Notes under the pieces: generated by a model
What the model was told of the DNA's origin: nothing
Databases searched by the model: none
Seen by the model: only the letters and a program-made list of their open reading frames with translations
Translations under genes and position numbers: made by a program
Source of the DNA: a virus
Length of the DNA stretch: 56,058 nucleotides
Reading direction: 5' to 3' (one strand)
IMG/VR virus record: IMGVR_UViG_3300030102_004176
Location: 1-56,058 of that record
Shown here: positions 1 to 56,058 of the stretch, piece after piece
Layout of the letters: every line of letters begins with the position of its first letter
Numbering within the stretch: position 1 is the first letter of the stretch

Positions 1-114
1 ACAGCTGGTACAGGTCCTGGTGTGAATCCATTTGCTCAAGCTGTTGGAGCAGGAGTGGGAGCTTATAAAGCTTTTGATCTTCTTGGTGGCACAGGTATAT
101 CAGGAAGTAAATAA
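1..114 (+). CDS. C-terminus of a Gly/Ala-rich phage protein (5' end outside window)
   Basis: An open frame runs from the first base to TAA at 112-114 and encodes 37 residues rich in Gly and Ala, including GAGVGAYKAFDLLGG. Its stop overlaps the next start (TAATG). The composition resembles the Gly/Ala-rich gene that runs off the right end. Joining the two window ends directly does not keep frame: two extra bases (modulo 3) would be needed. It is therefore either the end of that gene across a small gap or a separate neighbour. Function unknown. Confidence 0.6.
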   Translation, partial: TAGTGPGVNPFAQAVGAGVGAYKAFDLLGGTGISGSK

Positions 115-2750
115 TGAGCAAAACTTTAAAAAGAAAATTGTTCAGGCACAAATATCAAATAGCCACGAAACAGGTGCCAGGACATATGGCTGGTATGCTC
201 ATAAATCCTCTCATGCAACTAGGTGCTAGAGTTGCACCTTATTTATCTCCGTATGCTATGGGTCTAAGACAAGCAGCACAACCAGTTATGCAAAGAGGTG
301 CTGAACTTGCAGGTAGAATAGGTCAGTCTCCAGCTGCAAAACTTGCCAAACGAGCGGGTAAAGCAATTGAAAAGTCACCATTTGGACAAGCTGCAGGGAA
401 AACTTTTTCTGTTTTATCTTTGCCTCTTGCTGGTGTTAGTGGTGGTAAAACTGTTTATGATACAACTATGGCTGCTAGTGATTTTATGGAGGGTGATGTC
501 GAAGGAGCAAAAGCTAGAGGTATTGAGGCTCTTCGTAGTGGTTTAGATACAGCTGCAGCAATTCCTTTTTTGCGACCAGGGGCATATTTGACCAGTAAAG
601 CGTTTACAGGAACAGGAAAAACGGGCATAACAAAACTAGCAGGTGAAATAACTCCTAAATTTGTTAAGAAAAATCCTTTAGTGTCAGAAATTCCAATAGC
701 TGCTGGTTATATGATGTTACCAGAGAATGCTGAAGGTCAGGAAATGTTTGACCCAAGTAAACCAAAAACAGCATCAGAATTAGGTTTATCTCCACCAACT
801 CCAGAAGACGAAGAACAAATAATTGATGACTCAACTAAAGATGCAACTGAACAAAATCTTGAAAGCACGCCACCCGATCAAAAACAACTATTAGTAAACT
901 CTGAAAATTTAGCAAGAGTCTATGGTCAGGCAGAAGGTGAATTAGCTGATGAAAGAAAAGATGTAACTTCTATGAAAAATGTTTTAAAAGAAACTGAACC
1001 TGAAATGTATGAAAAAGTTATGTCTGGAGAAGAGGGAGCTGATGTGAAAGAAGCTCAAGTAACACTTGATACTAACTTTGCTAGTGCAAATGAAACAGGT
1101 TTAATTAAAAACAATGTAAATCCCGATGGCGACAATAGTCTTGCAGGTAATGCTAATTATTCTGAAAATGAGACTTCATTAATGGAGATCGCTTCCGCTC
1201 AAGAGATAGAAGCTGGCAATATGTTAAAATCTCAAAAATTAATTAATGAATATGAAAAAAAATTAAATGATAGACAAAAACAATCTTTTGATGAATACAA
1301 AAAAACGTATCAACAAATGACTGGTGATGACGGAACTAACAATTATAGAGATATAGCTATATTCAAATGGGCTATGAGAATGATGAGTGCAAAAACAGCA
1401 CAAACAGGTATGGCAGGTTTTTTTGATGTGTTAGGTAGGTCCTCTTCTGCTTTAGCTGATGATATATTAGCGATTGATCAAAATGAAAAAGCTCAAAATA
1501 AATATATGGCTGAACGTTATTTAGATTACGAAAAATCATTTGATGCTACAACAGCACAAAATGACAAAGAAATATTTGCAGCTCAACTAGGTCTTGCTCA
1601 ACAATTAGAACAAAGGGCTTTCACAACAAATAGAGATGCAGCCGACAGAGCATTTCAAATGGCTAAGCTAGAAGCAGAATTAAGACAAAAAGCTGCAGCA
1701 GCGAAAGCAAAAGCAATGAGAGAAAATATGAAAGTTGATAACCCTGAAACTTACTTGTTAGAAGATAAAACTGTTTTTGGTGGACGTAGAAGTATAACTG
1801 TTTATCAAAATCCTCAAAAAGTACCGATGAAGTATGGTCCAGTTTATAATGAGAAAGGTCAAATTATTGATAGACAATTACAGCCTTTTACAGATGCTAA
1901 TGGTGTGCCTGCAGATTTAGATCAATACAGAAAAGTAAAATACAATGATACTCTGATTGCAAAAACTTTTAATTCTATGAAAATGGCAAACGAAGCCATG
2001 CGTTTCTCAAAACAGTTTGGTGATATTACTGATCAATTTGGCGATAATATTATTGGACTTTCAGGTGCTATTAAAATTCTTCAAACAAACTTTTTAGACG
2101 TCTTATCACAAGTTCCAGTAGTCGGTGGTGGTTTAGCAAGTAAACTAGGTGGAAATAATTTGAATGCTTTTGTAAATTCCAATATGTCCGATTCAGATTT
2201 TAAAAATGAATTAGCTAGACTTGCAGGGGTAACAGACTCTGGCGAAGCTGTGCCCCAAGAAAAAGTTGAAGAAATATTAGCAAAGTACGATGCCGATATT
2301 AAAGCTGCGGAGAAAGCTGTCAAATCAAGGACCTCAACATTTAAATTAGACAGAACAGATAGAACTCAAATTGAAGCCTTATCTTCATTAATGGTAATGG
2401 AACAGAGGATGAAATACGTTATTGCGCATGCAAACAAAGCAGGGGATAGATTAGCATTGTCAGATATTGCTTCTGCCGAAAAAAGAACAGAGATATTTCC
2501 TTTATTTAAAGCAAGACCACTCATAAAAGAAAACTACAAAAAGTTTTCACGAGATATGGAGACAGTTATGGCACAAAAATTTGAAGAATATTTACAGTAT
2601 GGTGGTGATCCAAATGTGATTATGAGAGCTTTTCCAGATAATGAGTGGGTGATAAAAACTTTAGATGAGCAAGGTATAAAACAAGAAAATATACCTTCTG
2701 AAGCTGATATAATTGAAAATTTAAAACGTAAAGGTTTAATTACATCATGA
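114..2750 (+). CDS. Large virion-associated protein (putative ejection/internal protein), 878 aa
   Basis: This is a long alternating Ala/Gly-rich and charged protein. The N-terminal ~230 residues are basic, with weakly hydrophobic Gly/Ala stretches. The middle (roughly 220-420) is acidic. A Lys/Glu/Gln-rich coiled-coil-like region spans about 400-560. I see no enzymatic motif. Its size, its place after the tail and glycosyltransferase genes (if the map is circular) and its tight coupling to a second giant gene (4-bp ATGA overlap) resemble the internal/ejection proteins of podoviruses. The role is inferred from position and composition only. Confidence 0.7.
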   Translation: MSKTLKRKLFRHKYQIATKQVPGHMAGMLINPLMQLGARVAPYLSPYAMGLRQAAQPVMQRGAELAGRIGQSPAAKLAKRAGKAIEKSPFGQAAGKTFSVLSLPLAGVSGGKTVYDTTMAASDFMEGDVEGAKARGIEALRSGLDTAAAIPFLRPGAYLTSKAFTGTGKTGITKLAGEITPKFVKKNPLVSEIPIAAGYMMLPENAEGQEMFDPSKPKTASELGLSPPTPEDEEQIIDDSTKDATEQNLESTPPDQKQLLVNSENLARVYGQAEGELADERKDVTSMKNVLKETEPEMYEKVMSGEEGADVKEAQVTLDTNFASANETGLIKNNVNPDGDNSLAGNANYSENETSLMEIASAQEIEAGNMLKSQKLINEYEKKLNDRQKQSFDEYKKTYQQMTGDDGTNNYRDIAIFKWAMRMMSAKTAQTGMAGFFDVLGRSSSALADDILAIDQNEKAQNKYMAERYLDYEKSFDATTAQNDKEIFAAQLGLAQQLEQRAFTTNRDAADRAFQMAKLEAELRQKAAAAKAKAMRENMKVDNPETYLLEDKTVFGGRRSITVYQNPQKVPMKYGPVYNEKGQIIDRQLQPFTDANGVPADLDQYRKVKYNDTLIAKTFNSMKMANEAMRFSKQFGDITDQFGDNIIGLSGAIKILQTNFLDVLSQVPVVGGGLASKLGGNNLNAFVNSNMSDSDFKNELARLAGVTDSGEAVPQEKVEEILAKYDADIKAAEKAVKSRTSTFKLDRTDRTQIEALSSLMVMEQRMKYVIAHANKAGDRLALSDIASAEKRTEIFPLFKARPLIKENYKKFSRDMETVMAQKFEEYLQYGGDPNVIMRAFPDNEWVIKTLDEQGIKQENIPSEADIIENLKRKGLITS

Positions 2751-5700
2751 ACATAGCAGAATTACAAAAGTCTTTCGACAACTTTGAGTTTGACCCTTCA
2801 CAGTATGGTGAAGAAGAATTGCAAGCTATAGATCAAGCTTTCAAAGGCGGAGTGTTACAAAACTTTTCTGGAGTTGGTCAATACCAAGGCGTAAGACAGT
2901 CTGCACAAAAAGATATTGCTAAAGGTATACAGCAAGAAGAAGAAACAGTTCCTGGTGTTACAATACCTGGTGTTGGCACAGTAATGACAGAAAAAGCTAG
3001 CTTTGAAACTTTTGGAGATGTAGCTGGCTCTTTCATACCTTATATTATGGATAGACAAAAGCTTATTGATGCCTTTAATCCAGAAACAAGTAGACAATTT
3101 GGTGTAAATTATAGAAAAGGTTTTGTTCAAAAAACTGCTGATTTAGCATCTAAACTTGAAAAGATACCTATGGTGAAACGTTTTGGAATGTTAGGTAGAA
3201 TGTTTGCTAGAACTGTAGGTACACTGGGAAATGCAGTTAGAAAAACTGATGATTTCTTAAAATATGGTGCAACACAAGCTACAAAAACAGAATTAAAATC
3301 TATTACTGGTGGAGCTTTAGGAGCAGCTGCGGGTTCTACTGCTTTTGACACAGTAAATAATTTACAAAAAGATTTTGCAGTTGGTGTTCAATATGATCTA
3401 GCTGATGTAGCTGAGAATGAAAAAGATAAATTATCTCCAGTACAAAGAACATTAGCAAATGCAATGGAGGCAGCTAAAAACTCTTTATTGTGGGCAGGTG
3501 GTATGAACGCTTTTGCTGAAGGGGCAGGTATTACAGCTAAAGCTTTTGCAAAGAAACTTACATCAACAGGTACACCAGAATCAAAAGAAGTTGGTGAGTT
3601 AGCAAAAAAATATGGTATTAATTTAAATTTAGGTCAAGCTGCAAAAGAGGGTGGTATCTTCGGTAACTTTATTAAAACGTATTTTGAAACTCTTGGTATT
3701 ATGCCAGGTGTTGCAGTGGTTGGTAAAAGACAAAGAGCACCACAAGAAAAAAAAGTAGGTGAAGCTATGTTTGAGTTTGCAGAAAACTTTGCACCTGTGA
3801 CCACGGCTCGCATCTTAGGGTATGAGGCTTTAGATGTAATAGATAACAATTACATACAATACATGAATTTGATTGATGAGGGTTTCAAACAACTGAAAAA
3901 TGAAGCCGATGCTATGGGTAATCCAAGAATGATACCAACTACCAAATTAAGAGAAATGGCTCAAGAATATATGGGCGATCTAAAAGATTTTGAAATTGGT
4001 AAATTAGGTTTAGACGAAGATAAAAGACTTTTTAAAATGTTAGCTAAAAACGACCCTGTCAATGCTTTGTTCTTAAAATTTGCAGATCAAGGTATATTTG
4101 ATGATAAATTTTTTCTTACACCAAAAGAATATTTACAACTTAGAAAAGATATAAATAAGTCTGTGAAAATGTCACCTAACAACAGATCAATACTACAAGC
4201 AGCCACAGGACTAAGAAGAGGTCTGGAACAAGATCTTGGATCTGTAGGACAGCCAGCTGTTCAACAACAAATATTACAAAAAAGTCCAGATTTTGCTGGA
4301 AAACAATTTGCGAACGCTGCTGAAAAAAATAAATTTATGGAAGATTCAGCTAAAAATCTTGAAGTTTTTGGAAATGAATTAATAAACAAATTTCATATGT
4401 ATTCTGCAATTACATCACCTTTTGAAAGTATGACAGCTAAAGAATTAAAAAAATTTGGTGACTATCTTTTTTCAGCCAAATCTGAACTAGGTGTTATGGG
4501 AGAGGCAAAACAAGTGCCTAGTAAAATGTTTGACTCTGTGATTACAGGTATTTTAAGAGATGGATCACCTGAAGCGTTGAATGAACTTAGGTTTTTAGTG
4601 GGAGCGACTGATAAAGGTTTTACTCGTACAGTAAAAGAAACTCTACCAGATGGTAAAGTTGTAGATAAGCAAATTAAAGTCGGTGAAAACTTTATGAACA
4701 AACTTACTTCACGATTTATTTATGATGCATTTTTTAAATCTTTTGCAAAACAACCTGATGAAACTCTAGCTAGAAACTTGGAATTATTTAAAGATCTACA
4801 AGAAAAAGGTATGGCACGAGGTGTGTTTGCTGACGAAGTATTAGATGCTGCAGGAGTGGCTGATATTGCAAAACTTAAAGAAATTCAAGCTGAAAAGACT
4901 ATGGCTAATAATGTAGAAAGAATTACCAAAGAACAAATAGAAGTAAACTTAACACCAGAAGGTTTAGGTGAATTTCAAGGTATGGATGTTTTAAGAAAAA
5001 ATTTAGGTTTAAATAATGCTGACGGCAGTGTAAATCAAGCAGGTAGAGAAAAACTACAAATATTGTTTGGCACTGGTGAAAAGGGTGCAAAACAATTAAA
5101 AGATTTAGAAGACTTTTTAGATGTTGTAGAAAGATTTAATTCCCAGTCTATTGGTGAGAGTAGCCGATTCCTTACTCGAAGAATTGGCTTGACAGGTTTA
5201 TCCTTAACAGCTGGTACCATAGGTGCTTTTACAGGTGGTCTAGGAGTTGGTTTTATGGGTCTAATCTTGACTCCTTTATTATTAAGAGGTGTTGGTGGTT
5301 TGGTATCAAACCCTAAATATATGAAAGCTTTACTAGATGTTTACACACCTGATGAAAGATTAGCTCGACTTGGTAAAGGTTCTTTTAAAGATGCTCCTTT
5401 TATTGATCCTCTTCAACCGCTCGGTAAATATTTATCACCATCAAAAAGAAGATCATTAGGAATTTTATTAAATTATTTTAAAAGTTCAGAAGATGAAGTT
5501 CCTATAGACCCTGATACTATGACAGCAGAACAAATAAGAGATTATCTTTCAAACAAAGTAAGAACTATGGTCCCTAACACAGCTATGAAAATGTCTGATC
5601 TACCACCTAATCAAATTAAAAAAATGTTTCCTGATGTGCACCTTTATCAGAATTCATCTTTAGAAGATAGAGCAAAGTATGATGAAATACTTGCTGGTGG

Positions 5701-5965
5701 TATTAAAGCAAGAGCATTCACAGATGCAGTGCGTGATGCTGATAATGAAAGTGCCGTAAGAAATGTAAGCTTAGATGCGATGATCAGAAATCCTCAAGCT
5801 ATGCAACTTGCACAAAGTGCTCCTAGTGCACCAAGACAAGAAGAAATGACCACGCCTCAGCAGCCAGCTGCAACAGGTATGCAAAGACAAGGATTGTTTG
5901 CATCTCTATTTCCTAATGATCCTACTTTACAAATGTTAAGTCAGAGGAAACAAAACAATGCCTGA
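2747..5965 (+). CDS. Giant virion-associated protein (putative ejection protein), 1072 aa
   Basis: The start overlaps the upstream stop by 4 bp. The protein is largely helical and charged, with Gly/Ala-rich weakly hydrophobic segments near 185-200 and 240-260. A strongly hydrophobic Gly-rich stretch near residues 820-850 (TGGLGVGFMGLILTPLLL) could insert into a membrane. The C-terminus is Gln/Pro/Ser rich. No peptidoglycan hydrolase motif was recognised. The pair with the 878-aa gene looks like podovirus proteins that leave the head with the DNA and form a trans-envelope channel. That role is inferred from size, hydrophobic pattern and position. Confidence 0.7.
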   Translation: MNIAELQKSFDNFEFDPSQYGEEELQAIDQAFKGGVLQNFSGVGQYQGVRQSAQKDIAKGIQQEEETVPGVTIPGVGTVMTEKASFETFGDVAGSFIPYIMDRQKLIDAFNPETSRQFGVNYRKGFVQKTADLASKLEKIPMVKRFGMLGRMFARTVGTLGNAVRKTDDFLKYGATQATKTELKSITGGALGAAAGSTAFDTVNNLQKDFAVGVQYDLADVAENEKDKLSPVQRTLANAMEAAKNSLLWAGGMNAFAEGAGITAKAFAKKLTSTGTPESKEVGELAKKYGINLNLGQAAKEGGIFGNFIKTYFETLGIMPGVAVVGKRQRAPQEKKVGEAMFEFAENFAPVTTARILGYEALDVIDNNYIQYMNLIDEGFKQLKNEADAMGNPRMIPTTKLREMAQEYMGDLKDFEIGKLGLDEDKRLFKMLAKNDPVNALFLKFADQGIFDDKFFLTPKEYLQLRKDINKSVKMSPNNRSILQAATGLRRGLEQDLGSVGQPAVQQQILQKSPDFAGKQFANAAEKNKFMEDSAKNLEVFGNELINKFHMYSAITSPFESMTAKELKKFGDYLFSAKSELGVMGEAKQVPSKMFDSVITGILRDGSPEALNELRFLVGATDKGFTRTVKETLPDGKVVDKQIKVGENFMNKLTSRFIYDAFFKSFAKQPDETLARNLELFKDLQEKGMARGVFADEVLDAAGVADIAKLKEIQAEKTMANNVERITKEQIEVNLTPEGLGEFQGMDVLRKNLGLNNADGSVNQAGREKLQILFGTGEKGAKQLKDLEDFLDVVERFNSQSIGESSRFLTRRIGLTGLSLTAGTIGAFTGGLGVGFMGLILTPLLLRGVGGLVSNPKYMKALLDVYTPDERLARLGKGSFKDAPFIDPLQPLGKYLSPSKRRSLGILLNYFKSSEDEVPIDPDTMTAEQIRDYLSNKVRTMVPNTAMKMSDLPPNQIKKMFPDVHLYQNSSLEDRAKYDEILAGGIKARAFTDAVRDADNESAVRNVSLDAMIRNPQAMQLAQSAPSAPRQEEMTTPQQPAATGMQRQGLFASLFPNDPTLQMLSQRKQNNA

Positions 5966-6179
5966 GCCAAGAACGACTAAAGAACATATTATATCTTTGT
6001 ATGGACACATTGAGGGTGTTAAAAGAGATGTAAAAACAATAAAAGAGAATCATCTAGCCCACATTCACGAAGACATTGATAAACTTGGTGAAAAAGTAGA
6101 CAAGTTGTTATTTTGGTTAATGAGTGGTATGCTCACAATAATCATAACAATAATAGGGCTTGTAGCATGGATCCAATAA
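5958..6179 (+). CDS. Small XhlA-like membrane protein, putative holin or lysis accessory
   Basis: The 73-residue protein has an N-terminal soluble part with an amphipathic helix (GHIEGVKRDVKTIKENHLAH, then a heptad-like segment) and one C-terminal transmembrane helix (about 50-72, MLTIIITIIGLVAWI). The 'IKENHLAHI' core followed by a single terminal helix resembles the XhlA/haemolysin-type phage membrane proteins. It overlaps the preceding gene by 8 bp and the following one by 13 bp. It could help lysis or anchor virion proteins at the membrane; neither is shown. Confidence 0.6.
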   Translation: MPEPRTTKEHIISLYGHIEGVKRDVKTIKENHLAHIHEDIDKLGEKVDKLLFWLMSGMLTIIITIIGLVAWIQ

Positions 6180-6610
6180 CGATAGCAACAGCAGCCTTTA
6201 GCGCAATAAAATCTAGTGTTGAGGTTGGTAAACAATTGACTGACGTTTCAGGACAGATAATAAAATTTGTTAATCAAATGACAAATGTTGAAGAGGAACA
6301 TAAAAAACAAAAAGCCAGTTGGTTTACATCTTCAAACGAAGAAGCTTTAGACACATTTTTTAAAATTCAAAAAGTTCATCAAATGGAAGAGCAATTAAGA
6401 GAAGTGTTTATGCTTTACGGAAATATTAATATGTGGAATGAGTTCGTAGCCATTCGAGCAAAAGTTAGAAAAGAAAGACAGATAGCTAAAGCAAAAAAAC
6501 AAAGAGAACGAGCTGAATTATTACAGTTTTTAACATATGCTGGTCTTGCTTTAGGTGTTATTGCTATCATAGTTATATTTAGTATAAATTACTTTATGTT
6601 GACAAAATAG
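6167..6610 (+). CDS. Membrane-anchored coiled-coil protein of unknown function, 147 aa
   Basis: I start it at ATG 6167 (MDPITIATAAFSAIK) because the frame upstream of that is an unlikely His/Asn-rich extension inside the previous gene. Residues 1-20 are hydrophobic, 40-120 are highly charged and helical with many Lys/Glu/Gln, and the C-terminal ~25 residues form a transmembrane segment (LGVIAIIVIFSINYFMLT). I recall similar proteins in other marine phages with no assigned role. Together with the XhlA-like neighbour it may belong to an envelope or lysis cassette. Confidence 0.6.
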   Translation: MDPITIATAAFSAIKSSVEVGKQLTDVSGQIIKFVNQMTNVEEEHKKQKASWFTSSNEEALDTFFKIQKVHQMEEQLREVFMLYGNINMWNEFVAIRAKVRKERQIAKAKKQRERAELLQFLTYAGLALGVIAIIVIFSINYFMLTK

Positions 6611-6626
6611 TTGTAAACCGGCAAAA

Positions 6627-6649
6627 AACGACCGATTTTAAGCGCCGTA
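6627..6649 (+). repeat. 23-bp motif, copy 1 of a long-range inverted pair
   Basis: The 23 bases match the reverse complement of 25199-25221 at 22 positions; the only difference is a C/A at position 6643. It lies in the 133-bp gap between the membrane-protein gene and the Lys/Met-rich gene. The copies face opposite ways and bracket the early/replication region. Confidence 0.7.
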
Positions 6650-6743
6650 CACGCAAAGATTTTATGTAAGATGACCTTTACTACCTAGCTAAAAACCATT
6701 AAAATACATCTAGTTAACTAATAAACCTTATAAGGAGATAATA

Positions 6744-7022
6744 ATGCAAAAAAAAATGAAATCAAAAGGCTATGCCAAAGGTGGAGCCAAAATGATGAAA
6801 GCTATGGGCGGAAAAATGATGAAGTCTAAAGGTTACGCTAAGGGTGGAGCTAAAATGATGAAAGCTAAATCAGGTAAAATGATGAAAGCTATGGGCGGAA
6901 AAATGATGAAGTCCAAAGGTTACGCTAAAGGCGGAGCTAAAATGGTTAAAGCTAGTATGGGTGTAGCTGCTATGAAATCGGCTTTAAAGAAAAAAGGTTT
7001 CAAGGTCACAAAAATAAAATAA
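6744..7022 (+). CDS. Lys/Met/Gly-rich tandem-repeat basic protein, 92 aa
   Basis: Good Shine-Dalgarno (AAGGAG) 8 bases before ATG. About 30% Lys and 20% Met, with no acidic residues seen. It is built from repeats of KGYAKGGAKMMKA and GGKMMKS; the KGYAKGG block occurs three times. The C-terminal 25 residues (MKSALKKKGFKVTKIK) are non-repetitive. The composition suggests nucleic-acid condensation or packaging. It stands alone between two gaps, directly downstream of the 23-bp inverted motif, so it may be transcribed separately. Function unknown. Confidence 0.65.
   Translation: MQKKMKSKGYAKGGAKMMKAMGGKMMKSKGYAKGGAKMMKAKSGKMMKAMGGKMMKSKGYAKGGAKMVKASMGVAAMKSALKKKGFKVTKIK
6765..6950 (+). repeat. 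In-frame tandem repeats inside the Lys/Met-rich gene
   Basis: Copies of the KGYAKGGAK-encoding block begin at 6765, 6828 and 6915, so the spacings are 63 and 87 bases, both multiples of three. Copies differ at synonymous positions (for example TAT/TAC, GCC/GCT), which points to older duplication under coding selection rather than very recent slippage. Confidence 0.75.
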
Positions 7023-7059
7023 ATTCTTGCTTAGTATTATTTTATATTTATTATAGGGT

Positions 7060-7737
7060 ATGGCATATCTTATTAAGAACATACCCTATTTTAAAGTATG
7101 GGTAAGAAAAGAATTCACACACAATCACAGAAAATATCAGGGCGAGTACATTCATGCACTTGCTTGTGCTGTTACCAGTATCCCTGATAGGTGCTTAAGC
7201 TTTCAGGTCATTTTTACAGGTTGCGAAGACGAAGAGAATAGACTTGAAAATCCGCATGGTGGAGCAATGTGGGCACGAATGCCTATAACGGCTCTTGTGG
7301 CAGATGAACCTTTGGATATATTTCCTCCTCCCCTTCAAACTCATCTGGCACAACCATGGGATTGTTCAGCGCGTAACTTCGAGGTGATAAAATTTGATAG
7401 AACTTCAAGCAGTCCATGGCAATGTAAAATAGATGGAGAATTTTATACTGGCAAGTATTATTTTACTGTTGATTATACTGGATCAGAAATAGCTGATGAC
7501 CCTGCTCAACATAAACAATCACACGTTATTGAATTAACAAGTGGCCCCTGGAAAGGCTGCATTGTGGCTTTACCTAATAATAGAGTCAGAGTTACATCAC
7601 CAGCTATGTGGGTTACAGGGAAGGGAGCTCCTGATTTTATACCGAGTCAATGGACACACAGTGCTGAAGGACATGATAGCTATATGGATTGGGAAACTAC
7701 CTTTAATAATCTATATGCAGATAACGAAAAAGAATAA
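7060..7737 (+). CDS. Conserved-looking hypothetical protein, 225 aa
   Basis: Soluble, Trp/Pro/His-containing protein (FKVWVRKEFTHNHRKYQGEY at the N-terminus) with several Cys and no motif I recognise. Balanced amino-acid composition and coding-like codon use support a real gene. It overlaps the downstream nuclease gene by 23 bp, so it probably belongs to the replication/recombination transcript. No function is offered. Confidence 0.7.
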   Translation: MAYLIKNIPYFKVWVRKEFTHNHRKYQGEYIHALACAVTSIPDRCLSFQVIFTGCEDEENRLENPHGGAMWARMPITALVADEPLDIFPPPLQTHLAQPWDCSARNFEVIKFDRTSSSPWQCKIDGEFYTGKYYFTVDYTGSEIADDPAQHKQSHVIELTSGPWKGCIVALPNNRVRVTSPAMWVTGKGAPDFIPSQWTHSAEGHDSYMDWETTFNNLYADNEKE

Positions 7738-8446
7738 ACAATTCGAAGTATCTGGCTTTACTATAAATAAAAAGTACAGTTATAAAGAATATTCAAGAAA
7801 TGATGAAGAGTCAGGTAGAACTTACAATGTTGGTGAGTTTAAAATACCATCTGTCACAACTATTTTAAACAAAACACAAAGCGAAGAAAAAAGAAGATCG
7901 CTTGATGCATGGAGAGAACGTGTAGGATATCAAGAAGCTGCACGGATCACGGCCCAAGCATCTAAAAGAGGCACAGAAATGCATTATGTATTAGAACAAT
8001 ATTTAAATGGAATAGGATATATCAACCTTTCTAAAGATGGTGTTTTACCTCGTATGATGGCACATACAATAGTTTCTAATCTTGACCGATTTAGTCAGGT
8101 ATATGGTACCGAAGTGAGTTTATTTTACAAAGATAGATGGGCAGGAATGACTGATGTGGTTGGTGTATATGATGATAAATCTACGATAGTGGATTTTAAG
8201 CAAGCTAACAAACCAAAAAGAGAAGAATGGATTGAGGACTATTATTATCAGATAGCTGCATATTCTTTAGCTCATAAATTAAATTTTGGTCCTATTGAAC
8301 AAGGTTTAATTTGTATATGCACAAAAGACCTGCAATATCAACAATTTAAGATGAATACAAATATGTTATCTGAGTATGAAGATAAGTGGATGGACAGGGT
8401 AGAAAAGTTTTACAAATATTCTAATACTTCTTCACCTAACGTTTGA
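7715..8446 (+). CDS. RecB-like PD-(D/E)XK nuclease
   Basis: I place the start at ATG 7715 because the residues before it are translated from inside the upstream gene. The 243-aa product shows the Cas4/RecB-type nuclease pattern: an early His motif (KRGTEMHYVLE), then GMTDVVGVY followed by STIVDFKQA, giving the D...D-x-K active site, then a Tyr-rich helix (YYYQIAAYSLAHKL) typical of the family. It probably acts as an exonuclease in phage recombination or host DNA breakdown. Its 3' end overlaps the convergent helicase gene by 37 bp. Confidence 0.85.
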   Translation: MQITKKNKQFEVSGFTINKKYSYKEYSRNDEESGRTYNVGEFKIPSVTTILNKTQSEEKRRSLDAWRERVGYQEAARITAQASKRGTEMHYVLEQYLNGIGYINLSKDGVLPRMMAHTIVSNLDRFSQVYGTEVSLFYKDRWAGMTDVVGVYDDKSTIVDFKQANKPKREEWIEDYYYQIAAYSLAHKLNFGPIEQGLICICTKDLQYQQFKMNTNMLSEYEDKWMDRVEKFYKYSNTSSPNV

Positions 8447-9816
8447 GCGCTAATCTTAAATTTTTTGTTTAATGCTTTAATAATAAACTCGTCAATGGTC
8501 GACCTAGCTAAAATATCTATATACGTTACTTTATTGTTTTGACCTATTCTATGGGCCCTATCTTCTGACTGTTGTCTTACTTCTAGATCATAATTATTGC
8601 TATAATAAATTACTGTGCTAGCTTTTGTAAGGTTAAGACCATAACCACCTGTTGTTGGATTTCCTACAAAGAAACGAACGTGTTTATTTCCCTGAAAGTT
8701 TTTTACAGCTGAAGTCCTAGCTTCAACAGGCACACTACCATAAATGGATACAACTGACATTGTTCCAAATTTGTCCTGTAACGTTTTAATAATAGTCTCT
8801 ATATTATGAACATAATTTGCCCAAATAATTACTTTACCATCAATCTCCTCAAGAATTCTTAACAACTCATCAAGTTTTGGATCTTCCAAACTTTGTTTTA
8901 CACCTTCATCTGTAACCATATAACCACAACAGACTTGATGCAATTTAATTATTTCTGTTAATTTATTTGTATAGCTGGCTTCTTTATCTTCAAGCACAGC
9001 ACGGGCAAACATTTTAAGTTGTGTATAAACTTTTAATTGATCACCTGTCATATCAACATATCTTTTTTCATATACTTTGTCTGGTAAATCAAGACAATCT
9101 TGTTTTTTTACACGATATGAGAAAGTTTTAAGTTTTTTTTCTAATTCATCAAGGTTGGTAAAATATAAAGGCAAGCTAAATTGTCTGCCTGTTGACCCTA
9201 GACCAATAGTTTTCATCACACAATAACGTGATCTAAATGCATAATAATTTGTAATACCTAACAGGTCTGGGTTAAGAAAACCACATTGACTAAATAAATC
9301 GAGTGGTGATTTTGTCACAGGTGAACCTGTTAATATTCTCTTATATCTTATAGATTTACATAATTTAGTAATTGTTTTTGTTCTTTTTGCTTGTCTGTTC
9401 TTAATAGTGGTAGCTTCATCGACGATGACCATTGCAGTATCTGCGTATTCATTTATAATATCTGTAACAATTTTTTCACCAGATTTACGAGAAAATGCTT
9501 CTATATTTATTAAAAAGAATGTTAATTTTTGTGATAGCCTTGCAAATTTTTTGTCTAATTTATGGATGCGAATTTCTGTGTCGACAGGACAATGAGTGTC
9601 TATTTCGTCCTTCCAATTACGATAAACCGAGTTTGGAGCCACTACCAAAACGACGTTAATTTTTTCTTGTTGATACAAATAGGCAGCGTTATCAATCGAA
9701 ACTTTTGTTTTACCCGTGCCCATTTCCATAAAATATGCATAATTAAATTTATCTGCACCTTCAATTAAAGCTTGTCTTTGATGTTCAAAAGGTTTGGTTT
9801 TATAGTCGTATCCCAT
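8410..9816 (-). CDS. SNF2/DEAD-like superfamily 2 DNA helicase
   Basis: 468 aa on the minus strand. Motif I is MGTGKTK (K36), motif II DEAT (133-136), motif III TGSP (SPVTKSP context). The C-terminal helicase lobe has GGYGLNLT and the SNF2-type motif VI DRAHRIGQ. It likely remodels or unwinds DNA during replication or recombination, an alternative replication-fork helicase in phages. It is the only large minus-strand gene in the window. Its own promoter reads out of the shared divergent region at 9828-9873, with a -10 so close to ATG that the transcript may be nearly leaderless. Confidence 0.9.
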   Translation of the reverse strand: MGYDYKTKPFEHQRQALIEGADKFNYAYFMEMGTGKTKVSIDNAAYLYQQEKINVVLVVAPNSVYRNWKDEIDTHCPVDTEIRIHKLDKKFARLSQKLTFFLINIEAFSRKSGEKIVTDIINEYADTAMVIVDEATTIKNRQAKRTKTITKLCKSIRYKRILTGSPVTKSPLDLFSQCGFLNPDLLGITNYYAFRSRYCVMKTIGLGSTGRQFSLPLYFTNLDELEKKLKTFSYRVKKQDCLDLPDKVYEKRYVDMTGDQLKVYTQLKMFARAVLEDKEASYTNKLTEIIKLHQVCCGYMVTDEGVKQSLEDPKLDELLRILEEIDGKVIIWANYVHNIETIIKTLQDKFGTMSVVSIYGSVPVEARTSAVKNFQGNKHVRFFVGNPTTGGYGLNLTKASTVIYYSNNYDLEVRQQSEDRAHRIGQNNKVTYIDILARSTIDEFIIKALNKKFKISAQTLGEEVLEYL

Positions 9817-9827
9817 ATATTTATAAG

Positions 9828-9873
9828 TTTATATTAAATATTTGTTGACAAGTCAATTGATAAATTTTAAACA
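9828..9873. promoter_or_regulatory. Divergent sigma70-type promoter pair with shared palindrome
   Basis: Minus strand: TTGACT (9851-9856 complement), 17-bp spacer, TATAAA (9828-9833 complement), reading into the SNF2 helicase. Plus strand: TTGACA (9845-9850), 17 bp, TAAACA (9868-9873), reading into the SSB/primase/polymerase operon. The two -35 boxes abut to form the palindrome TTGACAAGTCAA, so the promoters cannot easily be occupied together. The plus -10 is the weaker match. Confidence 0.6.
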
Positions 9874-9893
9874 TATATTGGAAAGGAGTTCTT

Positions 9894-10439
9894 ATGGACT
9901 TAGAAGCAGAATCTACCCGAATCAAGGTAGACACAGATGTCACTAAAGACATCGCACAATCTTGCAATAAGTTATTGGGACTTCAGGAACAAATGTCAAA
10001 GTGTGAAGAACATTTAAAAACCCTTCAAAACGAAGCACGTTTGCTTTCTGAACAAGAAATCCCTAACTTAATGCAACAAGCTGGCGTATCAATGCTTAAA
10101 TTAGCAGATGGATCATCTGTTGAGGTAAAGCCACAATATGCTGCAAAAATTCCTGTATCTAAACAAGGTGAAGCTTATACTTGGCTTCGTGATAACGGAT
10201 ATGGGGATATTATTAAAAATAATGTAACTGTTACTTTTGGAAAGTCTGAGGACAATGCCGCTCGGAGTGTCTTTCACGATCTTAAAGAAGCAGGACATAA
10301 TGTAGTTCAAAAGGAAAAAGTAGAACCTATGACACTAAAAGCATTTGTTAAAGAGCAAATACAGAATGGTCATAATATTCCTATGGATCTTTTTGGAGTA
10401 TATGTTGCTAACAAGACTAATATAAAAGGAGAAAAATAA
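9894..10439 (+). CDS. Conserved phage protein upstream of SSB, 181 aa
   Basis: Strong Shine-Dalgarno (GGAAAGGAG) before ATG. Residues 20-60 form a Leu/Glu/Gln-rich coiled coil; the rest is mixed alpha/beta with an SSVEVKPQYAAKIP segment that may be beta structure. It is the first gene of the plus-strand replication operon and is separated from the SSB-like gene by two bases. Similar genes beside phage SSBs are familiar to me, but I cannot name a function; a DNA-binding or SSB-partner role is a guess. Confidence 0.7.
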   Translation: MDLEAESTRIKVDTDVTKDIAQSCNKLLGLQEQMSKCEEHLKTLQNEARLLSEQEIPNLMQQAGVSMLKLADGSSVEVKPQYAAKIPVSKQGEAYTWLRDNGYGDIIKNNVTVTFGKSEDNAARSVFHDLKEAGHNVVQKEKVEPMTLKAFVKEQIQNGHNIPMDLFGVYVANKTNIKGEK

Positions 10440-10441
10440 TT

Positions 10442-11242
10442 ATGAACCAAGTCGCAACGAAAAAAGAAAACGCAGTACAATCTGTATCTGCTCTTGAAGA
10501 ATTTGCAGGACAAGGTGCTGAAAATATCACAGCTCGTGATACTAAGCTTCCTATTCTTAAAATTCTTTATTCTAACTCACCAGTGCTTGATGAAAGTGAT
10601 GGTAAATTTAACGAAAAAGCAAGACAAGGTGATATCTATAATGAAATCACAGGGTCCTTATATAAAGGTAAAGATGGAGTAATTGTTGTTCCGTGTTTAT
10701 ATATAAATACTTTCAATGAGTGGAAAGATAGGGGTGATTCTCCGGGACGTCCTATTGCCATACATACTGATCCATCTATTTTAAGACAAACGTCACGAGG
10801 TGATGATGGCAAAGATAGATTAGAAAATGGTAATTACATCGAAGACACAGGTAATCATTTTGTTTATATATTGAACAAAGATTATGAGCCTGTTGAAAGT
10901 GCTTTAATTACTATGAAATCTACGCAAAAGAAAAAATCTAAACTATGGAATTCTATGATTCAATCAAGAAGAATGAAAGGTAAAAATGGTTTTTTCTGTC
11001 CACCTTCTTGGGCAACAGCTTACAAACTAACTACGACAAAAGAGTCTAATTCACAAAACTCTTGGTATGGTTGGGTATGTGAGTTTGATAAAATTATAGC
11101 TGACTATGAAAAAACTTTACAAGTTACAAAAGATTTTTACGAAGGCGCTAAGTCATCTGAAATCTTTGGTAAAGTTGATTTCGGTCAAGAAAATGCTATG
11201 AACGAAACAAAGCCTAAAGAAAGTGGAGACGTACCCTTCTAA
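10442..11242 (+). CDS. Single-stranded DNA-binding protein (SSB-like)
   Basis: 266 aa. The core is beta-rich with many aromatic and basic residues (YINTFNEWKDRG, FVYILNKDY, SWYGWVCEFDKI). The protein ends in an acidic, disordered tail finishing GDVPF, the hallmark of bacterial and T7-like SSB tips that dock replication proteins. Its place directly before primase, helicase and DNA polymerase agrees. It probably coats unwound template and recruits the polymerase. Stop and next start overlap by one base. Confidence 0.75.
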   Translation: MNQVATKKENAVQSVSALEEFAGQGAENITARDTKLPILKILYSNSPVLDESDGKFNEKARQGDIYNEITGSLYKGKDGVIVVPCLYINTFNEWKDRGDSPGRPIAIHTDPSILRQTSRGDDGKDRLENGNYIEDTGNHFVYILNKDYEPVESALITMKSTQKKKSKLWNSMIQSRRMKGKNGFFCPPSWATAYKLTTTKESNSQNSWYGWVCEFDKIIADYEKTLQVTKDFYEGAKSSEIFGKVDFGQENAMNETKPKESGDVPF

Positions 11243-12822
11243 TGGAAGAAAAACTATTTTCACTTTTTAAAGGTGACAACACTCGTTATCTCAAGTCCTC
11301 TCTTACGGGAGAGGACGATGAGAGGGGCAAGAAGTCTGCTGAATATATCACGATACACGAACCAGTGACCAGCGCCATATGGAAACAACACCTTGAAGGC
11401 AAGCTCAGAGTTGGATTAAAACCTGAGATTGATGGTCAATGTAAGTGGGGTTGTATTGATGTAGATCCAAATAATTATAAAGATTATTCAGAAAAAAAGT
11501 ATGTAGAAATTATTAAAAAATATAAATTACCTTTCGTGCCAGTAAAATCAAAGTCTGGTGGACTACACATATTTGTATTTTTTAGTGATTTCGCTGAAGT
11601 TGATAAGGTAGTAAAAAAACTTGGTGAAATAAATCAACAATATTTTTTGGCTCAAGAAATATTTCCGTGTAATAAAGCAGTAAATATGCCTTATCATAAT
11701 GTAAATGCATCAATGGAATTTGCTTTTGACGATAATAATACACCAGTTATGGTTGGTAGATTTATTGAACTGGCTATGGAAAAAATGTTAGCTCCGCAGG
11801 ACTTTTATGGTTTGAAGGTCAGGGAATATGAAGCTGAGTCACAATGGAGCAGCTATCCACCCTGTGTGCAAAAACTAATACAAGAGGGTTGGAGTGGGTC
11901 TAACCGCAATAATTTTTTGTTTAATGTTTTAGTATTGGAATCCAAAAAAGATTCATCTTTATCAGTACAACAGCTTGAACAAATAGCTATTGCTCGAAAT
12001 ACACAAATATTTGCAAAGCCTTTACCCACGTCTGAAGTAATAGCGCTAGCAAAGTCTGTGTCAAAAGGTGGTTACCAGTTTCAATGTCCACCAAAACATC
12101 CTGAATATCAGCCCATTTGCAATAAAGATTTATGTAAAACAAGAAGTTTAGGAATCGGTGAAGCAGTACCAGAAATTATTGATCAGTTTGAAAATATAAA
12201 ATATATACAAGATACAAAAAGCATTTGGTATGAGTTTGATTACAAAGGTCAACATATATCTGTAACACCGGAGGATATGAAAGACGAAAAATCTTTTAGG
12301 GTTAAGCTACTAAGACATAGGGTTTATTGGCTAACTTTACCCAAACCTAGAAAAGGTCCTAGTCCTTTTGAACTTTTAATGAAAGGCATCGTAGATCAAG
12401 CTGAAGAAAGTCAAGAACATGTCTACGCAGACACACTTGAAGAAGAACGCTATTCTTTACTAAAGGATTTCTTTGAATCACATATAGAACAAGACAAGTT
12501 TGACAAACTTAAAGATGGCTATGTGGTATTAGATAGTAAGTCAAATGTGTGCTATTTTAAAAGACTAACATTAGATAAATTTATAAAAAAGAATGCTACA
12601 AAAGTATTTAACACGACAGCTGATGCTCTTAGATTGCTTGGTTGTAAAAGAAAAGATTACCACGAAGGCGAGAAAAATGTATGGAATGTAGAGATGCCAG
12701 AGTTTGTAAACCACCAGGCTTTGAAACCAAAAACAAAAGAAACAGAAAGTGAAATGGATGATAGCTATCACGACAAATTCAGACCTGCACAAGCACAAGC
12801 TGATACACAAAAAGACAATTAA
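11242..12822 (+). CDS. Archaeo-eukaryotic-type (AEP) DNA primase
   Basis: 526 aa. The AEP active-site pattern is visible: GCIDVDPNN with D73 and D75 as metal ligands, and the His motif KSGGLHIFVFF with H109. A Cys/His cluster (CPPKHPEY, then CNKDLCKTRSLGIG, near 284-307) resembles the zinc or iron-sulphur element that follows TOTE/PriCT-type primases. The C-terminal ~200 residues are helical and could be a partner-binding region. It should prime phage replication with the neighbouring helicase and polymerase. It overlaps the next gene by 65 bp from the start I chose there. Confidence 0.8.
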   Translation: MEEKLFSLFKGDNTRYLKSSLTGEDDERGKKSAEYITIHEPVTSAIWKQHLEGKLRVGLKPEIDGQCKWGCIDVDPNNYKDYSEKKYVEIIKKYKLPFVPVKSKSGGLHIFVFFSDFAEVDKVVKKLGEINQQYFLAQEIFPCNKAVNMPYHNVNASMEFAFDDNNTPVMVGRFIELAMEKMLAPQDFYGLKVREYEAESQWSSYPPCVQKLIQEGWSGSNRNNFLFNVLVLESKKDSSLSVQQLEQIAIARNTQIFAKPLPTSEVIALAKSVSKGGYQFQCPPKHPEYQPICNKDLCKTRSLGIGEAVPEIIDQFENIKYIQDTKSIWYEFDYKGQHISVTPEDMKDEKSFRVKLLRHRVYWLTLPKPRKGPSPFELLMKGIVDQAEESQEHVYADTLEEERYSLLKDFFESHIEQDKFDKLKDGYVVLDSKSNVCYFKRLTLDKFIKKNATKVFNTTADALRLLGCKRKDYHEGEKNVWNVEMPEFVNHQALKPKTKETESEMDDSYHDKFRPAQAQADTQKDN

Positions 12823-14380
12823 AATATTCGGACCACCTGGTACAGGTAAAACTTATACTCTTATTGAACGTGTTTTAAAAAAACATCTTGCCAAGGGGGT
12901 TCATCCTAAAGACATAGCCTTCATATCTTTTACAAACAAAGCCGTAAATACAGCACGGGATAGGGCTTTAGCAACTTTTACAGAATATACAGAAGATGAC
13001 TTTCAAAGATTTAAAACACTACATAAATATTGTAGGCGTTATTTTGAGGAAGAGGTTTTTGATCCAAAGAATTGTATGCTTGATTATGCACTACAAGCTA
13101 AAATAATAAAATCTTCAGATGGTCGTTTATCAGATGATAATTTTACATATAAAGATTGGTCTCTTGGTATCTATGACAAAGCAAGAAATATGATGACGGA
13201 TCCACGTTTAATTTATAAGAAAGAATCTTATAAAAGAGATAGTCTTGATATATTTTTAAGAAAAATTAACACGTATGAAAATTACAAAAAAGACAGCTTT
13301 ATAGATTTTACAGATATGATTGAAAGATCAATTGATGAAGTTGACTTTCCTCCACTAGAGATATTAATTTTAGATGAAGCTCAAGACTTTACACCTTTAC
13401 AGTGGTCAGTAATATATAAAATGTGTTCAAAAGTAAAAAGAATTTATTTAGCTGGTGATGATGATCAGGGTATTTATAAATGGAATGGAGCTGACCCTAA
13501 ATATTTCACCACTTATTTTCCAGGACGCAAAGTCATATTAAGAAAGACTAGAAGGTTTGGTGAAGCCATACATCATTTCTCACAAATAATAAGACGTGGT
13601 ATATTAGATAGTGTTGAGAAGGATTATGAAGCTTTGCAAAAAGATGGAGCTGTAAAAAGATATCTAAATTTCAATGAAGTTCCAATAGGTAAATTGCCTG
13701 GCACTTGGTACATACTTGGTAGAGTAAACACAACTGTTAACGAACTTAGAATGTGTGCTAAAGATGCAGGCTTATACTATGGTGATAATAGGGGCAACAG
13801 ATCATTTGACATCAAACAGTGGGCGGCTATTAAAGCCTGGACAAAAATTTCTAAAAATAAAAAGATAAACAAGAAAGAAGCTGAGCTTATGTATAAGTAT
13901 ATTAGGGAGCTGCAAGACTTAAGTTTTAGAAGAGATAAGTTTTGGCATAATTTACCTGATTATCAAGAGTATGATTTCAAAGGTTTAAAAGATTGGTGTG
14001 GTTTAGATTTACCAGATGAATCAAAAGATAAACCTTGGTGGGAAATATTACAACGTAATTTTAAACCTGAGCAAATAACTTATTTTATTAGGTTGTTAAA
14101 AAGATACGGAGCTAGGCAACTTAACGCAGAACCTCAAATAATAATAGATACAATACATTCTGTAAAAGGTGGTGAAGCTGATAATGTGTTAATATATTCA
14201 AAAACTAATTGGCCTTCTGCATTTAGAAATAAGAATATATCTGAAAAATCAGACGAAAAAAGGGTATATTATACAGGGGTTACAAGAGCAAAAAACACTT
14301 TACATATTTTATCCACAGACTATAAATATAACTATCCTATTGGTTCAGATTATTTTGTGTATTTGCAGGAGAAAAAATGA
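12758..14380 (+). CDS. UvrD/Rep-like superfamily 1 DNA helicase
   Basis: Motif I GPPGTGKT (25-32), Ia SFTNKA, II LDEAQD, III AGDDDQGIYKWNGAD, V-like DTIHSVKGGEADNV and VI YTGVTRAK are all present and in order, so this is an intact SF1A 3'-5' helicase of about 540 aa. The start is uncertain: ATG 12758 lies inside the primase gene and GTG 12749 is also possible; little Shine-Dalgarno is visible at either. It probably serves as the replicative or recombination helicase. It ends 4 bp into the DUF3310-like gene. Confidence 0.9.
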   Translation: MIAITTNSDLHKHKLIHKKTIKIFGPPGTGKTYTLIERVLKKHLAKGVHPKDIAFISFTNKAVNTARDRALATFTEYTEDDFQRFKTLHKYCRRYFEEEVFDPKNCMLDYALQAKIIKSSDGRLSDDNFTYKDWSLGIYDKARNMMTDPRLIYKKESYKRDSLDIFLRKINTYENYKKDSFIDFTDMIERSIDEVDFPPLEILILDEAQDFTPLQWSVIYKMCSKVKRIYLAGDDDQGIYKWNGADPKYFTTYFPGRKVILRKTRRFGEAIHHFSQIIRRGILDSVEKDYEALQKDGAVKRYLNFNEVPIGKLPGTWYILGRVNTTVNELRMCAKDAGLYYGDNRGNRSFDIKQWAAIKAWTKISKNKKINKKEAELMYKYIRELQDLSFRRDKFWHNLPDYQEYDFKGLKDWCGLDLPDESKDKPWWEILQRNFKPEQITYFIRLLKRYGARQLNAEPQIIIDTIHSVKGGEADNVLIYSKTNWPSAFRNKNISEKSDEKRVYYTGVTRAKNTLHILSTDYKYNYPIGSDYFVYLQEKK

Positions 14381-14577
14381 GTATATGGGAAAAAGGTGGT
14401 AAGCATTATAAAAGTTTTAAAATACAACCTTCAAAATTTATCAATGAAAACAAGTTACTATTTGCAGAAGGCAACGTAATAAAGTATGTTTGTAGGCATA
14501 GAAATAAAAACGGCAAAGAAGATATACAAAAAGCAATTCATTATTTAGAAATGATCATTGAAAGAGACTATGACTAG
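14377..14577 (+). CDS. DUF3310-like small protein
   Basis: 66 aa. The pattern HYKSFKIQPSKFI followed by GNVIKYVCRHRNKNGKEDI and AIHYLEMII matches the DUF3310 family found beside phage nucleotide-metabolism and replication genes ('Y...IQP...F....L.F..GNVIKYV.R...K......DL.KA..YL'). Its biochemical role is not settled in what I know. It is translationally coupled on both sides (ATGA upstream; 8-bp overlap with the polymerase). Confidence 0.75.
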   Translation: MSIWEKGGKHYKSFKIQPSKFINENKLLFAEGNVIKYVCRHRNKNGKEDIQKAIHYLEMIIERDYD

Positions 14578-16441
14578 TTTACAACTAACATTTAATTTTA
14601 AAAAACACATATGGTCAGCTCCTAGTGATTACAGAGATTTATCTGATGCAAAAGAAATTGCCATAGATTTAGAAACTAGAGATGATGGTATAACAAAAGG
14701 TATTGGAGCAGGTTGGGCTACAGGTGCTGGTGAGATAATAGGTTTTGCTGTAGCAACTGAGGGTTGGCAAGGATATTACCCTTTTGGTCATTTTGGTGGT
14801 GGTAACTTAATTAAAGAACAAGTTATGCGGTATATGCATGATGTATGTAGTCTACCTTGCACCAAAATTTTTCATAATGCTCAATATGATGTAGGTTGGT
14901 TACAAGCATATGGTATCGATGTCAAGGGTGAGATAATAGATACTATGGTAGCTGGCGCCCTAATAGACGAGAATAGATATACTTATAAATTGAATGCGCT
15001 AGCCAAAGATTACATTGGAGAATTAAAAGCTGAAACTGACTTGATTGAAGCGGCTAAGGCGCATGGTGTTGACCCTAAGATGGAAATGTGGAAGCTGCCC
15101 GCTGAACATGTAGGATATTATGCGGAACAAGATGCACGGCTCACGTACCTTCTGTGGCAACGATTTAAACATGAGATAAGACAACAGAATCTTGAAACTA
15201 TTTGGGAGTTAGAAAAAAATTTGTTACCTATATTAATTCGAATGCGTAAGCAAGGTATAAGAGTAAACGTTGAGAAAGCTGAACAATTACAGGTAGATTT
15301 TAGTAAAAAAGAAAAAGCACTATTAAGTAATATAAAAAAACTAGTTGGCAAAGATGTAGACATTTGGGCAGCCAGACAAATAGGATTTGCATTTGATAAG
15401 TTAGGTATAGACTATCCAAAAACACCAAAAACAGGTGAGCCTAGCTTTACACAGAATTGGCTGATGAATTCAAAACAAGAAATATCTAAACTAATTGTAG
15501 AGGCTCGTGAGATAAATAAATTTCACAATACATTTTTAAATTCAATTATGAAATACGAACACAAAGGTCGTATTCACGGAGAAATAAACCAACTGCGTTC
15601 AGATTCAGGTGGCACTGTATCAGGAAGACTAAGTATGTCTAATCCTAATTTACAACAGCTGCCTGCAAGGAATAAGGATTTCGGTCCTTTAATCAGAGGC
15701 CTTTTTCTCCCTGAGGAAGGCCATAAGTGGGGTTCTTTTGATTATTCTCAACAAGAGCCTCGCTTAGTTGTACACTATGCTGCAAGTATTGGTGAGGGTT
15801 ACGAAGGCAGTCAAGAGTTAGTTGAAGCGTACACTAACGCTGACGCAGACTTTCATCAAACTGTCGCTGATCTTGTTGGCATAGATCGTAAACAAGCTAA
15901 AACAATTGGACTTGGTCTTATGTATGGTATGGGCAAAAACAAACTGGCAAATATGTTAGGTGTATCTTTCGATGAGGCTAAAGAATTAATAAACAAATAT
16001 AATAAAAGAGCTCCTTTTGTTAAAATGTTATCTGATAGATGTATGCAAAAAGCAAATTCAGAAGGTGTAATTAGGACTAAGTTAGGTCGTAAATGTCGTT
16101 TTGAAATGTGGGAACCGAAAGATTTTGGTGTTCATACACCCGAGCGGTTTGAGAATGCTTCAGCTAAATATGGATCTAGCAATATTAAAAGAGCTTTTAC
16201 ATATAAGGCGTTAAACAGATTAATACAAGGTTCAGCTGCTGACCAAACTAAACAAGCAGTGGTTGAATGTCATAAAAATGGTTTTACTCCCATTTTGCAA
16301 ATACACGATGAATTGTGTTTTAATTTGATTAATGATGAGGATGTAAATAAAATAAAGAGAGTGATGGAGGGTTGCGTGAAACTAAAAGTTCCAAGTGTAG
16401 TTGACGTAGCGATAGGAAAAGACTTCGGTGAAGCTTCCTAA
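14570..16441 (+). CDS. polA: Family A DNA polymerase with 3'-5' exonuclease domain
   Basis: About 623 aa from ATG 14570 (an earlier TTG is less likely). Exonuclease motifs: IDLET (D33, E35), HNAQYDVGWL and YYAEQDARLTY. Polymerase motif A is FDYSQQEPR with D391. Motif B runs from R440 through K444, L448 and Y452 (KTIGLGLMYG). Motif C is IHDEL with H579 and D580. All catalytic residues are intact, so this is the replicative enzyme. The residue equivalent to E. coli Pol I Phe762 is Leu448. There is no 5' nuclease domain. The stop overlaps a tiny convergent gene. Confidence 0.95.
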   Translation: MTSLQLTFNFKKHIWSAPSDYRDLSDAKEIAIDLETRDDGITKGIGAGWATGAGEIIGFAVATEGWQGYYPFGHFGGGNLIKEQVMRYMHDVCSLPCTKIFHNAQYDVGWLQAYGIDVKGEIIDTMVAGALIDENRYTYKLNALAKDYIGELKAETDLIEAAKAHGVDPKMEMWKLPAEHVGYYAEQDARLTYLLWQRFKHEIRQQNLETIWELEKNLLPILIRMRKQGIRVNVEKAEQLQVDFSKKEKALLSNIKKLVGKDVDIWAARQIGFAFDKLGIDYPKTPKTGEPSFTQNWLMNSKQEISKLIVEAREINKFHNTFLNSIMKYEHKGRIHGEINQLRSDSGGTVSGRLSMSNPNLQQLPARNKDFGPLIRGLFLPEEGHKWGSFDYSQQEPRLVVHYAASIGEGYEGSQELVEAYTNADADFHQTVADLVGIDRKQAKTIGLGLMYGMGKNKLANMLGVSFDEAKELINKYNKRAPFVKMLSDRCMQKANSEGVIRTKLGRKCRFEMWEPKDFGVHTPERFENASAKYGSSNIKRAFTYKALNRLIQGSAADQTKQAVVECHKNGFTPILQIHDELCFNLINDEDVNKIKRVMEGCVKLKVPSVVDVAIGKDFGEAS

Positions 16442-16605
16442 TAATTTATTTTAGCATTAGCTATGTCTTTCTGGATAATTTTTTCTTTTATAAGATCAAT
16501 TTTTCCTTCCAGATCCTTCATATCAACAGAATATACACCTTTAGTCAGATACATATGATTCCATTGATTTTCTAACGCCATCTTTTCTGCAATAAGTGCA
16601 TTCAT
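16438..16605 (-). CDS. Small minus-strand protein, 55 aa, unknown
   Basis: Reading the minus strand gives a 55-residue charged helical protein (starts MNALIAEKMALENQ; KDLEGKIDLIKEKII near the end) with a good Shine-Dalgarno, AGGAG, 6-7 bases before ATG. A TTGACA/TATTAT promoter lies upstream on the same strand. The stop shares bases with the DNA polymerase stop (4-bp convergent overlap). The likely fold is a short coiled coil. Function unknown; it could be a regulator or inhibitor. Confidence 0.65.
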   Translation of the reverse strand: MNALIAEKMALENQWNHMYLTKGVYSVDMKDLEGKIDLIKEKIIQKDIANAKINY

Positions 16606-16623
16606 TACGTTTCTCCTACTAAC

Positions 16624-16686
16624 ATAATATAATTTTTTGATATTTTGTCAATATTTCTTGACCTGCCCCACATTATCCTATATATT
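16624..16686. promoter_or_regulatory. Divergent promoter pair
   Basis: Minus: TTGACA (complement of 16646-16651), 16 bp, TATTAT (complement of 16624-16629), for the 55-aa gene. Plus: TTGACC (16658-16663), 17 bp, TATATT (16681-16686). The plus -10 ends six bases before the ATG at 16693, so transcription would start at or next to the A of ATG, giving a leaderless message. Confidence 0.6.
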
Positions 16687-16692
16687 TAGGAT

Positions 16693-16947
16693 ATGAAAAC
16701 ATTTATTAAATCAAAAAGAACAATAAGTTTTTTACAACAAATAGAAAAGGCTCTACGACAAGTTGAAGCCACTGATTTTAGGGGCAATCCTTATGATGAT
16801 GGTGATGTCGCTGAGCATGTGAAAGATTTTAAAAAAATTGTATATCAATGTCCTGACACAGGTGTAGAACATCAAGTATTTGGCACAGATTTAGCAGCAG
16901 CTATGATAAAATCAGAAAACTTGGCTAAATGTGGGCAAGATGACTAA
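16693..16947 (+). CDS. Hypothetical protein, 84 aa
   Basis: Basic N-terminal helix (KTFIKSKRTISFLQQIEKAL) followed by an acidic region (NPYDDGDVAEHVKDF) and a short part with Cys residues. It is the first gene of the transcript that also carries the PAPS-reductase-like gene, with which it overlaps by 8 bp. The predicted promoter leaves essentially no untranslated leader. No family recognised. Confidence 0.6.
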   Translation: MKTFIKSKRTISFLQQIEKALRQVEATDFRGNPYDDGDVAEHVKDFKKIVYQCPDTGVEHQVFGTDLAAAMIKSENLAKCGQDD

Positions 16948-17785
16948 CCCTTTTTTGTTAGAAACTCCTGGTGTCATAAACTTTTCCGGAGGCAGAACGT
17001 CTGGCTTTATGTTGCGAAAAATACTAGATGCTTTCGATGATAAGCTACCAAAAGATTTACCCGTTTGTTTTGCTAACACCGGTAAAGAGATGCCACAAAC
17101 TTTAGATTTTGTGCACGAGTGCTCTACAAAATGGAGTGTTCCTATTGTGTGGATGGAGTGGGATGATCAATCAGAAAACCATTTAAAAATTGTTGATTAT
17201 GAAACAGCATCAAGAAAAGGTGAACCTTATGAAAAATTAATAGACAGTAAAAGATTTTTACCTAACCCTGTTACAAGATATTGTACGTCTTATTTAAAAA
17301 TTAAAACTATGCGGGCATATTGTATGTTTCATTTAGGTTTTGAACATTGGATGTCTTATGTGGGTCTTAGATATGATGAGCCACATAGGGTAGCTAGACT
17401 GTCCAATCGTAATAAAAAAGAAAGATGGGAAACAGAAGCACCTTTACATAATGCAAAAATTACAGTGCAAAATGTTTTTGATTTCTGGAAAGATAATGAT
17501 TTTGATTTACGTTTACCAAATATTGGTGGTAAAACACCACAAGGTAATTGTGATTTGTGTTTTTTAAAAGGTGCAAACACAATAAAAAATATAATGAAAT
17601 CAGACCCAAAATTAGCTGATTGGTGGATATCTCAAGAAAGTAAAAAGATGGGCACGGGAAATGATCGTGCTGCATACTTTCGTAAGGACAGACCAAGCTA
17701 CGCTAAATTACTACAAAACACTGAAAATCAACTTGAATTATTTGAGTTTGATCAAGCAACCGATACATGTTTTTGTCACGATTAG
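16940..17785 (+). CDS. PAPS-reductase-like adenine nucleotide alpha hydrolase
   Basis: The N-terminus carries a PP-loop of ATP pyrophosphatases (INFSGGRTSGFML, residues 13-25), followed by VCFANTGKEMPQTLDFV, the second signature of the phosphoadenosine-phosphosulphate reductase family. A Cys pair in GNCDLCFLKG and a terminal CFC could bind a metal or a cluster. Phage members are common, and whether they reduce PAPS or activate another substrate (as DndC- or tRNA-thiolation-type relatives do) is unresolved. I use ATG 16940 rather than GTG 16931. Confidence 0.8.
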   Translation: MTNPFLLETPGVINFSGGRTSGFMLRKILDAFDDKLPKDLPVCFANTGKEMPQTLDFVHECSTKWSVPIVWMEWDDQSENHLKIVDYETASRKGEPYEKLIDSKRFLPNPVTRYCTSYLKIKTMRAYCMFHLGFEHWMSYVGLRYDEPHRVARLSNRNKKERWETEAPLHNAKITVQNVFDFWKDNDFDLRLPNIGGKTPQGNCDLCFLKGANTIKNIMKSDPKLADWWISQESKKMGTGNDRAAYFRKDRPSYAKLLQNTENQLELFEFDQATDTCFCHD

Positions 17786-17797
17786 AAAGGAGAAATT

Positions 17798-17992
17798 ATG
17801 GACATAAATAAATGGAAATCTGTAGCAGTGCGATCTGAAAATTATGCATTACTAAAAGGTTTATGCAAAAAAAAATATAGAACACCAGGCGCATTTATTG
17901 AAAAACTAATTTACGATTACATTAGTTTTCAAGCTAAAAAAGAAAAACTACCGGAGGAAAAATATAAAGAACTTTTATTGGAGGAAAAATGA
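17798..17992 (+). CDS. Putative ribbon-helix-helix-type DNA-binding protein, 64 aa
   Basis: Shine-Dalgarno AAAGGAG upstream. The short strand WKSVAVRSENYALL followed by two helices (LKGLCKKKYRTPGAFIEKLI and DYISFQAKKEKL) fits an Arc/MetJ-like ribbon-helix-helix monomer, which would bind operators as a dimer. This is the only regulator-like protein I see near the early region. The fold is inferred from pattern alone. It is coupled to the next gene by ATGA. Confidence 0.5.
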   Translation: MDINKWKSVAVRSENYALLKGLCKKKYRTPGAFIEKLIYDYISFQAKKEKLPEEKYKELLLEEK

Positions 17993-18240
17993 AAAAAAAT
18001 TTAAGATGGTGGCCATTCCTTGCATACAGAGATAACAAGAGATATGGCACTGGATATTTAGACACGTCGATTGCTCACGAGGATTATAAGAGAGGTATAC
18101 ATATTTCTTTACCACAAGACCTTGAGCTTATAATGGATAGTGAGTTCGAGTATAATGGTAAGAAGATGAAAGCTTTAACTGTTCATAGATGTCCGCATTG
18201 GGAAGAATCTCTTTATGTCTTTGCTAGAGAAATAGAATGA
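17989..18240 (+). CDS. Hypothetical protein, 83 aa
   Basis: Soluble protein with aromatic residues at the start (NLRWWPFLAYRDNKRYGTG) and a His-Cys-Pro-His segment (VHRCPHWEES). Probably a small compact beta/alpha protein. Start and stop overlap the neighbours by 4 bp, placing it in a polycistronic chain of small genes from 17.8 to 18.9 kb. No family recognised. Confidence 0.6.
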   Translation: MKKNLRWWPFLAYRDNKRYGTGYLDTSIAHEDYKRGIHISLPQDLELIMDSEFEYNGKKMKALTVHRCPHWEESLYVFAREIE

Positions 18241-18443
18241 AGTGGATTTTAATACTATTTCTATATGGTGGTGAGGAAGTCGTATATGGTGAACTTGAAA
18301 ACTGTAATATAAACAAAATTTGGGAAAAAGTTGAGATGTTTAAGCAAGAGAATGACATAGATGTTCAAGGTTGGGGTTGTTACGATGAAAAAACATTTAT
18401 CATACGAGAGAAAGCCAAAGAAAGTTTAGGCATTGATGTTTGA
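18237..18443 (+). CDS. Hypothetical protein, 68 aa
   Basis: Hydrophobic first 12 residues (MKWILILFLYGG) followed by an acidic/charged region. The N-terminus could be a weak signal anchor or the first strand of a small alpha/beta fold. ATGA-coupled to the upstream gene and overlapping the next by 8 bp. Confidence 0.55.
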   Translation: MKWILILFLYGGEEVVYGELENCNINKIWEKVEMFKQENDIDVQGWGCYDEKTFIIREKAKESLGIDV

Positions 18444-18678
18444 TTGGTTTATCGTGACACTGTGGTTCGAATTAAATGACAAACTATATATGAAACATTA
18501 CCCTAATCATTTGATTAGTGATTGTAAAAATGCGGTAGTAGAACTTATTGATGTTTATGAGAAAGAATATCCATTACGAAAATTTCGTGCTGCAAAATGC
18601 AATAAACCCACTGATTGGGTAAGAAAGTATAAAAATAATGGTTGGGATAATTTTTTGTTTTATAAGGAGGAAAAATGA
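18436..18678 (+). CDS. Hypothetical protein, 80 aa
   Basis: Start taken at ATG 18436; a TTG codon lies one codon earlier. Aromatic-rich (FDWFIVTLWFELNDKLYMKH) with a Cys and a basic C-terminus. It resembles the preceding 68-aa protein in having a hydrophobic strand-like start, so the two may be distant relatives. It overlaps the zinc-finger gene by 4 bp. Confidence 0.55.
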   Translation: MFDWFIVTLWFELNDKLYMKHYPNHLISDCKNAVVELIDVYEKEYPLRKFRAAKCNKPTDWVRKYKNNGWDNFLFYKEEK

Positions 18679-18851
18679 CTAAACGAAAATATATAATATG
18701 TGAAGAATGTAAAGGTAACGGATATATTCGCACTGATCATAATAAACCTATGTCAGCTGAAAACACACATATTTGTCCTGCGTGTCAAGGTGAAGGTGCA
18801 GTTGGAGATTGCAGAATAGACTATAATGACGAAGTTCAATACTGGTGTTAA
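18675..18851 (+). CDS. DnaJ-type zinc-finger protein, 58 aa
   Basis: Perfect Shine-Dalgarno (AAGGAGG) and ATG 18675. The protein has two CxxCxGxG repeats, CEECKGNG (residues 9-16) and CPACQGEG (residues 34-41), the arrangement of one DnaJ-type zinc-binding site, with a polar loop between. No J domain is present, so it is a free zinc-finger module that may bind unfolded protein or a partner enzyme. I recall a partial DnaJ-like region reported in an HMO-2011-type phage replication protein; here it is a separate gene. Confidence 0.75.
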   Translation: MTKRKYIICEECKGNGYIRTDHNKPMSAENTHICPACQGEGAVGDCRIDYNDEVQYWC

Positions 18852-18879
18852 TATTAATAAAAAAGAAAGGCAAAAAAAA

Positions 18880-19173
18880 ATGAAAAACAAAAAAACACAA
18901 ATGAAAGCAGAAGAAATGCACGAAATATATTTAGAGTTTGGAAAAAAATTTGCTGATATGTCAAAAAAATATAACGCTGAAGCACTATTAAAAGGGGGCG
19001 CCTTTGCTGCATTAGAGGGATTAATAGAATGTGCTCCTTCAAAACAAACAGCACTTGATAGTATTTTTGCTATGCTCGAATTAATAATAAATAAAAATGC
19101 AAAATCAGATGAAGAAAAAGTATTTAAAGTAGAAAGAGAAAAAATCCATGAATTAAGTAAAGAGGTTCATTAA
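18880..19173 (+). CDS. Hypothetical helical protein, 97 aa
   Basis: I start at ATG 18880 (MKNKKTQMKAEEM), preceded by GAAAGG; the open frame reaches back into the zinc-finger gene but lacks a ribosome site there. The product is strongly helical with an Ala/Leu-rich core (EALLKGGAFAALEGLIECAP). No family recognised. Its stop overlaps the next start (TAATG). Confidence 0.6.
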   Translation: MKNKKTQMKAEEMHEIYLEFGKKFADMSKKYNAEALLKGGAFAALEGLIECAPSKQTALDSIFAMLELIINKNAKSDEEKVFKVEREKIHELSKEVH

Positions 19174-19301
19174 TGAATGAAAAAGAACTGTTATTAAAAT
19201 GTATACAAAGACCCAACTACGCAAGTGAGCGTTTACAAAGTCATTATGGTTATACGATGAAGCAGTTACAACAAATTAAAAATCGTGCCGCGCTACTATA
19301 A
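19173..19301 (+). CDS. Small protein, 42 aa, possibly helix-turn-helix fragment
   Basis: ATG 19173 overlaps the previous stop. Short helices (MNEKELLLKCIQRPNY, then YGYTMKQLQQIKNR) could form a HTH-like pair. It overlaps the HNH gene by 17 bp in another frame, so the two may be translated together. Function unknown. Confidence 0.45.
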   Translation: MNEKELLLKCIQRPNYASERLQSHYGYTMKQLQQIKNRAALL

Positions 19302-19614
19302 ATCAGCTAATACCTTTACAAGTATATCTGAAGAAGAATTATTTGTAGAAGATTCGCAGTACAGAAATAGACACCGATTAAAAATAAGAGTTATTAAATC
19401 AGGTAAAGTCCCTTACCAATGTTTTAACTGCGGAAATACCGGTCTTTGGCAGGGAAAAAAATTAACACTTGTTTTAGACCATAAAAATGGTGTAAAACTA
19501 GATCATAGGCTCGAGAACCTTAGGTTCGTGTGCCCAAACTGCGATAGCCAGTTACCCACGTATAAAAGTAGAAATATCAAGTACCAAGAATCACGGAACA
19601 AGGGCCAGGAGTAA
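19285..19614 (+). CDS. HNH endonuclease
   Basis: 109 aa from GTG 19285. It has CFNCGNTGLW, then LVLDHKNGVKLDHRLENLR and CPNCDSQ: two Cys pairs for structural zinc and the DH-N-G/N core of the HNH fold (LDH; LENLR; CPNC.SQ). The residue usually His in CPNCHSQ is Asp here, which might weaken activity. No separate intron or target-site signal is seen, so it may be free-standing. Free-standing HNH genes in phages may be homing endonucleases or help packaging. No Shine-Dalgarno is seen, suggesting coupling to the 42-aa gene. Confidence 0.8.
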   Translation: MPRYYKSANTFTSISEEELFVEDSQYRNRHRLKIRVIKSGKVPYQCFNCGNTGLWQGKKLTLVLDHKNGVKLDHRLENLRFVCPNCDSQLPTYKSRNIKYQESRNKGQE

Positions 19615-19632
19615 CCTTAAATAGGAGACTTT

Positions 19633-19860
19633 GTGAGTGATTTAAACAAAACTGATGAAATTATGTCAATTTTAAGTAAAAATTTGACAAAAAAAGATTT
19701 TAAAAAAGTAATGGATTTCATTTATGGTGCATCTATGGGTATGGACTTTAACTATTCCAACGCCTTGTATCAAAAATTATTGAATCAATATTATGAAACA
19801 ACAGATCAGAAAGAAAATGTGGTAAAACTAAATCTTGTTAAGGGTGGTAAAAATGATTGA
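19633..19860 (+). CDS. Hypothetical helical protein, 75 aa
   Basis: GTG start with a good TAGGAG ribosome site. Helical and basic, with KKDFKKVMDFIYGASMGMDF in the centre. It overlaps the next gene by 8 bp. No family recognised. Confidence 0.55.
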   Translation: MSDLNKTDEIMSILSKNLTKKDFKKVMDFIYGASMGMDFNYSNALYQKLLNQYYETTDQKENVVKLNLVKGGKND

Positions 19861-20095
19861 AAAAGGATACGATAAAAAAATGGACAAAAAAATTGATTGG
19901 CAAGAGTTGATTGGTGGTGATAATGACACAATCATAGATCCCTCGACAATGGATCCTATTGATCGTATGCATTTCATTGATGGTATCCTTAATGAGTATC
20001 TCTCTTTTTCTAAATCATCAGATCCTCAGCTAACACAATTTACAGAAAAGTATTACACAGTTCTTACAGAATTAATACAGGTTTACGGGCACTAA
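19853..20095 (+). CDS. Hypothetical protein, 80 aa
   Basis: Start at ATG 19853 within the end of the previous gene; ATG 19880 is an alternative. Asp-rich loop (GGDNDTIIDPSTMDPIDR) and a helical C-terminus. Coupled to the next gene by TAATG. Confidence 0.5.
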   Translation: MIEKGYDKKMDKKIDWQELIGGDNDTIIDPSTMDPIDRMHFIDGILNEYLSFSKSSDPQLTQFTEKYYTVLTELIQVYGH

Positions 20096-20562
20096 TGAAT
20101 CCATCACCACTTTTAATGCGAAAAATGGGTTTGAGGTTTGCAAGAAGTATTTTATCGTTTGATAAGTTAGAGTCAGAGGAGAAACTATGGCGATCTGTTG
20201 TAATAAATGCAATTGAAGATTGTATGATAGATCATAGTGACAGAAAACCATCATTAATTAAAATAGAAGCTCATAATTGGATAGTATCTAGAACAAAAGA
20301 TTTTGATTTAGTTTGCGCATGGGGCAGATTAGATCCTGATGATATTGAAGAATGTTATGTTAAAGCTTTAAAAAATTTACATATGCGTTTTACTCTTAGA
20401 CAATTAAAATGGTTTGATTATGACAAAATTTATAAAGAAATGTTAACGTCATCTCCACCTAAAAAAAAGAAATTAAGAAAAGACTTAAATGATTTGCGAG
20501 AAGTCGTAAAGAACACACCCACTACTTATATAAGTACAATTTTTGTTTCAGCACTTGTATAG
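20095..20562 (+). CDS. Hypothetical regulator-like protein, 155 aa
   Basis: Residues 30-100 (LWRSVVINAIEDC, then EAHNWI, DFDLVCAWGRLDPDDI) resemble a family I recall from phages and prophages: a short helical domain with 'EA..W......DF..VC..A.LDPD.V'. Its biochemical function is not known to me; the helical layout would suit DNA binding. The Lys-rich part near 125-140 is basic. The 3' end overlaps the minus-strand membrane gene by 41 bp. Confidence 0.6.
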   Translation: MNPSPLLMRKMGLRFARSILSFDKLESEEKLWRSVVINAIEDCMIDHSDRKPSLIKIEAHNWIVSRTKDFDLVCAWGRLDPDDIEECYVKALKNLHMRFTLRQLKWFDYDKIYKEMLTSSPPKKKKLRKDLNDLREVVKNTPTTYISTIFVSALV

Positions 20563-20767
20563 TATTCATTTTTTTACAATTCCTTATATGTGTCAATATC
20601 ATAGCTGCAGATAAAAATAACATAGGGAAATGACCTCCCAATATTGACCAAGCAACCCAAAATATTTGAGAGAAAAAACCAAAAAGCGGTGCGTACCAAG
20701 ATTGATTGCCATAAATATAAATTGATATAACGGCAGTTACAGCGCAAAAAACTTCTAAATAAAACAT
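20522..20767 (-). CDS. Small polytopic membrane protein, 81 aa
   Basis: Two or three hydrophobic helices are visible: residues 5-18 (EVFCAVTAVISIYIYG) and 26-60 (YAPLFGFFSQIFWVAWSILG and PMLFLSAAMILTHIR). The WYAP-FGF-Q-FW spacing recalls small phage inner-membrane proteins without assigned function. It has its own strong promoter and a leader hairpin that can mask its GAGG ribosome site, so it is likely expressed early and under control. It might be a superinfection-exclusion or membrane-regulatory protein; that is a guess. Confidence 0.65.
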   Translation of the reverse strand: MFYLEVFCAVTAVISIYIYGNQSWYAPLFGFFSQIFWVAWSILGGHFPMLFLSAAMILTHIRNCKKMNTIQVLKQKLYLYK

Positions 20768-20778
20768 TGTTTATGATA

Positions 20779-20830
20779 CCTCAAGCTAGCGGAAAGGCAA
20801 ATAGGTGTTAACAATTTGGCTAACTTGAGG
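20779..20830 (-). promoter_or_regulatory. Leader hairpin of the minus-strand membrane gene
   Basis: Arms CCTCAAGCTAGC (20779-20790) and GCTAACTTGAGG (20819-20830) are inverted repeats with one mismatch and a 28-nt loop that contains GTTAACAATTTG on the plus strand. In the minus transcript the distal arm includes GAGG, the likely ribosome site, so folding could block translation. It could also be a DNA operator. Confidence 0.5.
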
Positions 20831-20846
20831 TTTGTGACAAGTTTAT

Positions 20847-20875
20847 TGTATAATTCATACTACAAAAAATGTCAA
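20847..20875 (-). promoter_or_regulatory. Strong sigma70-type promoter, minus strand
   Basis: On the minus strand: TTGACA (complement of 20870-20875), exactly 17 bp, TATACA (complement of 20847-20852). It reads leftward into the 81-aa membrane-protein gene, with about 70 nt of leader that holds the hairpin at 20779-20830. Confidence 0.7.
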
Positions 20876-20960
20876 CAATTATTATTTTTTATTTTCCCAG
20901 TTTTTTATAATGTCACTCCTTACAAACTTTTTTTTAAAAAAGTTCAAAACATAGACAAAA

Positions 20961-21050
20961 AACTAGGAAACTAGGAAAAATAGCAGAAAACAAGGAAATA
21001 TTAGAAAAAAAACTAGGAAAAAACTAGGAATTTTTTCCAAAAACTAGGAA
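20961..21050 (+). repeat. AACTAGGAA iteron-like array
   Basis: Five exact copies of AACTAGGAA at 20961, 20969, 21011, 21022 and 21042, plus degenerate ones (ACAAGGAA), in a very A-rich 390-bp gap with no gene (20768-21160). The gap also holds the minus-strand promoter and a palindrome. Position just before terS and the iteron form suggest a terminase-recognition (pac) site, a replication origin or both. Confidence 0.6.
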
Positions 21051-21066
21051 AAATATCAATATATAT

Positions 21067-21080
21067 TACTAAATTTAGTA
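21067..21080. promoter_or_regulatory. 14-bp perfect palindrome upstream of terS
   Basis: TACTAAATTTAGTA is self-complementary over 14 bp and lies about 80 bases before the terS start, between the repeat array and the gene. A dimeric DNA-binding protein could use it as an operator. AT-rich palindromes also arise by chance in this composition. Confidence 0.4.
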
Positions 21081-21160
21081 TTTTAATTCCAAAAAGTAGA
21101 AATCCTTATGGACAAAAAATAGAAACTTTTTTTAAAAAAAACTTTGTATATAAAGACATT

Positions 21161-21691
21161 ATGGTAAAAATAGGTATGCCACAAAGAAAAAGAGAAGTAA
21201 GAACTATTGATGATTTGACTGATAAACAAAGAAAGTTTATTGACATACTTGTAGATAACTGGGGTTCAATATCTAAAACAGATGCGTATTTGAAAGCTGG
21301 ATATGAAACAAAAGGTAGTAAGATAGATAAAGGAAGTGTTGCAGCCATTGCAAGCAAACTTACAAATCCAAAAATAAATCCTCATATTTGTAGATATCTT
21401 GAGATTAGGTTGCAACAGGAACAAGAGAAGTATGAAAAAGATAAACTTAGAAGATATAAAATATTTGAAAGATTAAGAAATGGTGCAGAAACTAAAGGTC
21501 AATATACTGGGGCTATAAATGCAGAGTTTAGAGCCGGACAATTGGCAGGACAATTTGTTGACAAAAAAGAAATAGCGCACACTACTTTAGAGGGTATGAG
21601 TAGAGATAAATTAGAAGAACGTTTAAAAGAGTTAGAAAATAAAATTAAAGACGCTGATAATATTATTGATGTGACACCAGAAGGTAAGTGA
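21161..21691 (+). CDS. terS: Terminase small subunit
   Basis: 176 aa. The N-terminal DNA-binding pattern LTDKQRKFIDILVDN, SKTDAYLKAGYE, ASKLTNPKINPHI matches the Terminase_2-type small subunit (helix-turn-helix then 'A..LL..PKV'). A long charged helix follows (YLEIRLQQEQEKYEKDKLRR) for oligomerisation, then a C-terminal tail. It should recognise the packaging site and load TerL. A TATATA box (21147-21152) ends eight bases before ATG, so the message may be nearly leaderless. It lies 4 kb before terL, separated by small-gene cassettes. Confidence 0.8.
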   Translation: MVKIGMPQRKREVRTIDDLTDKQRKFIDILVDNWGSISKTDAYLKAGYETKGSKIDKGSVAAIASKLTNPKINPHICRYLEIRLQQEQEKYEKDKLRRYKIFERLRNGAETKGQYTGAINAEFRAGQLAGQFVDKKEIAHTTLEGMSRDKLEERLKELENKIKDADNIIDVTPEGK

Positions 21692-22077
21692 TGAGAGAGT
21701 CCCAAATATGGAGACTTATTAACACGATTCAAAAGCCTTACCGAGATTGGCATTTAATAAGAATCGAATCCAGTACAATCAACGGAATCCCTGATGTTAA
21801 CGCTTGTATAGGTGGTAATGAGTTTTGGTTTGAATTAAAATCAAATGATGACAAGAATTATGGTATATCAAAGTATCAAATTAATTGGATCATCAAGAGA
21901 CAACGAGCTGGTGGCAAAGCTTTTATCTTGCATAACTCCCCCTTGAAGAGAGAGTTCAAAATTCTCGAGATCCGTGATTCTGGTCTCCCGTTTCCCGTTT
22001 CCCGTTTCCCGTACACTAAACCCGCTACCATTTTACCATCGATCATGATGGAGCTGGCCCTGCGCGCTGCAGCGTAA
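21691..22077 (+). CDS. VRR-NUC-like PD-(D/E)XK nuclease
   Basis: 128 aa from ATG 21691 (GTG 21688 also possible), overlapping the terS stop. GIPDVNACIGGNEFWFELKS gives the D...E-x-K active site and QINWIIKRQRAGGKAFIL the following helix and strand, as in VRR-NUC or small resolvase-type nucleases. The last ~30 residues (PFPVSRFPYTK..., MMELALRAAA) are encoded by TTTCCCG repeats and a GC-rich repeat, so the original C-terminus seems to have been extended or replaced by repeat DNA. Confidence 0.75.
   Translation: MRESQIWRLINTIQKPYRDWHLIRIESSTINGIPDVNACIGGNEFWFELKSNDDKNYGISKYQINWIIKRQRAGGKAFILHNSPLKREFKILEIRDSGLPFPVSRFPYTKPATILPSIMMELALRAAA
21987..22010. repeat. Four-tract CCCGTTT repeat, G-quadruplex motif on minus strand
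   Basis: Four CCC tracts (21987, 21994, 22001, 22008) are separated by GTTT, so the minus strand is GGG-N4 repeated four times, a textbook G-quadruplex pattern. It resembles a telomere-type repeat. It is inside the 3' end of the VRR-NUC gene. Two further TTTCCCG units follow at 22084-22097. Confidence 0.8.
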
Positions 22078-22153
22078 ATTTGGTTTCCCGTTTCCCGTAC
22101 GAAGTCGCAGTTTTCTAGGACTTTTTCATTCCATTGGAGCTGGCCCTGCGCGC
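22050..22153 (+). repeat. GC-rich direct repeat pair with TTTCCCG units
   Basis: GGAGCTGGCCCTGCGCGC is present exactly at 22050-22067 and 22136-22153, 86 bp apart. Between them are the TTTCCCG pair (22084-22097). The second copy continues into GCAGCGGGGAAGG, which resembles DNA at 23150-23165. Its G+C is far above that of the rest of the window. The first copy is also the end of the VRR-NUC reading frame. Confidence 0.75.
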
Positions 22154-22222
22154 AGCGGGGAAGGTTCTGTTCCCTGTAAAAGCACCCAGTTCCTTAATTT
22201 TCTTCACGCTGTAAAAAACTTG

Positions 22223-22278
22223 TTGACAGCGTTTGATCCCTGGTATATATATAAGCTGTTAACAATTTGTATATTAAC
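22223..22278 (+). promoter_or_regulatory. Promoter with GTTAAC operator-like site, unit 1
   Basis: TTGACA (22223-22228), 17 bp, TATATA (22246-22251). Six bases after the -10 begins GTTAAC (22258-22263), followed by AATTTGTAT and ATTAAC (22273-22278), an inverted repeat over the transcription start. A nearly identical block including the downstream CTTAATATAGGA ribosome site occurs at 23223. Confidence 0.75.
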
Positions 22279-22298
22279 CTTAATATAGGAAAAACTTT

Positions 22299-22469
22299 AT
22301 GTCCGAAAATTTATGCAGCTGCTGCAAGCAGTCAATAGAAAAAAATGCCAAAGATCAATTCTGGACCTTGGGACAAGAGGGCTGGCCATTGTTCAAAGGC
22401 AATATATGTGATGTGTGTCATGAAGAATGGCAGGCAGATATAATTAAAGCTAGGATGGTGCAAGCATGA
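22299..22469 (+). CDS. Small zinc-ribbon-like protein, 56 aa
   Basis: ATG 22299 follows the TATAGGA ribosome site of unit 1. The product has CSCC near residue 6 and CDVCHEEW near residue 38, two Cys pairs suited to bind one zinc ion, with aromatic residues between (FWTLGQEGWPLF). It is coupled to the next gene by ATGA. Probably a small DNA- or protein-binding factor; no family name can be given. Confidence 0.65.
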   Translation: MSENLCSCCKQSIEKNAKDQFWTLGQEGWPLFKGNICDVCHEEWQADIIKARMVQA

Positions 22470-22702
22470 GTAAAAAAGACGAAAAACAGATTGATTGGGT
22501 TATGAGTGAAGTTAGTAAAATAATAAATCAAGCCCATGAAAAAAAATATGATTGTGTAAATGTGTGGCAAGGTCTTAACCAAACTGCAATTGAATATGGT
22601 TTTGATTGCGCTCCTACAAACACGAATGCAACTATGTTTACTCTCTTGAAATTAGTAGACAAACTTAAACATTTAGAAGAGGAAAGGTTAAAACATGACT
22701 GA
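22466..22702 (+). CDS. Hypothetical protein, 78 aa
   Basis: Helical protein, DEKQIDWVMSEVSKIINQAH at the start, Cys and Trp residues in the middle. Second gene of transcription unit 1, overlapping its neighbours by 4 and 8 bp. No family recognised. Confidence 0.6.
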   Translation: MSKKDEKQIDWVMSEVSKIINQAHEKKYDCVNVWQGLNQTAIEYGFDCAPTNTNATMFTLLKLVDKLKHLEEERLKHD

Positions 22703-22982
22703 TAACACTTACAACGGATGGACCAACTACGAAACATGGCGCGTGAAGCTTGAGATGATTGACAACTTTGCTAGTGTCGAGCACTTAGCTCCAGAATTTG
22801 ATCGTCGAGACTTAAAGGAGTATTGCACTGAGTTACTGGATGAAGAGTTTAGGACTCTAGAGCATATGCCTGTCCAGCGATTCGGTCGTGACTATGCGTA
22901 TGCGTTCTTGGATGCTGTCAACTGGGCAGAGATAGAACGTGCTTTAGTTCGTGATTACGAGGAGGACCAGCGGACCGCATGA
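22695..22982 (+). CDS. NGWTNYETW-motif protein, 95 aa
   Basis: The N-terminal YNGWTNYETWRVKLEM motif is one I recall from many unrelated phages and plasmids in a family without known function. The rest is acidic and helical. Its codon use and G+C (many CGT, GAG, GAC, GTC codons) are richer than in neighbouring genes, which suggests recent acquisition. It is the third gene of transcription unit 1. Confidence 0.7.
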   Translation: MTDNTYNGWTNYETWRVKLEMIDNFASVEHLAPEFDRRDLKEYCTELLDEEFRTLEHMPVQRFGRDYAYAFLDAVNWAEIERALVRDYEEDQRTA

Positions 22983-23083
22983 TGGCGTTCATACTTACTA
23001 TAATAATAATGGCAATATTTTTTCCACGGCTGAGCGCTTTCTTAGCCGTGGTCATTGCCTGTATAGTTTTTTCATTTTTATAA
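22979..23083 (+). CDS. Tiny hydrophobic peptide (34 aa) at the end of unit 1
   Basis: ATGATG overlaps the stop of the previous gene. The reading frame encodes one transmembrane helix (MAFILTIIIMAIFF and AFLAVVIACIVFSFL). A strong hairpin lies inside it. A second, similarly placed tiny hydrophobic frame ends unit 2, so it may be a real toxin-like or lysis-related peptide, or read-through of a terminator. Confidence 0.45.
   Translation: MMAFILTIIIMAIFFPRLSAFLAVVIACIVFSFL
23024..23051 (+). terminator. Hairpin terminator of unit 1
   Basis: CCACGGCTGAG (23024-23034), 6-nt loop, CTTAGCCGTGG (23041-23051): 11 bp with one G-U pair. The T-rich tract follows after a gap (TTTTTT from about 23066), so it may be an attenuator or stability hairpin rather than a classical terminator. 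Confidence 0.6.
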
Positions 23084-23086
23084 CGT

Positions 23087-23170
23087 TTTCCCGTTTCCCG
23101 TTTGTGGAGGCTGCTCTTTCTTTTTTTCTCGTTCATTCGGTCTGCCAGGCGCAGCGGGGGAAGTTTCTGG
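23087..23170 (+). repeat. TTTCCCG repeat and GC-rich element before unit 2
   Basis: Two TTTCCCG units (23087-23100) are followed by a stretch ending GGCGCAGCGGGGGAAG (about 23148-23163) and TTCTGG. The order TTTCCCG units, GCGCAGCGGGG, GAAG-TTCTG matches 22084-22170. It is placed just upstream of the unit 2 promoter, as its relative is before unit 1. Confidence 0.65.
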
Positions 23171-23188
23171 AGCGTGAATATTTTTTTC

Positions 23189-23243
23189 TTGACTATGATT
23201 TTTTTGGTTCTATAATAGAGGAGTTAACAATTTGTATATTAAC
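23189..23243 (+). promoter_or_regulatory. Promoter with GTTAAC operator-like site, unit 2
   Basis: TTGACT (23189-23194), 16 bp, consensus TATAAT (23211-23216), then GTTAAC (23223-23228) and ATTAAC (23238-23243). From GTTAAC to the ribosome site the sequence is identical to that of unit 1. Near-consensus boxes imply strong early transcription by the host polymerase. Confidence 0.8.
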
Positions 23244-23262
23244 CTTAATATAGGAGACAAAA

Positions 23263-23838
23263 ATGGGTTTCGATTTATACGGACTTAATCCAAAATTAAA
23301 AGGCGTTCAACCTAGTATTGATTGGGCTACTGCTACTGATGAAGACAAAGACAAATATGTGAAAGCAAAAAATGTTTTTGAAGAAGAAAATCCTGGACAT
23401 TACTTTGGTAATAATGTTTGGTGGTGGAGACCATTAGCATATTTAATAGAAGATAAATGTAAAGATTTTTTAACTGACGAGCAAAGAAAAAGTTTACATT
23501 ATAATGACGGCAAAAAATATTCGGATAAGATTGCAGTTAAAATTGCAAACAGATTGCAGGAAGTCTTGGATAGTGGCGAGTTGCTTAAGTTAAAAGAAGA
23601 ACACGATGCAGAAATGCAGAAAGCCAAAGAACATAACGATATTATAGAAAGTAAAATGAAAGCAATAGTTGATGCTCACAACGGAGTTGCTCCAAAAGAT
23701 TTACCAAAAGAAGAATTTACAAATTGGCGTGAGCTTCAAAAACAAAAAAATTGGGCTGACTCTTATCCGTTTGATATCGACAACGTGAAGGAGTTTATAT
23801 TATTTGCTCGTTGTAGTGGAGGGTTTTCTATATGTTAA
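23263..23838 (+). CDS. Conserved phage protein, 191 aa
   Basis: Starts MGFDLYGLNPKLKG and contains GHYFGNNVWWWRPLAYLI, a signature I recall from many phages without known function. Residues 90-150 are helical and charged. The end (KEFILFARCSGGFSIC) is conserved in pattern. First gene of unit 2, with a good ribosome site (TAGGAGA). It overlaps the next gene by 7 bp. Confidence 0.75.
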   Translation: MGFDLYGLNPKLKGVQPSIDWATATDEDKDKYVKAKNVFEEENPGHYFGNNVWWWRPLAYLIEDKCKDFLTDEQRKSLHYNDGKKYSDKIAVKIANRLQEVLDSGELLKLKEEHDAEMQKAKEHNDIIESKMKAIVDAHNGVAPKDLPKEEFTNWRELQKQKNWADSYPFDIDNVKEFILFARCSGGFSIC

Positions 23839-24137
23839 AAGAACCAAAGGAAAATATAGCATTAACTTGTTCTGATTGTGGTTTAGAACAATATTTTAAA
23901 ATTAAAGAAATGGAGAAACAACTCAAAGAATTTGTTTACTGTATGTTTGAGGTTGACCACGAACACAAACACATTAATACTGAAAGAATGTGGGTTAAGA
24001 TTGAGTTTGGCGACCAAAAAAATGGAACAGGTTATTTGAGCAACCAACCTCAATTCATTTCTAATTTAAAAGAGGGTGATAGATGTTCTTTCTATACGAC
24101 GAAAGAAGGGATAACTAGAGCCGAGTTACAACAATGA
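23832..24137 (+). CDS. Hypothetical protein, 101 aa
   Basis: ALTCSDCGLEQYF near the N-terminus resembles half of a zinc ribbon; a His-rich stretch (DHEHKHIN) may supply further ligands. The C-terminal half looks beta-rich (MWVKIEFGDQKNGTGYLSNQ). Second gene of unit 2. No family recognised. Confidence 0.6.
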   Translation: MLKEPKENIALTCSDCGLEQYFKIKEMEKQLKEFVYCMFEVDHEHKHINTERMWVKIEFGDQKNGTGYLSNQPQFISNLKEGDRCSFYTTKEGITRAELQQ

Positions 24138-24205
24138 TGAGTTCCTTTCTTGAACTGCTAGGTGTATTCCTAGCAGTTCTCATTTTCTTTTTGCTAATCA
24201 GATAA
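24134..24205 (+). CDS. Tiny hydrophobic peptide (23 aa) at the end of unit 2
   Basis: ATGATG overlaps the upstream TGA exactly as at 22979. The encoded peptide is one transmembrane helix (FLELLGVFLAVLIFFLLI). An 11-bp hairpin lies inside it. The same architecture twice makes either function (toxin-like peptide or terminator) more likely than chance. Confidence 0.4.
   Translation: MMSSFLELLGVFLAVLIFFLLIR
24152..24179 (+). terminator. Hairpin terminator of unit 2
   Basis: GAACTGCTAGG (24152-24162), loop TGTATT, CCTAGCAGTTC (24169-24179), followed by ATTTTCTTTTT. Perfect 11-bp stem and 6-nt loop, the same dimensions as at 23024-23051. Confidence 0.75.
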
Positions 24206-24210
24206 ATATA

Positions 24211-24300
24211 TTTCCCGTATCCCGTTTGCCGTTCCGTTTGCCGTTTGCTGGTTTTCATCAACCAGCAGCGGTGGGCGCGCCTGGCGAAAACTTCTACCAG
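24211..24300 (+). repeat. Degenerate TTTCCCG array and GC-rich hairpin before unit 3
   Basis: TTTCCCG, TATCCCG, TTTGCCG, TTCCG, TTTGCCG run from 24211 to about 24244. An 8-bp stem TGCTGGTT/AACCAGCA (24246-24253 and 24260-24267) follows, then GGGCGCGCCTGGCG and AACTTCTACC. The order and the GC-rich part match the two upstream elements. Confidence 0.6.
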
Positions 24301-24345
24301 TAAAAAAATATCAAAAAAATAAAATTAAAAAAAATAAAAAAGTGT

Positions 24346-24388
24346 TTGGTGATACTATAAAAGTATGGTCTAATATATATGTGTTAAC
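24346..24388 (+). promoter_or_regulatory. Weaker promoter with GTTAAC site, unit 3
   Basis: TAATAT (24371-24376) precedes GTTAAC (24383-24388) by six bases, the same offset as in units 1 and 2. The best -35 is TTGGTG (24346-24351) at a 19-bp spacing, which is poor. An inverted repeat ATACT/AGTAT (24352-24366) sits in the spacer and could be bound by an activator. Confidence 0.5.
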
Positions 24389-24412
24389 AATTAAACAAGA
24401 AAGGTAGTAATT

Positions 24413-24817
24413 ATGACACAATTAAAACTAAAAACTACTTACTTAACTAAGTTCAAGGAAGAATTTATTGTTAAGTATGGTGAACTAAAACAAGAAGTTT
24501 TAGATAAACAAAAAGTACTAAGTAATATGAAGTCTATGGTTTTAGAAGTATTTGATGATTTAAATACTTCTATGATTGAGATTACTAAATTACCTAAATA
24601 TAAAGGCACTACAATTTCTAAAATTACTAGAGAAAGTAGTTATGCAGTTAAGGGTGATGGCACTAAACTTCTTGATGCAAACAAACAACCTATTTTAATT
24701 TCTGGTAGAATAGACACTAAGAAGTTAAAAGAAAAGTATCCTAATGTTTATGCAGATTGTTTAAAGGCAGTTAAGTCTGTTGAAATAAAGTATGACATTA
24801 AGAAAGTTGGTAAATAA
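24413..24817 (+). CDS. Hypothetical protein, 134 aa
   Basis: Helical, Lys-rich N-terminal half (KFKEEFIVKYGELKQEVLDK) and a C-terminal half with SGRIDTKKLKEKYPNVYADC. It has the general look of small phage proteins that bind nucleic acid or a host enzyme, but no family is recognised. It follows the unit 3 promoter with an AAAGG ribosome site and overlaps the next gene by one base. Confidence 0.65.
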   Translation: MTQLKLKTTYLTKFKEEFIVKYGELKQEVLDKQKVLSNMKSMVLEVFDDLNTSMIEITKLPKYKGTTISKITRESSYAVKGDGTKLLDANKQPILISGRIDTKKLKEKYPNVYADCLKAVKSVEIKYDIKKVGK

Positions 24818-25074
24818 TGCCAAACTTATTAGATACTATTATTAATACTAATCTCACTACTATCAATGATAGTAGTGAGGTTGATCAACAACGAACTCAA
24901 ACTAATATCAACGACAATCCAACTCATCATTTAAACAATGCTCTCGTTGCAAAGATATTAGAGGATATAATCGTTGTTCATTGTAATAAATACCAACATA
25001 CTGATCAAGCTAAAGAATTATGGTCTGAGGTTGAACAAGCTATTGCTCAAGTTCGTATCCATATAGTGAGGTAA
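24817..25074 (+). CDS. Hypothetical protein, 85 aa
   Basis: Asn/Thr-rich start (NTNLTTINDSSEVDQQ) followed by a helical C-terminal part (ALVAKILEDIIVVHCNKY). Last gene of unit 3. An 11-bp perfect hairpin is encoded within codons 13-21 and may matter for the message rather than the protein. Confidence 0.6.
   Translation: MPNLLDTIINTNLTTINDSSEVDQQRTQTNINDNPTHHLNNALVAKILEDIIVVHCNKYQHTDQAKELWSEVEQAIAQVRIHIVR
24853..24879 (+). other. 11-bp perfect hairpin within coding sequence
   Basis: CTCACTACTAT (24853-24863), loop CAATG, ATAGTAGTGAG (24869-24879). It begins 36 bases into the 85-aa gene. Perfect complementarity is unexpected in a reading frame of this composition and may slow ribosomes or bind a regulator. 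Confidence 0.55.
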
Positions 25075-25092
25075 GTATTAATTATAATCAAG

Positions 25093-25125
25093 AAAAGGGA
25101 TTAGATATCTAATCCCTTTTTTTTT
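25093..25125. terminator. Strong bidirectional intrinsic terminator
   Basis: GGGATTAGATATCTAATCCC (25097-25116) is a 20-bp perfect palindrome, flanked by AAAA on the left and nine T on the right. It ends the small-gene region before the terminase operon; the A tract makes it work in either direction. Confidence 0.9.
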
Positions 25126-25198
25126 GTCTACTACAATTCCCCAAATAACAACCTAATTAATAAAGTATTAGACTTCATTAAATTATTTTATGCTTATC

Positions 25199-25221
25199 TA
25201 CGGCTCTTAAAATCGGTCGTT
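25199..25221 (-). repeat. 23-bp motif, copy 2 of a long-range inverted pair
   Basis: The reverse complement matches 6627-6649 at 22 of 23 positions. Flanking bases on either side do not match, so the motif itself is conserved. It lies between a strong terminator and the terL promoter. Confidence 0.7.
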
Positions 25222-25434
25222 ATTAAATAAAACAATACAATTCCCACATAAAAACTAGGTTACGCAAACAGGTTACCTGTTTTTCATCTAGCGTTTCCGA
25301 GCGCGCGCGATCGCGGAAAAGAGACTCTGAATCCTATCCAAACACAAGATCTAGTATGTTTTTGTATTCCCACCTACAAGATATAGGTTCTTGCGACAAC
25401 GACAGCCTACGGCAAGATCAATACATACATATGT

Positions 25435-25463
25435 TTGCATTTTCTTATGACCTAGATTATAGT
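25435..25463 (+). promoter_or_regulatory. Promoter of the terL/structural operon
   Basis: TTGCAT (25435-25440), 17 bp, TATAGT (25458-25463). The ATG at 25471 starts seven bases after the -10, so transcription would start at or beside the initiation codon. ATTAACAATTTG (25477-25488), close to the operator-like site of units 1-3, overlaps the first codons. Confidence 0.55.
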
Positions 25464-25470
25464 GTTTTGT

Positions 25471-26946
25471 ATGTCAATTAACAATTTGACCACAGACAAA
25501 TTGAGGCTCGAAGTAGAGAGACTCTTGATAAAAAACATTAAACTGTGCCAAGATAATTTTTTATATTTTGTAAAAGAGATGTGGCCTGATTTTATATATC
25601 GTAAAACCAAACTAAGGGATAACTGGGGTCATCATCAAATCATAGCAAATGAATTTACTAAAGTAGCTTCAGATAAAAAAGGGAGGCTCATAATAAATAT
25701 GCCTCCTAGACACACTAAATCAGAATTTGCTTCAATTTATTTTCCGGCATGGATGATAGGGAAGTTTCCTAAAATGAAAATTATGCAAGTATCACATAAC
25801 ACAGAACTTGCAGTACGATTTGGTTCTAAGGTTCGAAACATTGTTGGTTCATCTGAGTATAAACAAATCTTTGGTGACGTCAGATTGCGAGAAGATTCAA
25901 AAGCCAAAGGTAGATGGGAGACTAATCAAGGGGGTGAATATTACGCAGCTGGCGTCGGGGCGTCCATCACGGGTCGTGGTGCGGACTTACTGATTATTGA
26001 TGATCCACACACGGAACAAGATTCTTTATCTGACATGGCGATGGAACGTGCTTATGAATGGTATGCTTCAGGTCCAAGACAGCGTTTACAACCTGGAGGT
26101 TCAATTTTATTAGTAATGACGAGATGGGCAGAAGATGATTTAACCGGTCGTTTATTGAAGGCTCAAACTGAACCGAAAGCAGATTCTTGGCGTCAAATTT
26201 CATTCCCAGCGATCCTCGGTTCAGGGAACCCAGTCTGGCCTGAGTACTGGAACTTAGAAGAATTAGAAAAGATCAAAGCATCATTACCGATACGAAACTG
26301 GTCTGCTCAGTATATGCAGAATCCAACCAGTGAGGAAGGTGCAATTTTAAAACGAGAATGGTGGCGACCTTGGAAAGGACCCATACCGAATTTGATGCAT
26401 GTCATACAAAGTTATGATACAGCGTTCAGTAAGAGAGAGACAGCTGACTATTCAGCCATAACAACTTGGGGTGTATTTTTTCCAGAAGAAGGTGGGGGAC
26501 CCAATATAATTTTACTTGATGCTTTACGGGGTAAGTATGATTTTCCAGAATTAAAAGCAGTCGCTTTAGATGCACATAAGTATTGGGAACCCGAAAGTAT
26601 TATTATTGAACAGAAAGCTAGTGGTGAACCTTTGACTCAAGAGTTTAGAAGAATGGGTATACCGGTCATACCATTTGTTCCAAGTAAGGGTAATGACAAA
26701 CATACACGTGTTAATGCGACCTCTCCTATTTTTGAAAGTGGTGCTGTATGGTATCCGTATGGTGAGCATTTTGCAGAAGAAGTGATAGAGGAGTGTGCTG
26801 CATTTCCAAATGGTGCAAATGACGATTATGTTGACTCAACGACTCAAGCCCTACTAAGGTATCGCCAAGGCAACTTTGTTGAGTTATACTCAGATTATAT
26901 AGATAACGAGGATAGACCTCCTAAGGAATATAGATATTATGGATGA
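25471..26946 (+). CDS. terL: Terminase large subunit
   Basis: 491 aa from ATG 25471 (GTG 25462 is less likely). ATPase: PPRHTKSE (residues 78-85) as Walker A-like loop, LLIIDDPH as Walker B, and TRWAEDD as coupling motif. Nuclease domain: IQSYDTAFSKRE, IIIEQKASGEPL and NDDYVDSTTQAL supply the acidic metal ligands. This is an intact packaging motor and headful or unit-length nuclease. There is no Shine-Dalgarno, consistent with a leaderless start. The stop overlaps the next gene by 8 bp. Confidence 0.95.
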   Translation: MSINNLTTDKLRLEVERLLIKNIKLCQDNFLYFVKEMWPDFIYRKTKLRDNWGHHQIIANEFTKVASDKKGRLIINMPPRHTKSEFASIYFPAWMIGKFPKMKIMQVSHNTELAVRFGSKVRNIVGSSEYKQIFGDVRLREDSKAKGRWETNQGGEYYAAGVGASITGRGADLLIIDDPHTEQDSLSDMAMERAYEWYASGPRQRLQPGGSILLVMTRWAEDDLTGRLLKAQTEPKADSWRQISFPAILGSGNPVWPEYWNLEELEKIKASLPIRNWSAQYMQNPTSEEGAILKREWWRPWKGPIPNLMHVIQSYDTAFSKRETADYSAITTWGVFFPEEGGGPNIILLDALRGKYDFPELKAVALDAHKYWEPESIIIEQKASGEPLTQEFRRMGIPVIPFVPSKGNDKHTRVNATSPIFESGAVWYPYGEHFAEEVIEECAAFPNGANDDYVDSTTQALLRYRQGNFVELYSDYIDNEDRPPKEYRYYG

Positions 26947-29278
26947 AGAGAATCAAGAATCGGGTGGTCCAGGTATATTTGGTGTACTTGGTGGAATCGG
27001 GGCAGCTGCTCTAGCATTACCTAAAGCAAGAAGAAAAATAGTAAAAGGCATCGGCGAGTTTTTTAGAGACGACGATAAAAAATTTAAAACTAGCGTAGAT
27101 AGATTTGCATCAAAAGCAGAGGCTCAAAAAGCTGAAAACATATCACAAGAGGTGTCAAAAGATTATCCCGATTTATACAAAGCCAATGAAGCGGCAATAA
27201 AAGAACAACAAGAGTTAGAAGATATTAGAAAAGCTGTACTAAAAAAACCTTTAAGTTTTGGTGGTAAGATTGATGATCCAGAACACAACTACACAGATCA
27301 ACTTGATGCTGTGCGTTTACCTGATTATAATTTTGGTTCAACACTTTATGATTTTGTAGCTTTACATCCGTCTAAAAAACCACTTACTGCTCAGCAGTGG
27401 TTGAGTGAATTCAAGAATCCACAAAGGATGGCAAACCTGAAGTATAAAACACCAGGTTTTGAAAACATAAAAGCAGGAGTTTCAAGACAAGAATTAAGTG
27501 ATGCAAATATCGCTGAGTTCGATGACAGCGGTAAATTAATTGGTGGTATTCTTAAATCAGCAGAAGATTCTAATGTTAAGGTAGGCAAAAAGATGTTACT
27601 GGATATGGCGTATGATACACCGGGTGCACGTTTACAAGTTACTGAATATGGTTTACCTATTAAGACAGTTAAAAAGGTAGAAGCTTTTTTAGATAAGGCA
27701 GAAGAAAGTTTAGCACATGAAGCACAAGTTGGGTATAAAAAAATTAGAAACGTGCTCGCTAAAGAAGCTGGTAATATTTTAGAAACAGAACAAAGGGCTA
27801 AAACTAAAAAAAACTTGGACGCAGTTTTAACATCACAATATGATCCTCTTGTGGATATGGCCGCACGCAATCTCGCAAAAATTAAAATGCAATTTACAAG
27901 GAATGATGCGATGGGCTTGGCAGGAGAAAAAGCCCTTAATGTAAATGCCAATATAATGCGACAGTTAAAAGACATAGAATTTCGTACAGGTATTTTTGAT
28001 ATGTTTAAAAATAATTTTGCTAGAGATAATATTCCAAAAACAAAAGCTGCTGTCGAAACATTTCAACAGACAGTGCCTAACAAAGCAAAAGAAGATTTAA
28101 GAGCTATGATGGGTGACATAGCTCGAGATTATGAGAAATTAAAGGGCAGTTCTATTAGAAGTGGTAATACTTCATACGGACAGCACGATGAATACAGGTT
28201 GAGTGGGCCTGAGACCTATCAAGAATTAATTGTTAACCTTACACCAAGAGCAGGAAGTTATAAAGGAAGAAGACCAGTAACTACAAAACACTATGGTCGA
28301 GATGCGCAGGCAACAGATCAACTATATTTTGTTCGTTATGGTGTACGTTCTGACTTCTACAATCCTGATATGAAAGGAATTACTATTGATGAGATACAAG
28401 CCGATATAGCACAACAGGTAAGAAAAAATAATCAAAAGCCACCAAACCCTTTTAATATTAATTTTCAAGAAAAACTTGTTGAGGAAAGAATCAAGGAAAT
28501 CCTACCACGGGCCAGGGAACTTTCTAATAAGGGTGTAAATATGACACCGAAAGAAAGACAAGAATTACGAGAAATAAATAATTCTGCTGCTACTTTGTAC
28601 AGATCGACAAGAAGAAGACGTGCGGATAGTCAGGTAGATAATCAGTCTACAACTAATTTTCAACCTTTGCAGGACAGTTCTGATTATGCTGAGCACGCTG
28701 TAAAGGTACTAATTAAAAAAGCGATGAGAGATGATTTAGATTTTATATCGGTAAACACTGTAGATGTTCAACATAATTTTAAACATCCAAATGCTGGTTA
28801 TAAAGGTATGGAAAATTTTTACGGAATGCAATCAGGTAGAAGTACTGCGCAAAAAGAAGCAATCTTAGAGGGTAAAAAAGTACCTCCTCTACCCGACGGC
28901 GAACTTGTAAAAGCAATGAAGAATATTGCTAAACAATACAATGGTCGTGTTGATAAAAGAATGGTCGCAAAAAGCGACCCTAGTAAACCATTCAAGGTAA
29001 TTAGGACTCTAAGCGATAAAACTATAGCTAATGTAGAGCCTGGACAAAAACCAAAACAATTTGATGAACACCTTGCAGCCTTCAAATCAAAAGCTGAAGT
29101 TGATGCGTATACTAGAGATCGGCAGGGTGAGGGTTTGAAAATAGAAAAGATAGAAGGTAGTGATCCAAAAAATTATTATGAGATACCTACTCTTGTAATA
29201 ACACCAGAAATGAAAACAAAACCTTTTAAAATATATAAGAGAGAAGGTGGACTAGTCGTAGACTTGTTTAAATGGTAG
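26939..29278 (+). CDS. Large polyvalent-type protein with EIQ(S/A)D-like domain, 779 aa
   Basis: A Gly-rich start (GIFGVLGGIGAAALALPKA) gives way to long charged helices. Near residues 430-500 are TTKHYGRDAQATDQLYFVRY and GITIDEIQADIAQQ, followed at about 595-625 by HAVKVLIKKAMRDDLDFISV and, further on, ENFYGMQS and IAKQYNGRVDK. This is the order seen in the LPD/'EIQSDW' domain of polyvalent proteins that large phages and conjugative elements inject into hosts. The position between TerL and portal suggests it is packaged in the virion. Confidence 0.65.
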   Translation: MDEENQESGGPGIFGVLGGIGAAALALPKARRKIVKGIGEFFRDDDKKFKTSVDRFASKAEAQKAENISQEVSKDYPDLYKANEAAIKEQQELEDIRKAVLKKPLSFGGKIDDPEHNYTDQLDAVRLPDYNFGSTLYDFVALHPSKKPLTAQQWLSEFKNPQRMANLKYKTPGFENIKAGVSRQELSDANIAEFDDSGKLIGGILKSAEDSNVKVGKKMLLDMAYDTPGARLQVTEYGLPIKTVKKVEAFLDKAEESLAHEAQVGYKKIRNVLAKEAGNILETEQRAKTKKNLDAVLTSQYDPLVDMAARNLAKIKMQFTRNDAMGLAGEKALNVNANIMRQLKDIEFRTGIFDMFKNNFARDNIPKTKAAVETFQQTVPNKAKEDLRAMMGDIARDYEKLKGSSIRSGNTSYGQHDEYRLSGPETYQELIVNLTPRAGSYKGRRPVTTKHYGRDAQATDQLYFVRYGVRSDFYNPDMKGITIDEIQADIAQQVRKNNQKPPNPFNINFQEKLVEERIKEILPRARELSNKGVNMTPKERQELREINNSAATLYRSTRRRRADSQVDNQSTTNFQPLQDSSDYAEHAVKVLIKKAMRDDLDFISVNTVDVQHNFKHPNAGYKGMENFYGMQSGRSTAQKEAILEGKKVPPLPDGELVKAMKNIAKQYNGRVDKRMVAKSDPSKPFKVIRTLSDKTIANVEPGQKPKQFDEHLAAFKSKAEVDAYTRDRQGEGLKIEKIEGSDPKNYYEIPTLVITPEMKTKPFKIYKREGGLVVDLFKW

Positions 29279-29286
29279 TATAACGA

Positions 29287-29619
29287 ATGGCAAAAAAAAG
29301 AAAAACATTAGAAGAAAGATTTAGTCTAGATGACATCGTTTTAGGTACTGATTTTGAAGGTGCCTTTTTTGATGAACCCGAACAACCTAAATTAAAACCA
29401 AGCAACATGATTGGTGAAATAGCCTCTAAAAATAAAGCGTTTAAAAAAGCTAACAGAAAAAGACGCATGTACCCTTTACCAGTAAGCAGCATATCAGAAG
29501 ATGTTGTCAAGTTAGCTCCATATCAAGTTATACCTGAAGCAATGAAAAAAGCTAGTAAAGGTGAGTTTGTCATGGTAAAAACAAAAATAGGTAAAAACAA
29601 AAAAACAAGGATTACATAA
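29287..29619 (+). CDS. Basic hypothetical protein before the portal, 110 aa
   Basis: Lys/Arg-rich (MAKKRKTLEERF, then NKAFKKANRKRRMYPLP; KIGKNKKTRIT at the end) with an acidic loop (DFEGAFFDEPEQP). Shares one base with the portal start (TAATGG). Possibly a head or DNA-contact protein; no family recognised. Confidence 0.6.
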   Translation: MAKKRKTLEERFSLDDIVLGTDFEGAFFDEPEQPKLKPSNMIGEIASKNKAFKKANRKRRMYPLPVSSISEDVVKLAPYQVIPEAMKKASKGEFVMVKTKIGKNKKTRIT

Positions 29620-31952
29620 TGGATGATGAAGATAATCTAGAAGAACAGGTTCAACCTGTTGATGTTGAAATTGAAGAACCTACCGATGAAGTTGTAGAAG
29701 AACAAGATGAACCTCAACAAGATTTTAATGCAAACTTAGCCGAAAACCTTGACGATAGAGTTTTAACATCTATGGCTCAACAGTTAATTTCTGATTACAG
29801 AAAAGACAAAGAGTCTAGAGGGGATTGGGAAAAATCATATACATCTGGACTTGATTTACTGGGTTTTAAATATGAGGGCGAGGGTCAACCTTTTAGAGGA
29901 GCTTCAAGTGTAACACACCCCTTACTTGCTGAATCCGTGACACAGTTTCAGGCACAAGCTTACAAAGAATTATTACCAAGTGATGGACCTGTAAAAACTA
30001 TGGTTGTAGGAGATGCAACTCCAGACAAAATAGATCAAGCTCAAAGAGTCAAAGACTTTATGAATTATATGGTTACAGAAGTTATGGAAGAGTATACACC
30101 AGAATTTGATCAAATGTTATTTTATTTACCTCTTGCAGGATCATCATTTAAAAAAGTTTATTACGACGATTTAATGCAGCGCGCTGTCAGTAAATTTGTT
30201 CCAGCAGAAGATTTAGTTGTGCCCTATTATGCATCCGATTTGAAAGACTGTGAAAGAATTACACACTGTATCAAGATGAGCGAAAATGATTTACTAAAAA
30301 AAATAAGCACAGGATTCTATAGAGATGTAAAAATTTATCCTACAGCTGCTGACGATAATGAAGTTCAGGATAAATATGACGAATTGGAGGGACTATCTCC
30401 AACTAAAGATAAAGAGTATCAGTATAATATTCTTGAAATGCATGTTGATATTGATTTAGAAGAATACGAGGTTGAAAATTCTGAAAAGAAAATAAAAGTA
30501 CCTTACATTGTTACTATCGATGAGGGATCACAAGAGGTTTTAAGTATATATCGAAACTATTTACCTGACGATCAATTATTTACTAGGCGTGAATATTTTG
30601 TGCATTACAAGTTTTTGCCCGGTTTAGGGTTTTATGGTTTTGGTTTAATACATATGATTGGTGGTTTGAGTAGAACTGCAACTGCTGCATTAAGACAATT
30701 GTTAGATGCAGGGACTTTAGCAAACTTACCAGCAGGTTTTAAGTCTAGAGGACTACGAATTAGAGACGATGAACAACCATTTCAACCAGGAGAGTTTAGA
30801 GATGTTGATGCACCTGGTGGAAATATTAAAGATCAGTTTCAAATTTTGCCTTTTAAAGAGCCTAGTAGCGTCTTAATGCAGCTTTTAGGCTTTGTTGTTC
30901 AAGCTGGACAGCGTTTTGCCTCTATTGCAGACATGCAAATTGGTGAAGATTCACAAAATCGTGCAGTTGGAACAACTTTGGCTCTTATGGAACGTGGTTC
31001 TAGGGTAATGAGTGCTATTCATAAGCGTTGTTACTACTCAATGCGACAAGAATTTAGACTTTTATCTAATGTTTTTGCCGAATATTTACCACCTGACTAC
31101 CCATACGCTGTTTATGGTGCCGATAGAGTGGTAAAAGCATTAGATTTTTCACCAGAAGTTGATGTTATACCAGTTGCGGACCCAAATTCTTTCTCAATGA
31201 GTCAAAGAGTAACGTTAGCATCACAACAATTACAAATTGCAAATGCTGCACCACAATTACACAACATTAGGGAGGCATATAGACGTGTTTATGAGTCTTT
31301 AGGTGCAAAAAAGATAGATGATTTACTTTTACCAGAAAAAAAACCAGAACCTATGGACCCTGGTGCAGAAAATTCACTAGCTTTACAAGCAAAACCACTT
31401 AAAGCATTTTATTTTCAAAACCATGATGCTCATATTGCAGCTCACGCTGCATTTATACAATCAAGAATGGTGCAGGCTAACCCTTTAGTGTATTCAATAT
31501 TACAAGCACACATATCTGAACATATTTCTTTCAAAGCAAGAGCACAAACTCTTCTATATATTAAAACAGAAAGACCTGATTTAGTTGAACTAGAGCAAAC
31601 AGATCCACAAGCATATCTTGCTGAATCAGAATCTATCATAGCTAGAACGATTGCTGAACTTACACAACAATTAGTTATGGCTGAGCAGGGCACAGAAAAA
31701 CCAGACCCTGTTGTAATGCTTAAAAACAGAGAACTTGATATTAAAGCTATGGATATGCAGAGAAAAGCTGCTGAGTTCCAGCAACAAGAACAAAGAAAAA
31801 CAGGTGAGTTTGACGAACGTATTGATCTTGATAAAATGAAAAGAGAAGATGCTGAAGAAGCATCAAAAGAAAGAATAAGAGTAGCTGATGAAAAGCTTGA
31901 GTTAAATGCTTTTAAAGTTGGCTTAGATCAGGCAGGTAAAAAAAATGAGTGA
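29619..31952 (+). CDS. Portal protein
   Basis: 777 aa. After an acidic N-terminus, FRGASSVTHPLLAESVTQFQ, AYKELLPSDGPVKT and YLPLAGSSFKKVYYDD match the portal family of marine podoviruses I recall, with an overall length like P22/N4-type portals. GFGLIHMIGGLSRTATAALR lies about where the central helix would be. The C-terminal ~120 residues form a Gln/Glu/Lys-rich helical barrel (MDMQRKAAEFQQQEQRKTGE). It forms the dodecameric DNA gate and docks TerL and the tail adaptors. Confidence 0.85.
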   Translation: MDDEDNLEEQVQPVDVEIEEPTDEVVEEQDEPQQDFNANLAENLDDRVLTSMAQQLISDYRKDKESRGDWEKSYTSGLDLLGFKYEGEGQPFRGASSVTHPLLAESVTQFQAQAYKELLPSDGPVKTMVVGDATPDKIDQAQRVKDFMNYMVTEVMEEYTPEFDQMLFYLPLAGSSFKKVYYDDLMQRAVSKFVPAEDLVVPYYASDLKDCERITHCIKMSENDLLKKISTGFYRDVKIYPTAADDNEVQDKYDELEGLSPTKDKEYQYNILEMHVDIDLEEYEVENSEKKIKVPYIVTIDEGSQEVLSIYRNYLPDDQLFTRREYFVHYKFLPGLGFYGFGLIHMIGGLSRTATAALRQLLDAGTLANLPAGFKSRGLRIRDDEQPFQPGEFRDVDAPGGNIKDQFQILPFKEPSSVLMQLLGFVVQAGQRFASIADMQIGEDSQNRAVGTTLALMERGSRVMSAIHKRCYYSMRQEFRLLSNVFAEYLPPDYPYAVYGADRVVKALDFSPEVDVIPVADPNSFSMSQRVTLASQQLQIANAAPQLHNIREAYRRVYESLGAKKIDDLLLPEKKPEPMDPGAENSLALQAKPLKAFYFQNHDAHIAAHAAFIQSRMVQANPLVYSILQAHISEHISFKARAQTLLYIKTERPDLVELEQTDPQAYLAESESIIARTIAELTQQLVMAEQGTEKPDPVVMLKNRELDIKAMDMQRKAAEFQQQEQRKTGEFDERIDLDKMKREDAEEASKERIRVADEKLELNAFKVGLDQAGKKNE

Positions 31953-32397
31953 ATACAGATACCCTCCATTAAAAGGATTCAAACTTGAGGTTCCAGAACC
32001 AAGTCCTGAATATAAAGCATTGCAGGAACGCAGGTCAAAATACGACATAGAAGGTGAGCTTATTGACGATGAAAAATATGATTATGAAACTTTGACGTCA
32101 GATCCAGTTCAATATAGAAAAATAGGAAAAAAATCAAAATTTAGAAATGTTTATAAAAAAAGCCCAATAATGAAAGATCTTTACAAAGATCTAGAAGAAA
32201 GTCAAAAAAACAACCCTTTTAAAAGAAAAACAGGGGGTAAAGCATTCGGACCTCCTCCTAAAAAAGGACCACAGCCTCAGGGTATGAAAGATGGTAATTT
32301 AATTGGTTGCCCTCATAGAGAAAATGGTGTAAGAAGTGATATTAAGGGTATCAAAGAGATTCAAGTAAAAGGTAAAAAGTTTGTAGGTGTCCGATAA
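31945..32397 (+). CDS. Small basic protein with CPHRENG motif, 150 aa
   Basis: Pro/Lys-rich middle (FKRKTGGKAFGPPPKKGPQP) followed by GCPHRENGVRSDIKGIKEI and QVKGKKFVGVR at the C-terminus. I recall the CPHRE-NG...I-G-K-FVGVK ending from pelagiphage-like genomes, where its function is unknown. The Cys/His pair may bind metal. Translation is coupled to the portal by an 8-bp overlap. Confidence 0.6.
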   Translation: MSEYRYPPLKGFKLEVPEPSPEYKALQERRSKYDIEGELIDDEKYDYETLTSDPVQYRKIGKKSKFRNVYKKSPIMKDLYKDLEESQKNNPFKRKTGGKAFGPPPKKGPQPQGMKDGNLIGCPHRENGVRSDIKGIKEIQVKGKKFVGVR

Positions 32398-32497
32398 ACT
32401 TGAAAAATTAGTAAATATAATTATTGTTTTGTGTATTATAGAAATTATGATACATTCTGTAGAAGTAATGATTGATATACTACCTTACATAAAATGA
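32387..32497 (+). CDS. Small single-helix membrane protein, 36 aa
   Basis: GTG 32387 lies in the end of the previous gene. A hydrophobic helix (LVNIIIVLCIIEIMI) is followed by a short acidic/amphipathic tail. ATGA overlap with the methyltransferase-like gene supports a real, coupled gene. Function unknown. Confidence 0.45.
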   Translation: MSDKLEKLVNIIIVLCIIEIMIHSVEVMIDILPYIK

Positions 32498-33096
32498 TTA
32501 TAAAAGGCGACTCTACAGAATACCATTTACTCACTAAACACATAGGTAAACTTAAAATAGACAGAGCCACTTTGACTTGTGAAATAGGTCTAAGAGAAGG
32601 TTTAGGTTCGAAGATAATTATGGATGCAATTAGAGATCACAAACCACCACTTTATAAACATGTCGCTGTTGATCCGTACAATAATTTAAGTTATCAGCAT
32701 ACTGATGATGAGAAAGAGACCAGTGCTGATTACACAGAAGATATGAAACAAAGAGTTGTTTCTTATTTATATCAAAACTATCAAGAGTTTGATTTTTATC
32801 ATATGACAGATGAGTATTATTTTGAAGCTATGAAAGATGGACATCAGTTTTCAATTAATGGTAACTGTATGATATATGGCTTATACAAAGTTGTTCATCT
32901 TGATGGACCACATACGACGCATGCTGTCTTAGAAGAATTAAAGTTTTTTATCCCACGTATGGATGAAGAGGGTTTAATAATAATAGATGATTACACACGC
33001 CTTAAGATGGGTATTGTGGATATGCTCCTGAAGACTTATAATTTTAATGTTGCTGAAAAAGGTGACAATAAAATTATTTTTAAAAAGGAGATATAA
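32494..33096 (+). CDS. Class I methyltransferase-fold protein (Methyltransf_24/TylF-like)
   Basis: 200 aa. LTCEIGLREGLGSKIIMDAI is motif I of a Rossmann SAM-binding site, KHVAVDPYNNL gives the acidic residue after strand 2, and VHLDGPHTTHAVLEEL is the 'HIDG-H' motif found in macrocin-O-methyltransferase-like enzymes. GLIIIDDYTR closes the sheet with a DD that may bind metal. The substrate is unknown; a sugar, a small metabolite or virion glycan is plausible. It sits in the portal-holin part of the late operon. Stop and next start share a base. Confidence 0.75.
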   Translation: MIIKGDSTEYHLLTKHIGKLKIDRATLTCEIGLREGLGSKIIMDAIRDHKPPLYKHVAVDPYNNLSYQHTDDEKETSADYTEDMKQRVVSYLYQNYQEFDFYHMTDEYYFEAMKDGHQFSINGNCMIYGLYKVVHLDGPHTTHAVLEELKFFIPRMDEEGLIIIDDYTRLKMGIVDMLLKTYNFNVAEKGDNKIIFKKEI

Positions 33097-33464
33097 TGTT
33101 TCAAGCAATTATCGGTCCTGTCGCCAAGTTAGCTTCAACTTGGATTGAAGGACGTCAAAAAAAAGCTGAACTTAAATCAAAAGTTGAGTTAACAAAACTA
33201 GAAGCAACAAGAACAAGAATTGAGAAGGAAGGGACTTGGGACGAAAAACAAGCTGATGCAGCAGCAGATTCGTGGAAAGACGAAGCTTGGACCCTTGCGT
33301 TCATTGCCATAATTTTTGCATCCTTCATACCTGCACTTCAACCTTATATGAAAGAGGGATTTGTTTTTCTAAAAAACGATTGTCCTGAATGGTTAAGTTG
33401 GGGTATTCTAGCTTCGATTGCAGGATCATTCGGGCTAAAGAGTATTGCTAAGTTTAAAAAATAG
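33096..33464 (+). CDS. GTA-type three-helix holin (Holin_3-like)
   Basis: Good AAGGAG ribosome site. The order is: weakly hydrophobic N-terminus (IIGPVAKLASTWIEG), a charged helix (KKAELKSKVELTKLEATR), SWKDEAWTLAFIAIIFASFIPAL and LSWGILASIAGSFGLKSI. This is the pattern I know from the holin family that releases gene transfer agents and from many marine phages ('SWKDE...'). It would make lesions in the inner membrane at lysis. The M15-family endolysin is 6 kb away. Confidence 0.85.
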   Translation: MFQAIIGPVAKLASTWIEGRQKKAELKSKVELTKLEATRTRIEKEGTWDEKQADAAADSWKDEAWTLAFIAIIFASFIPALQPYMKEGFVFLKNDCPEWLSWGILASIAGSFGLKSIAKFKK

Positions 33465-33529
33465 ACTAAAATATGTTTAGTGGACTGCGGTCACGAGGAC
33501 AACCAGCACTTTAATTTTAGGAGATAATT

Positions 33530-33604
33530 ATGTGGTCTAAACCTGTAATTACAGAAATTTCTGTTGGTCTTGAGATTAACAGTTATGCCTGTGCTGAAAA
33601 ATAA
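33530..33604 (+). CDS. pqqA: PqqA-like PQQ precursor peptide, 24 aa
   Basis: ATG 33530 follows a strong ribosome site (TAGGAG, 8 bases). The 24-residue product begins MWSKPVITEISVG and ends VGLEINSYACAEK. PqqA is the ribosomally made precursor of pyrroloquinoline quinone; PqqE joins the Glu and Tyr side chains of an E-x3-Y motif, here E15 and Y19. W2, P5, V6, E9, I10, V12, G13, E15, S18, Y19, A22 and E23 all agree with the Methylobacterium type as I recall it. No other pqq gene is in the window, so host PqqB-E enzymes would be needed. A hairpin follows directly. Confidence 0.85.
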   Translation: MWSKPVITEISVGLEINSYACAEK

Positions 33605-33609
33605 AGTGA

Positions 33610-33626
33610 TGGGGACTCAGTCCCCA
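33610..33626 (+). other. Hairpin just after the PqqA-like gene
   Basis: TGGGGACT and AGTCCCCA are mirror complements around one C, giving a 7-bp GC-rich stem with a 3-nt loop. No U-tract follows, so it is more likely an mRNA-stabilising or processing element than an intrinsic terminator. The terminator after the capsid gene uses the same arms (GGGGACT/AGTCCCC). Confidence 0.6.
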
Positions 33627-33640
33627 CACTAAATTTGTAT

Positions 33641-33760
33641 ATGGCTACTAAGATTGACAGATTATTGTGGTTTTTATTACAAATTTTATTTGGCTTTATG
33701 ATAGGTTTATTATTATTTTTAATTTTATATTTTATAGGAGTTTATTATGTTATTAACTAA
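33641..33760 (+). CDS. Small membrane protein, 39 aa
   Basis: MATKIDRLLWF then one long transmembrane helix (FMIGLLLFLILYFIGVYYV). A short charged N-terminus and a single helix are typical of phage lysis or membrane-modifying peptides. It overlaps the next small gene by 14 bp, whose ribosome site (TAGGAG) lies inside it. Confidence 0.5.
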   Translation: MATKIDRLLWFLLQILFGFMIGLLLFLILYFIGVYYVIN

Positions 33761-33869
33761 AAATTTTATAAAATTTAATAACCTTTTGGTTAAAATACCT
33801 AATCAAACAAAACGTGTTTGGGATCTATCTGAAAACAGATGGGGTTACAAACTTGTCAAAGATATTTAG
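33747..33869 (+). CDS. Small basic protein, 40 aa
   Basis: Good TAGGAG ribosome site and ATG 33747. Basic and aromatic (IPNQTKRVWDLSENRWGYKL). No family recognised; possibly a ligand for a host protein. Confidence 0.5.
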   Translation: MLLTKNFIKFNNLLVKIPNQTKRVWDLSENRWGYKLVKDI

Positions 33870-34005
33870 AATAAAAGATTGTAGTGGCTCAAAGTTTCCA
33901 AGGAAAAGACGCTTACTTGAATATGTGTCACCAGTAAAATATTATGGTAAAAAGGTTTCAAAAAGTAGAAATAATAATTGCAAAGAAGACAAAGAGAAGG
34001 TATAA
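33853..34005 (+). CDS. Doubtful basic reading frame, 50 aa
   Basis: TTG start at 33853 without a ribosome site; the frame reaches 34005 (CSGSKFPRKRRLLEYVSPVK). It overlaps the frame at 33944-34066 in another phase, so at most one of the two is likely to be used over the shared part. Confidence 0.25.
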   Translation: MSKIFRIKDCSGSKFPRKRRLLEYVSPVKYYGKKVSKSRNNNCKEDKEKV

Positions 34006-34066
34006 CAAAAAAGGATTTACACATAGAAAAAAACTTGGACCTAAGTCTCATTTAAGACATGCTTGA
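33944..34066 (+). CDS. Small highly basic protein, 40 aa
   Basis: ATG 33944; the C-terminal part KKTKRRYNKKGFTHRKKLGP is very basic, like a nucleic-acid-binding tail. No clear ribosome site. Its stop lies 8 bp inside the next gene, in keeping with the coupling seen elsewhere in the operon. Confidence 0.4.
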   Translation: MVKRFQKVEIIIAKKTKRRYNKKGFTHRKKLGPKSHLRHA

Positions 34067-34265
34067 TATCGATACAATACAAACAGTTCGACATTATATC
34101 AAAAAACAAATTCAACAAACTAAAGATCATATTTGCTATGGTATAGACAAACTTGATCAACTACATTATGCTAAAGGCAAGCTCGCAGCCCTAGAGGCTG
34201 TGCTTCAGGATCTAAAAGACCTGCAAAATAGAGAGGATAGTGTAGATGACATTGATCAAACCTAA
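34059..34265 (+). CDS. Coiled-coil protein, 68 aa
   Basis: Heptad-rich helix over most of its length (VRHYIKKQIQQTKDHI and LAALEAVLQDLKDLQ). It overlaps the GroES-like gene by 20 bp and precedes the scaffold gene by one gene, so an assembly role is plausible. No family recognised. Confidence 0.6.
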   Translation: MLDIDTIQTVRHYIKKQIQQTKDHICYGIDKLDQLHYAKGKLAALEAVLQDLKDLQNREDSVDDIDQT

Positions 34266-34680
34266 TACTAAGTTAGTCACACCTGACAAAGATGATGACG
34301 ACGAACCCTTAGTTCCGAAGGGTGCGAAAGAAACGGAACAATATCTTAAATTATTACCAAAACCAGTAGGATACAGACTTTTGATAAGACCTTATCAACC
34401 TAAGGCTAAAACAAAAGGCGGTCTTTATTTAACTGAAAAAACTCTTGAAACTCAACAAATGACAACAGTGGTTGGACTCGTCGTTAAAATGGGTGATCTT
34501 TGTTATAAAGATAAGGAGAAGTTTCCAACTGGACCTTGGTGCAAAGAGGGGCAGTTTATCGTTTATGGACGATATGCTGGCGCTCGATTTAAGACAAAAT
34601 ATGGTGAACATCGTATTTTAAACGATGATGAAATCATAGGAACTATTAACAAACCCGAGGATATCCTCGCATTATTCTAA
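34246..34680 (+). CDS. GroES-like co-chaperonin
   Basis: 144 aa. After an acidic N-terminal extension, PKPVGYRLLIRPYQPKAKTK, GGLYLTEKT, VVGLVVKMGDLCYKD, EGQFIVYGRYAGARFKTKYG and EHRILNDDEIIGTI follow the Cpn10 fold strand by strand. The segment between GGLYL and TTVVG is the mobile loop that would touch GroEL. T4 gp31 and some cyanophages replace host GroES for capsid folding; the position immediately before the scaffold and capsid genes fits that role here. Confidence 0.85.
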   Translation: MTLIKPNTKLVTPDKDDDDEPLVPKGAKETEQYLKLLPKPVGYRLLIRPYQPKAKTKGGLYLTEKTLETQQMTTVVGLVVKMGDLCYKDKEKFPTGPWCKEGQFIVYGRYAGARFKTKYGEHRILNDDEIIGTINKPEDILALF

Positions 34681-34689
34681 GGAGTAATT

Positions 34690-35601
34690 ATGACTGAAGA
34701 AAATCAAGTTGAACTAGATACTGATGATGCAAAAGAAGAAACTTTGCATCTTGCAGAGAAACCTAAAGAAGAAAAACCTGAAAAGGTTGAAGTTGACTTA
34801 GGTTACACAGACCCAATTAAAACAGAAACAAAAGCGAAAGTTGTCGAAGAAGAAAAGACTGATGATAATTTACAAGATGTATCTGAAAACGTTCAGAAAA
34901 GAATTGATAAACTTACAAGAAAGTATAGAGAAGCCGAAAGAAGAGAAAAAGCTGCTCTTGACTATGCTAAAGGTTTGCAGAACAAATATTCAGGTCTTGA
35001 AAAAAAAGTACAAGAAACAGATAAAACATACGTTGAAGAATATGAAGCAAGAGTGGACTCTCAAAGAGAACAAGTAAAAAACAAACTTCAAAAAGCTATA
35101 GAAGACAACAATTCAGAAGCAATAATGAAAGCAAATGATGAGTTGACTCAATTAGCAGTAGAAAAAGAAAAAGCAAGGATAAAAAAATCTCAATTTGAGG
35201 AGGCTTCTGCACAAGCTAAAGCTCAAGTTGAACAACAAGCTCAACAACCAGTACAACAGCCTCAGCCTCCATCAAGGAAAGCTGAGAAGTGGGCTGAGGA
35301 TAATGATTGGTTTGGTAATGATCGGATAATGACAAGCGCTGCTTACGCTATCCATGAAGATTTGGTTACGCAGGGGTTTGACCCAGAGTCCGATGAGTAT
35401 TACAATGAGATAAACAAACATATGAAGGATAACTTCCCTCATAAGTTTGCAAACGATAAACAACGACCTGTGCAAACTGTTGCTTCTGCTGGAAGAAAAC
35501 AGGAAGGTCGCAGAACTGTGAAACTCACTCGATCACAGGTGGCTATTGCCAAAAAATTAGGAGTGCCACTAGAAGAATACGCAAAATTCGTGAAGGAGTA
35601 A
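34690..35601 (+). CDS. Scaffolding protein
   Basis: 303 aa, with AAGGAG ribosome site. Highly acidic first 60 residues, a long coiled coil (about 70-180, ENVQKRIDKLTRKYREAERR), a Gln/Pro hinge (QQPVQQPQPPSRKAE) and a basic helical end with TVKLTRSQVAIAKKLGVPLE. This is the usual layout of podovirus scaffolds, whose basic C-terminus binds the capsid protein. It precedes the capsid genes, as expected. Confidence 0.8.
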   Translation: MTEENQVELDTDDAKEETLHLAEKPKEEKPEKVEVDLGYTDPIKTETKAKVVEEEKTDDNLQDVSENVQKRIDKLTRKYREAERREKAALDYAKGLQNKYSGLEKKVQETDKTYVEEYEARVDSQREQVKNKLQKAIEDNNSEAIMKANDELTQLAVEKEKARIKKSQFEEASAQAKAQVEQQAQQPVQQPQPPSRKAEKWAEDNDWFGNDRIMTSAAYAIHEDLVTQGFDPESDEYYNEINKHMKDNFPHKFANDKQRPVQTVASAGRKQEGRRTVKLTRSQVAIAKKLGVPLEEYAKFVKE

Positions 35602-35604
35602 AAA

Positions 35605-36078
35605 ATGAACGAAAAACTAGTAAAAACCTCACGCGCGTCACAAGATAATAAGCCATTAAGGAATAAACCTTGGACGCCTCCGTCAAGTCTGGATGCACCC
35701 CCTGCACCAAAAGGGTTTGTACACAGATGGATAAGAACCGAACTTATGGGTCAAGAAGATACAGGTAATGTATCTAAAAAACTCAGAGAGGGTTGGGAAT
35801 TTGTGAGAGCAGAGGAAATAAAAAATCAACTCGGTGATCATAGTTATCCAGTGATACAAAAAGGACAATATCAGGGGTTAATTGGGGTTGGTGGCCTTGT
35901 GTTGGCAAGGATACCTGAAGAAATTGTAGAACAACGCAAGCAGTATTTTAAAAATCTTACTGCTGACCAAGTAAACGCCGTTGATCAAGATATTCTTAGG
36001 GAGCAACGACCAGAGATGCCTGTTAATATTAACAGACAATCTCGTGTAACTTTTGGTGGTGGTCGAAAATCAGAATAA
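35605..36078 (+). CDS. Conserved structural-region protein, 157 aa
   Basis: Pro-rich beginning (NKPWTPPSSLDAPPAPKGFV), then HRWIRTELMGQEDTGNVSKK and GWEFVRAEEI, a signature I recall from marine phage contigs located between scaffold and capsid genes. Function unknown; likely a head-associated or assembly factor. Short spacer after the scaffold stop. Confidence 0.7.
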   Translation: MNEKLVKTSRASQDNKPLRNKPWTPPSSLDAPPAPKGFVHRWIRTELMGQEDTGNVSKKLREGWEFVRAEEIKNQLGDHSYPVIQKGQYQGLIGVGGLVLARIPEEIVEQRKQYFKNLTADQVNAVDQDILREQRPEMPVNINRQSRVTFGGGRKSE

Positions 36079-36132
36079 TTTTTTGATAAAAGCCATCGCT
36101 GTAATATTAATGCTTATTTAAGGAGAATCTAA

Positions 36133-36732
36133 ATGGCAAATGTAAGTGAAAAGTTTGGTCTAAGACCTTATAAATCTCTTAATGGTGCTCCATGGAATGG
36201 TGCTCAGAATAGGTATACTATTGCAGCCAACTACGGAACAGCTATCTTCCAAGGTGACTTGGTGGTACCAACAGCTGCAGGTAACATTGAACGTTATGAT
36301 GTTACTGCAAGCTCAGGAGCTGTAAAACCTATTGGTGTGTTTAATGGTGTATTTTATACTGACCCAACTACGAGCAAACCAACATTTGGTAACTTTTATC
36401 CTGGCAGTGTCAACGCTAGTGATATTGTTGCTAATGTAATTGATGATCCCAATACGTTATTTTTAATTGATTCTGATGATGCTTTTACAAGAGCAGGTCT
36501 GTTTATTGGTTATAAAACTACTAACGTAACAGGAAACACAGTAACCGGTATATCTAAAGTACAACTTGATACGAGTACTGCAGATTCTACGAATGCAATT
36601 CCATTGCAGGCTGTAGATATATGCCAAGATGTTAACAATGAGGACACAACGACTGCTAATGCAAACATTGTTGTCCGTATTCAAAACCATTTTCTGAATC
36701 CACCGGCTGCTGCTGGTGATACAGGGGTATAA
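36133..36732 (+). CDS. Putative head decoration or minor capsid protein, 199 aa
   Basis: Beta-rich, Thr/Asn/Val-rich sequence (FQGDLVVPTAAGNIERYDVT, GVFNGVFYTDPTTSKPTFGN). It has its own AAGGAG ribosome site and lies directly before the major capsid gene with a 12-bp gap, like decoration proteins of several phages. No domain assigned. Confidence 0.65.
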   Translation: MANVSEKFGLRPYKSLNGAPWNGAQNRYTIAANYGTAIFQGDLVVPTAAGNIERYDVTASSGAVKPIGVFNGVFYTDPTTSKPTFGNFYPGSVNASDIVANVIDDPNTLFLIDSDDAFTRAGLFIGYKTTNVTGNTVTGISKVQLDTSTADSTNAIPLQAVDICQDVNNEDTTTANANIVVRIQNHFLNPPAAAGDTGV

Positions 36733-36744
36733 GGGAGATATAAT

Positions 36745-37656
36745 ATGGCTATTTCAAGATCACAACTGGTCAAAGAGCTAGAGCCTGGTTTAAATGCTCT
36801 CTTTGGCTTAGAATATAATCGTTACGAAAACGAACATGCAGAAATTTTCGTTGCAGAAGCATCGGATAGAGCTTTTGAAGAAGAAGTAATGCTAAGCGGT
36901 TTCGGTAGTGCTCCAGTAAAAGAAGAAGGTTCGGGCGTCGCATTTGACCAAGCAACTGAATCTTTCACTGCGAGATACACTCACGAAACAATCGCAATGG
37001 CATTTGCTATCACTGAAGAAGCAATTGAAGATAATCTGTACGACAGATTAGCTGCTAGATACACAAGAGCACTTGCTCGTTCAATGGCTAACACTAAACA
37101 AGTAAAAGCTGCAAACGTACTTAACAATGCGTTTAATTCTAACTTTGCTGGTGGTGATGGTGTTGAACTATGTTCGACTGCTCATCCAATCGCTACTGGT
37201 GGTACGTTCGCAAATGAACTATCAACAGCTGCCGATTTATCTGAAACATCACTAGAGCAGTCTCTAATTGATATTGCTGCTTTCGTTGATGAAAGAGGAC
37301 TTAAAATTGCAATGCAAGGTGTTAAACTGATCATTCCAAAAGAACTTCAGTTTACTGCTGAGAGAATTTTAAGATCACCTCAGAGAGTTGGTACTGCTGA
37401 TAATGACATCAATGCTATGGCTTCTATGGGTATGATCCCACAAGGTTATAGAGTTAATCATTATCTAACAGATACTGATGCTTTCTTCATCATGACTGAT
37501 GCTCCAAACGGAATGAAACAATTCGTAAGAGCACCAATTAAAACTGCAATCGAAGGTGACTTTGATACTGGTAACGTCAGATTTAAAGCAAGAGAAAGAT
37601 ATTCTTTTGGTTTCTCTGACCCTAGAGGTATTTTTGGTTCACCTGGAGCTGCATAG
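36745..37656 (+). CDS. Major capsid protein (HK97-fold, Mu gpT-like)
   Basis: 303 aa. The N-terminal helix (SRSQLVKELEPGLNALFGLE), RYTHETIAMAFAITEEAIED, an Ala-rich backbone helix and PIKTAIEGDFDTGNVRFKAR followed by RYSFGFSDPRGIFGS near the end match the capsid family I associate with Mu-type head proteins and marine podoviruses. Ribosome site GGGAG precedes ATG and an intrinsic terminator follows, so this gene ends the head operon at high expression. Confidence 0.85.
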   Translation: MAISRSQLVKELEPGLNALFGLEYNRYENEHAEIFVAEASDRAFEEEVMLSGFGSAPVKEEGSGVAFDQATESFTARYTHETIAMAFAITEEAIEDNLYDRLAARYTRALARSMANTKQVKAANVLNNAFNSNFAGGDGVELCSTAHPIATGGTFANELSTAADLSETSLEQSLIDIAAFVDERGLKIAMQGVKLIIPKELQFTAERILRSPQRVGTADNDINAMASMGMIPQGYRVNHYLTDTDAFFIMTDAPNGMKQFVRAPIKTAIEGDFDTGNVRFKARERYSFGFSDPRGIFGSPGAA

Positions 37657-37682
37657 TTTCAGTGGTGAAATAAATTAAAGAA

Positions 37683-37709
37683 GGGGACTTACGAGTCCCC
37701 TTTTTTTTT
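37683..37709 (+). terminator. Intrinsic terminator after the capsid gene
   Basis: GGGGACT (37683-37689), loop TACG, AGTCCCC (37694-37700), then nine T. A textbook hairpin with a stable UACG-type loop; it limits transcription from head into tail genes. Confidence 0.9.
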
Positions 37710-37801
37710 GTATAATATAAAAACCAAGATTATATAAACTAGATATAGACTGACTTGGCAGACACCCTAGAGGACTATATCTTTTAACTAGGAAAAAAAT
37801 T

Positions 37802-38281
37802 ATGGCAAACACAACTTTTTCAGGTCCAGTTCGTTCAGAAAATGGATTTAAAAATATAATTAAAAACAGTATTGGCACAGTCACAAGTGACATGGGTTTA
37901 TCTGTTTACAGCACTTCAATTGCAATTGCTGCCACAGGCACAGATCACAAAGAAACATCAATTGGTATTCCATCTAATTTTATACCAATGGGTGTGGCAG
38001 TAACAGTTACAAGTGCGGCAGCAAACGCAGTTAACTTAGTTGACATAGGCACAGAGGCTGATGACGATGGTTTCGTTGATGGTATTTCTGCTGCAATAAA
38101 TAGCACAGGCTTCAAAGGGTTCTTCCCTTGCAATGGTGTGTTAGGAATGTCAGGTGGAGCAACTACTGCTGCAACTGAAACAGCAGACGAAGTACAAGTC
38201 GTAGTATCTGGAACTGCTGGTGCAGGTGGTGTTGTAGCACTTAAGTTTTTTGGTTTATCCTCTGATTCACCAACTACTTAA
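37802..38281 (+). CDS. Putative structural protein, 159 aa
   Basis: Small residues and Thr/Ala/Gly dominate, with beta-type repeats (STSIAIAATGTDHKETSIGI, VAVTVTSAAANAVNLVDI). First gene after the terminator, preceded by AACTAGGAAAAAA. It is likely exposed on the virion, as a decoration or fibre-linked protein. Confidence 0.65.
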   Translation: MANTTFSGPVRSENGFKNIIKNSIGTVTSDMGLSVYSTSIAIAATGTDHKETSIGIPSNFIPMGVAVTVTSAAANAVNLVDIGTEADDDGFVDGISAAINSTGFKGFFPCNGVLGMSGGATTAATETADEVQVVVSGTAGAGGVVALKFFGLSSDSPTT

Positions 38282-38293
38282 TAGGAGAAAAAT

Positions 38294-38602
38294 ATGAACT
38301 CTGATGTAGGTGCAAAAACATTAACATCAACAGGTACGATTCAATCTGGCAGAACTAGATTGCTATCAATATATTATGTTGGTCATGCTTCAGCAGGTAC
38401 TCTTACATTTAAAGATGGAGGAGGTAGTGGTACACAAAAATTAGTTATTACAACACCAGCTAGTAGTGCAGCAGATCAATATCAAATTGATATACCTCTT
38501 GATGGCATTGTTTTTAAAACAGATATGCATTTAACAATTTCCAATGTTACGTCAGTAACTGTGTTTGTAACACCAGTCACTGCTGATACTGACAATGGAT
38601 AA
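38294..38602 (+). CDS. Putative structural protein, 102 aa
   Basis: Beta-rich (TSTGTIQSGRTRLLSIYYVG, GTLTFKDGGGSGTQKLVITT). The protein at 52886 has a similar IHN/YV-x-HAS...ITTPA pattern and may be a relative. Good AGGAG ribosome site; it overlaps the next gene by 8 bp. Confidence 0.65.
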   Translation: MNSDVGAKTLTSTGTIQSGRTRLLSIYYVGHASAGTLTFKDGGGSGTQKLVITTPASSAADQYQIDIPLDGIVFKTDMHLTISNVTSVTVFVTPVTADTDNG

Positions 38603-38915
38603 TAGTTACTATGATGATTTAGACCTTTTTGGTTTAGCGAAAGGTGGTATGCCTGCTCGTAATAAAAAAAACTATAGGTCTACAAAATCAGGTGCGGGAA
38701 TGACTGAAGCTGGGGTGAAAGCGTATAGACGTTTAAACCCTGGCTCTAAGTTAAAAACTGCTGTTACTGGAAAAGTTAAAAAGGGCAGCAAAGCAGCTAA
38801 ACGCAGAAAATCATATTGTTCTAGAAGTAAGGGACAGATGAAAATGCATAATATTAATTGTCAAAAAACGCCAAACAAAAGAATTTGTCAGGCGAGAAGG
38901 AGATGGAAATGTTAG
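38595..38915 (+). CDS. Basic Cys-containing protein (GAGMTEAGVKAYRR family), 106 aa
   Basis: GAGMTEAGVKAYRRLNPGSK and LKTAVTGKVKKGSKAAKRRK are signatures of a phage family I know (DUF6321-like; name not checked). The C-terminal third has spaced Cys residues (SYCSRSKGQMKMHNINCQ, ICQARRRWKC) with many Arg/Lys, consistent with zinc or DNA binding. Probably a packaged or head-internal protein. Role unknown. Confidence 0.7.
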   Translation: MDNSYYDDLDLFGLAKGGMPARNKKNYRSTKSGAGMTEAGVKAYRRLNPGSKLKTAVTGKVKKGSKAAKRRKSYCSRSKGQMKMHNINCQKTPNKRICQARRRWKC

Positions 38916-39022
38916 AGAAAATTAAATTTTATAAAGAAATGATAAAAGACTTGTATGTTACTAATAAAGACCTTATAGTAGTTGTGTTATGTGGTTTATT
39001 AGTGATGTCTTGGATGTTGTAG
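38903..39022 (+). CDS. Small membrane protein, 39 aa
   Basis: MEMLEKIKFYKEMIKDLYVT then one transmembrane helix (KDLIVVVLCGLLVMSWML). ATG 38903 lies in the end of the preceding gene, after GAAGGAG; ATG 38909 is also possible. Just upstream of the endolysin, so a holin- or spanin-like part in lysis is plausible. Confidence 0.5.
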   Translation: MEMLEKIKFYKEMIKDLYVTNKDLIVVVLCGLLVMSWML

Positions 39023-39183
39023 CAACTTCAATCTTATTATTGGTATTTTTATTTTTTTTATCAATAGGGAGTGCTTGGACGATATTATCTTATCCAATCA
39101 ATAAATTATATGCAATTAACAGAAAACTTTTCACTCGCAGAGTTGACAAAATCGCAGACAGCGACTCGTCTAGGTTACGATAA
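38989..39183 (+). CDS. Doubtful membrane reading frame, 64 aa
   Basis: One hydrophobic helix (SILLLVFLFFLSIGSAWTIL) and a basic tail. It overlaps the previous small gene and the first 74 bases of the endolysin, and no ribosome site is seen, so it may be an out-of-frame shadow. An overlapping spanin-like protein would look like this. Confidence 0.35.
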   Translation: MWFISDVLDVVATSILLLVFLFFLSIGSAWTILSYPINKLYAINRKLFTRRVDKIADSDSSRLR

Positions 39184-39571
39184 CAAACCTAATCAGATGC
39201 AAGTTTTAGCTCTGACTAAACTTTGTGAAAATGTTCTTCAACCTGTAAGAAATAAATTTGAAATGCCAGTGTTTATATCATCAGGATTTAGGTCAGCTCG
39301 TTTAAGTGAGGCAATTGGTTCTTCAAGTAAGTCTCAACACTGCAAAGGGGAGGCTGCCGATATAGAAATTTTTGGCGTAGATAACAAAATACTTGCTCGT
39401 TGGATTCATAATAATATTAAATATGACCAGCTAATATTAGAGTTTTATAAGGAGTCAGAAGGGCCAAATAGCGGATGGGTTCACGTTTCATACACTGACA
39501 ATTGTCGCAAACAATTTTTAAAAGCATATAAAGATGCGAAAGGAAAGACGAGGTATATACCATGGCAATAA
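39110..39571 (+). CDS. Peptidase M15-family endolysin
   Basis: I use ATG 39110 (MQLTENFSLAELTKSQ); a GTG at 39071 would add 13 residues. SSGFRSARLSEAIGSS, SQHCKGEAADIEI and GWVHVSY supply the zinc ligands (H and D of SxHxxGxAxD, H of W-H-V-S) of D-Ala-D-Ala/L-Ala-D-Glu-cutting M15_3 peptidases. It should cleave peptidoglycan cross-links at lysis together with the holin. The 3' end overlaps a tiny gene. Confidence 0.9.
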   Translation: MQLTENFSLAELTKSQTATRLGYDNKPNQMQVLALTKLCENVLQPVRNKFEMPVFISSGFRSARLSEAIGSSSKSQHCKGEAADIEIFGVDNKILARWIHNNIKYDQLILEFYKESEGPNSGWVHVSYTDNCRKQFLKAYKDAKGKTRYIPWQ

Positions 39572-39660
39572 CAAGATCACAAATGAAAAAACAAATAGAA
39601 ACACCTCCTAGCAAAAAGAGAAAAATAGTGAGGGGTAGAAATAATTCTAAAAAAGGGTAG
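39562..39660 (+). CDS. Small basic protein (MAITRSQ), 32 aa
   Basis: Starts MAITRSQMKKQIETPPSKKR and ends in a basic Asn/Lys tail. The MAITRSQ start is one I recall from many marine phage small proteins and it also resembles the start of the major capsid protein (MAISRSQLVKEL). Function unknown. Confidence 0.5.
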   Translation: MAITRSQMKKQIETPPSKKRKIVRGRNNSKKG

Positions 39661-39668
39661 AATTAATT

Positions 39669-40328
39669 ATGACAAAATTATGTGCTAGAGGCAAATCTGC
39701 TGCAAAAAGAAAATTTAAGGTATACCCAAGTGCTTATGCAAATGCATATGCATCGAAAATCTGTGCAGGTAAAATAAAAGATCCGAGCGGTGTAAAACGT
39801 AAAGATTTTAAAGGACCTAAGCCAGCCAAAAAAGGGGCAATGATAAAAGCAAGTGAGGGTAAAGATATAGAAAAAAAAAATAAAGTAAGTCTAGCAAATA
39901 AATTACCAACTAATGTAAAAAAGAAAAAATTAGGTTTTTTAGGAAAAAGAATTGGCGCCGTAGGAGTTGTAGCTACAGTCGGCAGTATGTTAAAAAATTT
40001 AGGAGAAAAAGCTTACACAGCACAAAAAGCTGGTCAGTATAGAAAAGAAAAAAAACCAACAGCTACTTTTCAAAAAAGAAGTACAAAAAAACAACAAATA
40101 AGAGATCAAAAATCTGAAAGATTTATAAAAGATGGCAATACATCTACATCTCGTATTTTAGGTGATGAAGCCCAAAAAAGTAACTCGTCCGACAGTTATG
40201 AGTTTAGTAAGGGTGGCTTTAATAAAGTTAGTAATCACGAAGTTATGGGTTCACAATTAGTAGGTGAGATTGATGGACAGCCCGTGTCTGCTAAAGGGTC
40301 TTTAAAATATTACGAAGATTTATTATAA
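39669..40328 (+). CDS. Basic protein with CARGKSAAKRKFKVYPSAYA motif, 219 aa
   Basis: The N-terminal 45 residues (LCARGKSAAKRKFKVYPSAY, then ANAYASKICAGKIKDPSG) are a signature of phage proteins I have seen next to head genes. A weak hydrophobic segment (GAVGVVATVGSMLKNLG) and a Ser/Lys-rich end with SKGGF follow. Rich in Lys, so probably virion-internal or DNA-associated. Function unknown. Confidence 0.7.
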   Translation: MTKLCARGKSAAKRKFKVYPSAYANAYASKICAGKIKDPSGVKRKDFKGPKPAKKGAMIKASEGKDIEKKNKVSLANKLPTNVKKKKLGFLGKRIGAVGVVATVGSMLKNLGEKAYTAQKAGQYRKEKKPTATFQKRSTKKQQIRDQKSERFIKDGNTSTSRILGDEAQKSNSSDSYEFSKGGFNKVSNHEVMGSQLVGEIDGQPVSAKGSLKYYEDLL

Positions 40329-40330
40329 TA

Positions 40331-40627
40331 ATGGCCAAGAGTGGTTTAAAAAAATGGTTTTCTGAAAAATGGGTGGACATTGGTTCAAAAAAAGCTGATG
40401 GTTCATATGCTAAATGTGGTCGTAGTAAACTAAAAGCCGACAAGAAAAGAAAATATCCTAAATGTGTACCACTAGCTAAAGCGAGAAGAATGTCTGAATC
40501 GCAAAGACGAAGTGCGGTAAAACGAAAAAGAGCAAAAGCTCAAGGAGTGGGTGGTAAACCCACAAATGTAAAAACCTTTGCAAGTAAGGGTATGTTGATT
40601 GAAACTTATTATCAAGATATACTGTAA
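40331..40627 (+). CDS. DUF5872-like basic protein, 98 aa
   Basis: LKKWFSEKWVDIGSKKADG, KCGRSKLKADKKRKYPKCVP and RRMSESQRRSAVKRKRAKA match a phage family with a Trp-containing start and two Cys (DUF5872 from memory). Coupled directly to the previous Lys-rich gene. A structural or DNA-contact role is probable but unproven. Confidence 0.7.
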   Translation: MAKSGLKKWFSEKWVDIGSKKADGSYAKCGRSKLKADKKRKYPKCVPLAKARRMSESQRRSAVKRKRAKAQGVGGKPTNVKTFASKGMLIETYYQDIL

Positions 40628-40641
40628 TTTAAGGAGTTGTT

Positions 40642-40848
40642 ATGAAAAATAAAAACAAAGATAAATTTTTAGTGGGTGGCCAAGCTAAAATAGATAAGAA
40701 TAAAAATGATAGAATTGACGCTGAAGACTTTAAAATATTAAGAGAAGAAAATAATATGAAAGATGGTGGCGTAACAAGTGCTATTAGAAAAATTAGAGGT
40801 ATAGGTATGGCAAAAGGTGGATTTAAAAAGAAAACACCAATTTATTAG
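40642..40848 (+). CDS. Small protein with EF-hand-like loop, 68 aa
   Basis: DKNKNDRIDAEDF resembles the loop of an EF-hand (D-x-N-x-N-x-R-I-D-x-x-D-F) and could bind calcium. The end carries AKGGFKKK as in neighbouring proteins. Good AAGGAG ribosome site. Confidence 0.6.
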   Translation: MKNKNKDKFLVGGQAKIDKNKNDRIDAEDFKILREENNMKDGGVTSAIRKIRGIGMAKGGFKKKTPIY

Positions 40849-40856
40849 GATGAATT

Positions 40857-41546
40857 ATGGCCACATCAGGAACAACTTCATTTGATCTCAATATTGATGA
40901 TATCATTCAGGAAGCATACGAACGTTGTGCGGCAAGAACTAACAGTGGGTATGACTTAAAATCGGCAAGGCGAAGTTTAAATATTCTTTTCAGCGAATGG
41001 GGAAACCGAGGTGTTCATTTATGGAAGGTCGCCCTCCAAGAGCAGCTACTGACAAACGGGACAGCGACATACACAGCACCGAGCAATGCGAACGACATAC
41101 TAGAAGCGTACATAAGCACAACTACGGGTCAATCTACCACTACCAACGATGTTTCGCTAACAAAGATTAGTAGAAGTGAATATGCAGCACTTCCTAATAA
41201 AGGTTCAAAAGGACAACCAAGTCAGTATTATGTGGATAGACAAACAACACCAACAATAACTCTTTATCAGACACCTGATGCTGCAACATATACTTATCTA
41301 AAATATTATTATTTAAAAAGAATTGAAGACGCAGGAGCTTACACAAATACAGCAGATGTTGTTTTTAGATTTATACCTTGTATGGTTGCAGGTCTAGCTT
41401 ATTATTTGTCAATGAAGTATAATCCAGCTATGACACAACAAAATAAACTTATATATGAAGATGAACTCTCAAGAGCATTAAACGAAGATGGTCAAAGAAC
41501 ATCGGTGTATATTACACCACAAACTTATTATCCAAGGGGGTTTTAA
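40857..41546 (+). CDS. Head-tail adaptor / tail-tube-like protein, 229 aa
   Basis: DDIIQEAYERCAARTNSGYD, RSLNILFSEWGNRGVHLWKV and PDAATYTYLKYYYLKRIEDA are in the pattern of the gp4/gp11-like adaptor below the portal in podoviruses. An internal helix (VVFRFIPCMVAGLAYYLSMK) followed by an amphipathic end is typical. Assigned from pattern and order; moderate confidence. Confidence 0.65.
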   Translation: MATSGTTSFDLNIDDIIQEAYERCAARTNSGYDLKSARRSLNILFSEWGNRGVHLWKVALQEQLLTNGTATYTAPSNANDILEAYISTTTGQSTTTNDVSLTKISRSEYAALPNKGSKGQPSQYYVDRQTTPTITLYQTPDAATYTYLKYYYLKRIEDAGAYTNTADVVFRFIPCMVAGLAYYLSMKYNPAMTQQNKLIYEDELSRALNEDGQRTSVYITPQTYYPRGF

Positions 41547-42509
41547 ATGAAAGGTATGAAAATACATAAAAGAAGTGAAGGTGGTTATCTATCACAGTTG
41601 GAAAAAACTCGTCCAGAATTATTTAAAACAATAAACCAATATAGAACGAGATTAGCTGGTTTAGAGGGTGGAGAAGATTTACAAAAAACTTTTGACAAGA
41701 GAGCAAATATACAATTACAAGCCACTAGAAACATGGCAGCACCAGAAAGAGATGCTTACATCGCTGATGTTGAGAAACAGTTTGCTCAAGCAACCGATAA
41801 ACAATTTGATAGTTTAGTAGAAGATCTTAAAAGCGAAAAAAGATTTGTTCCAACATATAGATTTGCTGCTGATCAAACTTCTTTCGGACCTACAACAGGA
41901 TATTACAGAAATCTTCAAAAGGAAATTGATGAAAAGCAAAAATTCTTAGACGAGTTGCAGTTTACTGGAACAAAAACTAGACTAGTACCTCAATATGAAA
42001 TGACAATTCCTGATCCTAGAGGGGCAATAGCTGGTGGAACAAAACCCCAAACTAAAATGACAACTGAGTTACCTAAAGGAGCTCAATTAACAACGGGACA
42101 ATACGGACGACAATTTTATCAGGTACCATTTCAACCCACACAAACGGGTCAAACAAATATGAATCCTACATACAGACGGGTAGGTAGTAAGCAAATTACA
42201 GAAAAATTTACGAGACAAGCTAAAGCGGGAGACCCAGAATACGATAAAGCTTTTTCAGAATTAGGTAGACTACAAACACGACATAAATTTAGAAATATAT
42301 ATGGAAACGAACCCACAAGGTCTACAGGCACAAGTATATACTCAAAACTGGGAATGAATCAAAACTCTCCACAAGCAGCTTCGCCCACTACGTCTTTCAC
42401 AAATCCTTATGCTTCACTTGCAGGATCACCTATGCAAGTTAAAGAAGGTGGGGAGATAAAAGGTAAAGGTAAGGCTGTTAGAGGTTTCAAATTTGGTGGA
42501 GTTAAATAA
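41547..42509 (+). CDS. Hypothetical tail-region protein, 320 aa
   Basis: Helical and charged first half (LEKTRPELFKTINQYRTRLA), Thr/Pro/Gln-rich second half, and a Gly/Lys tail (EIKGKGKAVRGFKFGG). Its first codon follows the previous stop directly and its stop shares a base with the next start. It may be a tape- or chaperone-like factor. No family recognised. Confidence 0.6.
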   Translation: MKGMKIHKRSEGGYLSQLEKTRPELFKTINQYRTRLAGLEGGEDLQKTFDKRANIQLQATRNMAAPERDAYIADVEKQFAQATDKQFDSLVEDLKSEKRFVPTYRFAADQTSFGPTTGYYRNLQKEIDEKQKFLDELQFTGTKTRLVPQYEMTIPDPRGAIAGGTKPQTKMTTELPKGAQLTTGQYGRQFYQVPFQPTQTGQTNMNPTYRRVGSKQITEKFTRQAKAGDPEYDKAFSELGRLQTRHKFRNIYGNEPTRSTGTSIYSKLGMNQNSPQAASPTTSFTNPYASLAGSPMQVKEGGEIKGKGKAVRGFKFGGVK

Positions 42510-43201
42510 TGGGTTATGCACGAGGTAAATATGCTCAGGCAATTTCAGACCGCTCTGGCATAGCTTTTCCATACAATGAAATGGTCAAAGAATGGAATGG
42601 TTCTTTTGTTCATAAATCTGAATTTGAAGCAAAACATCCTCAGATAAGAAGAAAACATATTAAAGCTGATGCAATAGCATTAGCAAACGCTAGACCAAGA
42701 ACTCCTGATAATACAGGTGATTTTGTTTTATATATAACTAATGGTTTGCTTACAAACCCTGGTATGAGACCTACTGATGGTCAAGGCATTTTAGGCACAG
42801 AACTTACAAGCTATAGTGCAATAATGTCATTAGGGACTGTTAGTATTGTAAGCACAGATACTTTAACAACACTGACCACAACTGTTGCGAATGTAAGTGG
42901 CAGCAACTACTATTTTATAGATGGTGTTCAACAAGCAACTTTATCTTTCACTAGGGGTCAAACTTATAAATTTGATCAGTCAGCAGGCACAAATGACAAC
43001 CATCCATTAAGGCTTTCGACTATAAGTAACGGAACACACGCTGGAGGTTCACCATACACAACAGGGGTAACTACAAGTGGAGTGCCAGGCACGTCAGGTG
43101 CTTATACTCAAATAACTGTAGCAGGTGATGCACCAGATACTTTATATTATTATTGTTCAAATCATTCAGGTATGGGTGGTACAATAAATATATCAGGATA
43201 A
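42509..43201 (+). CDS. Structural protein with cupredoxin-like domain, 230 aa
   Basis: The N-terminal 70 residues are DNA-/structure-type (GKYAQAISDRSGIAFPYNEM). The C-terminal ~105 residues are beta-rich and include LSFTRGQTYKFDQS, NDNHPLRLST and DTLYYYCSNHSGMGGTI. The His, Cys, His and Met there are spaced like the four ligands of a type 1 copper site. Such domains recur in marine phage tail proteins. It may hold copper or only use the fold; both are untested. Confidence 0.75.
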   Translation: MGYARGKYAQAISDRSGIAFPYNEMVKEWNGSFVHKSEFEAKHPQIRRKHIKADAIALANARPRTPDNTGDFVLYITNGLLTNPGMRPTDGQGILGTELTSYSAIMSLGTVSIVSTDTLTTLTTTVANVSGSNYYFIDGVQQATLSFTRGQTYKFDQSAGTNDNHPLRLSTISNGTHAGGSPYTTGVTTSGVPGTSGAYTQITVAGDAPDTLYYYCSNHSGMGGTINISG

Positions 43202-43204
43202 TCT

Positions 43205-43855
43205 ATGTCAATAACTCATTCAAATTTTTTAACACAAGTACGTAATTACACAGAGGTTGATTCAAATGTTTTAACGGATAATCTTTTAGATGAGTTTATA
43301 AGACATGTTGAGGTTGATATTGCAGGTAAAGTCGATTATGACGATTTAAGAAAATACTCAACATCTAATACGATTACTTCACAGAGATATCTTACAATGC
43401 CCTCTGATTTAATTTATCTAAGGTCTGTGCAGATAACTAATTCTGGAGTGCGAACTTTTTTAGAAAAAAGAGATACAAGTTTTATATCAGAATATAATTC
43501 ATCAGATGCAACAGGAGTTCCTAAATATTACGCTAATTGGGACGACCTTACGATAGTAATAGCTCCTGTACCTAATGCTGAATACACAGTACAAATTAAT
43601 TATATAATAGACCCACCACATTTTGATTCAGCTAATAATACTTATTTATCGACTTATCAAGAAGCTATGTTACTTAATGGTGTTTTAACTGAATGTTTCA
43701 GGTATTTAAAAGGACCAGCTGAACTATACAAAGTGTATTTTGATAAGTATAATGAAGATGTTCAATCATTTGCTTTACAGCAAATGGGACAACGTAGAAG
43801 AGGACAGTATGAGGAGGGTGTTCCAAGAATACCCATACAGTCACCTTCGCCTTAA
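43205..43855 (+). CDS. Tail adaptor (phage adaptor-like), 216 aa
   Basis: TQVRNYTEVDSNVLTDNLLD, FIRHVEVDIAGKVDYDDLRK, YLTMPSDLIYLRSVQI and YTVQINYIIDPPHFDS follow the pattern of the adaptor/connector family that I recall from marine podoviruses. An Ala/Leu helix (LNGVLTECFRYLKGP) near the end is consistent. Links portal or tube to the nozzle. Confidence 0.7.
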   Translation: MSITHSNFLTQVRNYTEVDSNVLTDNLLDEFIRHVEVDIAGKVDYDDLRKYSTSNTITSQRYLTMPSDLIYLRSVQITNSGVRTFLEKRDTSFISEYNSSDATGVPKYYANWDDLTIVIAPVPNAEYTVQINYIIDPPHFDSANNTYLSTYQEAMLLNGVLTECFRYLKGPAELYKVYFDKYNEDVQSFALQQMGQRRRGQYEEGVPRIPIQSPSP

Positions 43856-43872
43856 TTTTATGGAGTAATAAT

Positions 43873-44310
43873 ATGGCTATAACAACAAGTGTATTAACAA
43901 ATTCGTTCAAAAAAGAATTGCTTGAAGGAACACATAACTTCAAACAAACCGGGGGAAACACTTTTAAATTATCTTTATACACCAATTCTGCTGTTCTTGG
44001 TAAGTCAACCACTAGTTATACAACAGATGGTGAGATATCGGCTACTGGTCAGTATGTTGCTAGTGGTAAAGCTTTAGTTAATGGGGGAACATCAGTTGCT
44101 ACTGATACAGCAATAGTCGATTTTGCTGATAGATCTTACACTGGTGTAACTTTAACTGCAAGAGGAGCTTTAATTTATAATGATACTGCATCAGGAGATC
44201 CTGCTGTAGCAGTTTTAGATTTTGGGTCTGATAAAACAGCAACTTCTGGAACTTTTACTATTCAGTTTCCTGCGTTTACTACATCAGCTGCAATTATAAG
44301 AATTAGCTAG
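43873..44310 (+). CDS. Putative tail structural protein, 145 aa
   Basis: Thr/Gly/Ala-rich, beta-type protein (NTFKLSLYTNSAVLGKSTTS, VTLTARGALIYNDTASGDPA). Typical of small tail or fibre-base proteins of marine phages. Preceded by TGGAGT ribosome site. No named domain. Confidence 0.65.
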   Translation: MAITTSVLTNSFKKELLEGTHNFKQTGGNTFKLSLYTNSAVLGKSTTSYTTDGEISATGQYVASGKALVNGGTSVATDTAIVDFADRSYTGVTLTARGALIYNDTASGDPAVAVLDFGSDKTATSGTFTIQFPAFTTSAAIIRIS

Positions 44311-44316
44311 GTTAAA

Positions 44317-44757
44317 ATGTCTAGCACTTGGGGTTCTTATACTTGGGGACAAGGTAATTGGGGAGAAAACGCTGATTCCGATATAGCGTTAAGTGGTTTT
44401 ACACTTACATCAGCAGTTGGTGGTGTTCAACAAGCTAATGTAGGAGAAGCTACAGGTATTGTTTTAACCTCCTCTATAGGCACATCTTCAATTACAGGTG
44501 ATGCAAATGTTGCACTTACTGGGCTAAGTAGCACTTTAACTTTTGGATCTTTTTCAGCAACCCCCGGACAAGAAGTGGCATTAACTGGATTAAGTTTAAG
44601 TATTACACTGGGAGATGCAGATGATGTAATAAGTTCTCCAATAATAGTAACAGGTTTTAATTTAACAAGCGGTATAGGAAGTGTTGCTGTAACGGGTTGG
44701 GCAGAAGTTAACAGAGGTTCAACTTCAACTTGGACAGAGGTTGATAAAGCTGCGTAA
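44317..44757 (+). CDS. Repetitive tail protein with WG motifs, 146 aa
   Basis: Starts WGSYTWGQGNWGE and then has four repeats of about 25-30 residues shaped like ALTGLSLSITLGDA / GIVLTSSIGTSSITG. A beta-solenoid or fibre-type fold is likely. WG-x-G-x-W also occurs in the nozzle-like protein at 50386. Ends with TEVDKAA. Confidence 0.65.
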   Translation: MSSTWGSYTWGQGNWGENADSDIALSGFTLTSAVGGVQQANVGEATGIVLTSSIGTSSITGDANVALTGLSSTLTFGSFSATPGQEVALTGLSLSITLGDADDVISSPIIVTGFNLTSGIGSVAVTGWAEVNRGSTSTWTEVDKAA

Positions 44758-44786
44758 GTCGCTTATAATACATTTAAAGGATAATT

Positions 44787-45833
44787 ATGGTTTCATACAC
44801 AAACAGTTTAGGAATTGAACTTCAAGTTACAGGCACTAATTCAGGAACTTGGGGTACAAAAACAAATAACAATTTTGAATTATTTGAACAAGCTATTGCT
44901 GGTTATCAAGATGTTTCAATTGCAGGTGGTGCACAAACTACTGCATTACAAATGTCTGATGCAACAATATCTAATGCTCGAAATGCAGTTATAAAATTAT
45001 CAGGAACAATAACAGGTAACCAAATTGTAACTATTCCAAATAGTATTGAAAAAGTCTACATAATATCAAACGAAACTTCAGGTGCACATACAGTTCAATT
45101 TAAAACTGTGAGTGGCACTGGATACACTTTTGCAGCAGCCGATAAAACAAAAAGAGTTTTATATTCAGACGGAACAAATATTGTTGATACAGGAATTGTC
45201 ACAACGGCATCAACGGACACTTTATCTAACAAAACATTTTCGGGCACAATTACAAATTCAGGAACGATTGTTGGTGGTGGTGTTAGTGCTGTAACTTTAA
45301 CTAAGCCTAAATTTGCAGATGCTGGTTTTATTGCTGATTCAAATGGAAACGAACAAATAATATTTCAAGAAACAGCCAGTGCTGTAAATGAATTGGAAAT
45401 CACAAACGCAGCTACAGGTAATGATGTAGGACTTGCCGTTAGTGGTGGTGATACAAATGTAGGTTTAGCTTTTACTGCTAAAGGTAATGGTAAGTTTAAA
45501 TTTAACGATGCGGCTTATTTTCCAGAAGCCACATTAACAGATGGTGCAACAATAAATTGGGATGTGCAAGCAACACCAGTTGCAAAGGTAACTTTAGGTG
45601 GAAATAGAACTTTTGCTGCACCTACAAATGGTTCAACAGGACAGTTTGTATCGCTTTTAATAGTCCAGGGGTCAGGACCCTTCAACCCTACCTTTAATGC
45701 GATATTTGAATTTACTGGAGATACGGCTCCGACTTTGACGCAAACTGCGGGTCAAGGTGATATTTTTATATTTTATTATAATGGTTCGAAGTTTTTAGAA
45801 GTAGGAAGAAATTTAAATTTAACACTAAGTTAG
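44787..45833 (+). CDS. Tail fibre-like protein, 348 aa
   Basis: YTNSLGIELQVTGTNSGTWG and TKTNNNFELFEQAI at the N-terminus are typical of fibre proteins with a conserved attachment domain. The rest is Thr/Gly/Asn-rich with NKTFSGTITNSGTI and TINWDVQATPVAKVTLGGNR, usual for trimeric shafts. AAGGAT ribosome site. Confidence 0.75.
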   Translation: MVSYTNSLGIELQVTGTNSGTWGTKTNNNFELFEQAIAGYQDVSIAGGAQTTALQMSDATISNARNAVIKLSGTITGNQIVTIPNSIEKVYIISNETSGAHTVQFKTVSGTGYTFAAADKTKRVLYSDGTNIVDTGIVTTASTDTLSNKTFSGTITNSGTIVGGGVSAVTLTKPKFADAGFIADSNGNEQIIFQETASAVNELEITNAATGNDVGLAVSGGDTNVGLAFTAKGNGKFKFNDAAYFPEATLTDGATINWDVQATPVAKVTLGGNRTFAAPTNGSTGQFVSLLIVQGSGPFNPTFNAIFEFTGDTAPTLTQTAGQGDIFIFYYNGSKFLEVGRNLNLTLS

Positions 45834-45841
45834 GATAGTAT

Positions 45842-46474
45842 ATGTGGGCACAAGTTAAAAATGGACAGGTTATAAAAATTTTTAAGGCAGCACAAGCTTT
45901 CAAAATAGGTGAGTATCAATATCCAAGTGCTGTTTTCTCAAAATGGAGTAAACCAGAGTTAGCAGAAATAGGTTTATACCCTGTTCAACAAGACAGAACA
46001 AATTACAAAAATACAGAATACCATAGAAATACTACTCATACTTATACTGTGGATGACAAAAATAAAGTTGTAAAAATGACTTGGGGCAAAGCTACTGCAC
46101 ACAGTTTGGTTGATGTAGAGGTCAAAGATGAGGATGGAAAAAATGTTTTAGATGGAGAGGGTAATAAAGTTATTAATGAGGGTCTTAAAACAGTAAAGAA
46201 AAAACAAATAAATGATGAGGCTCGTAATATTTTAAATAATACCGATTGGTATGTTATTAAAGCCAGCGAAGTGTCTGACTACACTTTACCAACAAACATA
46301 GCAAAATTTAGAGCAGCAGTAAGGACAAAATGTAATGCTATGCAAACACAAATTGATAATGCTAATGATGTCGATGCTTTAGAAACTCTTTATACATATA
46401 CAAACACTGGTACAAAAGAAAAACCTGTAATGACTAGACCTTTAGGGGAGTTTCCAAAACTGGAGGATTTCTAA
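45842..46474 (+). CDS. Tail fibre assembly-like protein, 210 aa
   Basis: MWAQVKNGQVIKIFKAAQAF at the start and NIAKFRAAVRTKCNAMQTQI, NANDVDALETLY near the end resemble the DUF4376-/fibre-assembly-type proteins encoded after fibres. One base separates it from the next gene. Role inferred from order. Confidence 0.6.
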   Translation: MWAQVKNGQVIKIFKAAQAFKIGEYQYPSAVFSKWSKPELAEIGLYPVQQDRTNYKNTEYHRNTTHTYTVDDKNKVVKMTWGKATAHSLVDVEVKDEDGKNVLDGEGNKVINEGLKTVKKKQINDEARNILNNTDWYVIKASEVSDYTLPTNIAKFRAAVRTKCNAMQTQIDNANDVDALETLYTYTNTGTKEKPVMTRPLGEFPKLEDF

Positions 46475-47935
46475 ATGCCTTTTATTTTAGGAGCTAGCAG
46501 CGCGTCAGATACTGTTCACCAGATCAATCAATCAATTAGATTTAATGACTCTGATTCACCTATATTAAAAAAAACTTTAGCTGCTGGTACGGATGAAACA
46601 TTTACATTTTCTTGTTGGGTTAAAAGAGGTAAAATAGGTTCTGGATTAGGTGGTGCTGGTAATTATGGATTAACTTTATTTTCGGGTGGTTCAGATACTA
46701 GTAATTATGGAGAGATACGTTTTGAATCAAGTGGTTTTGGTACTCAAGATTCTCTTTTTTTTTATAATTTAACTAGTGGTTCTATTAATTATAAATTAGC
46801 AACAACACAATTATTTCGTGATACTTCAGCTTGGTATCATATTGTTTGTGTAATGGATACAACCAATGCTTCTGAAACAGAAAGAATGAGAATTTATGTT
46901 AATGGTTTAAGAGTTACAGATTTTTCTGCTATAAGTTATCCAGGTCAAAATGACCCTACTAATTTTAACACTGCAACAGAACACGGAGTGGGTGGTTTTG
47001 CAGTTGGTACAGATACAAGATTTTTTGATGGCTATTTAGCAGAAATTGTATTTCTTGATGGCACTGCTACAACTTGTAATAGCTTCGGTGAATTTAATAG
47101 TTCAGGAATCTGGGTCCCCAAAGACGTAAGTGGTTTGACATTTGGCACTAATGGTTTTCATATTGATGGTAGAGATGCAACTGATCTTGGAGATGATGAA
47201 GCTGGAAGTAATGATTTTGCAGCAAGTGGACTTGCAGAACATGACCAAGTGTCTGACTCTCCTACGAATAATTTTCCAACTTTAAATCCATTAAACAAAT
47301 ATGGTAGTAATGTGTCTCTATCAGATGGTAATTTAACATCAACAGTTTCCTCAAGCAGTAATCATAGAGGAGCAAAAGCAACCCAAGCTGTTGCATCAGG
47401 TAAATGGTATTTCGAGGTGTATTTTAGTGCATCCAATGCTGATAATAATGGTGCAGTTGCTATAAGTGAATCCTCTGAATATAATGATGTTCCGGGAGAA
47501 ACTTCTGACCCTACAGGATTTAGATACGGTAGTGCTGGAAACTTCAAACAAAATAATGTAGCAAGTAGTGTTATTACAACTATTGCGGCTAAAGATATTG
47601 TAATGGTGGCGCTTGATATGGATAATGACAAAGCTTGGATTGGAATTAATGGAGCTTTTGTTTCAAGTGGTGATCCAGCATCTGGTAGTAATGCAATAAC
47701 TACAACTGTTCCAGATTTAGCTTTTCCCGTGTCATATCATTATAGCACTACAGCAACTGAGATATTTAATTTTGGGCAAGACTCCACTTTTAGTGGATTA
47801 TATACACAGTCAAACAGTTATGTTGCAGATTCAAACAACTATGTTGGAGCAAGTGATGGAAATGGTGTAGGTAGTTTTTTTTATACACCACCAACTGGTT
47901 ATTTAGCAATTTGTACAAAGAATTTAGGAAGTTAA
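46475..47935 (+). CDS. Tail fibre or spike with LamG- and SPRY-like domains, 486 aa
   Basis: An N-terminal LamG/concanavalin-like unit (TFTFSCWVKRG, AWYHIVCVMDTTNASET, GYLAEIVFLDGTA, GIWVPKDVSGLTFGTNGF) is followed by a SPRY-like unit (ASGKWYFEVYF, DIVMVALDMDNDKAWIGING). Both are carbohydrate- or protein-binding folds, so it is probably a receptor-binding tail protein. It is the shorter of two tandem paralogues. Confidence 0.8.
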   Translation: MPFILGASSASDTVHQINQSIRFNDSDSPILKKTLAAGTDETFTFSCWVKRGKIGSGLGGAGNYGLTLFSGGSDTSNYGEIRFESSGFGTQDSLFFYNLTSGSINYKLATTQLFRDTSAWYHIVCVMDTTNASETERMRIYVNGLRVTDFSAISYPGQNDPTNFNTATEHGVGGFAVGTDTRFFDGYLAEIVFLDGTATTCNSFGEFNSSGIWVPKDVSGLTFGTNGFHIDGRDATDLGDDEAGSNDFAASGLAEHDQVSDSPTNNFPTLNPLNKYGSNVSLSDGNLTSTVSSSSNHRGAKATQAVASGKWYFEVYFSASNADNNGAVAISESSEYNDVPGETSDPTGFRYGSAGNFKQNNVASSVITTIAAKDIVMVALDMDNDKAWIGINGAFVSSGDPASGSNAITTTVPDLAFPVSYHYSTTATEIFNFGQDSTFSGLYTQSNSYVADSNNYVGASDGNGVGSFFYTPPTGYLAICTKNLGS

Positions 47936-47936
47936 T

Positions 47937-50384
47937 ATGGCAACACCAACAATACCAAATGGCGAAGAATATTTTTTCAATACCCTGTATGAAGGTAACG
48001 GAAAAGGGCAGAGGGTCGGTAAGTTTGTACCTTTTACAGATAATGGCACGATTGCAAATAGTTGTTTGTTTGAAAATAATGTAAGTTCTTATTTATCAAG
48101 AACACTAAGTTCAAATGGTAGTGGCACAACAGTAACATTTTCTTGTTGGGTAAAAAGAGATATATTAACACAAGGATTAATAGGGTCAGTAATAATGATG
48201 CACTCTAATGTAAGTACAAATTCAGAAATACTTGAATTTAATAGTACAGATAATTTACATTATTATGAAGTAACAAGTGGAACAAGAAAATGGAATTTTG
48301 CAACAGTTAGAACTTTTGAAGATACAACTAAATGGTATCATATTATGGTGGCTAGAAATACTACTGAAGATAGTCCAGATGATAGAGTTAAGATTTATGT
48401 AGATGGAGAATTATTGACTGATTCAGATTTTCAAGATGGTTCAGGTGCATTAGATTTAATAAAACCAGCAAAAAATGATACTGGATATTGGAATCAAACT
48501 ACATATGATGCAGTAGTAGGTAACACAAATAATGGAAGTTATATAGATGGTGCTGGTTATCTTGCTGAAGTAAATATGGTTGATGGCACAGCATTAACAC
48601 CTGACACTTTTGGTGTTACTGATACCTCAACTGGTAGATGGATACCTAAGACATTAAGCGGTATTACTTATGGCACAAATGGTTTTAGATTAACTTTTCA
48701 AAACAATGATGCTGTTGCAAATTTAGGTTATGACTATCAAACAAGTGATAGGTCTGGCACAACTAATGATTTTTCTGTAACTAATTTAGCCACTACAAAC
48801 CAGACTACTGATAGTCCTACCCAAAACTTTGCGACGTTACAAGGAACTGGTGGAACATTAAGTGAGGGTAATTTAAAATTAGTAACTGGTAACACAGAAA
48901 GAGCGCATCACAATGCTACATTAAAACCAAAAAGTGGCAAATATTATGCAGAGTTTACTTGTAATGCTATGGGTCGTTCTGAAGTAGGTGTGGTATCAAC
49001 TCTCAATGTTCCTTATTCATCAAGTGCAACAAGACTACCAGCAACATCAGATGAAAGTGTGGCTGGTTATATGTATTATGGGTATAATGGACGAGTGTAT
49101 TATGATTCGAGTAATAAGTATGATGTAACTTATGCAACTTATACTACAAATGATTTAATAAGTATCGCTTTAGATTTAGATAATCATACTGTTGAATTTT
49201 TTAAAACAACCTATGACAGCGTAAGTGCTAGTTATGGATCAAGAGTAAGCCAAGGGACTTTAGGGTTACCTAATAGTAATTATATTTTTGCTGTGGGTGA
49301 TGGTGCTGCTGGATATGGAGGTGGTTGGACAGCTAACTTTGGTCAAAGAAGTTTTATTCATACCCCACCAACTGGCTTTGTCGCTTTACAACAGGATAAA
49401 TTACCAAGTACAGCTAAAGGCATTAGTGGATTAGTGTGGACGAAAAACAGAGATGCTTCTGATGACCATCAATGGTATGATAGTTCACGAGGCGCACAAC
49501 AAGTTATTGAATCAAATACAACAAGCGCTGAAGCTACAGTTGCAGATGGTTTACAAAAGTTTTTAGCAGGTGGACAACAAATTGAAGATGATGTGTCAAT
49601 TAATACAAATGGTGAATCGTATGTGAGTTGGAACTGGGTGGCAAATGGAGGAACTACAGAAAATATAGATGTTGGTGGTGATATCACTATAGCTTCAGTT
49701 GTTCAGAAAAATACAACCGCTGGATTTTCTATTGTCCAATATACTGGAAATGGTTCTGCTAGTCAAAAAATCGGACACGGCCTATCACAAGCTCCAGAAT
49801 TTATAGTTACTAAAAGATTAGATGGTACACAGAGTTGGCACCTGTATCATTCTTCACAAGGCCCAACTAAATATGCTCTTTTAGATTCTACTGGGACATT
49901 TCAATCCTCAACACTACCTTGGCAAGACACCTCTCCGGATGCAACTTGGTTTTCTGTAGGTAGTGGTAATACAAATCAAAATACTCAAACATATGTTGCG
50001 TATTGTTGGCATGGAGTAGATGGCTTCAGTAAAATTGGAAAATATCGTGGAAACTCAAGTTCTACTGGAGATGGTCCGTTTGTTTTTTTAGGATTTAAGC
50101 CAGCTTGGGTTCTTATTAAAAACGTCGGTGATGCTTCACAATGGCGACTTTTTGATGGAGCAAGAAATACTTTTAATCCAGTTAACAAAAGTTTTAGAGC
50201 AAATGCTACAAATACTGATCACACAGATAATACTTATTATTTAATGGATTTTCTAAGTAATGGATTTAAGATTAGGGGTCAAGCTTCAACAGATTTAAAT
50301 TCATCATCATACGATTATGCTTTTCTAGCCTTTGCTGAACATCCATTTCTAGGGGACGGAACTAGTCCTATGACTGCGGGATAA
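47937..50384 (+). CDS. Larger paralogous tail fibre with LamG/SPRY and C-terminal domain, 815 aa
   Basis: Repeats the plan of the previous protein (VTFSCWVKRD, KWYHIMVARNTTEDS, GYLAEVNMVDGTA, GRWIPKTLSGITYGTNGF; then KSGKYYAEFTC and LISIALDLDNHTVEFF). It adds ~300 residues with FSIVQYTGNGSASQKIGHGL, APEFIVTKRLDG, KPAWVLIKNVGDASQW and DYAFLAFAEHPFLG, a tail domain I recall from marine phages. Likely the main host-range determinant together with its neighbour. Confidence 0.8.
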   Translation: MATPTIPNGEEYFFNTLYEGNGKGQRVGKFVPFTDNGTIANSCLFENNVSSYLSRTLSSNGSGTTVTFSCWVKRDILTQGLIGSVIMMHSNVSTNSEILEFNSTDNLHYYEVTSGTRKWNFATVRTFEDTTKWYHIMVARNTTEDSPDDRVKIYVDGELLTDSDFQDGSGALDLIKPAKNDTGYWNQTTYDAVVGNTNNGSYIDGAGYLAEVNMVDGTALTPDTFGVTDTSTGRWIPKTLSGITYGTNGFRLTFQNNDAVANLGYDYQTSDRSGTTNDFSVTNLATTNQTTDSPTQNFATLQGTGGTLSEGNLKLVTGNTERAHHNATLKPKSGKYYAEFTCNAMGRSEVGVVSTLNVPYSSSATRLPATSDESVAGYMYYGYNGRVYYDSSNKYDVTYATYTTNDLISIALDLDNHTVEFFKTTYDSVSASYGSRVSQGTLGLPNSNYIFAVGDGAAGYGGGWTANFGQRSFIHTPPTGFVALQQDKLPSTAKGISGLVWTKNRDASDDHQWYDSSRGAQQVIESNTTSAEATVADGLQKFLAGGQQIEDDVSINTNGESYVSWNWVANGGTTENIDVGGDITIASVVQKNTTAGFSIVQYTGNGSASQKIGHGLSQAPEFIVTKRLDGTQSWHLYHSSQGPTKYALLDSTGTFQSSTLPWQDTSPDATWFSVGSGNTNQNTQTYVAYCWHGVDGFSKIGKYRGNSSSTGDGPFVFLGFKPAWVLIKNVGDASQWRLFDGARNTFNPVNKSFRANATNTDHTDNTYYLMDFLSNGFKIRGQASTDLNSSSYDYAFLAFAEHPFLGDGTSPMTAG

Positions 50385-50385
50385 A

Positions 50386-52305
50386 ATGCCTTTAATTAAG
50401 ATACCCTTTAAACCTGGTTTTAATAAACAAATGACAAGGACCACTGCTGAATACCAGTGGACAGATGGTGACTTTGTGCGTTTTAGATATGGGGAGCCAG
50501 AAAAAATTGGTGGATGGACACAACCAATAGTAAACACGTTACCAGGTGTTGCAAGAGGTATACATAATTGGGTTGCTTTAGATGGCAACAAATATATTGC
50601 AATAGGAACCACTAAAGGTTTGTTTTTATATTATGAAGGAGCATTTTATGATATTTCACCGCTCGGAACACCTTTAACATCCTGCACTATTACTACAACA
50701 AATAGCTCGGCTACAGTCACAATAAACAAGACTGGACATGAGGTAAAAGTTGGAGAGTATGTTGTTTTTTCAAGTGTAACTTTACCGGGATCAGGAACCG
50801 GGTTTACAGCCGCTGATTTTACAACCAATCCTTTTGAAGTTATCTCTGTTCCAACTGCAAATACTTTTACGATTACTATGTCTGCAAATGAATCTGGAGC
50901 TGGTATCACCGCAGCTGGATCAGCAACAGTTACACCTTATGAAGAAATAGGTCCTTTAATACAGACACAGGGTTTTGGTTGGGGTACAGGTACTTGGAGT
51001 GGCAGCCAAAATTGGGGTGAGGCAAGTAGCACGGATGACACTGTGCTTGAACCGGGAAATTGGTCATTAGATAATTATGGTCAAATTCTAATAGCTACAG
51101 TCCGTAACGGAAGAACATTTGAATGGAATCCTTCAGCTTCAAACGCTTTGACTACAAGAGCAACTTTTGTAACTTCAAATCCGACAGCCTCGGTACAAAC
51201 TATTGTATCAGATACAGACAGGCATTTAATTCATTTAGGAACTGAAACTTTAATAGGCACAGCTGCCTCACAAGACAAAATGTTTATACGTTTTTCTGAT
51301 CAAGAGGATAGAACGACATATGCTGCAACCTCTACAAACACAGCAGGGACTTTTCAGTTAGACTCTGGATCAAAAATTGTAGGAGCCGTACGAGCTAAAG
51401 ATGTTACTTTTATTGTTACGGATACCTCAGCTTATATTATGCAATTTGTAGGTCCACCTTTTACATTTTCTATTAGACAGGTAGGTACAAACTGTGGAGC
51501 TATGTCACAACATTCAATAGTGCATGTAGATGGTGTAGTATACTGGATGGGACGAACTGGAGGTTTCTTTGTGTATGACGGAGGTGGAGTTAAAAAAATA
51601 CCATGTTCTGTTGAAGATTTTGTATTTACCACACAATCTAGTGAGGATTTAGGTTTTAATTTTCAACAAAATGAAATTATTTTTGCAGGGTACAATTCTT
51701 TATTTACAGAGATAAACTGGTTCTATCCAAAATTTGGATCTGATGTAATTGATAGATGTGTGACTCTAAATTATAGAGAGGGTGTTTGGACAACTAGTTC
51801 ACTTGCAAGAACAACTTACGTTGATAAAATTACTTTTGATAATCCTTATGCAACTGAATTTAATTCAACAGCTGTACCTAATTTTTCTATAAATGGTATT
51901 ACGAATACTGCTGGTGCAACCACTTTTTATGAACACGAAATCGGCACTGATCAAGTAGATAGTGCTGGTAGTAGAACAGCTATTCCTGCTTTTATTGAGT
52001 CAGGAGATTTTAGTTTGGATTTTGAGGGAACACAGGGTGAGTTTTTTATCAAGATAAGACGTTTTATACCAGACTTTGCTAAGATAGATGGTAATGCAAA
52101 AATATCATTGTTATTAAAAGACTTTCCAGCAGAGACAGAGACATCATCAAGTTTAGGACCTTTTACAATAACGTCATCTACAAACAAAATTGACACAAGA
52201 GCACGAGGACGTTTTGCAGCTTTAAAAATAGAAAATGAAAATATAAATGAAAGTTGGCGTTTTGGTTCTTTCCGTGCTGATGTCCAACCAGATGGAAGGA
52301 GGTAA
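50386..52305 (+). CDS. Tail nozzle-like protein, 639 aa
   Basis: IPFKPGFNKQMTRTTAEYQW, DGDFVRFRYGEPEKIGGW, GIHNWVALDGNKYIAIGTTK and RHLIHLGTETLIGT suggest a beta-propeller tail tip like the nozzle of T7/P22-type tails. GFGWGTGTWSGSQNWGE repeats the WG motif of the fibre-base protein. QVGTNCGAMSQHSIVHVDGV and YVDKITFD are further conserved blocks. It would close the tail tube and hold the fibres. Family placement is from memory. Confidence 0.7.
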   Translation: MPLIKIPFKPGFNKQMTRTTAEYQWTDGDFVRFRYGEPEKIGGWTQPIVNTLPGVARGIHNWVALDGNKYIAIGTTKGLFLYYEGAFYDISPLGTPLTSCTITTTNSSATVTINKTGHEVKVGEYVVFSSVTLPGSGTGFTAADFTTNPFEVISVPTANTFTITMSANESGAGITAAGSATVTPYEEIGPLIQTQGFGWGTGTWSGSQNWGEASSTDDTVLEPGNWSLDNYGQILIATVRNGRTFEWNPSASNALTTRATFVTSNPTASVQTIVSDTDRHLIHLGTETLIGTAASQDKMFIRFSDQEDRTTYAATSTNTAGTFQLDSGSKIVGAVRAKDVTFIVTDTSAYIMQFVGPPFTFSIRQVGTNCGAMSQHSIVHVDGVVYWMGRTGGFFVYDGGGVKKIPCSVEDFVFTTQSSEDLGFNFQQNEIIFAGYNSLFTEINWFYPKFGSDVIDRCVTLNYREGVWTTSSLARTTYVDKITFDNPYATEFNSTAVPNFSINGITNTAGATTFYEHEIGTDQVDSAGSRTAIPAFIESGDFSLDFEGTQGEFFIKIRRFIPDFAKIDGNAKISLLLKDFPAETETSSSLGPFTITSSTNKIDTRARGRFAALKIENENINESWRFGSFRADVQPDGRR

Positions 52306-52307
52306 AA

Positions 52308-52442
52308 ATGCATTATACAGCAAGACTTAAAAAAGTTATAAAAGGTTTAAAAAAAGCTACAAAATTACACGCACAACAAGCGAAAATTTTGGAAGGTATT
52401 GAAAAAGACCAAAGACTTAGATATAAAAAGAAGACAAAGTAA
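52308..52442 (+). CDS. Small basic helical protein, 44 aa
   Basis: Strong AAGGAGGT ribosome site. HYTARLKKVIKGLKKATKLH with QQAKILEGIEKDQ forms an amphipathic basic helix; the same kind of tiny gene follows nozzle genes in marine phages that I recall. Stop and next start overlap (TAATG). Confidence 0.6.
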   Translation: MHYTARLKKVIKGLKKATKLHAQQAKILEGIEKDQRLRYKKKTK

Positions 52443-52729
52443 TGAAAAAAAAAGACCCTAAAGTTGGAACAGGTAAAAAACCTAAACAGTCTGGTAGACG
52501 ATTATATACTGATGAAAACCCAAAAGATACAGTAAGTATTAAATTTGCTACGCCGACTGATGCAAGAAAAACTGTGGCAAAGGTAAAAAAAATAAATAAA
52601 CCTTATGCAAGAAAAATACAAATACTGACAGTTATGGAACAACGTGCTAAAGTAATGGGAAAAAATCAGGTTGTTAGTATTGCTAAAAAAGCAAAAGAAT
52701 CTTTAAAAAAAGCGAGGAAAATTGGCTAA
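52442..52729 (+). CDS. Basic conserved protein with GRRLYTDENPKDTV motif, 95 aa
   Basis: KKDPKVGTGKKPKQSGRRLY, TDENPKDTVSIKFATPTDAR and PYARKIQILTVMEQRAKVMG are signatures of a protein I recall from many marine phages. Highly basic, with Lys-rich ends; perhaps DNA- or head-associated. Function unknown. Confidence 0.75.
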   Translation: MKKKDPKVGTGKKPKQSGRRLYTDENPKDTVSIKFATPTDARKTVAKVKKINKPYARKIQILTVMEQRAKVMGKNQVVSIAKKAKESLKKARKIG

Positions 52730-52886
52730 AATAAATATACTTATACCACAACTTAGTGAAGAATATGTTATGCAAAATCAAAGACAAATTTCTTACAGTA
52801 TTGAAACTTTAGTCAATCAACTAAATTTTTCATATCAAAATGAATTGAAAAAAGAACAAGATGCATTTAACTTTTTTATGAGCTAA
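52722..52886 (+). CDS. Small hypothetical protein, 54 aa
   Basis: TTG start at 52722 with GCGAGG just upstream, overlapping the previous gene by 8 bp. Gln/Asn/Glu-rich helical protein (VMQNQRQISYSIETLVNQLN). Its last base is the A of the next ATG. Confidence 0.5.
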   Translation: MAKINILIPQLSEEYVMQNQRQISYSIETLVNQLNFSYQNELKKEQDAFNFFMS

Positions 52887-53230
52887 TGACAATACGATAT
52901 AAAAATCAAGGGTTTTCGCTAACAACAACTGACACTGTGAGTGTTTTAACATCACCGACAAGTGGACGTTGTTTAGTAAAACAAATACAAGTTCATAATG
53001 GGTCATCAAGTGCGGCAGTAAATTTAGTAACACAAGTTACAGACACAAGTGCATCAGGAACATTTAGAATTGACAATGCGGCCATTGCCTCAAATACAAC
53101 ACGACAAATTATATCTCAAACGTTAGTATTAGAGGAAGGTGATATAATAAAGATGACAGCAGGCACAGCTAATGAAATACAAGGTATAATATCCTACGCT
53201 TTAATTGATCGCTCTCAAGAAAATGGTTGA
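52886..53230 (+). CDS. Putative structural protein, 114 aa
   Basis: Beta-rich with GRCLVKQIQVHNGSSSAAVN, TQVTDTSASGTFRIDNAAIA and LEEGDIIKMTAG. Shares the general pattern of the 102-aa protein at 38294 and may be a fibre-tip or decoration unit. Confidence 0.6.
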   Translation: MTIRYKNQGFSLTTTDTVSVLTSPTSGRCLVKQIQVHNGSSSAAVNLVTQVTDTSASGTFRIDNAAIASNTTRQIISQTLVLEEGDIIKMTAGTANEIQGIISYALIDRSQENG

Positions 53231-53232
53231 TT

Positions 53233-53314
53233 TAATTTTTTAATTATGTAGATTTAGATATATGACAACATATATAATAGTAAATTTAGTGCTTTATCTA
53301 ATTTTTTAATTATG
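53233..53314 (+). repeat. 16-bp direct repeat spanning a start codon
   Basis: TAATTTTTTAATTATG is present at 53233-53248 and 53299-53314, 66 bp apart. In the first the ATG is followed at once by TAG; in the second it starts the 62-aa gene. The pattern suggests a local duplication of a start region. Confidence 0.65.
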
Positions 53315-53500
53315 ACAAAAATAATACATTGTGAATCTAAAACTAAGATCACAAACAAAAGAACTGGTAAAGTATATGCATCAGAAAAAGAAGCTAAATT
53401 CGATGTCGAGGACAAATTGTCTGCTACAACTGAGGAGGACATTCAAAGGGACGTTACAATTATCGTTCCACAGTTGGATATTGAAGGAGGAACAGATTGA
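53312..53500 (+). CDS. Small hypothetical protein, 62 aa
   Basis: IIHCESKTKITNKRTGKVYA then a Lys/Glu-rich helix and DIQRDVTIIVPQLDIEGGTD at the end. It contains the AAGGAGG ribosome site of the glycosyltransferase gene within its last codons. No family recognised. Confidence 0.6.
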   Translation: MTKIIHCESKTKITNKRTGKVYASEKEAKFDVEDKLSATTEEDIQRDVTIIVPQLDIEGGTD

Positions 53501-54426
53501 ACCCGTTGGGAGGAACTGAACTTCAAAACAATTTTTTACATAAAAATGTTAAAAAAGAGTTGTTAGAAGGTGTTCAAATCTGTTTATCTGTTCCTGAAAA
53601 AACACCTTTATCTAAAGATAAAGTAAATATCTTATGGCAAAAAAATGCCCCAAACCAACCTAATATTGAGCCTTGGTTTAAAAATAAAGAAAATCACACA
53701 AAATACGATTGGTATGTATTTAATTCACATTGGAATTATGAACAGTTTAGAAAAAGTTTTAATCTACCAACTGACAGATGTCATGTAATTAAAAATGGTG
53801 TAACAAGTTTTCCTAAGGTAAATAATTTCAACGAAGGAGATCGTTTAAGAATTGTACATCATAATACGCCTTGGAGAGGTTTAAATGTGTTATTGGGTGC
53901 TATGCAATATCTTGAGGGTGAAAATATTGAGCTTGATGTATATAGCAGTTGTGAAATATACGGAGATGAATTTAAAAAAGATAATGATCACAATTATAAA
54001 GAATTGTATGATCAAGCCAGAGAACTATCAAACGTAAATTATATCGGGTATAGAACAAATGATTTTATATTAAGTAAATTACCAAATTATCATCTGTATG
54101 TGTATCCAAGTATATGGGAAGAAACATCATGCATTTCTTTGTTAGAGTCTATGGCAGCTGGCTTATACTGTGTCGTGACTAATTATGGTGCTATTTACGA
54201 AACAGGGTCAGAGTTTCCTATATATATTAACTATGAAACAAATTTTAATAATCTTGCATTCCAATTTGCAGAAGCTATTAAAGTAGCACGGGACACGCTT
54301 CACGAACCTATGATTAGAAAACATTTGTCTTTACAGCAAGATTTTGTAAAAAGATTTTATTGTTGGGAAAAAAAGGCACACGAATGGACTAATTTTCTTA
54401 CAGGTGTTTTAGATGCAAAACAATAA
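53497..54426 (+). CDS. GT-B-fold glycosyltransferase (GT4-like)
   Basis: TTG start supported by AAGGAGG about 8 bases upstream. YVFNSHWNYEQFRKSF and VIKNGVTSF, RIVHHNTPWRGLNVLLGAMQ and the EETSCISLLESMAAGLYC segment (E-x7-E-like) match retaining GT4 enzymes that use a nucleotide sugar. In phages such enzymes modify DNA, host surface glycans or virion proteins. Paired with a GT-A-type gene. Confidence 0.8.
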   Translation: MNPLGGTELQNNFLHKNVKKELLEGVQICLSVPEKTPLSKDKVNILWQKNAPNQPNIEPWFKNKENHTKYDWYVFNSHWNYEQFRKSFNLPTDRCHVIKNGVTSFPKVNNFNEGDRLRIVHHNTPWRGLNVLLGAMQYLEGENIELDVYSSCEIYGDEFKKDNDHNYKELYDQARELSNVNYIGYRTNDFILSKLPNYHLYVYPSIWEETSCISLLESMAAGLYCVVTNYGAIYETGSEFPIYINYETNFNNLAFQFAEAIKVARDTLHEPMIRKHLSLQQDFVKRFYCWEKKAHEWTNFLTGVLDAKQ

Positions 54427-55243
54427 ACCGATTTGGATAAATAAAACTAAAAGTACAGATAAATATAAAATCAAACTTTTTGTAGCTACACCTGTTCACA
54501 GTGAAGTATCTATACATTTTACACAAACAATGCTTGAGCTACAAAAAGAATGTATGAAAAGAGATATACTTGTAACATTTCAATTAATGAAATCTTCTTT
54601 AGTTACACAGGGACGAAATTTATGTGTTAGCGCTTTTTTACAAACGGATTATACACACTTATTATTTGTAGATTCGGATATTGCTTTTGATGTTGAGAGT
54701 ATATTTAAAATGATGAGTAAAGAAAAAGAAATAATTTCACAACCCTATCCTATTAAAACAGCTAAGTGGGAAAATTTAATTACTAAAATTAAGGGTGGAC
54801 TTATTAAAGAACCCAAACATTGTCAATTTCATATAAATCAGTATCCAATACTTTTAGAAGATGAAGAGCATAACGTTAAATGTAATGAAGGTGTTATTGA
54901 AGTTACACACGCACCTACCGGTTGCATGTTAATACAAAGACAAGTTTTTGATAAATTAATAAAAGCTTATCCAAATATGGATATTGTACAAAAAACTGTA
55001 ATAGATGGTGAGTTCAAAGACAGACCACATTTTTATGCTTTTTTTGACACGTATTATGATCCAGAAAATAAAAGATATTACGGAGAAGACTTTGCTTTCT
55101 GCCGTTTATGGAAAAATATAGGTGGCAAATTATATTGTTACATACTTGATTATATAACTCATGTAGGTGAGTTTCAGTATACTGGTCGGTTATATGACGA
55201 GATGACCAAGCAGGAGGTTGAAAAACTATCTGATACAGAGTAG
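54413..55243 (+). CDS. GT-A-type glycosyltransferase-like protein
   Basis: LFVATPVHSEVSIHFTQTML, SSLVTQGRNLCVSAFLQTDY and THLLFVDSDIAFDVESIFKM show a GT-A fold with the DxD metal site (DSD). VTHAPTGCMLIQRQVFD and YGEDFAFCRLWKNIGGKLY contain the ED motif usual as catalytic base. Overlaps the preceding glycosyltransferase by 14 bp, so the two may act in sequence on the same sugar chain. Confidence 0.75.
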   Translation: MQNNKPIWINKTKSTDKYKIKLFVATPVHSEVSIHFTQTMLELQKECMKRDILVTFQLMKSSLVTQGRNLCVSAFLQTDYTHLLFVDSDIAFDVESIFKMMSKEKEIISQPYPIKTAKWENLITKIKGGLIKEPKHCQFHINQYPILLEDEEHNVKCNEGVIEVTHAPTGCMLIQRQVFDKLIKAYPNMDIVQKTVIDGEFKDRPHFYAFFDTYYDPENKRYYGEDFAFCRLWKNIGGKLYCYILDYITHVGEFQYTGRLYDEMTKQEVEKLSDTE

Positions 55244-55271
55244 AATAGACCTTAAAAGACTAGGAGTTTAT

Positions 55272-56058
55272 ATGTTACAAGGATTAATGTTGCCTATTTT
55301 AATTGGAGGTGGAATAGGTGCAATTTCAGCGATGGCTAGAGGCGAATCAGGAAGAAATATTTTTAAATCATTTGGTTTGGGAGCACTGTTAGGTGGTATT
55401 GGTGGTTATGCTATGCAGGGCATAGGTGGCGCAGCAGCTGGTGGTGCAGGTGGTGGCGCAGCAGCTGGTGGTGCAGGTTCAGCAGCTACTGGTGCCGGAG
55501 TAACAGGCACAGGCGCAACAGCAAGTTTTATGGCAGGTTCTACAAAAGCTGCACAACAAGCAGCAGCAAATATAGCGGCACAAAGTGCAGCTAGAGCACC
55601 TCTATCAACCTTACAATCAATAGGTATTGGAACAACAGCAGGACAATTAGGAAGTTCTTTAGCAGCTAGTCCTCCACCAAGTATGGCTGAACAAATGGAG
55701 ATGGCATCACCTTATAGTGAAGAAGCTTATGCTGAAGCTTATGGTAGAGCAAGAGATAGCTTACAAGGCATTGGAGAGAGAGCAGTCTATGCAGATGAGC
55801 CAGCAGGACAACAACAAGCCTTATATGATTTTCAAACACCAAGATATCAACTAGCACAAGGTGGTATAGTTGATGCTATTCCTAGATACAGAGAAGGTGG
55901 TGTAAATTATTTACCAAGCAAATCAGATCACGATGAAAATGATGCAACTAATTATGTTCGAGCTATGGGATATGTAGAAGATGGTTCTGGTAACGGAGAT
56001 AAAGATGAAGATACTATGTTAGCACAACTAGCAGATGGAGAATTCGTTTCTCGTGCCG
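55272..56058 (+). CDS. Gly/Ala-rich tail-associated protein (3' end outside window)
   Basis: AGGAG ribosome site precedes ATG. A hydrophobic Gly-rich start (GLMLPILIGGGIGAISAMA) leads to a Gly/Ala-rich, membrane- or shaft-like section, then LAQGGIVDAIPRYREGG and TMLAQLADGEFVSRA, a 'DGEFV-x-A' motif frequent in phage tail-region proteins. At least 262 residues are present and no stop is reached before the edge. Compare the open frame at 1-114. Confidence 0.7.
   Translation, partial: MLQGLMLPILIGGGIGAISAMARGESGRNIFKSFGLGALLGGIGGYAMQGIGGAAAGGAGGGAAAGGAGSAATGAGVTGTGATASFMAGSTKAAQQAAANIAAQSAARAPLSTLQSIGIGTTAGQLGSSLAASPPPSMAEQMEMASPYSEEAYAEAYGRARDSLQGIGERAVYADEPAGQQQALYDFQTPRYQLAQGGIVDAIPRYREGGVNYLPSKSDHDENDATNYVRAMGYVEDGSGNGDKDEDTMLAQLADGEFVSRA

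Follow-up and report, generated by a model that had tools for sequence, protein, structure and literature searches.

A diverged EIQSD-family protein encoded between the terminase and portal genes of a marine podovirus, with a predicted GNAT-like fold and a possible role as a virion-loaded effector

Results

A genuine gene between TerL and portal

The 779-aa protein P0001, encoded between the terminase large subunit (TerL) and portal genes of a marine podovirus of the HTVC023P type (a SAR11-infecting type), almost certainly belongs, as judged by profile comparison, to the EIQSD domain family, in which it is a true but diverged member, and is proposed to be a late-expressed accessory effector that is probably loaded into the virion (probability roughly one in two). 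The window is the whole 56,058-nt stretch that was analysed (IMG/VR record IMGVR_UViG_3300030102_004176), and the features discussed here are collected in Table 1. P0001 is a genuine gene: the frame is open throughout, starts with ATG, is unique in the record and overlaps the 3' end of TerL by 8 nt. Relatives with 91-100% identity occupy the identical genomic place, and comparison with two relatives reveals more synonymous than non-synonymous codon differences (107 vs 67 and 116 vs 69). The portal of the window is 65% identical to that of Pelagibacter phage HTVC023P. The family of the 110-aa ORF that follows P0001 is also present at loci that lack a large gene, as found with an iterative profile of 57 slot proteins from which the copies L007, L141 and L217 were left out.

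Table 1. Coordinates of the features of P0001 and its neighbours in the window.
Feature	Position	Strand	Basis
TerL (terminase large subunit), 5' neighbour	25462..26946	+	phrog_38 E 4e-116, Terminase_6C
P0001, 779-aa EIQSD-family protein	26939..29278	+	ORF, relatives, profiles, model
Glycine-rich hydrophobic stretch, residues 12-28; possible membrane segment by eye	26972..27022	+	similar in several family members; model confidence low
N-terminal module, residues 130-240 (TAQQW...GVSRQEL...KKMLL...VTE)	27326..27658	+	conservation 0.344
EIQSD domain, predicted GNAT-like fold, residues 228-763	27620..29227	+	AlphaFold2, structural matches, profile membership
EIQAD motif, residues 485-489, predicted end of β4 / start of next helix	28391..28405	+	alignment, model secondary structure
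C-terminal tail YKREGGLVVDLFKW, residues 766-779	29234..29275	+	conservation rank, pLDDT, pattern matches
110-aa partner ORF in the P0001-portal gap	29287..29619	+	iterative profile, 57 slot proteins
Portal (head-tail connecting), 3' neighbour	29619..31952	+	phrog_1216 E 4e-48

P0001 is a diverged EIQSD protein

The P0001 sequence has no significant match in Pfam, PHROGs, the PDB or INPHARED (tblastn), and single-sequence profile comparison with EIQSD is borderline. A profile built from 117 EIQSDWHQ proteins ranks P0001 at the top of 405 targets, which include 200 shuffles and all window frames of at least 60 aa, with an E value of 0.05. The hhalign probability is 91-93% over P0001 residues 423-613, compared with 0.1% for an N-terminal control. 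An iterative profile seeded with P0001 recovers 54 and then all 121 of the EIQSDWHQ proteins gathered from IMG/VR (E<=1e-3, Z=20000), and because this profile reaches the complete set, P0001 is assigned to the family. The first-pass annotation had proposed this identity from two peptides, both of which are found in P0001, and it is borne out by the hhalign and iterative results.

Alignments A3 and A6 reveal that P0001 retains H451, R466, E485, Q487 and D489 of the invariant H, R, E, Q and D set; E485 and Q487 are invariant across 112 sequences. The segment WHQxGRxxGY, which follows EIQSD in many canonical members, is absent from the P0001 subfamily, with P0001 having EIQADIAQQVRKNNQ, and P0001 is therefore filed as a diverged subfamily rather than as a canonical member. 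Residues 130-240, second only to the C-terminal tail in conservation within P0001, resemble by eye the module preceding EIQSD in canonical proteins (L056 and L019). No Pfam or NCBIfam model covering the EIQSD domain was found; phrog_7348, labelled as an endolysin, matches 59 of 68 EIQSD members.

The predicted fold is GNAT-like

The AlphaFold2 model of P0001 (pLDDT 80, pTM 0.81) has a helical module at the N-terminus, long helices and a single GNAT-like domain, with no Pfam match above cut-off, and many GNATs match it with Z scores of 6.5-8.4, of which values below 8 can reflect a common arrangement. The model of the canonical relative L056 has a pLDDT of 87.7 and matches 50 PDB chains at Z>=8. 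An ART-PolyVal or other fold was considered for the domain and set aside, as all 50 of the matches listed for the canonical model are GNAT-fold (Z 7.2-9.7), a result that does not by itself exclude other folds. The predicted fold is thus very probably GNAT-like, that is, of acyltransferase shape. The first-pass annotation had anticipated an LPD fold; LPD is not one fold, and the models point to a GNAT-like one. It had also proposed an HHpred or Foldseek search of residues 420-720; on the profile side there is the hhalign match, and on the structural side Foldseek returns no PDB match for the P0001 model at E<=1e-3 and just two for that of L056. Searching PDB sequences with a profile of alignment A6 yields nothing (best E 0.31), and the list of the 25 Pfam families most matched by 68 EIQSD members includes no GNAT family.

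GNATs carry an acetyl-CoA loop motif, [QR]xxGx[GA], after β4. In its strict form this motif is present in none of 22 P0001 family members and in 18 of 121 canonical EIQSDWHQ proteins, so the domain is called GNAT-like in fold and is not filed as a GNAT enzyme; the missing loop also means that the donor may not be acetyl-CoA. The absent loop, together with the large helical insertions into the fold (residues 241-402 and 509-564 in the P0001 model), would suit a catalytically dead domain that functions in binding or as an adaptor and whose conserved residues are structural. This alternative is possible but doubtful, since the set of E, H, R, R, E, Q and D on or beside strands 2-4 is invariant or nearly so in alignments of 112 and 68 highly diverged sequences, a pattern that is enzyme-like. 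From the modelled fold, a group-transfer reaction by P0001 is likely; the more specific proposal that P0001 is an active transferase is tentative and leans towards the unlikely.

A variable slot between TerL and portal

The first-pass annotation had regarded the head operon as a place where no such gene is expected, and comparison of the interval in related phages overturns this view. Near-identical phages were retained in a tally confined to 90 portal-found loci (L141 and L217 left out), of which 27 carry an EIQSD gene in the interval, 17 another large gene and 46 none; the EIQSD slot gene is accordingly accessory and not core. A broader set of 121 loci with TerL and portal is mixed, some having been collected through the portal, some through P0001 and some through the EIQSD pattern. 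Where EIQSDWHQ loci have this portal type, the gene lies directly upstream of the portal in 24 of 25, and among 88 distinct relatives bearing the P0001 tail, the portal is downstream in 78 of 78 testable cases and TerL is upstream in 35 of 38. An odd place in the genome is thereby ruled out; moreover, phage polyvalent proteins are usually found near virion genes according to the text of Iyer et al. 2017 (PMC5512222). Other slot occupants contain PcfJ, GP88, DUF6884 or LPD23 domains.

Conserved C-terminal tails

The tail of P0001 (consensus YKxxGGLVVDLFKW) ranks first of 766 14-residue segments, with a conservation of 0.685 against a mean of 0.236 in an alignment from which the near-identical rows L006 and L003 were dropped, and the last 10 residues are disordered in the model (pLDDT <50). 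A role of this exact tail as a portable signal was considered and discarded, since 136 of 137 exact pattern matches and all 152 profile matches at E<=0.01 fall on EIQSD-type proteins; in the sole exception to the exact pattern, L389, the match lies 87 residues from the end. A second tag, GG[KR]VxISxNPDTMxxEL, forms the end of EIQSD slot proteins and recurs in the neighbouring slot protein, where it follows PcfJ-type modules. Its 38 matches at E<=0.01 comprise 26 EIQSD and 12 non-EIQSD proteins, 11 of the latter having a PcfJ-type module, and the PcfJ-type profile matched no EIQSD protein.

More generally, of 55 slot families 26 have GG within the last 25 residues, where 8.2 would be expected; for other families the figure is 19 of 121, with 11.6 expected. 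These counts are over single-linkage families, with non-slot families from one locus only left out. Clustering of the neighbours by single linkage merged unrelated bodies via repeats, and those clusters were set aside. GG directly after the end of EIQSD was tried as a slot marker and makes no difference (2/7 beside this portal vs 8/33).

Links to polyvalent proteins

A link to polyvalent proteins, suggested by the first-pass annotation, is supported by domain context. EIQSD is fused to LPD22 (E 1e-14) or GGDEF (E 4e-10) in two of four long proteins scanned, which have lengths of 2769 and 3429 aa. Furthermore, a protein that contains the domain and is encoded on a P. aeruginosa plasmid bears an LPD23 annotation, and viral structure matches include the names "ART-PolyVal-like" and "large polyvalent protein associated". 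The domain also occurs in bacterial genomes and plasmids. Its supposed concentration in large temperate phages and plasmids does not hold, as the EIQSD-pattern scan of IMG/VR yields at least 120 stretches, against 5 plasmid records and 2 of 50,697 phage isolate records in other collections. A word search of open-licence literature, judged mostly by title, found no paper on the domain besides PMC5512222, the main text of which does not contain the string "EIQ".

These contexts bear on a further alternative, that P0001 is a head structural or assembly protein, for instance an accessory factor of the portal or core, which either remains in the procapsid or departs from it and has no action in the host. 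The tight operon with TerL and portal, the place kept by most large relatives and the long helices of the model are in keeping with such a role; nevertheless it is unlikely, because the large gene is absent from about half of the portal-found loci, the domain is found in giant proteins with LPD22 or GGDEF as well as in bacteria and plasmids, and searches of PHROGs and Pfam matched no structural or scaffold family; a match to such families only is what the first-pass annotation had named as a refutation of its own reading. Least likely of all is that P0001, produced late, works within the infected cell that makes it, for example by excluding competing phages or modifying packaging, and is not injected, for although position in a late operon alone is no proof of loading, a class of domains proposed in the text of PMC5512222 to be injected is represented in slot neighbours and relatives.

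Discussion

In the preferred reading, that of a virion-loaded effector, P0001 would be produced alongside the packaging motor and the portal, and it is from this co-production that loading is inferred. The protein would enter the procapsid, for which its C-terminal tail, conserved and disordered, may be the docking peptide, would exit with the DNA and may then target a host component as infection begins, by means of the conserved cluster E429/H451/R466/R470/E485/Q487/D489.

Frequent among uncultivated phages, EIQSD domains are nearly absent from the isolate collection searched, and the predicted fold with its conserved polar cluster provides a concrete, testable idea of their function. The TerL-portal slot is an address where candidate effectors of phages of SAR11 and their relatives can be sought, and a loading signal that can be tested is suggested by the conserved tails. 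A bolder proposal, based on the GG[KR]VxISxNPDTMxxEL tag and the GG counts, is that the interval serves as a cargo bay for interchangeable effectors whose shared short GG tags, placed where each module ends, are procapsid-loading signals, with EIQSD as a new GNAT-fold enzyme family using a donor other than acetyl-CoA; taken as a whole, this is rather improbable. In such a scheme the tags would be the podoviral counterpart, by analogy, of the T4 capsid-targeting sequence or of encapsulin cargo peptides.

A comparison with GNATs (AtaT, TacT, GCN5, NatD and the C-terminal domain of ICL2) reveals a similar predicted fold and strand order, whereas the EIQSD domain mostly lacks the CoA loop motif, has large insertions and showed no similarity in sequence in the searches carried out. 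With the canonical EIQSDWHQ proteins of uncultivated phages, P0001 shares the domain, as recovered by the iterative profile, and the predicted GNAT-like strand order, as well as, in one phage group, the place upstream of the portal; it differs in having EIQAD in place of EIQSDWHQ and a tail of its own. The GroES and capsid genes of the window phage are ordered as in the HTVC023P-type pelagiphages (PMC9599517), whereas the slot holds a 201-aa gene in HTVC023P and two other large genes in HTVC027P, neither being EIQSD by the tests used. The polyvalent proteins described in the text of PMC5512222 combine several disparate domains, whereas only one enzyme-like domain is recognisable in P0001, which thus does not clearly count as polyvalent in the narrow meaning of the term; like them, it is encoded near virion genes, and its domain is shared with giant multi-domain proteins.

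Family membership of P0001

P0001, the 779-aa protein under study, has no significant match in Pfam, PHROG, PDB sequences, or INPHARED. The canonical EIQSDWHQ proteins were gathered by a DNA pattern (at least 121 occurrences in at least 120 loci), and a profile built from 117 of the collected proteins ranks P0001 first among 405 targets, but with an E value of 0.05. In a profile-profile comparison, residues 423-613 of P0001 score a probability of 91-93%, and the N-terminal half scores 0.1%. The test that we consider decisive is an iterative profile seeded with P0001 (317 proteins, E<=1e-3), which recovers the relatives from the TerL-portal interval first (36, including itself), then 54 of the 121 collected EIQSDWHQ proteins, and finally all 121; the EIQSD-type identity that the first-pass annotation had proposed by eye is thus borne out.

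Scans of 68 members found no Pfam or NCBIfam model covering the EIQSD domain; 59 of these members match a single PHROG profile, which carries the label endolysin. The domain was found by tblastn in 2 of 50,697 phage records and 5 of 72,556 plasmid records, and a pattern search gave 65 genome loci.

Gene, operon, and remainder of the window

The P0001 gene is a real ORF with a single occurrence in the 56-kb virus record, and it forms a tight operon with the genes of the terminase large subunit (TerL), a 110-aa ORF, and the portal. A close search returned six IMG/VR relatives (91-100% identity); gene order is unchanged in those whose sequence includes the neighbours, and the codon differences from two relatives are mostly synonymous. 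In the close relative L005 the gene is split, either naturally or through a sequencing error.

Coordinates of the features discussed (window positions unless a locus, record, or model is named)
Feature	Position	Remark
Two very large ORFs	114-5965	878 and 1072 aa
Lysine-rich ORF	6744-7022	92 aa, near-repeats of KGYAKGGAKMMKAMGG
Phosphoadenosine phosphosulfate reductase-like gene	16931-17785	auxiliary
TerL	25462-26946	overlaps P0001 gene by 8 nt
P0001 gene	26939-29278 (+)	
110-aa ORF		begins 8 nt beyond P0001 gene
Portal	29619-31952	after 110-aa ORF
Methyltransf_24-type methyltransferase gene	32494-33096	Pfam E 1.3e-10; in head operon, shortly downstream of portal
Glycosyltransferase-like gene	53497-54426	auxiliary
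P0001 gene in L005	6001-8282	same contig as L217; two ORFs, 494 + 245 aa
First slot protein, L019	5117-8566	
First slot protein, L021	5892-9137	
Region with EIQSD match, phage MW202675.1	about 38.2-44.1 kb	match ~3 kb downstream of portal, not upstream
L056 model, first part	65-70; 149-157, 182-193, 198-206	strands; EIQ at end of last
L056 model, second part	257-260; 352-374; 379-383, 392-398	strand (preceded by a helix); helix; strands
L056 conserved polar residues	E153, H175, R187, R191, E204, Q206, D208	
P0001 conserved polar residues	E429, H451, R466, R470, E485, Q487, D489	

The two very large ORFs have no PHROG match at E<=0.001 and are possibly internal virion proteins. No exact terminal repeat of at least 20 bases was found at the two ends of the window (1-56058) and one ORF continues past the right end, so the record may be incomplete.

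Predicted fold and conserved residues

The full-length P0001 model (112 sequences) has a pLDDT of 80 and a pTM of 0.81. Its top matches among viral structures are unnamed phage proteins, followed at lower rank by GP88, ART-PolyVal-like, and large-polyvalent-domain proteins. Against the PDB, Foldseek gives weak matches and VIA-align gives many GNATs (Z 6.5-8.4); helical bundles also match, fitting the long helices. For the compact canonical domain of L056 (420 aa, 68 sequences; pLDDT 87.7, pTM 0.80), all 50 of the matches listed have a GNAT fold (Z 7.2-9.7), ranging over ICL2, Rv1916, AtaT, TacT3, KacT, GCN5, and NatD, and Foldseek gives two matches at E<=1e-3. We take the ICL2/Rv1916 C-terminal domain and LasI to be GNAT-like. 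The predicted element order of L056 is likewise GNAT-like, the two models being not fully independent because their alignments are partly common.

Conserved polar residues lie on or next to strands 2-4 in both models. The strict CoA loop motif occurs in 18 of the 121 canonical proteins and in 0 of 22 P0001 relatives; we therefore limit the claim to a predicted GNAT-like fold with a likely active site, and do not claim acetyltransferase activity.

Conserved C-terminal tails

Conservation across 20 diverse full-length relatives peaks at the C-terminus: the window formed by the final 14 residues of P0001 ranks 1 of 766 (0.685 versus a mean of 0.236), even though the model shows the last ten as disordered. 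Of 137 matches to the exact tail, 136 are in P0001-like proteins, and a search for it on other protein families found none. For the 88 distinct tail-bearing proteins, the portal lies downstream in 78/78 testable cases and TerL upstream in 35/38. In a wider phage group, EIQSD slot proteins end in a different GG tag, which also follows PcfJ-type modules of the neighbouring slot protein. Slot families show an enrichment of GG close to the C-terminus (26/55 versus 8.2 expected) relative to other families (19/121 versus 11.6 expected). These patterns are post hoc observations, and duplicated gene ends between neighbours could be their source.

In L019, L021, and other loci of the wider group, the first slot protein often ends in KAxGGxxxxDDLILEERPL, directly preceding the EIQSD gene start; part of this conservation may be a ribosome-binding site.

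The TerL-portal slot and a proposed role

The portal encoded in the window shares 65% identity with the portal of Pelagibacter phage HTVC023P. Where TerL and portal occur in order (121 loci), the distance between them varies from an overlap of 8 nt to 7.3 kb, and the 90 portal-found loci hold an EIQSD gene (27), another large gene (17), or a small gene or none (46). An EIQSD gene is directly upstream of the portal in 24 of 25 collected EIQSDWHQ loci with a homologous portal. It is absent from the slot in all nine INPHARED relatives examined (of 18 with a portal match), five of which have a small gene or none and four another large gene: PcfJ in one, GP88 in one, and two large genes each in two phages. 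Further occupants carry PcfJ (L021), DUF6884 (L205, L187), or LPD23 (L206, E 3e-17) domains. The 110-aa partner family is found beside EIQSD genes in 23 of 118 loci and without any large gene in 27. These variable contents, and a partner that occurs with or without a large gene, mark the slot as a site of accessory genes, among them several of polyvalent type.

The most likely reading, to which we give about even odds as a whole chain, is that P0001 is an accessory effector that would be loaded into the head, having been made alongside the packaging machinery, and its C-terminal tail may dock it there; following injection, the GNAT-like domain may act on a host target. The analyses above show the family membership, the slot, the predicted fold, and the conservation; we infer the loading and injection, as well as the donor and the target. 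An accessory slot with polyvalent-type genes is consistent with the part of PMC5512222 that locates phage polyvalent proteins near virion genes.

Follow-up and report, generated by a model that had tools for sequence, protein, structure and literature searches.

The window, by which we mean the entire 56,058-base stretch of viral DNA analysed here (one IMG/VR record), contains at positions 33530-33604 of the plus strand an open reading frame of 24 codons, with its ATG at 33530 and its stop codon at 33602-33604, and the translation of this frame is MWSKPVITEISVGLEINSYACAEK. The frame, assigned below as pqqA, belongs to the late head region and lies between a gene coding for 122 aa and several small ORFs, upstream of the genes for GroES and the capsid protein. 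The features discussed are as follows.

25462..26946, plus strand: terminase large subunit, TerL (phrog_38; 76% identical to HTVC023P)
29619..31952, plus strand: portal protein (phrog_1216; 65% identical to HTVC023P)
33096..33464, plus strand: upstream neighbour of pqqA, 122 aa, of unknown function (phrog_2524; a conserved neighbour in relatives)
33474..33515, plus strand: leader RNA element, a covarying 11-pair stem with conserved bulges (model R1, 55.1 bits; covariation)
33519..33523, plus strand: ribosome-binding site AGGAG, six bases 5' of the ATG (sequence)
33530..33604, plus strand: pqqA, PQQ precursor peptide of 24 aa, coordinates with the stop codon (exceeds the cut-offs of PF08042 and TIGR02107; synteny; selection)
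33609..33627, plus strand: hairpin just after the pqqA stop (alignment; inverted repeat, terminator-like on the minus strand only)
33747..33869, plus strand: gene of 40 aa, downstream of pqqA (also on chromosomes of the HIMB59 order; basis for the host inference)
34246..34680, plus strand: co-chaperonin GroES (PF00166, phrog_3188)
36745..37656, plus strand: major capsid protein (PF25209, phrog_371)

The peptide scored 29.3 bits against PF08042, whose curated cut-off is 21.1, and 36.4 bits against the NCBIfam equivalog TIGR02107, whose cut-off is 20. When the record was searched in six frames, this ORF was its single PqqA match (E 4.6e-7). A custom PqqA profile gave the ORF 53.9 bits, against a top score of 12.7 over 200 dinucleotide-shuffled copies of the window; that profile includes relatives collected by pattern and is thus not independent, whereas the Pfam and NCBIfam profiles are. 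No match to the 24-mer was found in PHROGs or among PDB sequences, as is expected at such a length. The sequence-only reading had described 24 codons behind a ribosome site and a PqqA-like residue pattern, and had proposed PF08042 as a check. All of this was borne out: the G-G-A-G of the ribosome site is conserved in the aligned relatives, the residues W2, P5, E9, V12, G13, E15, S18, Y19, A22 and E23 are all present, and the cut-offs of both profiles are exceeded. Residues E15 and Y19 have the E-x3-Y spacing of the pair cross-linked by PqqE. Judged by these matches, the peptide belongs to the PqqA family and its gene is an authentic viral pqqA.

Matches to PHROGs and Pfam reveal endolysin and DNA polymerase A genes in the window besides those for TerL, portal, GroES and major capsid. 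The portal gene on one side of pqqA and the GroES and capsid genes on the other mark a true viral genome, and from the shared TerL, portal, capsid and GroES genes with their conserved order, the window is a podovirus of the HTVC023P type. The four annotated phages nearest to it (HTVC023P, HTVC027P, psg01 and DSL-LC04) have no pqqA anywhere in their genomes. The earlier placement of the gene inside a head-gene operon stands as far as position is concerned but needs qualification, since pqqA has its own conserved leader and 3' hairpin and therefore gives the impression of a small cassette in its own right. The 3' hairpin shows a compensatory change, reading GGGGAC..GTCCCC in the window and GGGAGC..GCTCCC in relatives. 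A methyltransferase-like gene (PF13578, 32494-33096), kept in close relatives, is located just upstream of the locus.

Relatives were gathered through their GroES and capsid proteins, without reference to PqqA, and 55 loci were counted that have the upstream neighbour and whose GroES reaches 70% identity or more, near-identical contigs included. Between that neighbour and GroES, pqqA was found in 40 of the 55 loci. It was absent from the other 15, which comprise all loci with GroES at or below 80% identity and four with GroES at or above 87%; this distribution indicates gain or loss of pqqA as a unit and, given the 15 syntenic relatives that lack it, a dispensable gene. In some of the relatives without pqqA, the 40-aa gene comes directly after the upstream neighbour. 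Remoter contigs of the HTVC023P type bear a pqqA of the INCYACAE type between portal and GroES. The set collected through GroES comprises 11 distinct pqqA alleles, in which 12 codons vary, 11 of them only synonymously and one between V and I. By this measure the phage pqqA is under purifying selection. Conservation of E15, Y19 and the reading frame at the same locus in related phages, on which the first interpretation had been made to depend, was likewise observed.

The leader precedes the ribosome site without covering it. Its stem proper spans 33479-33510, and it is the only match to model R1 in the window. This 32-nt element 5' of pqqA is kept across phages whose genes otherwise differ. In an alignment of 47 sequences the stem is 98.3% paired, with double compensatory changes at seven pairs, and its covariation amounts to 0.259, compared with 0.108 (sd 0.010) in shuffled alignments and at most 0.07 in slid ones. 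The bulged G, the C and the AA opposite are fixed or almost fixed. A DNA palindrome is a disfavoured explanation, as U-G pairs occupy 14 cells of the stem and favour RNA. Rfam 15 produced only chance matches below the gathering threshold in 33300-34100, leaving the leader without a counterpart there.

The DNA pattern used to search IMG/VR for the leader holds no information on pqqA. Among the matches listed, it was found in 54 distinct contexts, of which 52 continue into pqqA and two are cut off just inside that gene, where the stretch ends. A looser pattern gave 55 contexts with pqqA; the exceptions were a truncated contig, two chance matches of high GC content and one host rpoH locus. A general phage late-promoter element was rejected, since the window has a single copy of the leader and practically all copies in IMG/VR precede pqqA. 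Several carriers of the leader share no other gene with the window; some of these unrelated carriers encode phage proteins such as tape measure or ribonucleotide reductase, while for the L658 group the phage evidence is thin. The methylophages tested lack the leader. Contigs of metagenome-assembled genomes labelled Maricaulis (L230) and Flavobacteriaceae (L278) also carry the phage-type leader with pqqA. The L230 peptide is identical to that of the window, and the contig itself is a stretch of the window's phage type, either misbinned or DNA of an infected cell.

In the bacterial order HIMB59, one leader was found directly before the gene for RpoH (sigma-32), with a similar ribosome-site region (L705; G015:C2:10941-10984), and it was absent at 27 other rpoH loci of the order. 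A role as the general rpoH leader of these bacteria was accordingly rejected (one of 28 loci), as were weak matches in other alphaproteobacteria, which overlap coding sequence or cover only part of the model. A 2009 survey of Pelagibacter RNAs makes no mention of rpoH or sigma factors. It is possible that the leader before this single host rpoH reflects transfer between phage and host. As to its role, we infer a stabilising or regulatory 5' element.

A separate question is how widespread viral pqqA genes are. Two degenerate DNA patterns each returned about 119 or more stretches of IMG/VR, and among the matches listed, two types of viral PqqA can be distinguished: a beta type with GFEVTMY and an alpha type with GLEIN[S/C]YACA. 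For an unbiased test of the reactive pair, the scans were repeated with the codons of Glu15 and Tyr19 left free, and both residues were present without exception in the 173 distinct viral genes recovered, 67 of the alpha and 106 of the beta type. A peptide encoded on one viral contig (L196) is PqqA-like and has a long C-terminal tail rich in Asp (MEEWNTPEVTEEAVGLEINSYACAAMADDDNGDNGD...). On other HTVC023P-like contigs (L095, L025 and L043) a beta-type pqqA stands just after the capsid gene, and from these contigs, members of the HTVC023P-like group may infect Methylophilales.

In an annotated phage collection of 50,697 records, beta-type and gamma-like queries returned the same 12 records: nine Methylophilales isolates (Venkman, P19250A, MEP301, MEP401, MEP402 and four Melnitz phages), one uncultured podovirus and two contigs named 'Acinetobacter phage'. 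Of these last two misfiled contigs we inspected one, 'Acinetobacter phage MD-2021a' (L355, CAKLQF020000010.1), and rejected it as a bacterial contig with ppk and a chromosomal pqqB-E operon. The alpha type, searched by tblastn with the window peptide and two other peptides of this type, had no match in the collection. Five representative phage PqqAs pass both the Pfam and the NCBIfam profiles. The gene occupies differing genome positions in the cultured Methylophilales phages (Venkman, P19250A, MEP301, MEP402, Melnitz; L350-L354). That so short a gene might be overlooked in related phages had been anticipated, and so it proved in all 10 true phage records: in five there is no annotated feature over pqqA and in five only a 'hypothetical protein', which in both records inspected (Melnitz and MW202481) is an ORF of the opposite strand.

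It might be argued that pqqA is a passenger, a host copy that travels between phages and their hosts in a small cassette, selfish or neutral, and brings the phage no advantage. The patchy occurrence of pqqA at the locus and the presence of its leader before a single rpoH gene of the host order would agree with this. However, synonymous change is in strong excess, the gene is retained in unrelated phages together with a leader stem that compensates its mutations, and the annotated cases are confined to phages of methylotrophs; we regard such a passenger as extremely improbable. We are inclined to believe, with modest confidence, that phages of PQQ-dependent methanol oxidisers, in unrelated groups and with both alphaproteobacterial and Methylophilales hosts, repeatedly took up pqqA, and that the alpha-type cassette carries a leader which would control or boost expression and which is also found before one host rpoH.

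The host of the window's phage is probably an alphaproteobacterium of the HIMB59/AEGEAN-169 order, an assignment based on the 40-aa neighbour gene and on similarity of the PqqA peptides. The product of the former, MLLTKNFIKFNNLLVKIPNQTKRVWDLSENRWGYKLVKDI, has no Pfam match, and the gene also occurs in related phages devoid of pqqA. Its homologs, up to 84% identical, were found in 20 of the 32 genomes of the order to which MED-G10 belongs (labelled HIMB59), and among 385 genomes sampled across the class it matched only four HIMB59-order members, besides one weak match interrupted by stops. Compared with the PqqA that is most frequent in HIMB59-type genomes, the window PqqA shows 87% identity over 23 residues. 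Within the same 32 genomes, pqqA is present in 31, in one to five copies each, and PqqE in 22, its lack in the remaining 10 being probably due to genome incompleteness. Genomes of this order possess an operon pqqA and up to four further pqqA genes (L257, L290, L344, L757 and others).

In MED-G10, pqqA, pqqB, pqqC and pqqE adjoin a gene for a PQQ alcohol dehydrogenase (xoxF), whose best solved relatives are lanthanide-dependent XoxF enzymes (873 bits), and the neighbourhood further includes a methanol-related cytochrome c, a MoxJ-like protein and PQQ-associated ABC genes. This arrangement suggests that the HIMB59 marine clade oxidises methanol. The most highly expressed marine xoxF5 genes come from an unnamed alphaproteobacterial 'Clade X' (PMC11996626), and our guess would be that 'Clade X' is HIMB59. 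No literature on PQQ in AEGEAN-169 was found.

An alternative host would be SAR11 proper (Pelagibacterales) or another alphaproteobacterium, and indeed HTVC023P and HTVC027P were isolated on SAR11 HTCC1062. Both these phages lack pqqA, however, and hardly any homologs of the 40-aa neighbour gene lie outside the HIMB59 order, which makes such a host unlikely in our view. As HIMB59 is AEGEAN-169, also called SAR11 subclade V (PMC10308909), the kinship of the window's phage with SAR11 phages fits the HIMB59 host.

The PqqA peptide is consumed in PQQ synthesis, and PQQ serves as cofactor of periplasmic alcohol and sugar dehydrogenases. We consider it likely that the phage pqqA is an auxiliary metabolic gene that feeds PQQ synthesis of the host and thereby would sustain methanol oxidation during infection. 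According to this proposal, phage PqqA would be translated in quantity late in infection and bound by host PqqD, host PqqE would cross-link Glu15 to Tyr19, and host PqqB and PqqC would complete PQQ from the cross-linked peptide. Since one PqqA is consumed per PQQ made, the extra peptide could raise or maintain PQQ while host transcription fails, and the PQQ-dependent periplasmic methanol dehydrogenase (XoxF) would keep feeding electrons to respiration during virion assembly. The phage gene would thus supply a substrate, not an enzyme, and the Methylophilales phages may act likewise with the beta-type PqqA. Viral flanks, a homolog in HIMB59-type genomes and purifying selection, three marks of an auxiliary metabolic gene, are found for pqqA.

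PqqE, together with PqqD, was shown to cross-link a Glu and a Tyr of PqqA (PMC10906245). Five pqqA copies are known in a PQQ-producing methylotroph (PMC9851590), and a cell extract converted 70-80% of added PqqA into PQQ (as told in PMC9851590). In Acetobacter, overexpression of pqqAB or pqqABCDE, the only sets overexpressed, increased the PQQ level (PMC7936290). These reports (PMC9851590, PMC7936290) could be taken as indirect precedents, by analogy, for more PQQ from extra PqqA.

The opposite effect may also be imagined, namely that the phage peptide is a decoy which occupies PqqD and PqqE and lowers host PQQ, diverting SAM or cutting periplasmic oxidation. The binding residues are conserved and an excess of a substrate mimic could compete with the host peptide, but a decoy would have no need of both reactive residues, and Glu15 and Tyr19 were invariant in the 173 viral genes even with the codons free. 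Moreover, a normal substrate would become PQQ, and competition would be weak where host genomes already hold several pqqA copies. We find titration very improbable; feeding of host PQQ synthesis appears to fit better, because the Glu and Tyr are invariant, the phages are those of methanol oxidisers and the probable host has several spare pqqA copies.

The pathway could also serve another end than methanol dehydrogenase, either as a cross-linked signal made from a peptide recognised by PqqD and PqqE or as PQQ acting as a redox compound or antioxidant. Further PqqA-like peptides on viral contigs, such as that of L196 with its acidic tail, are in keeping with this, and hosts are known for only some of these phages. 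Yet the link to methylotroph hosts and the proximity of pqq genes to xoxF in the order inferred as host point to supply of a dehydrogenase cofactor, so that a different end seems quite improbable and feeding of methanol oxidation is the reading we retain.

A viral PqqA was reported in the Lake Baikal population VP_266, where the passages concerned propose support of a PQQ-dependent methanol dehydrogenase in methylotrophs (PMC7678222), and viral PqqA is listed among the auxiliary metabolic genes of a reservoir study (PMC13188868). Neither 'PQQ' nor 'quinone' occurs in the paper on the HTVC023P group that describes 41 new auxiliary metabolic genes (PMC9599517), nor in those on MEP301, MEP401/402 and Venkman, and the Melnitz paper has PQQ solely as a medium supplement. 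In the open-licence literature we found no report of viral pqqA in cultured methylophages or in phages of the HTVC023P type, nor of the leader RNA. The breadth of viral PqqA, the host pattern and the leader RNA thus appear to be new.

In the surface ocean, transcripts of PQQ dehydrogenases come predominantly from the methanol dehydrogenase XoxF (PMC11996626). Should phages provide the precursor of the XoxF cofactor, infection would touch marine methanol turnover through a gene of 24 codons that annotation misses, and the gene would represent a type of auxiliary metabolic gene in which a consumed peptide substrate takes the place of an enzyme. Common to all nine Methylophilales phage isolates found, pqqA could serve to recognise phages that infect methylotrophs or members of the HIMB59 clade. 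The leader adds a new covarying RNA element.

In comparison with known systems, the window peptide resembles cellular PqqA (PF08042/TIGR02107) in length, in its W-x-x-P start and in the G-L-E-x3-Y core containing the cross-linked Glu and Tyr, whereas the phage copy is a solitary gene placed in the head region behind its own leader RNA. Its genome resembles the HTVC023P-type pelagiphages (PMC9599517) in TerL (76%), in the portal protein (65%) and in the position of GroES between the portal and capsid genes, but differs from cultured HTVC023P and HTVC027P in having pqqA. VP_266 shares with the window a virus-encoded PqqA and the same functional idea; it is, however, a single virus population from fresh water, which encodes methanol dehydrogenase as well, and in the passages devoted to it a survey, a leader RNA, an analysis of selection and a link to alphaproteobacterial hosts are all absent (PMC7678222). 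A further parallel is offered by the solitary, multi-copy pqqA genes of methylotroph genomes (PMC9851590), in which, too, separately placed extra genes supply the precursor peptide, although these are cellular, not viral.
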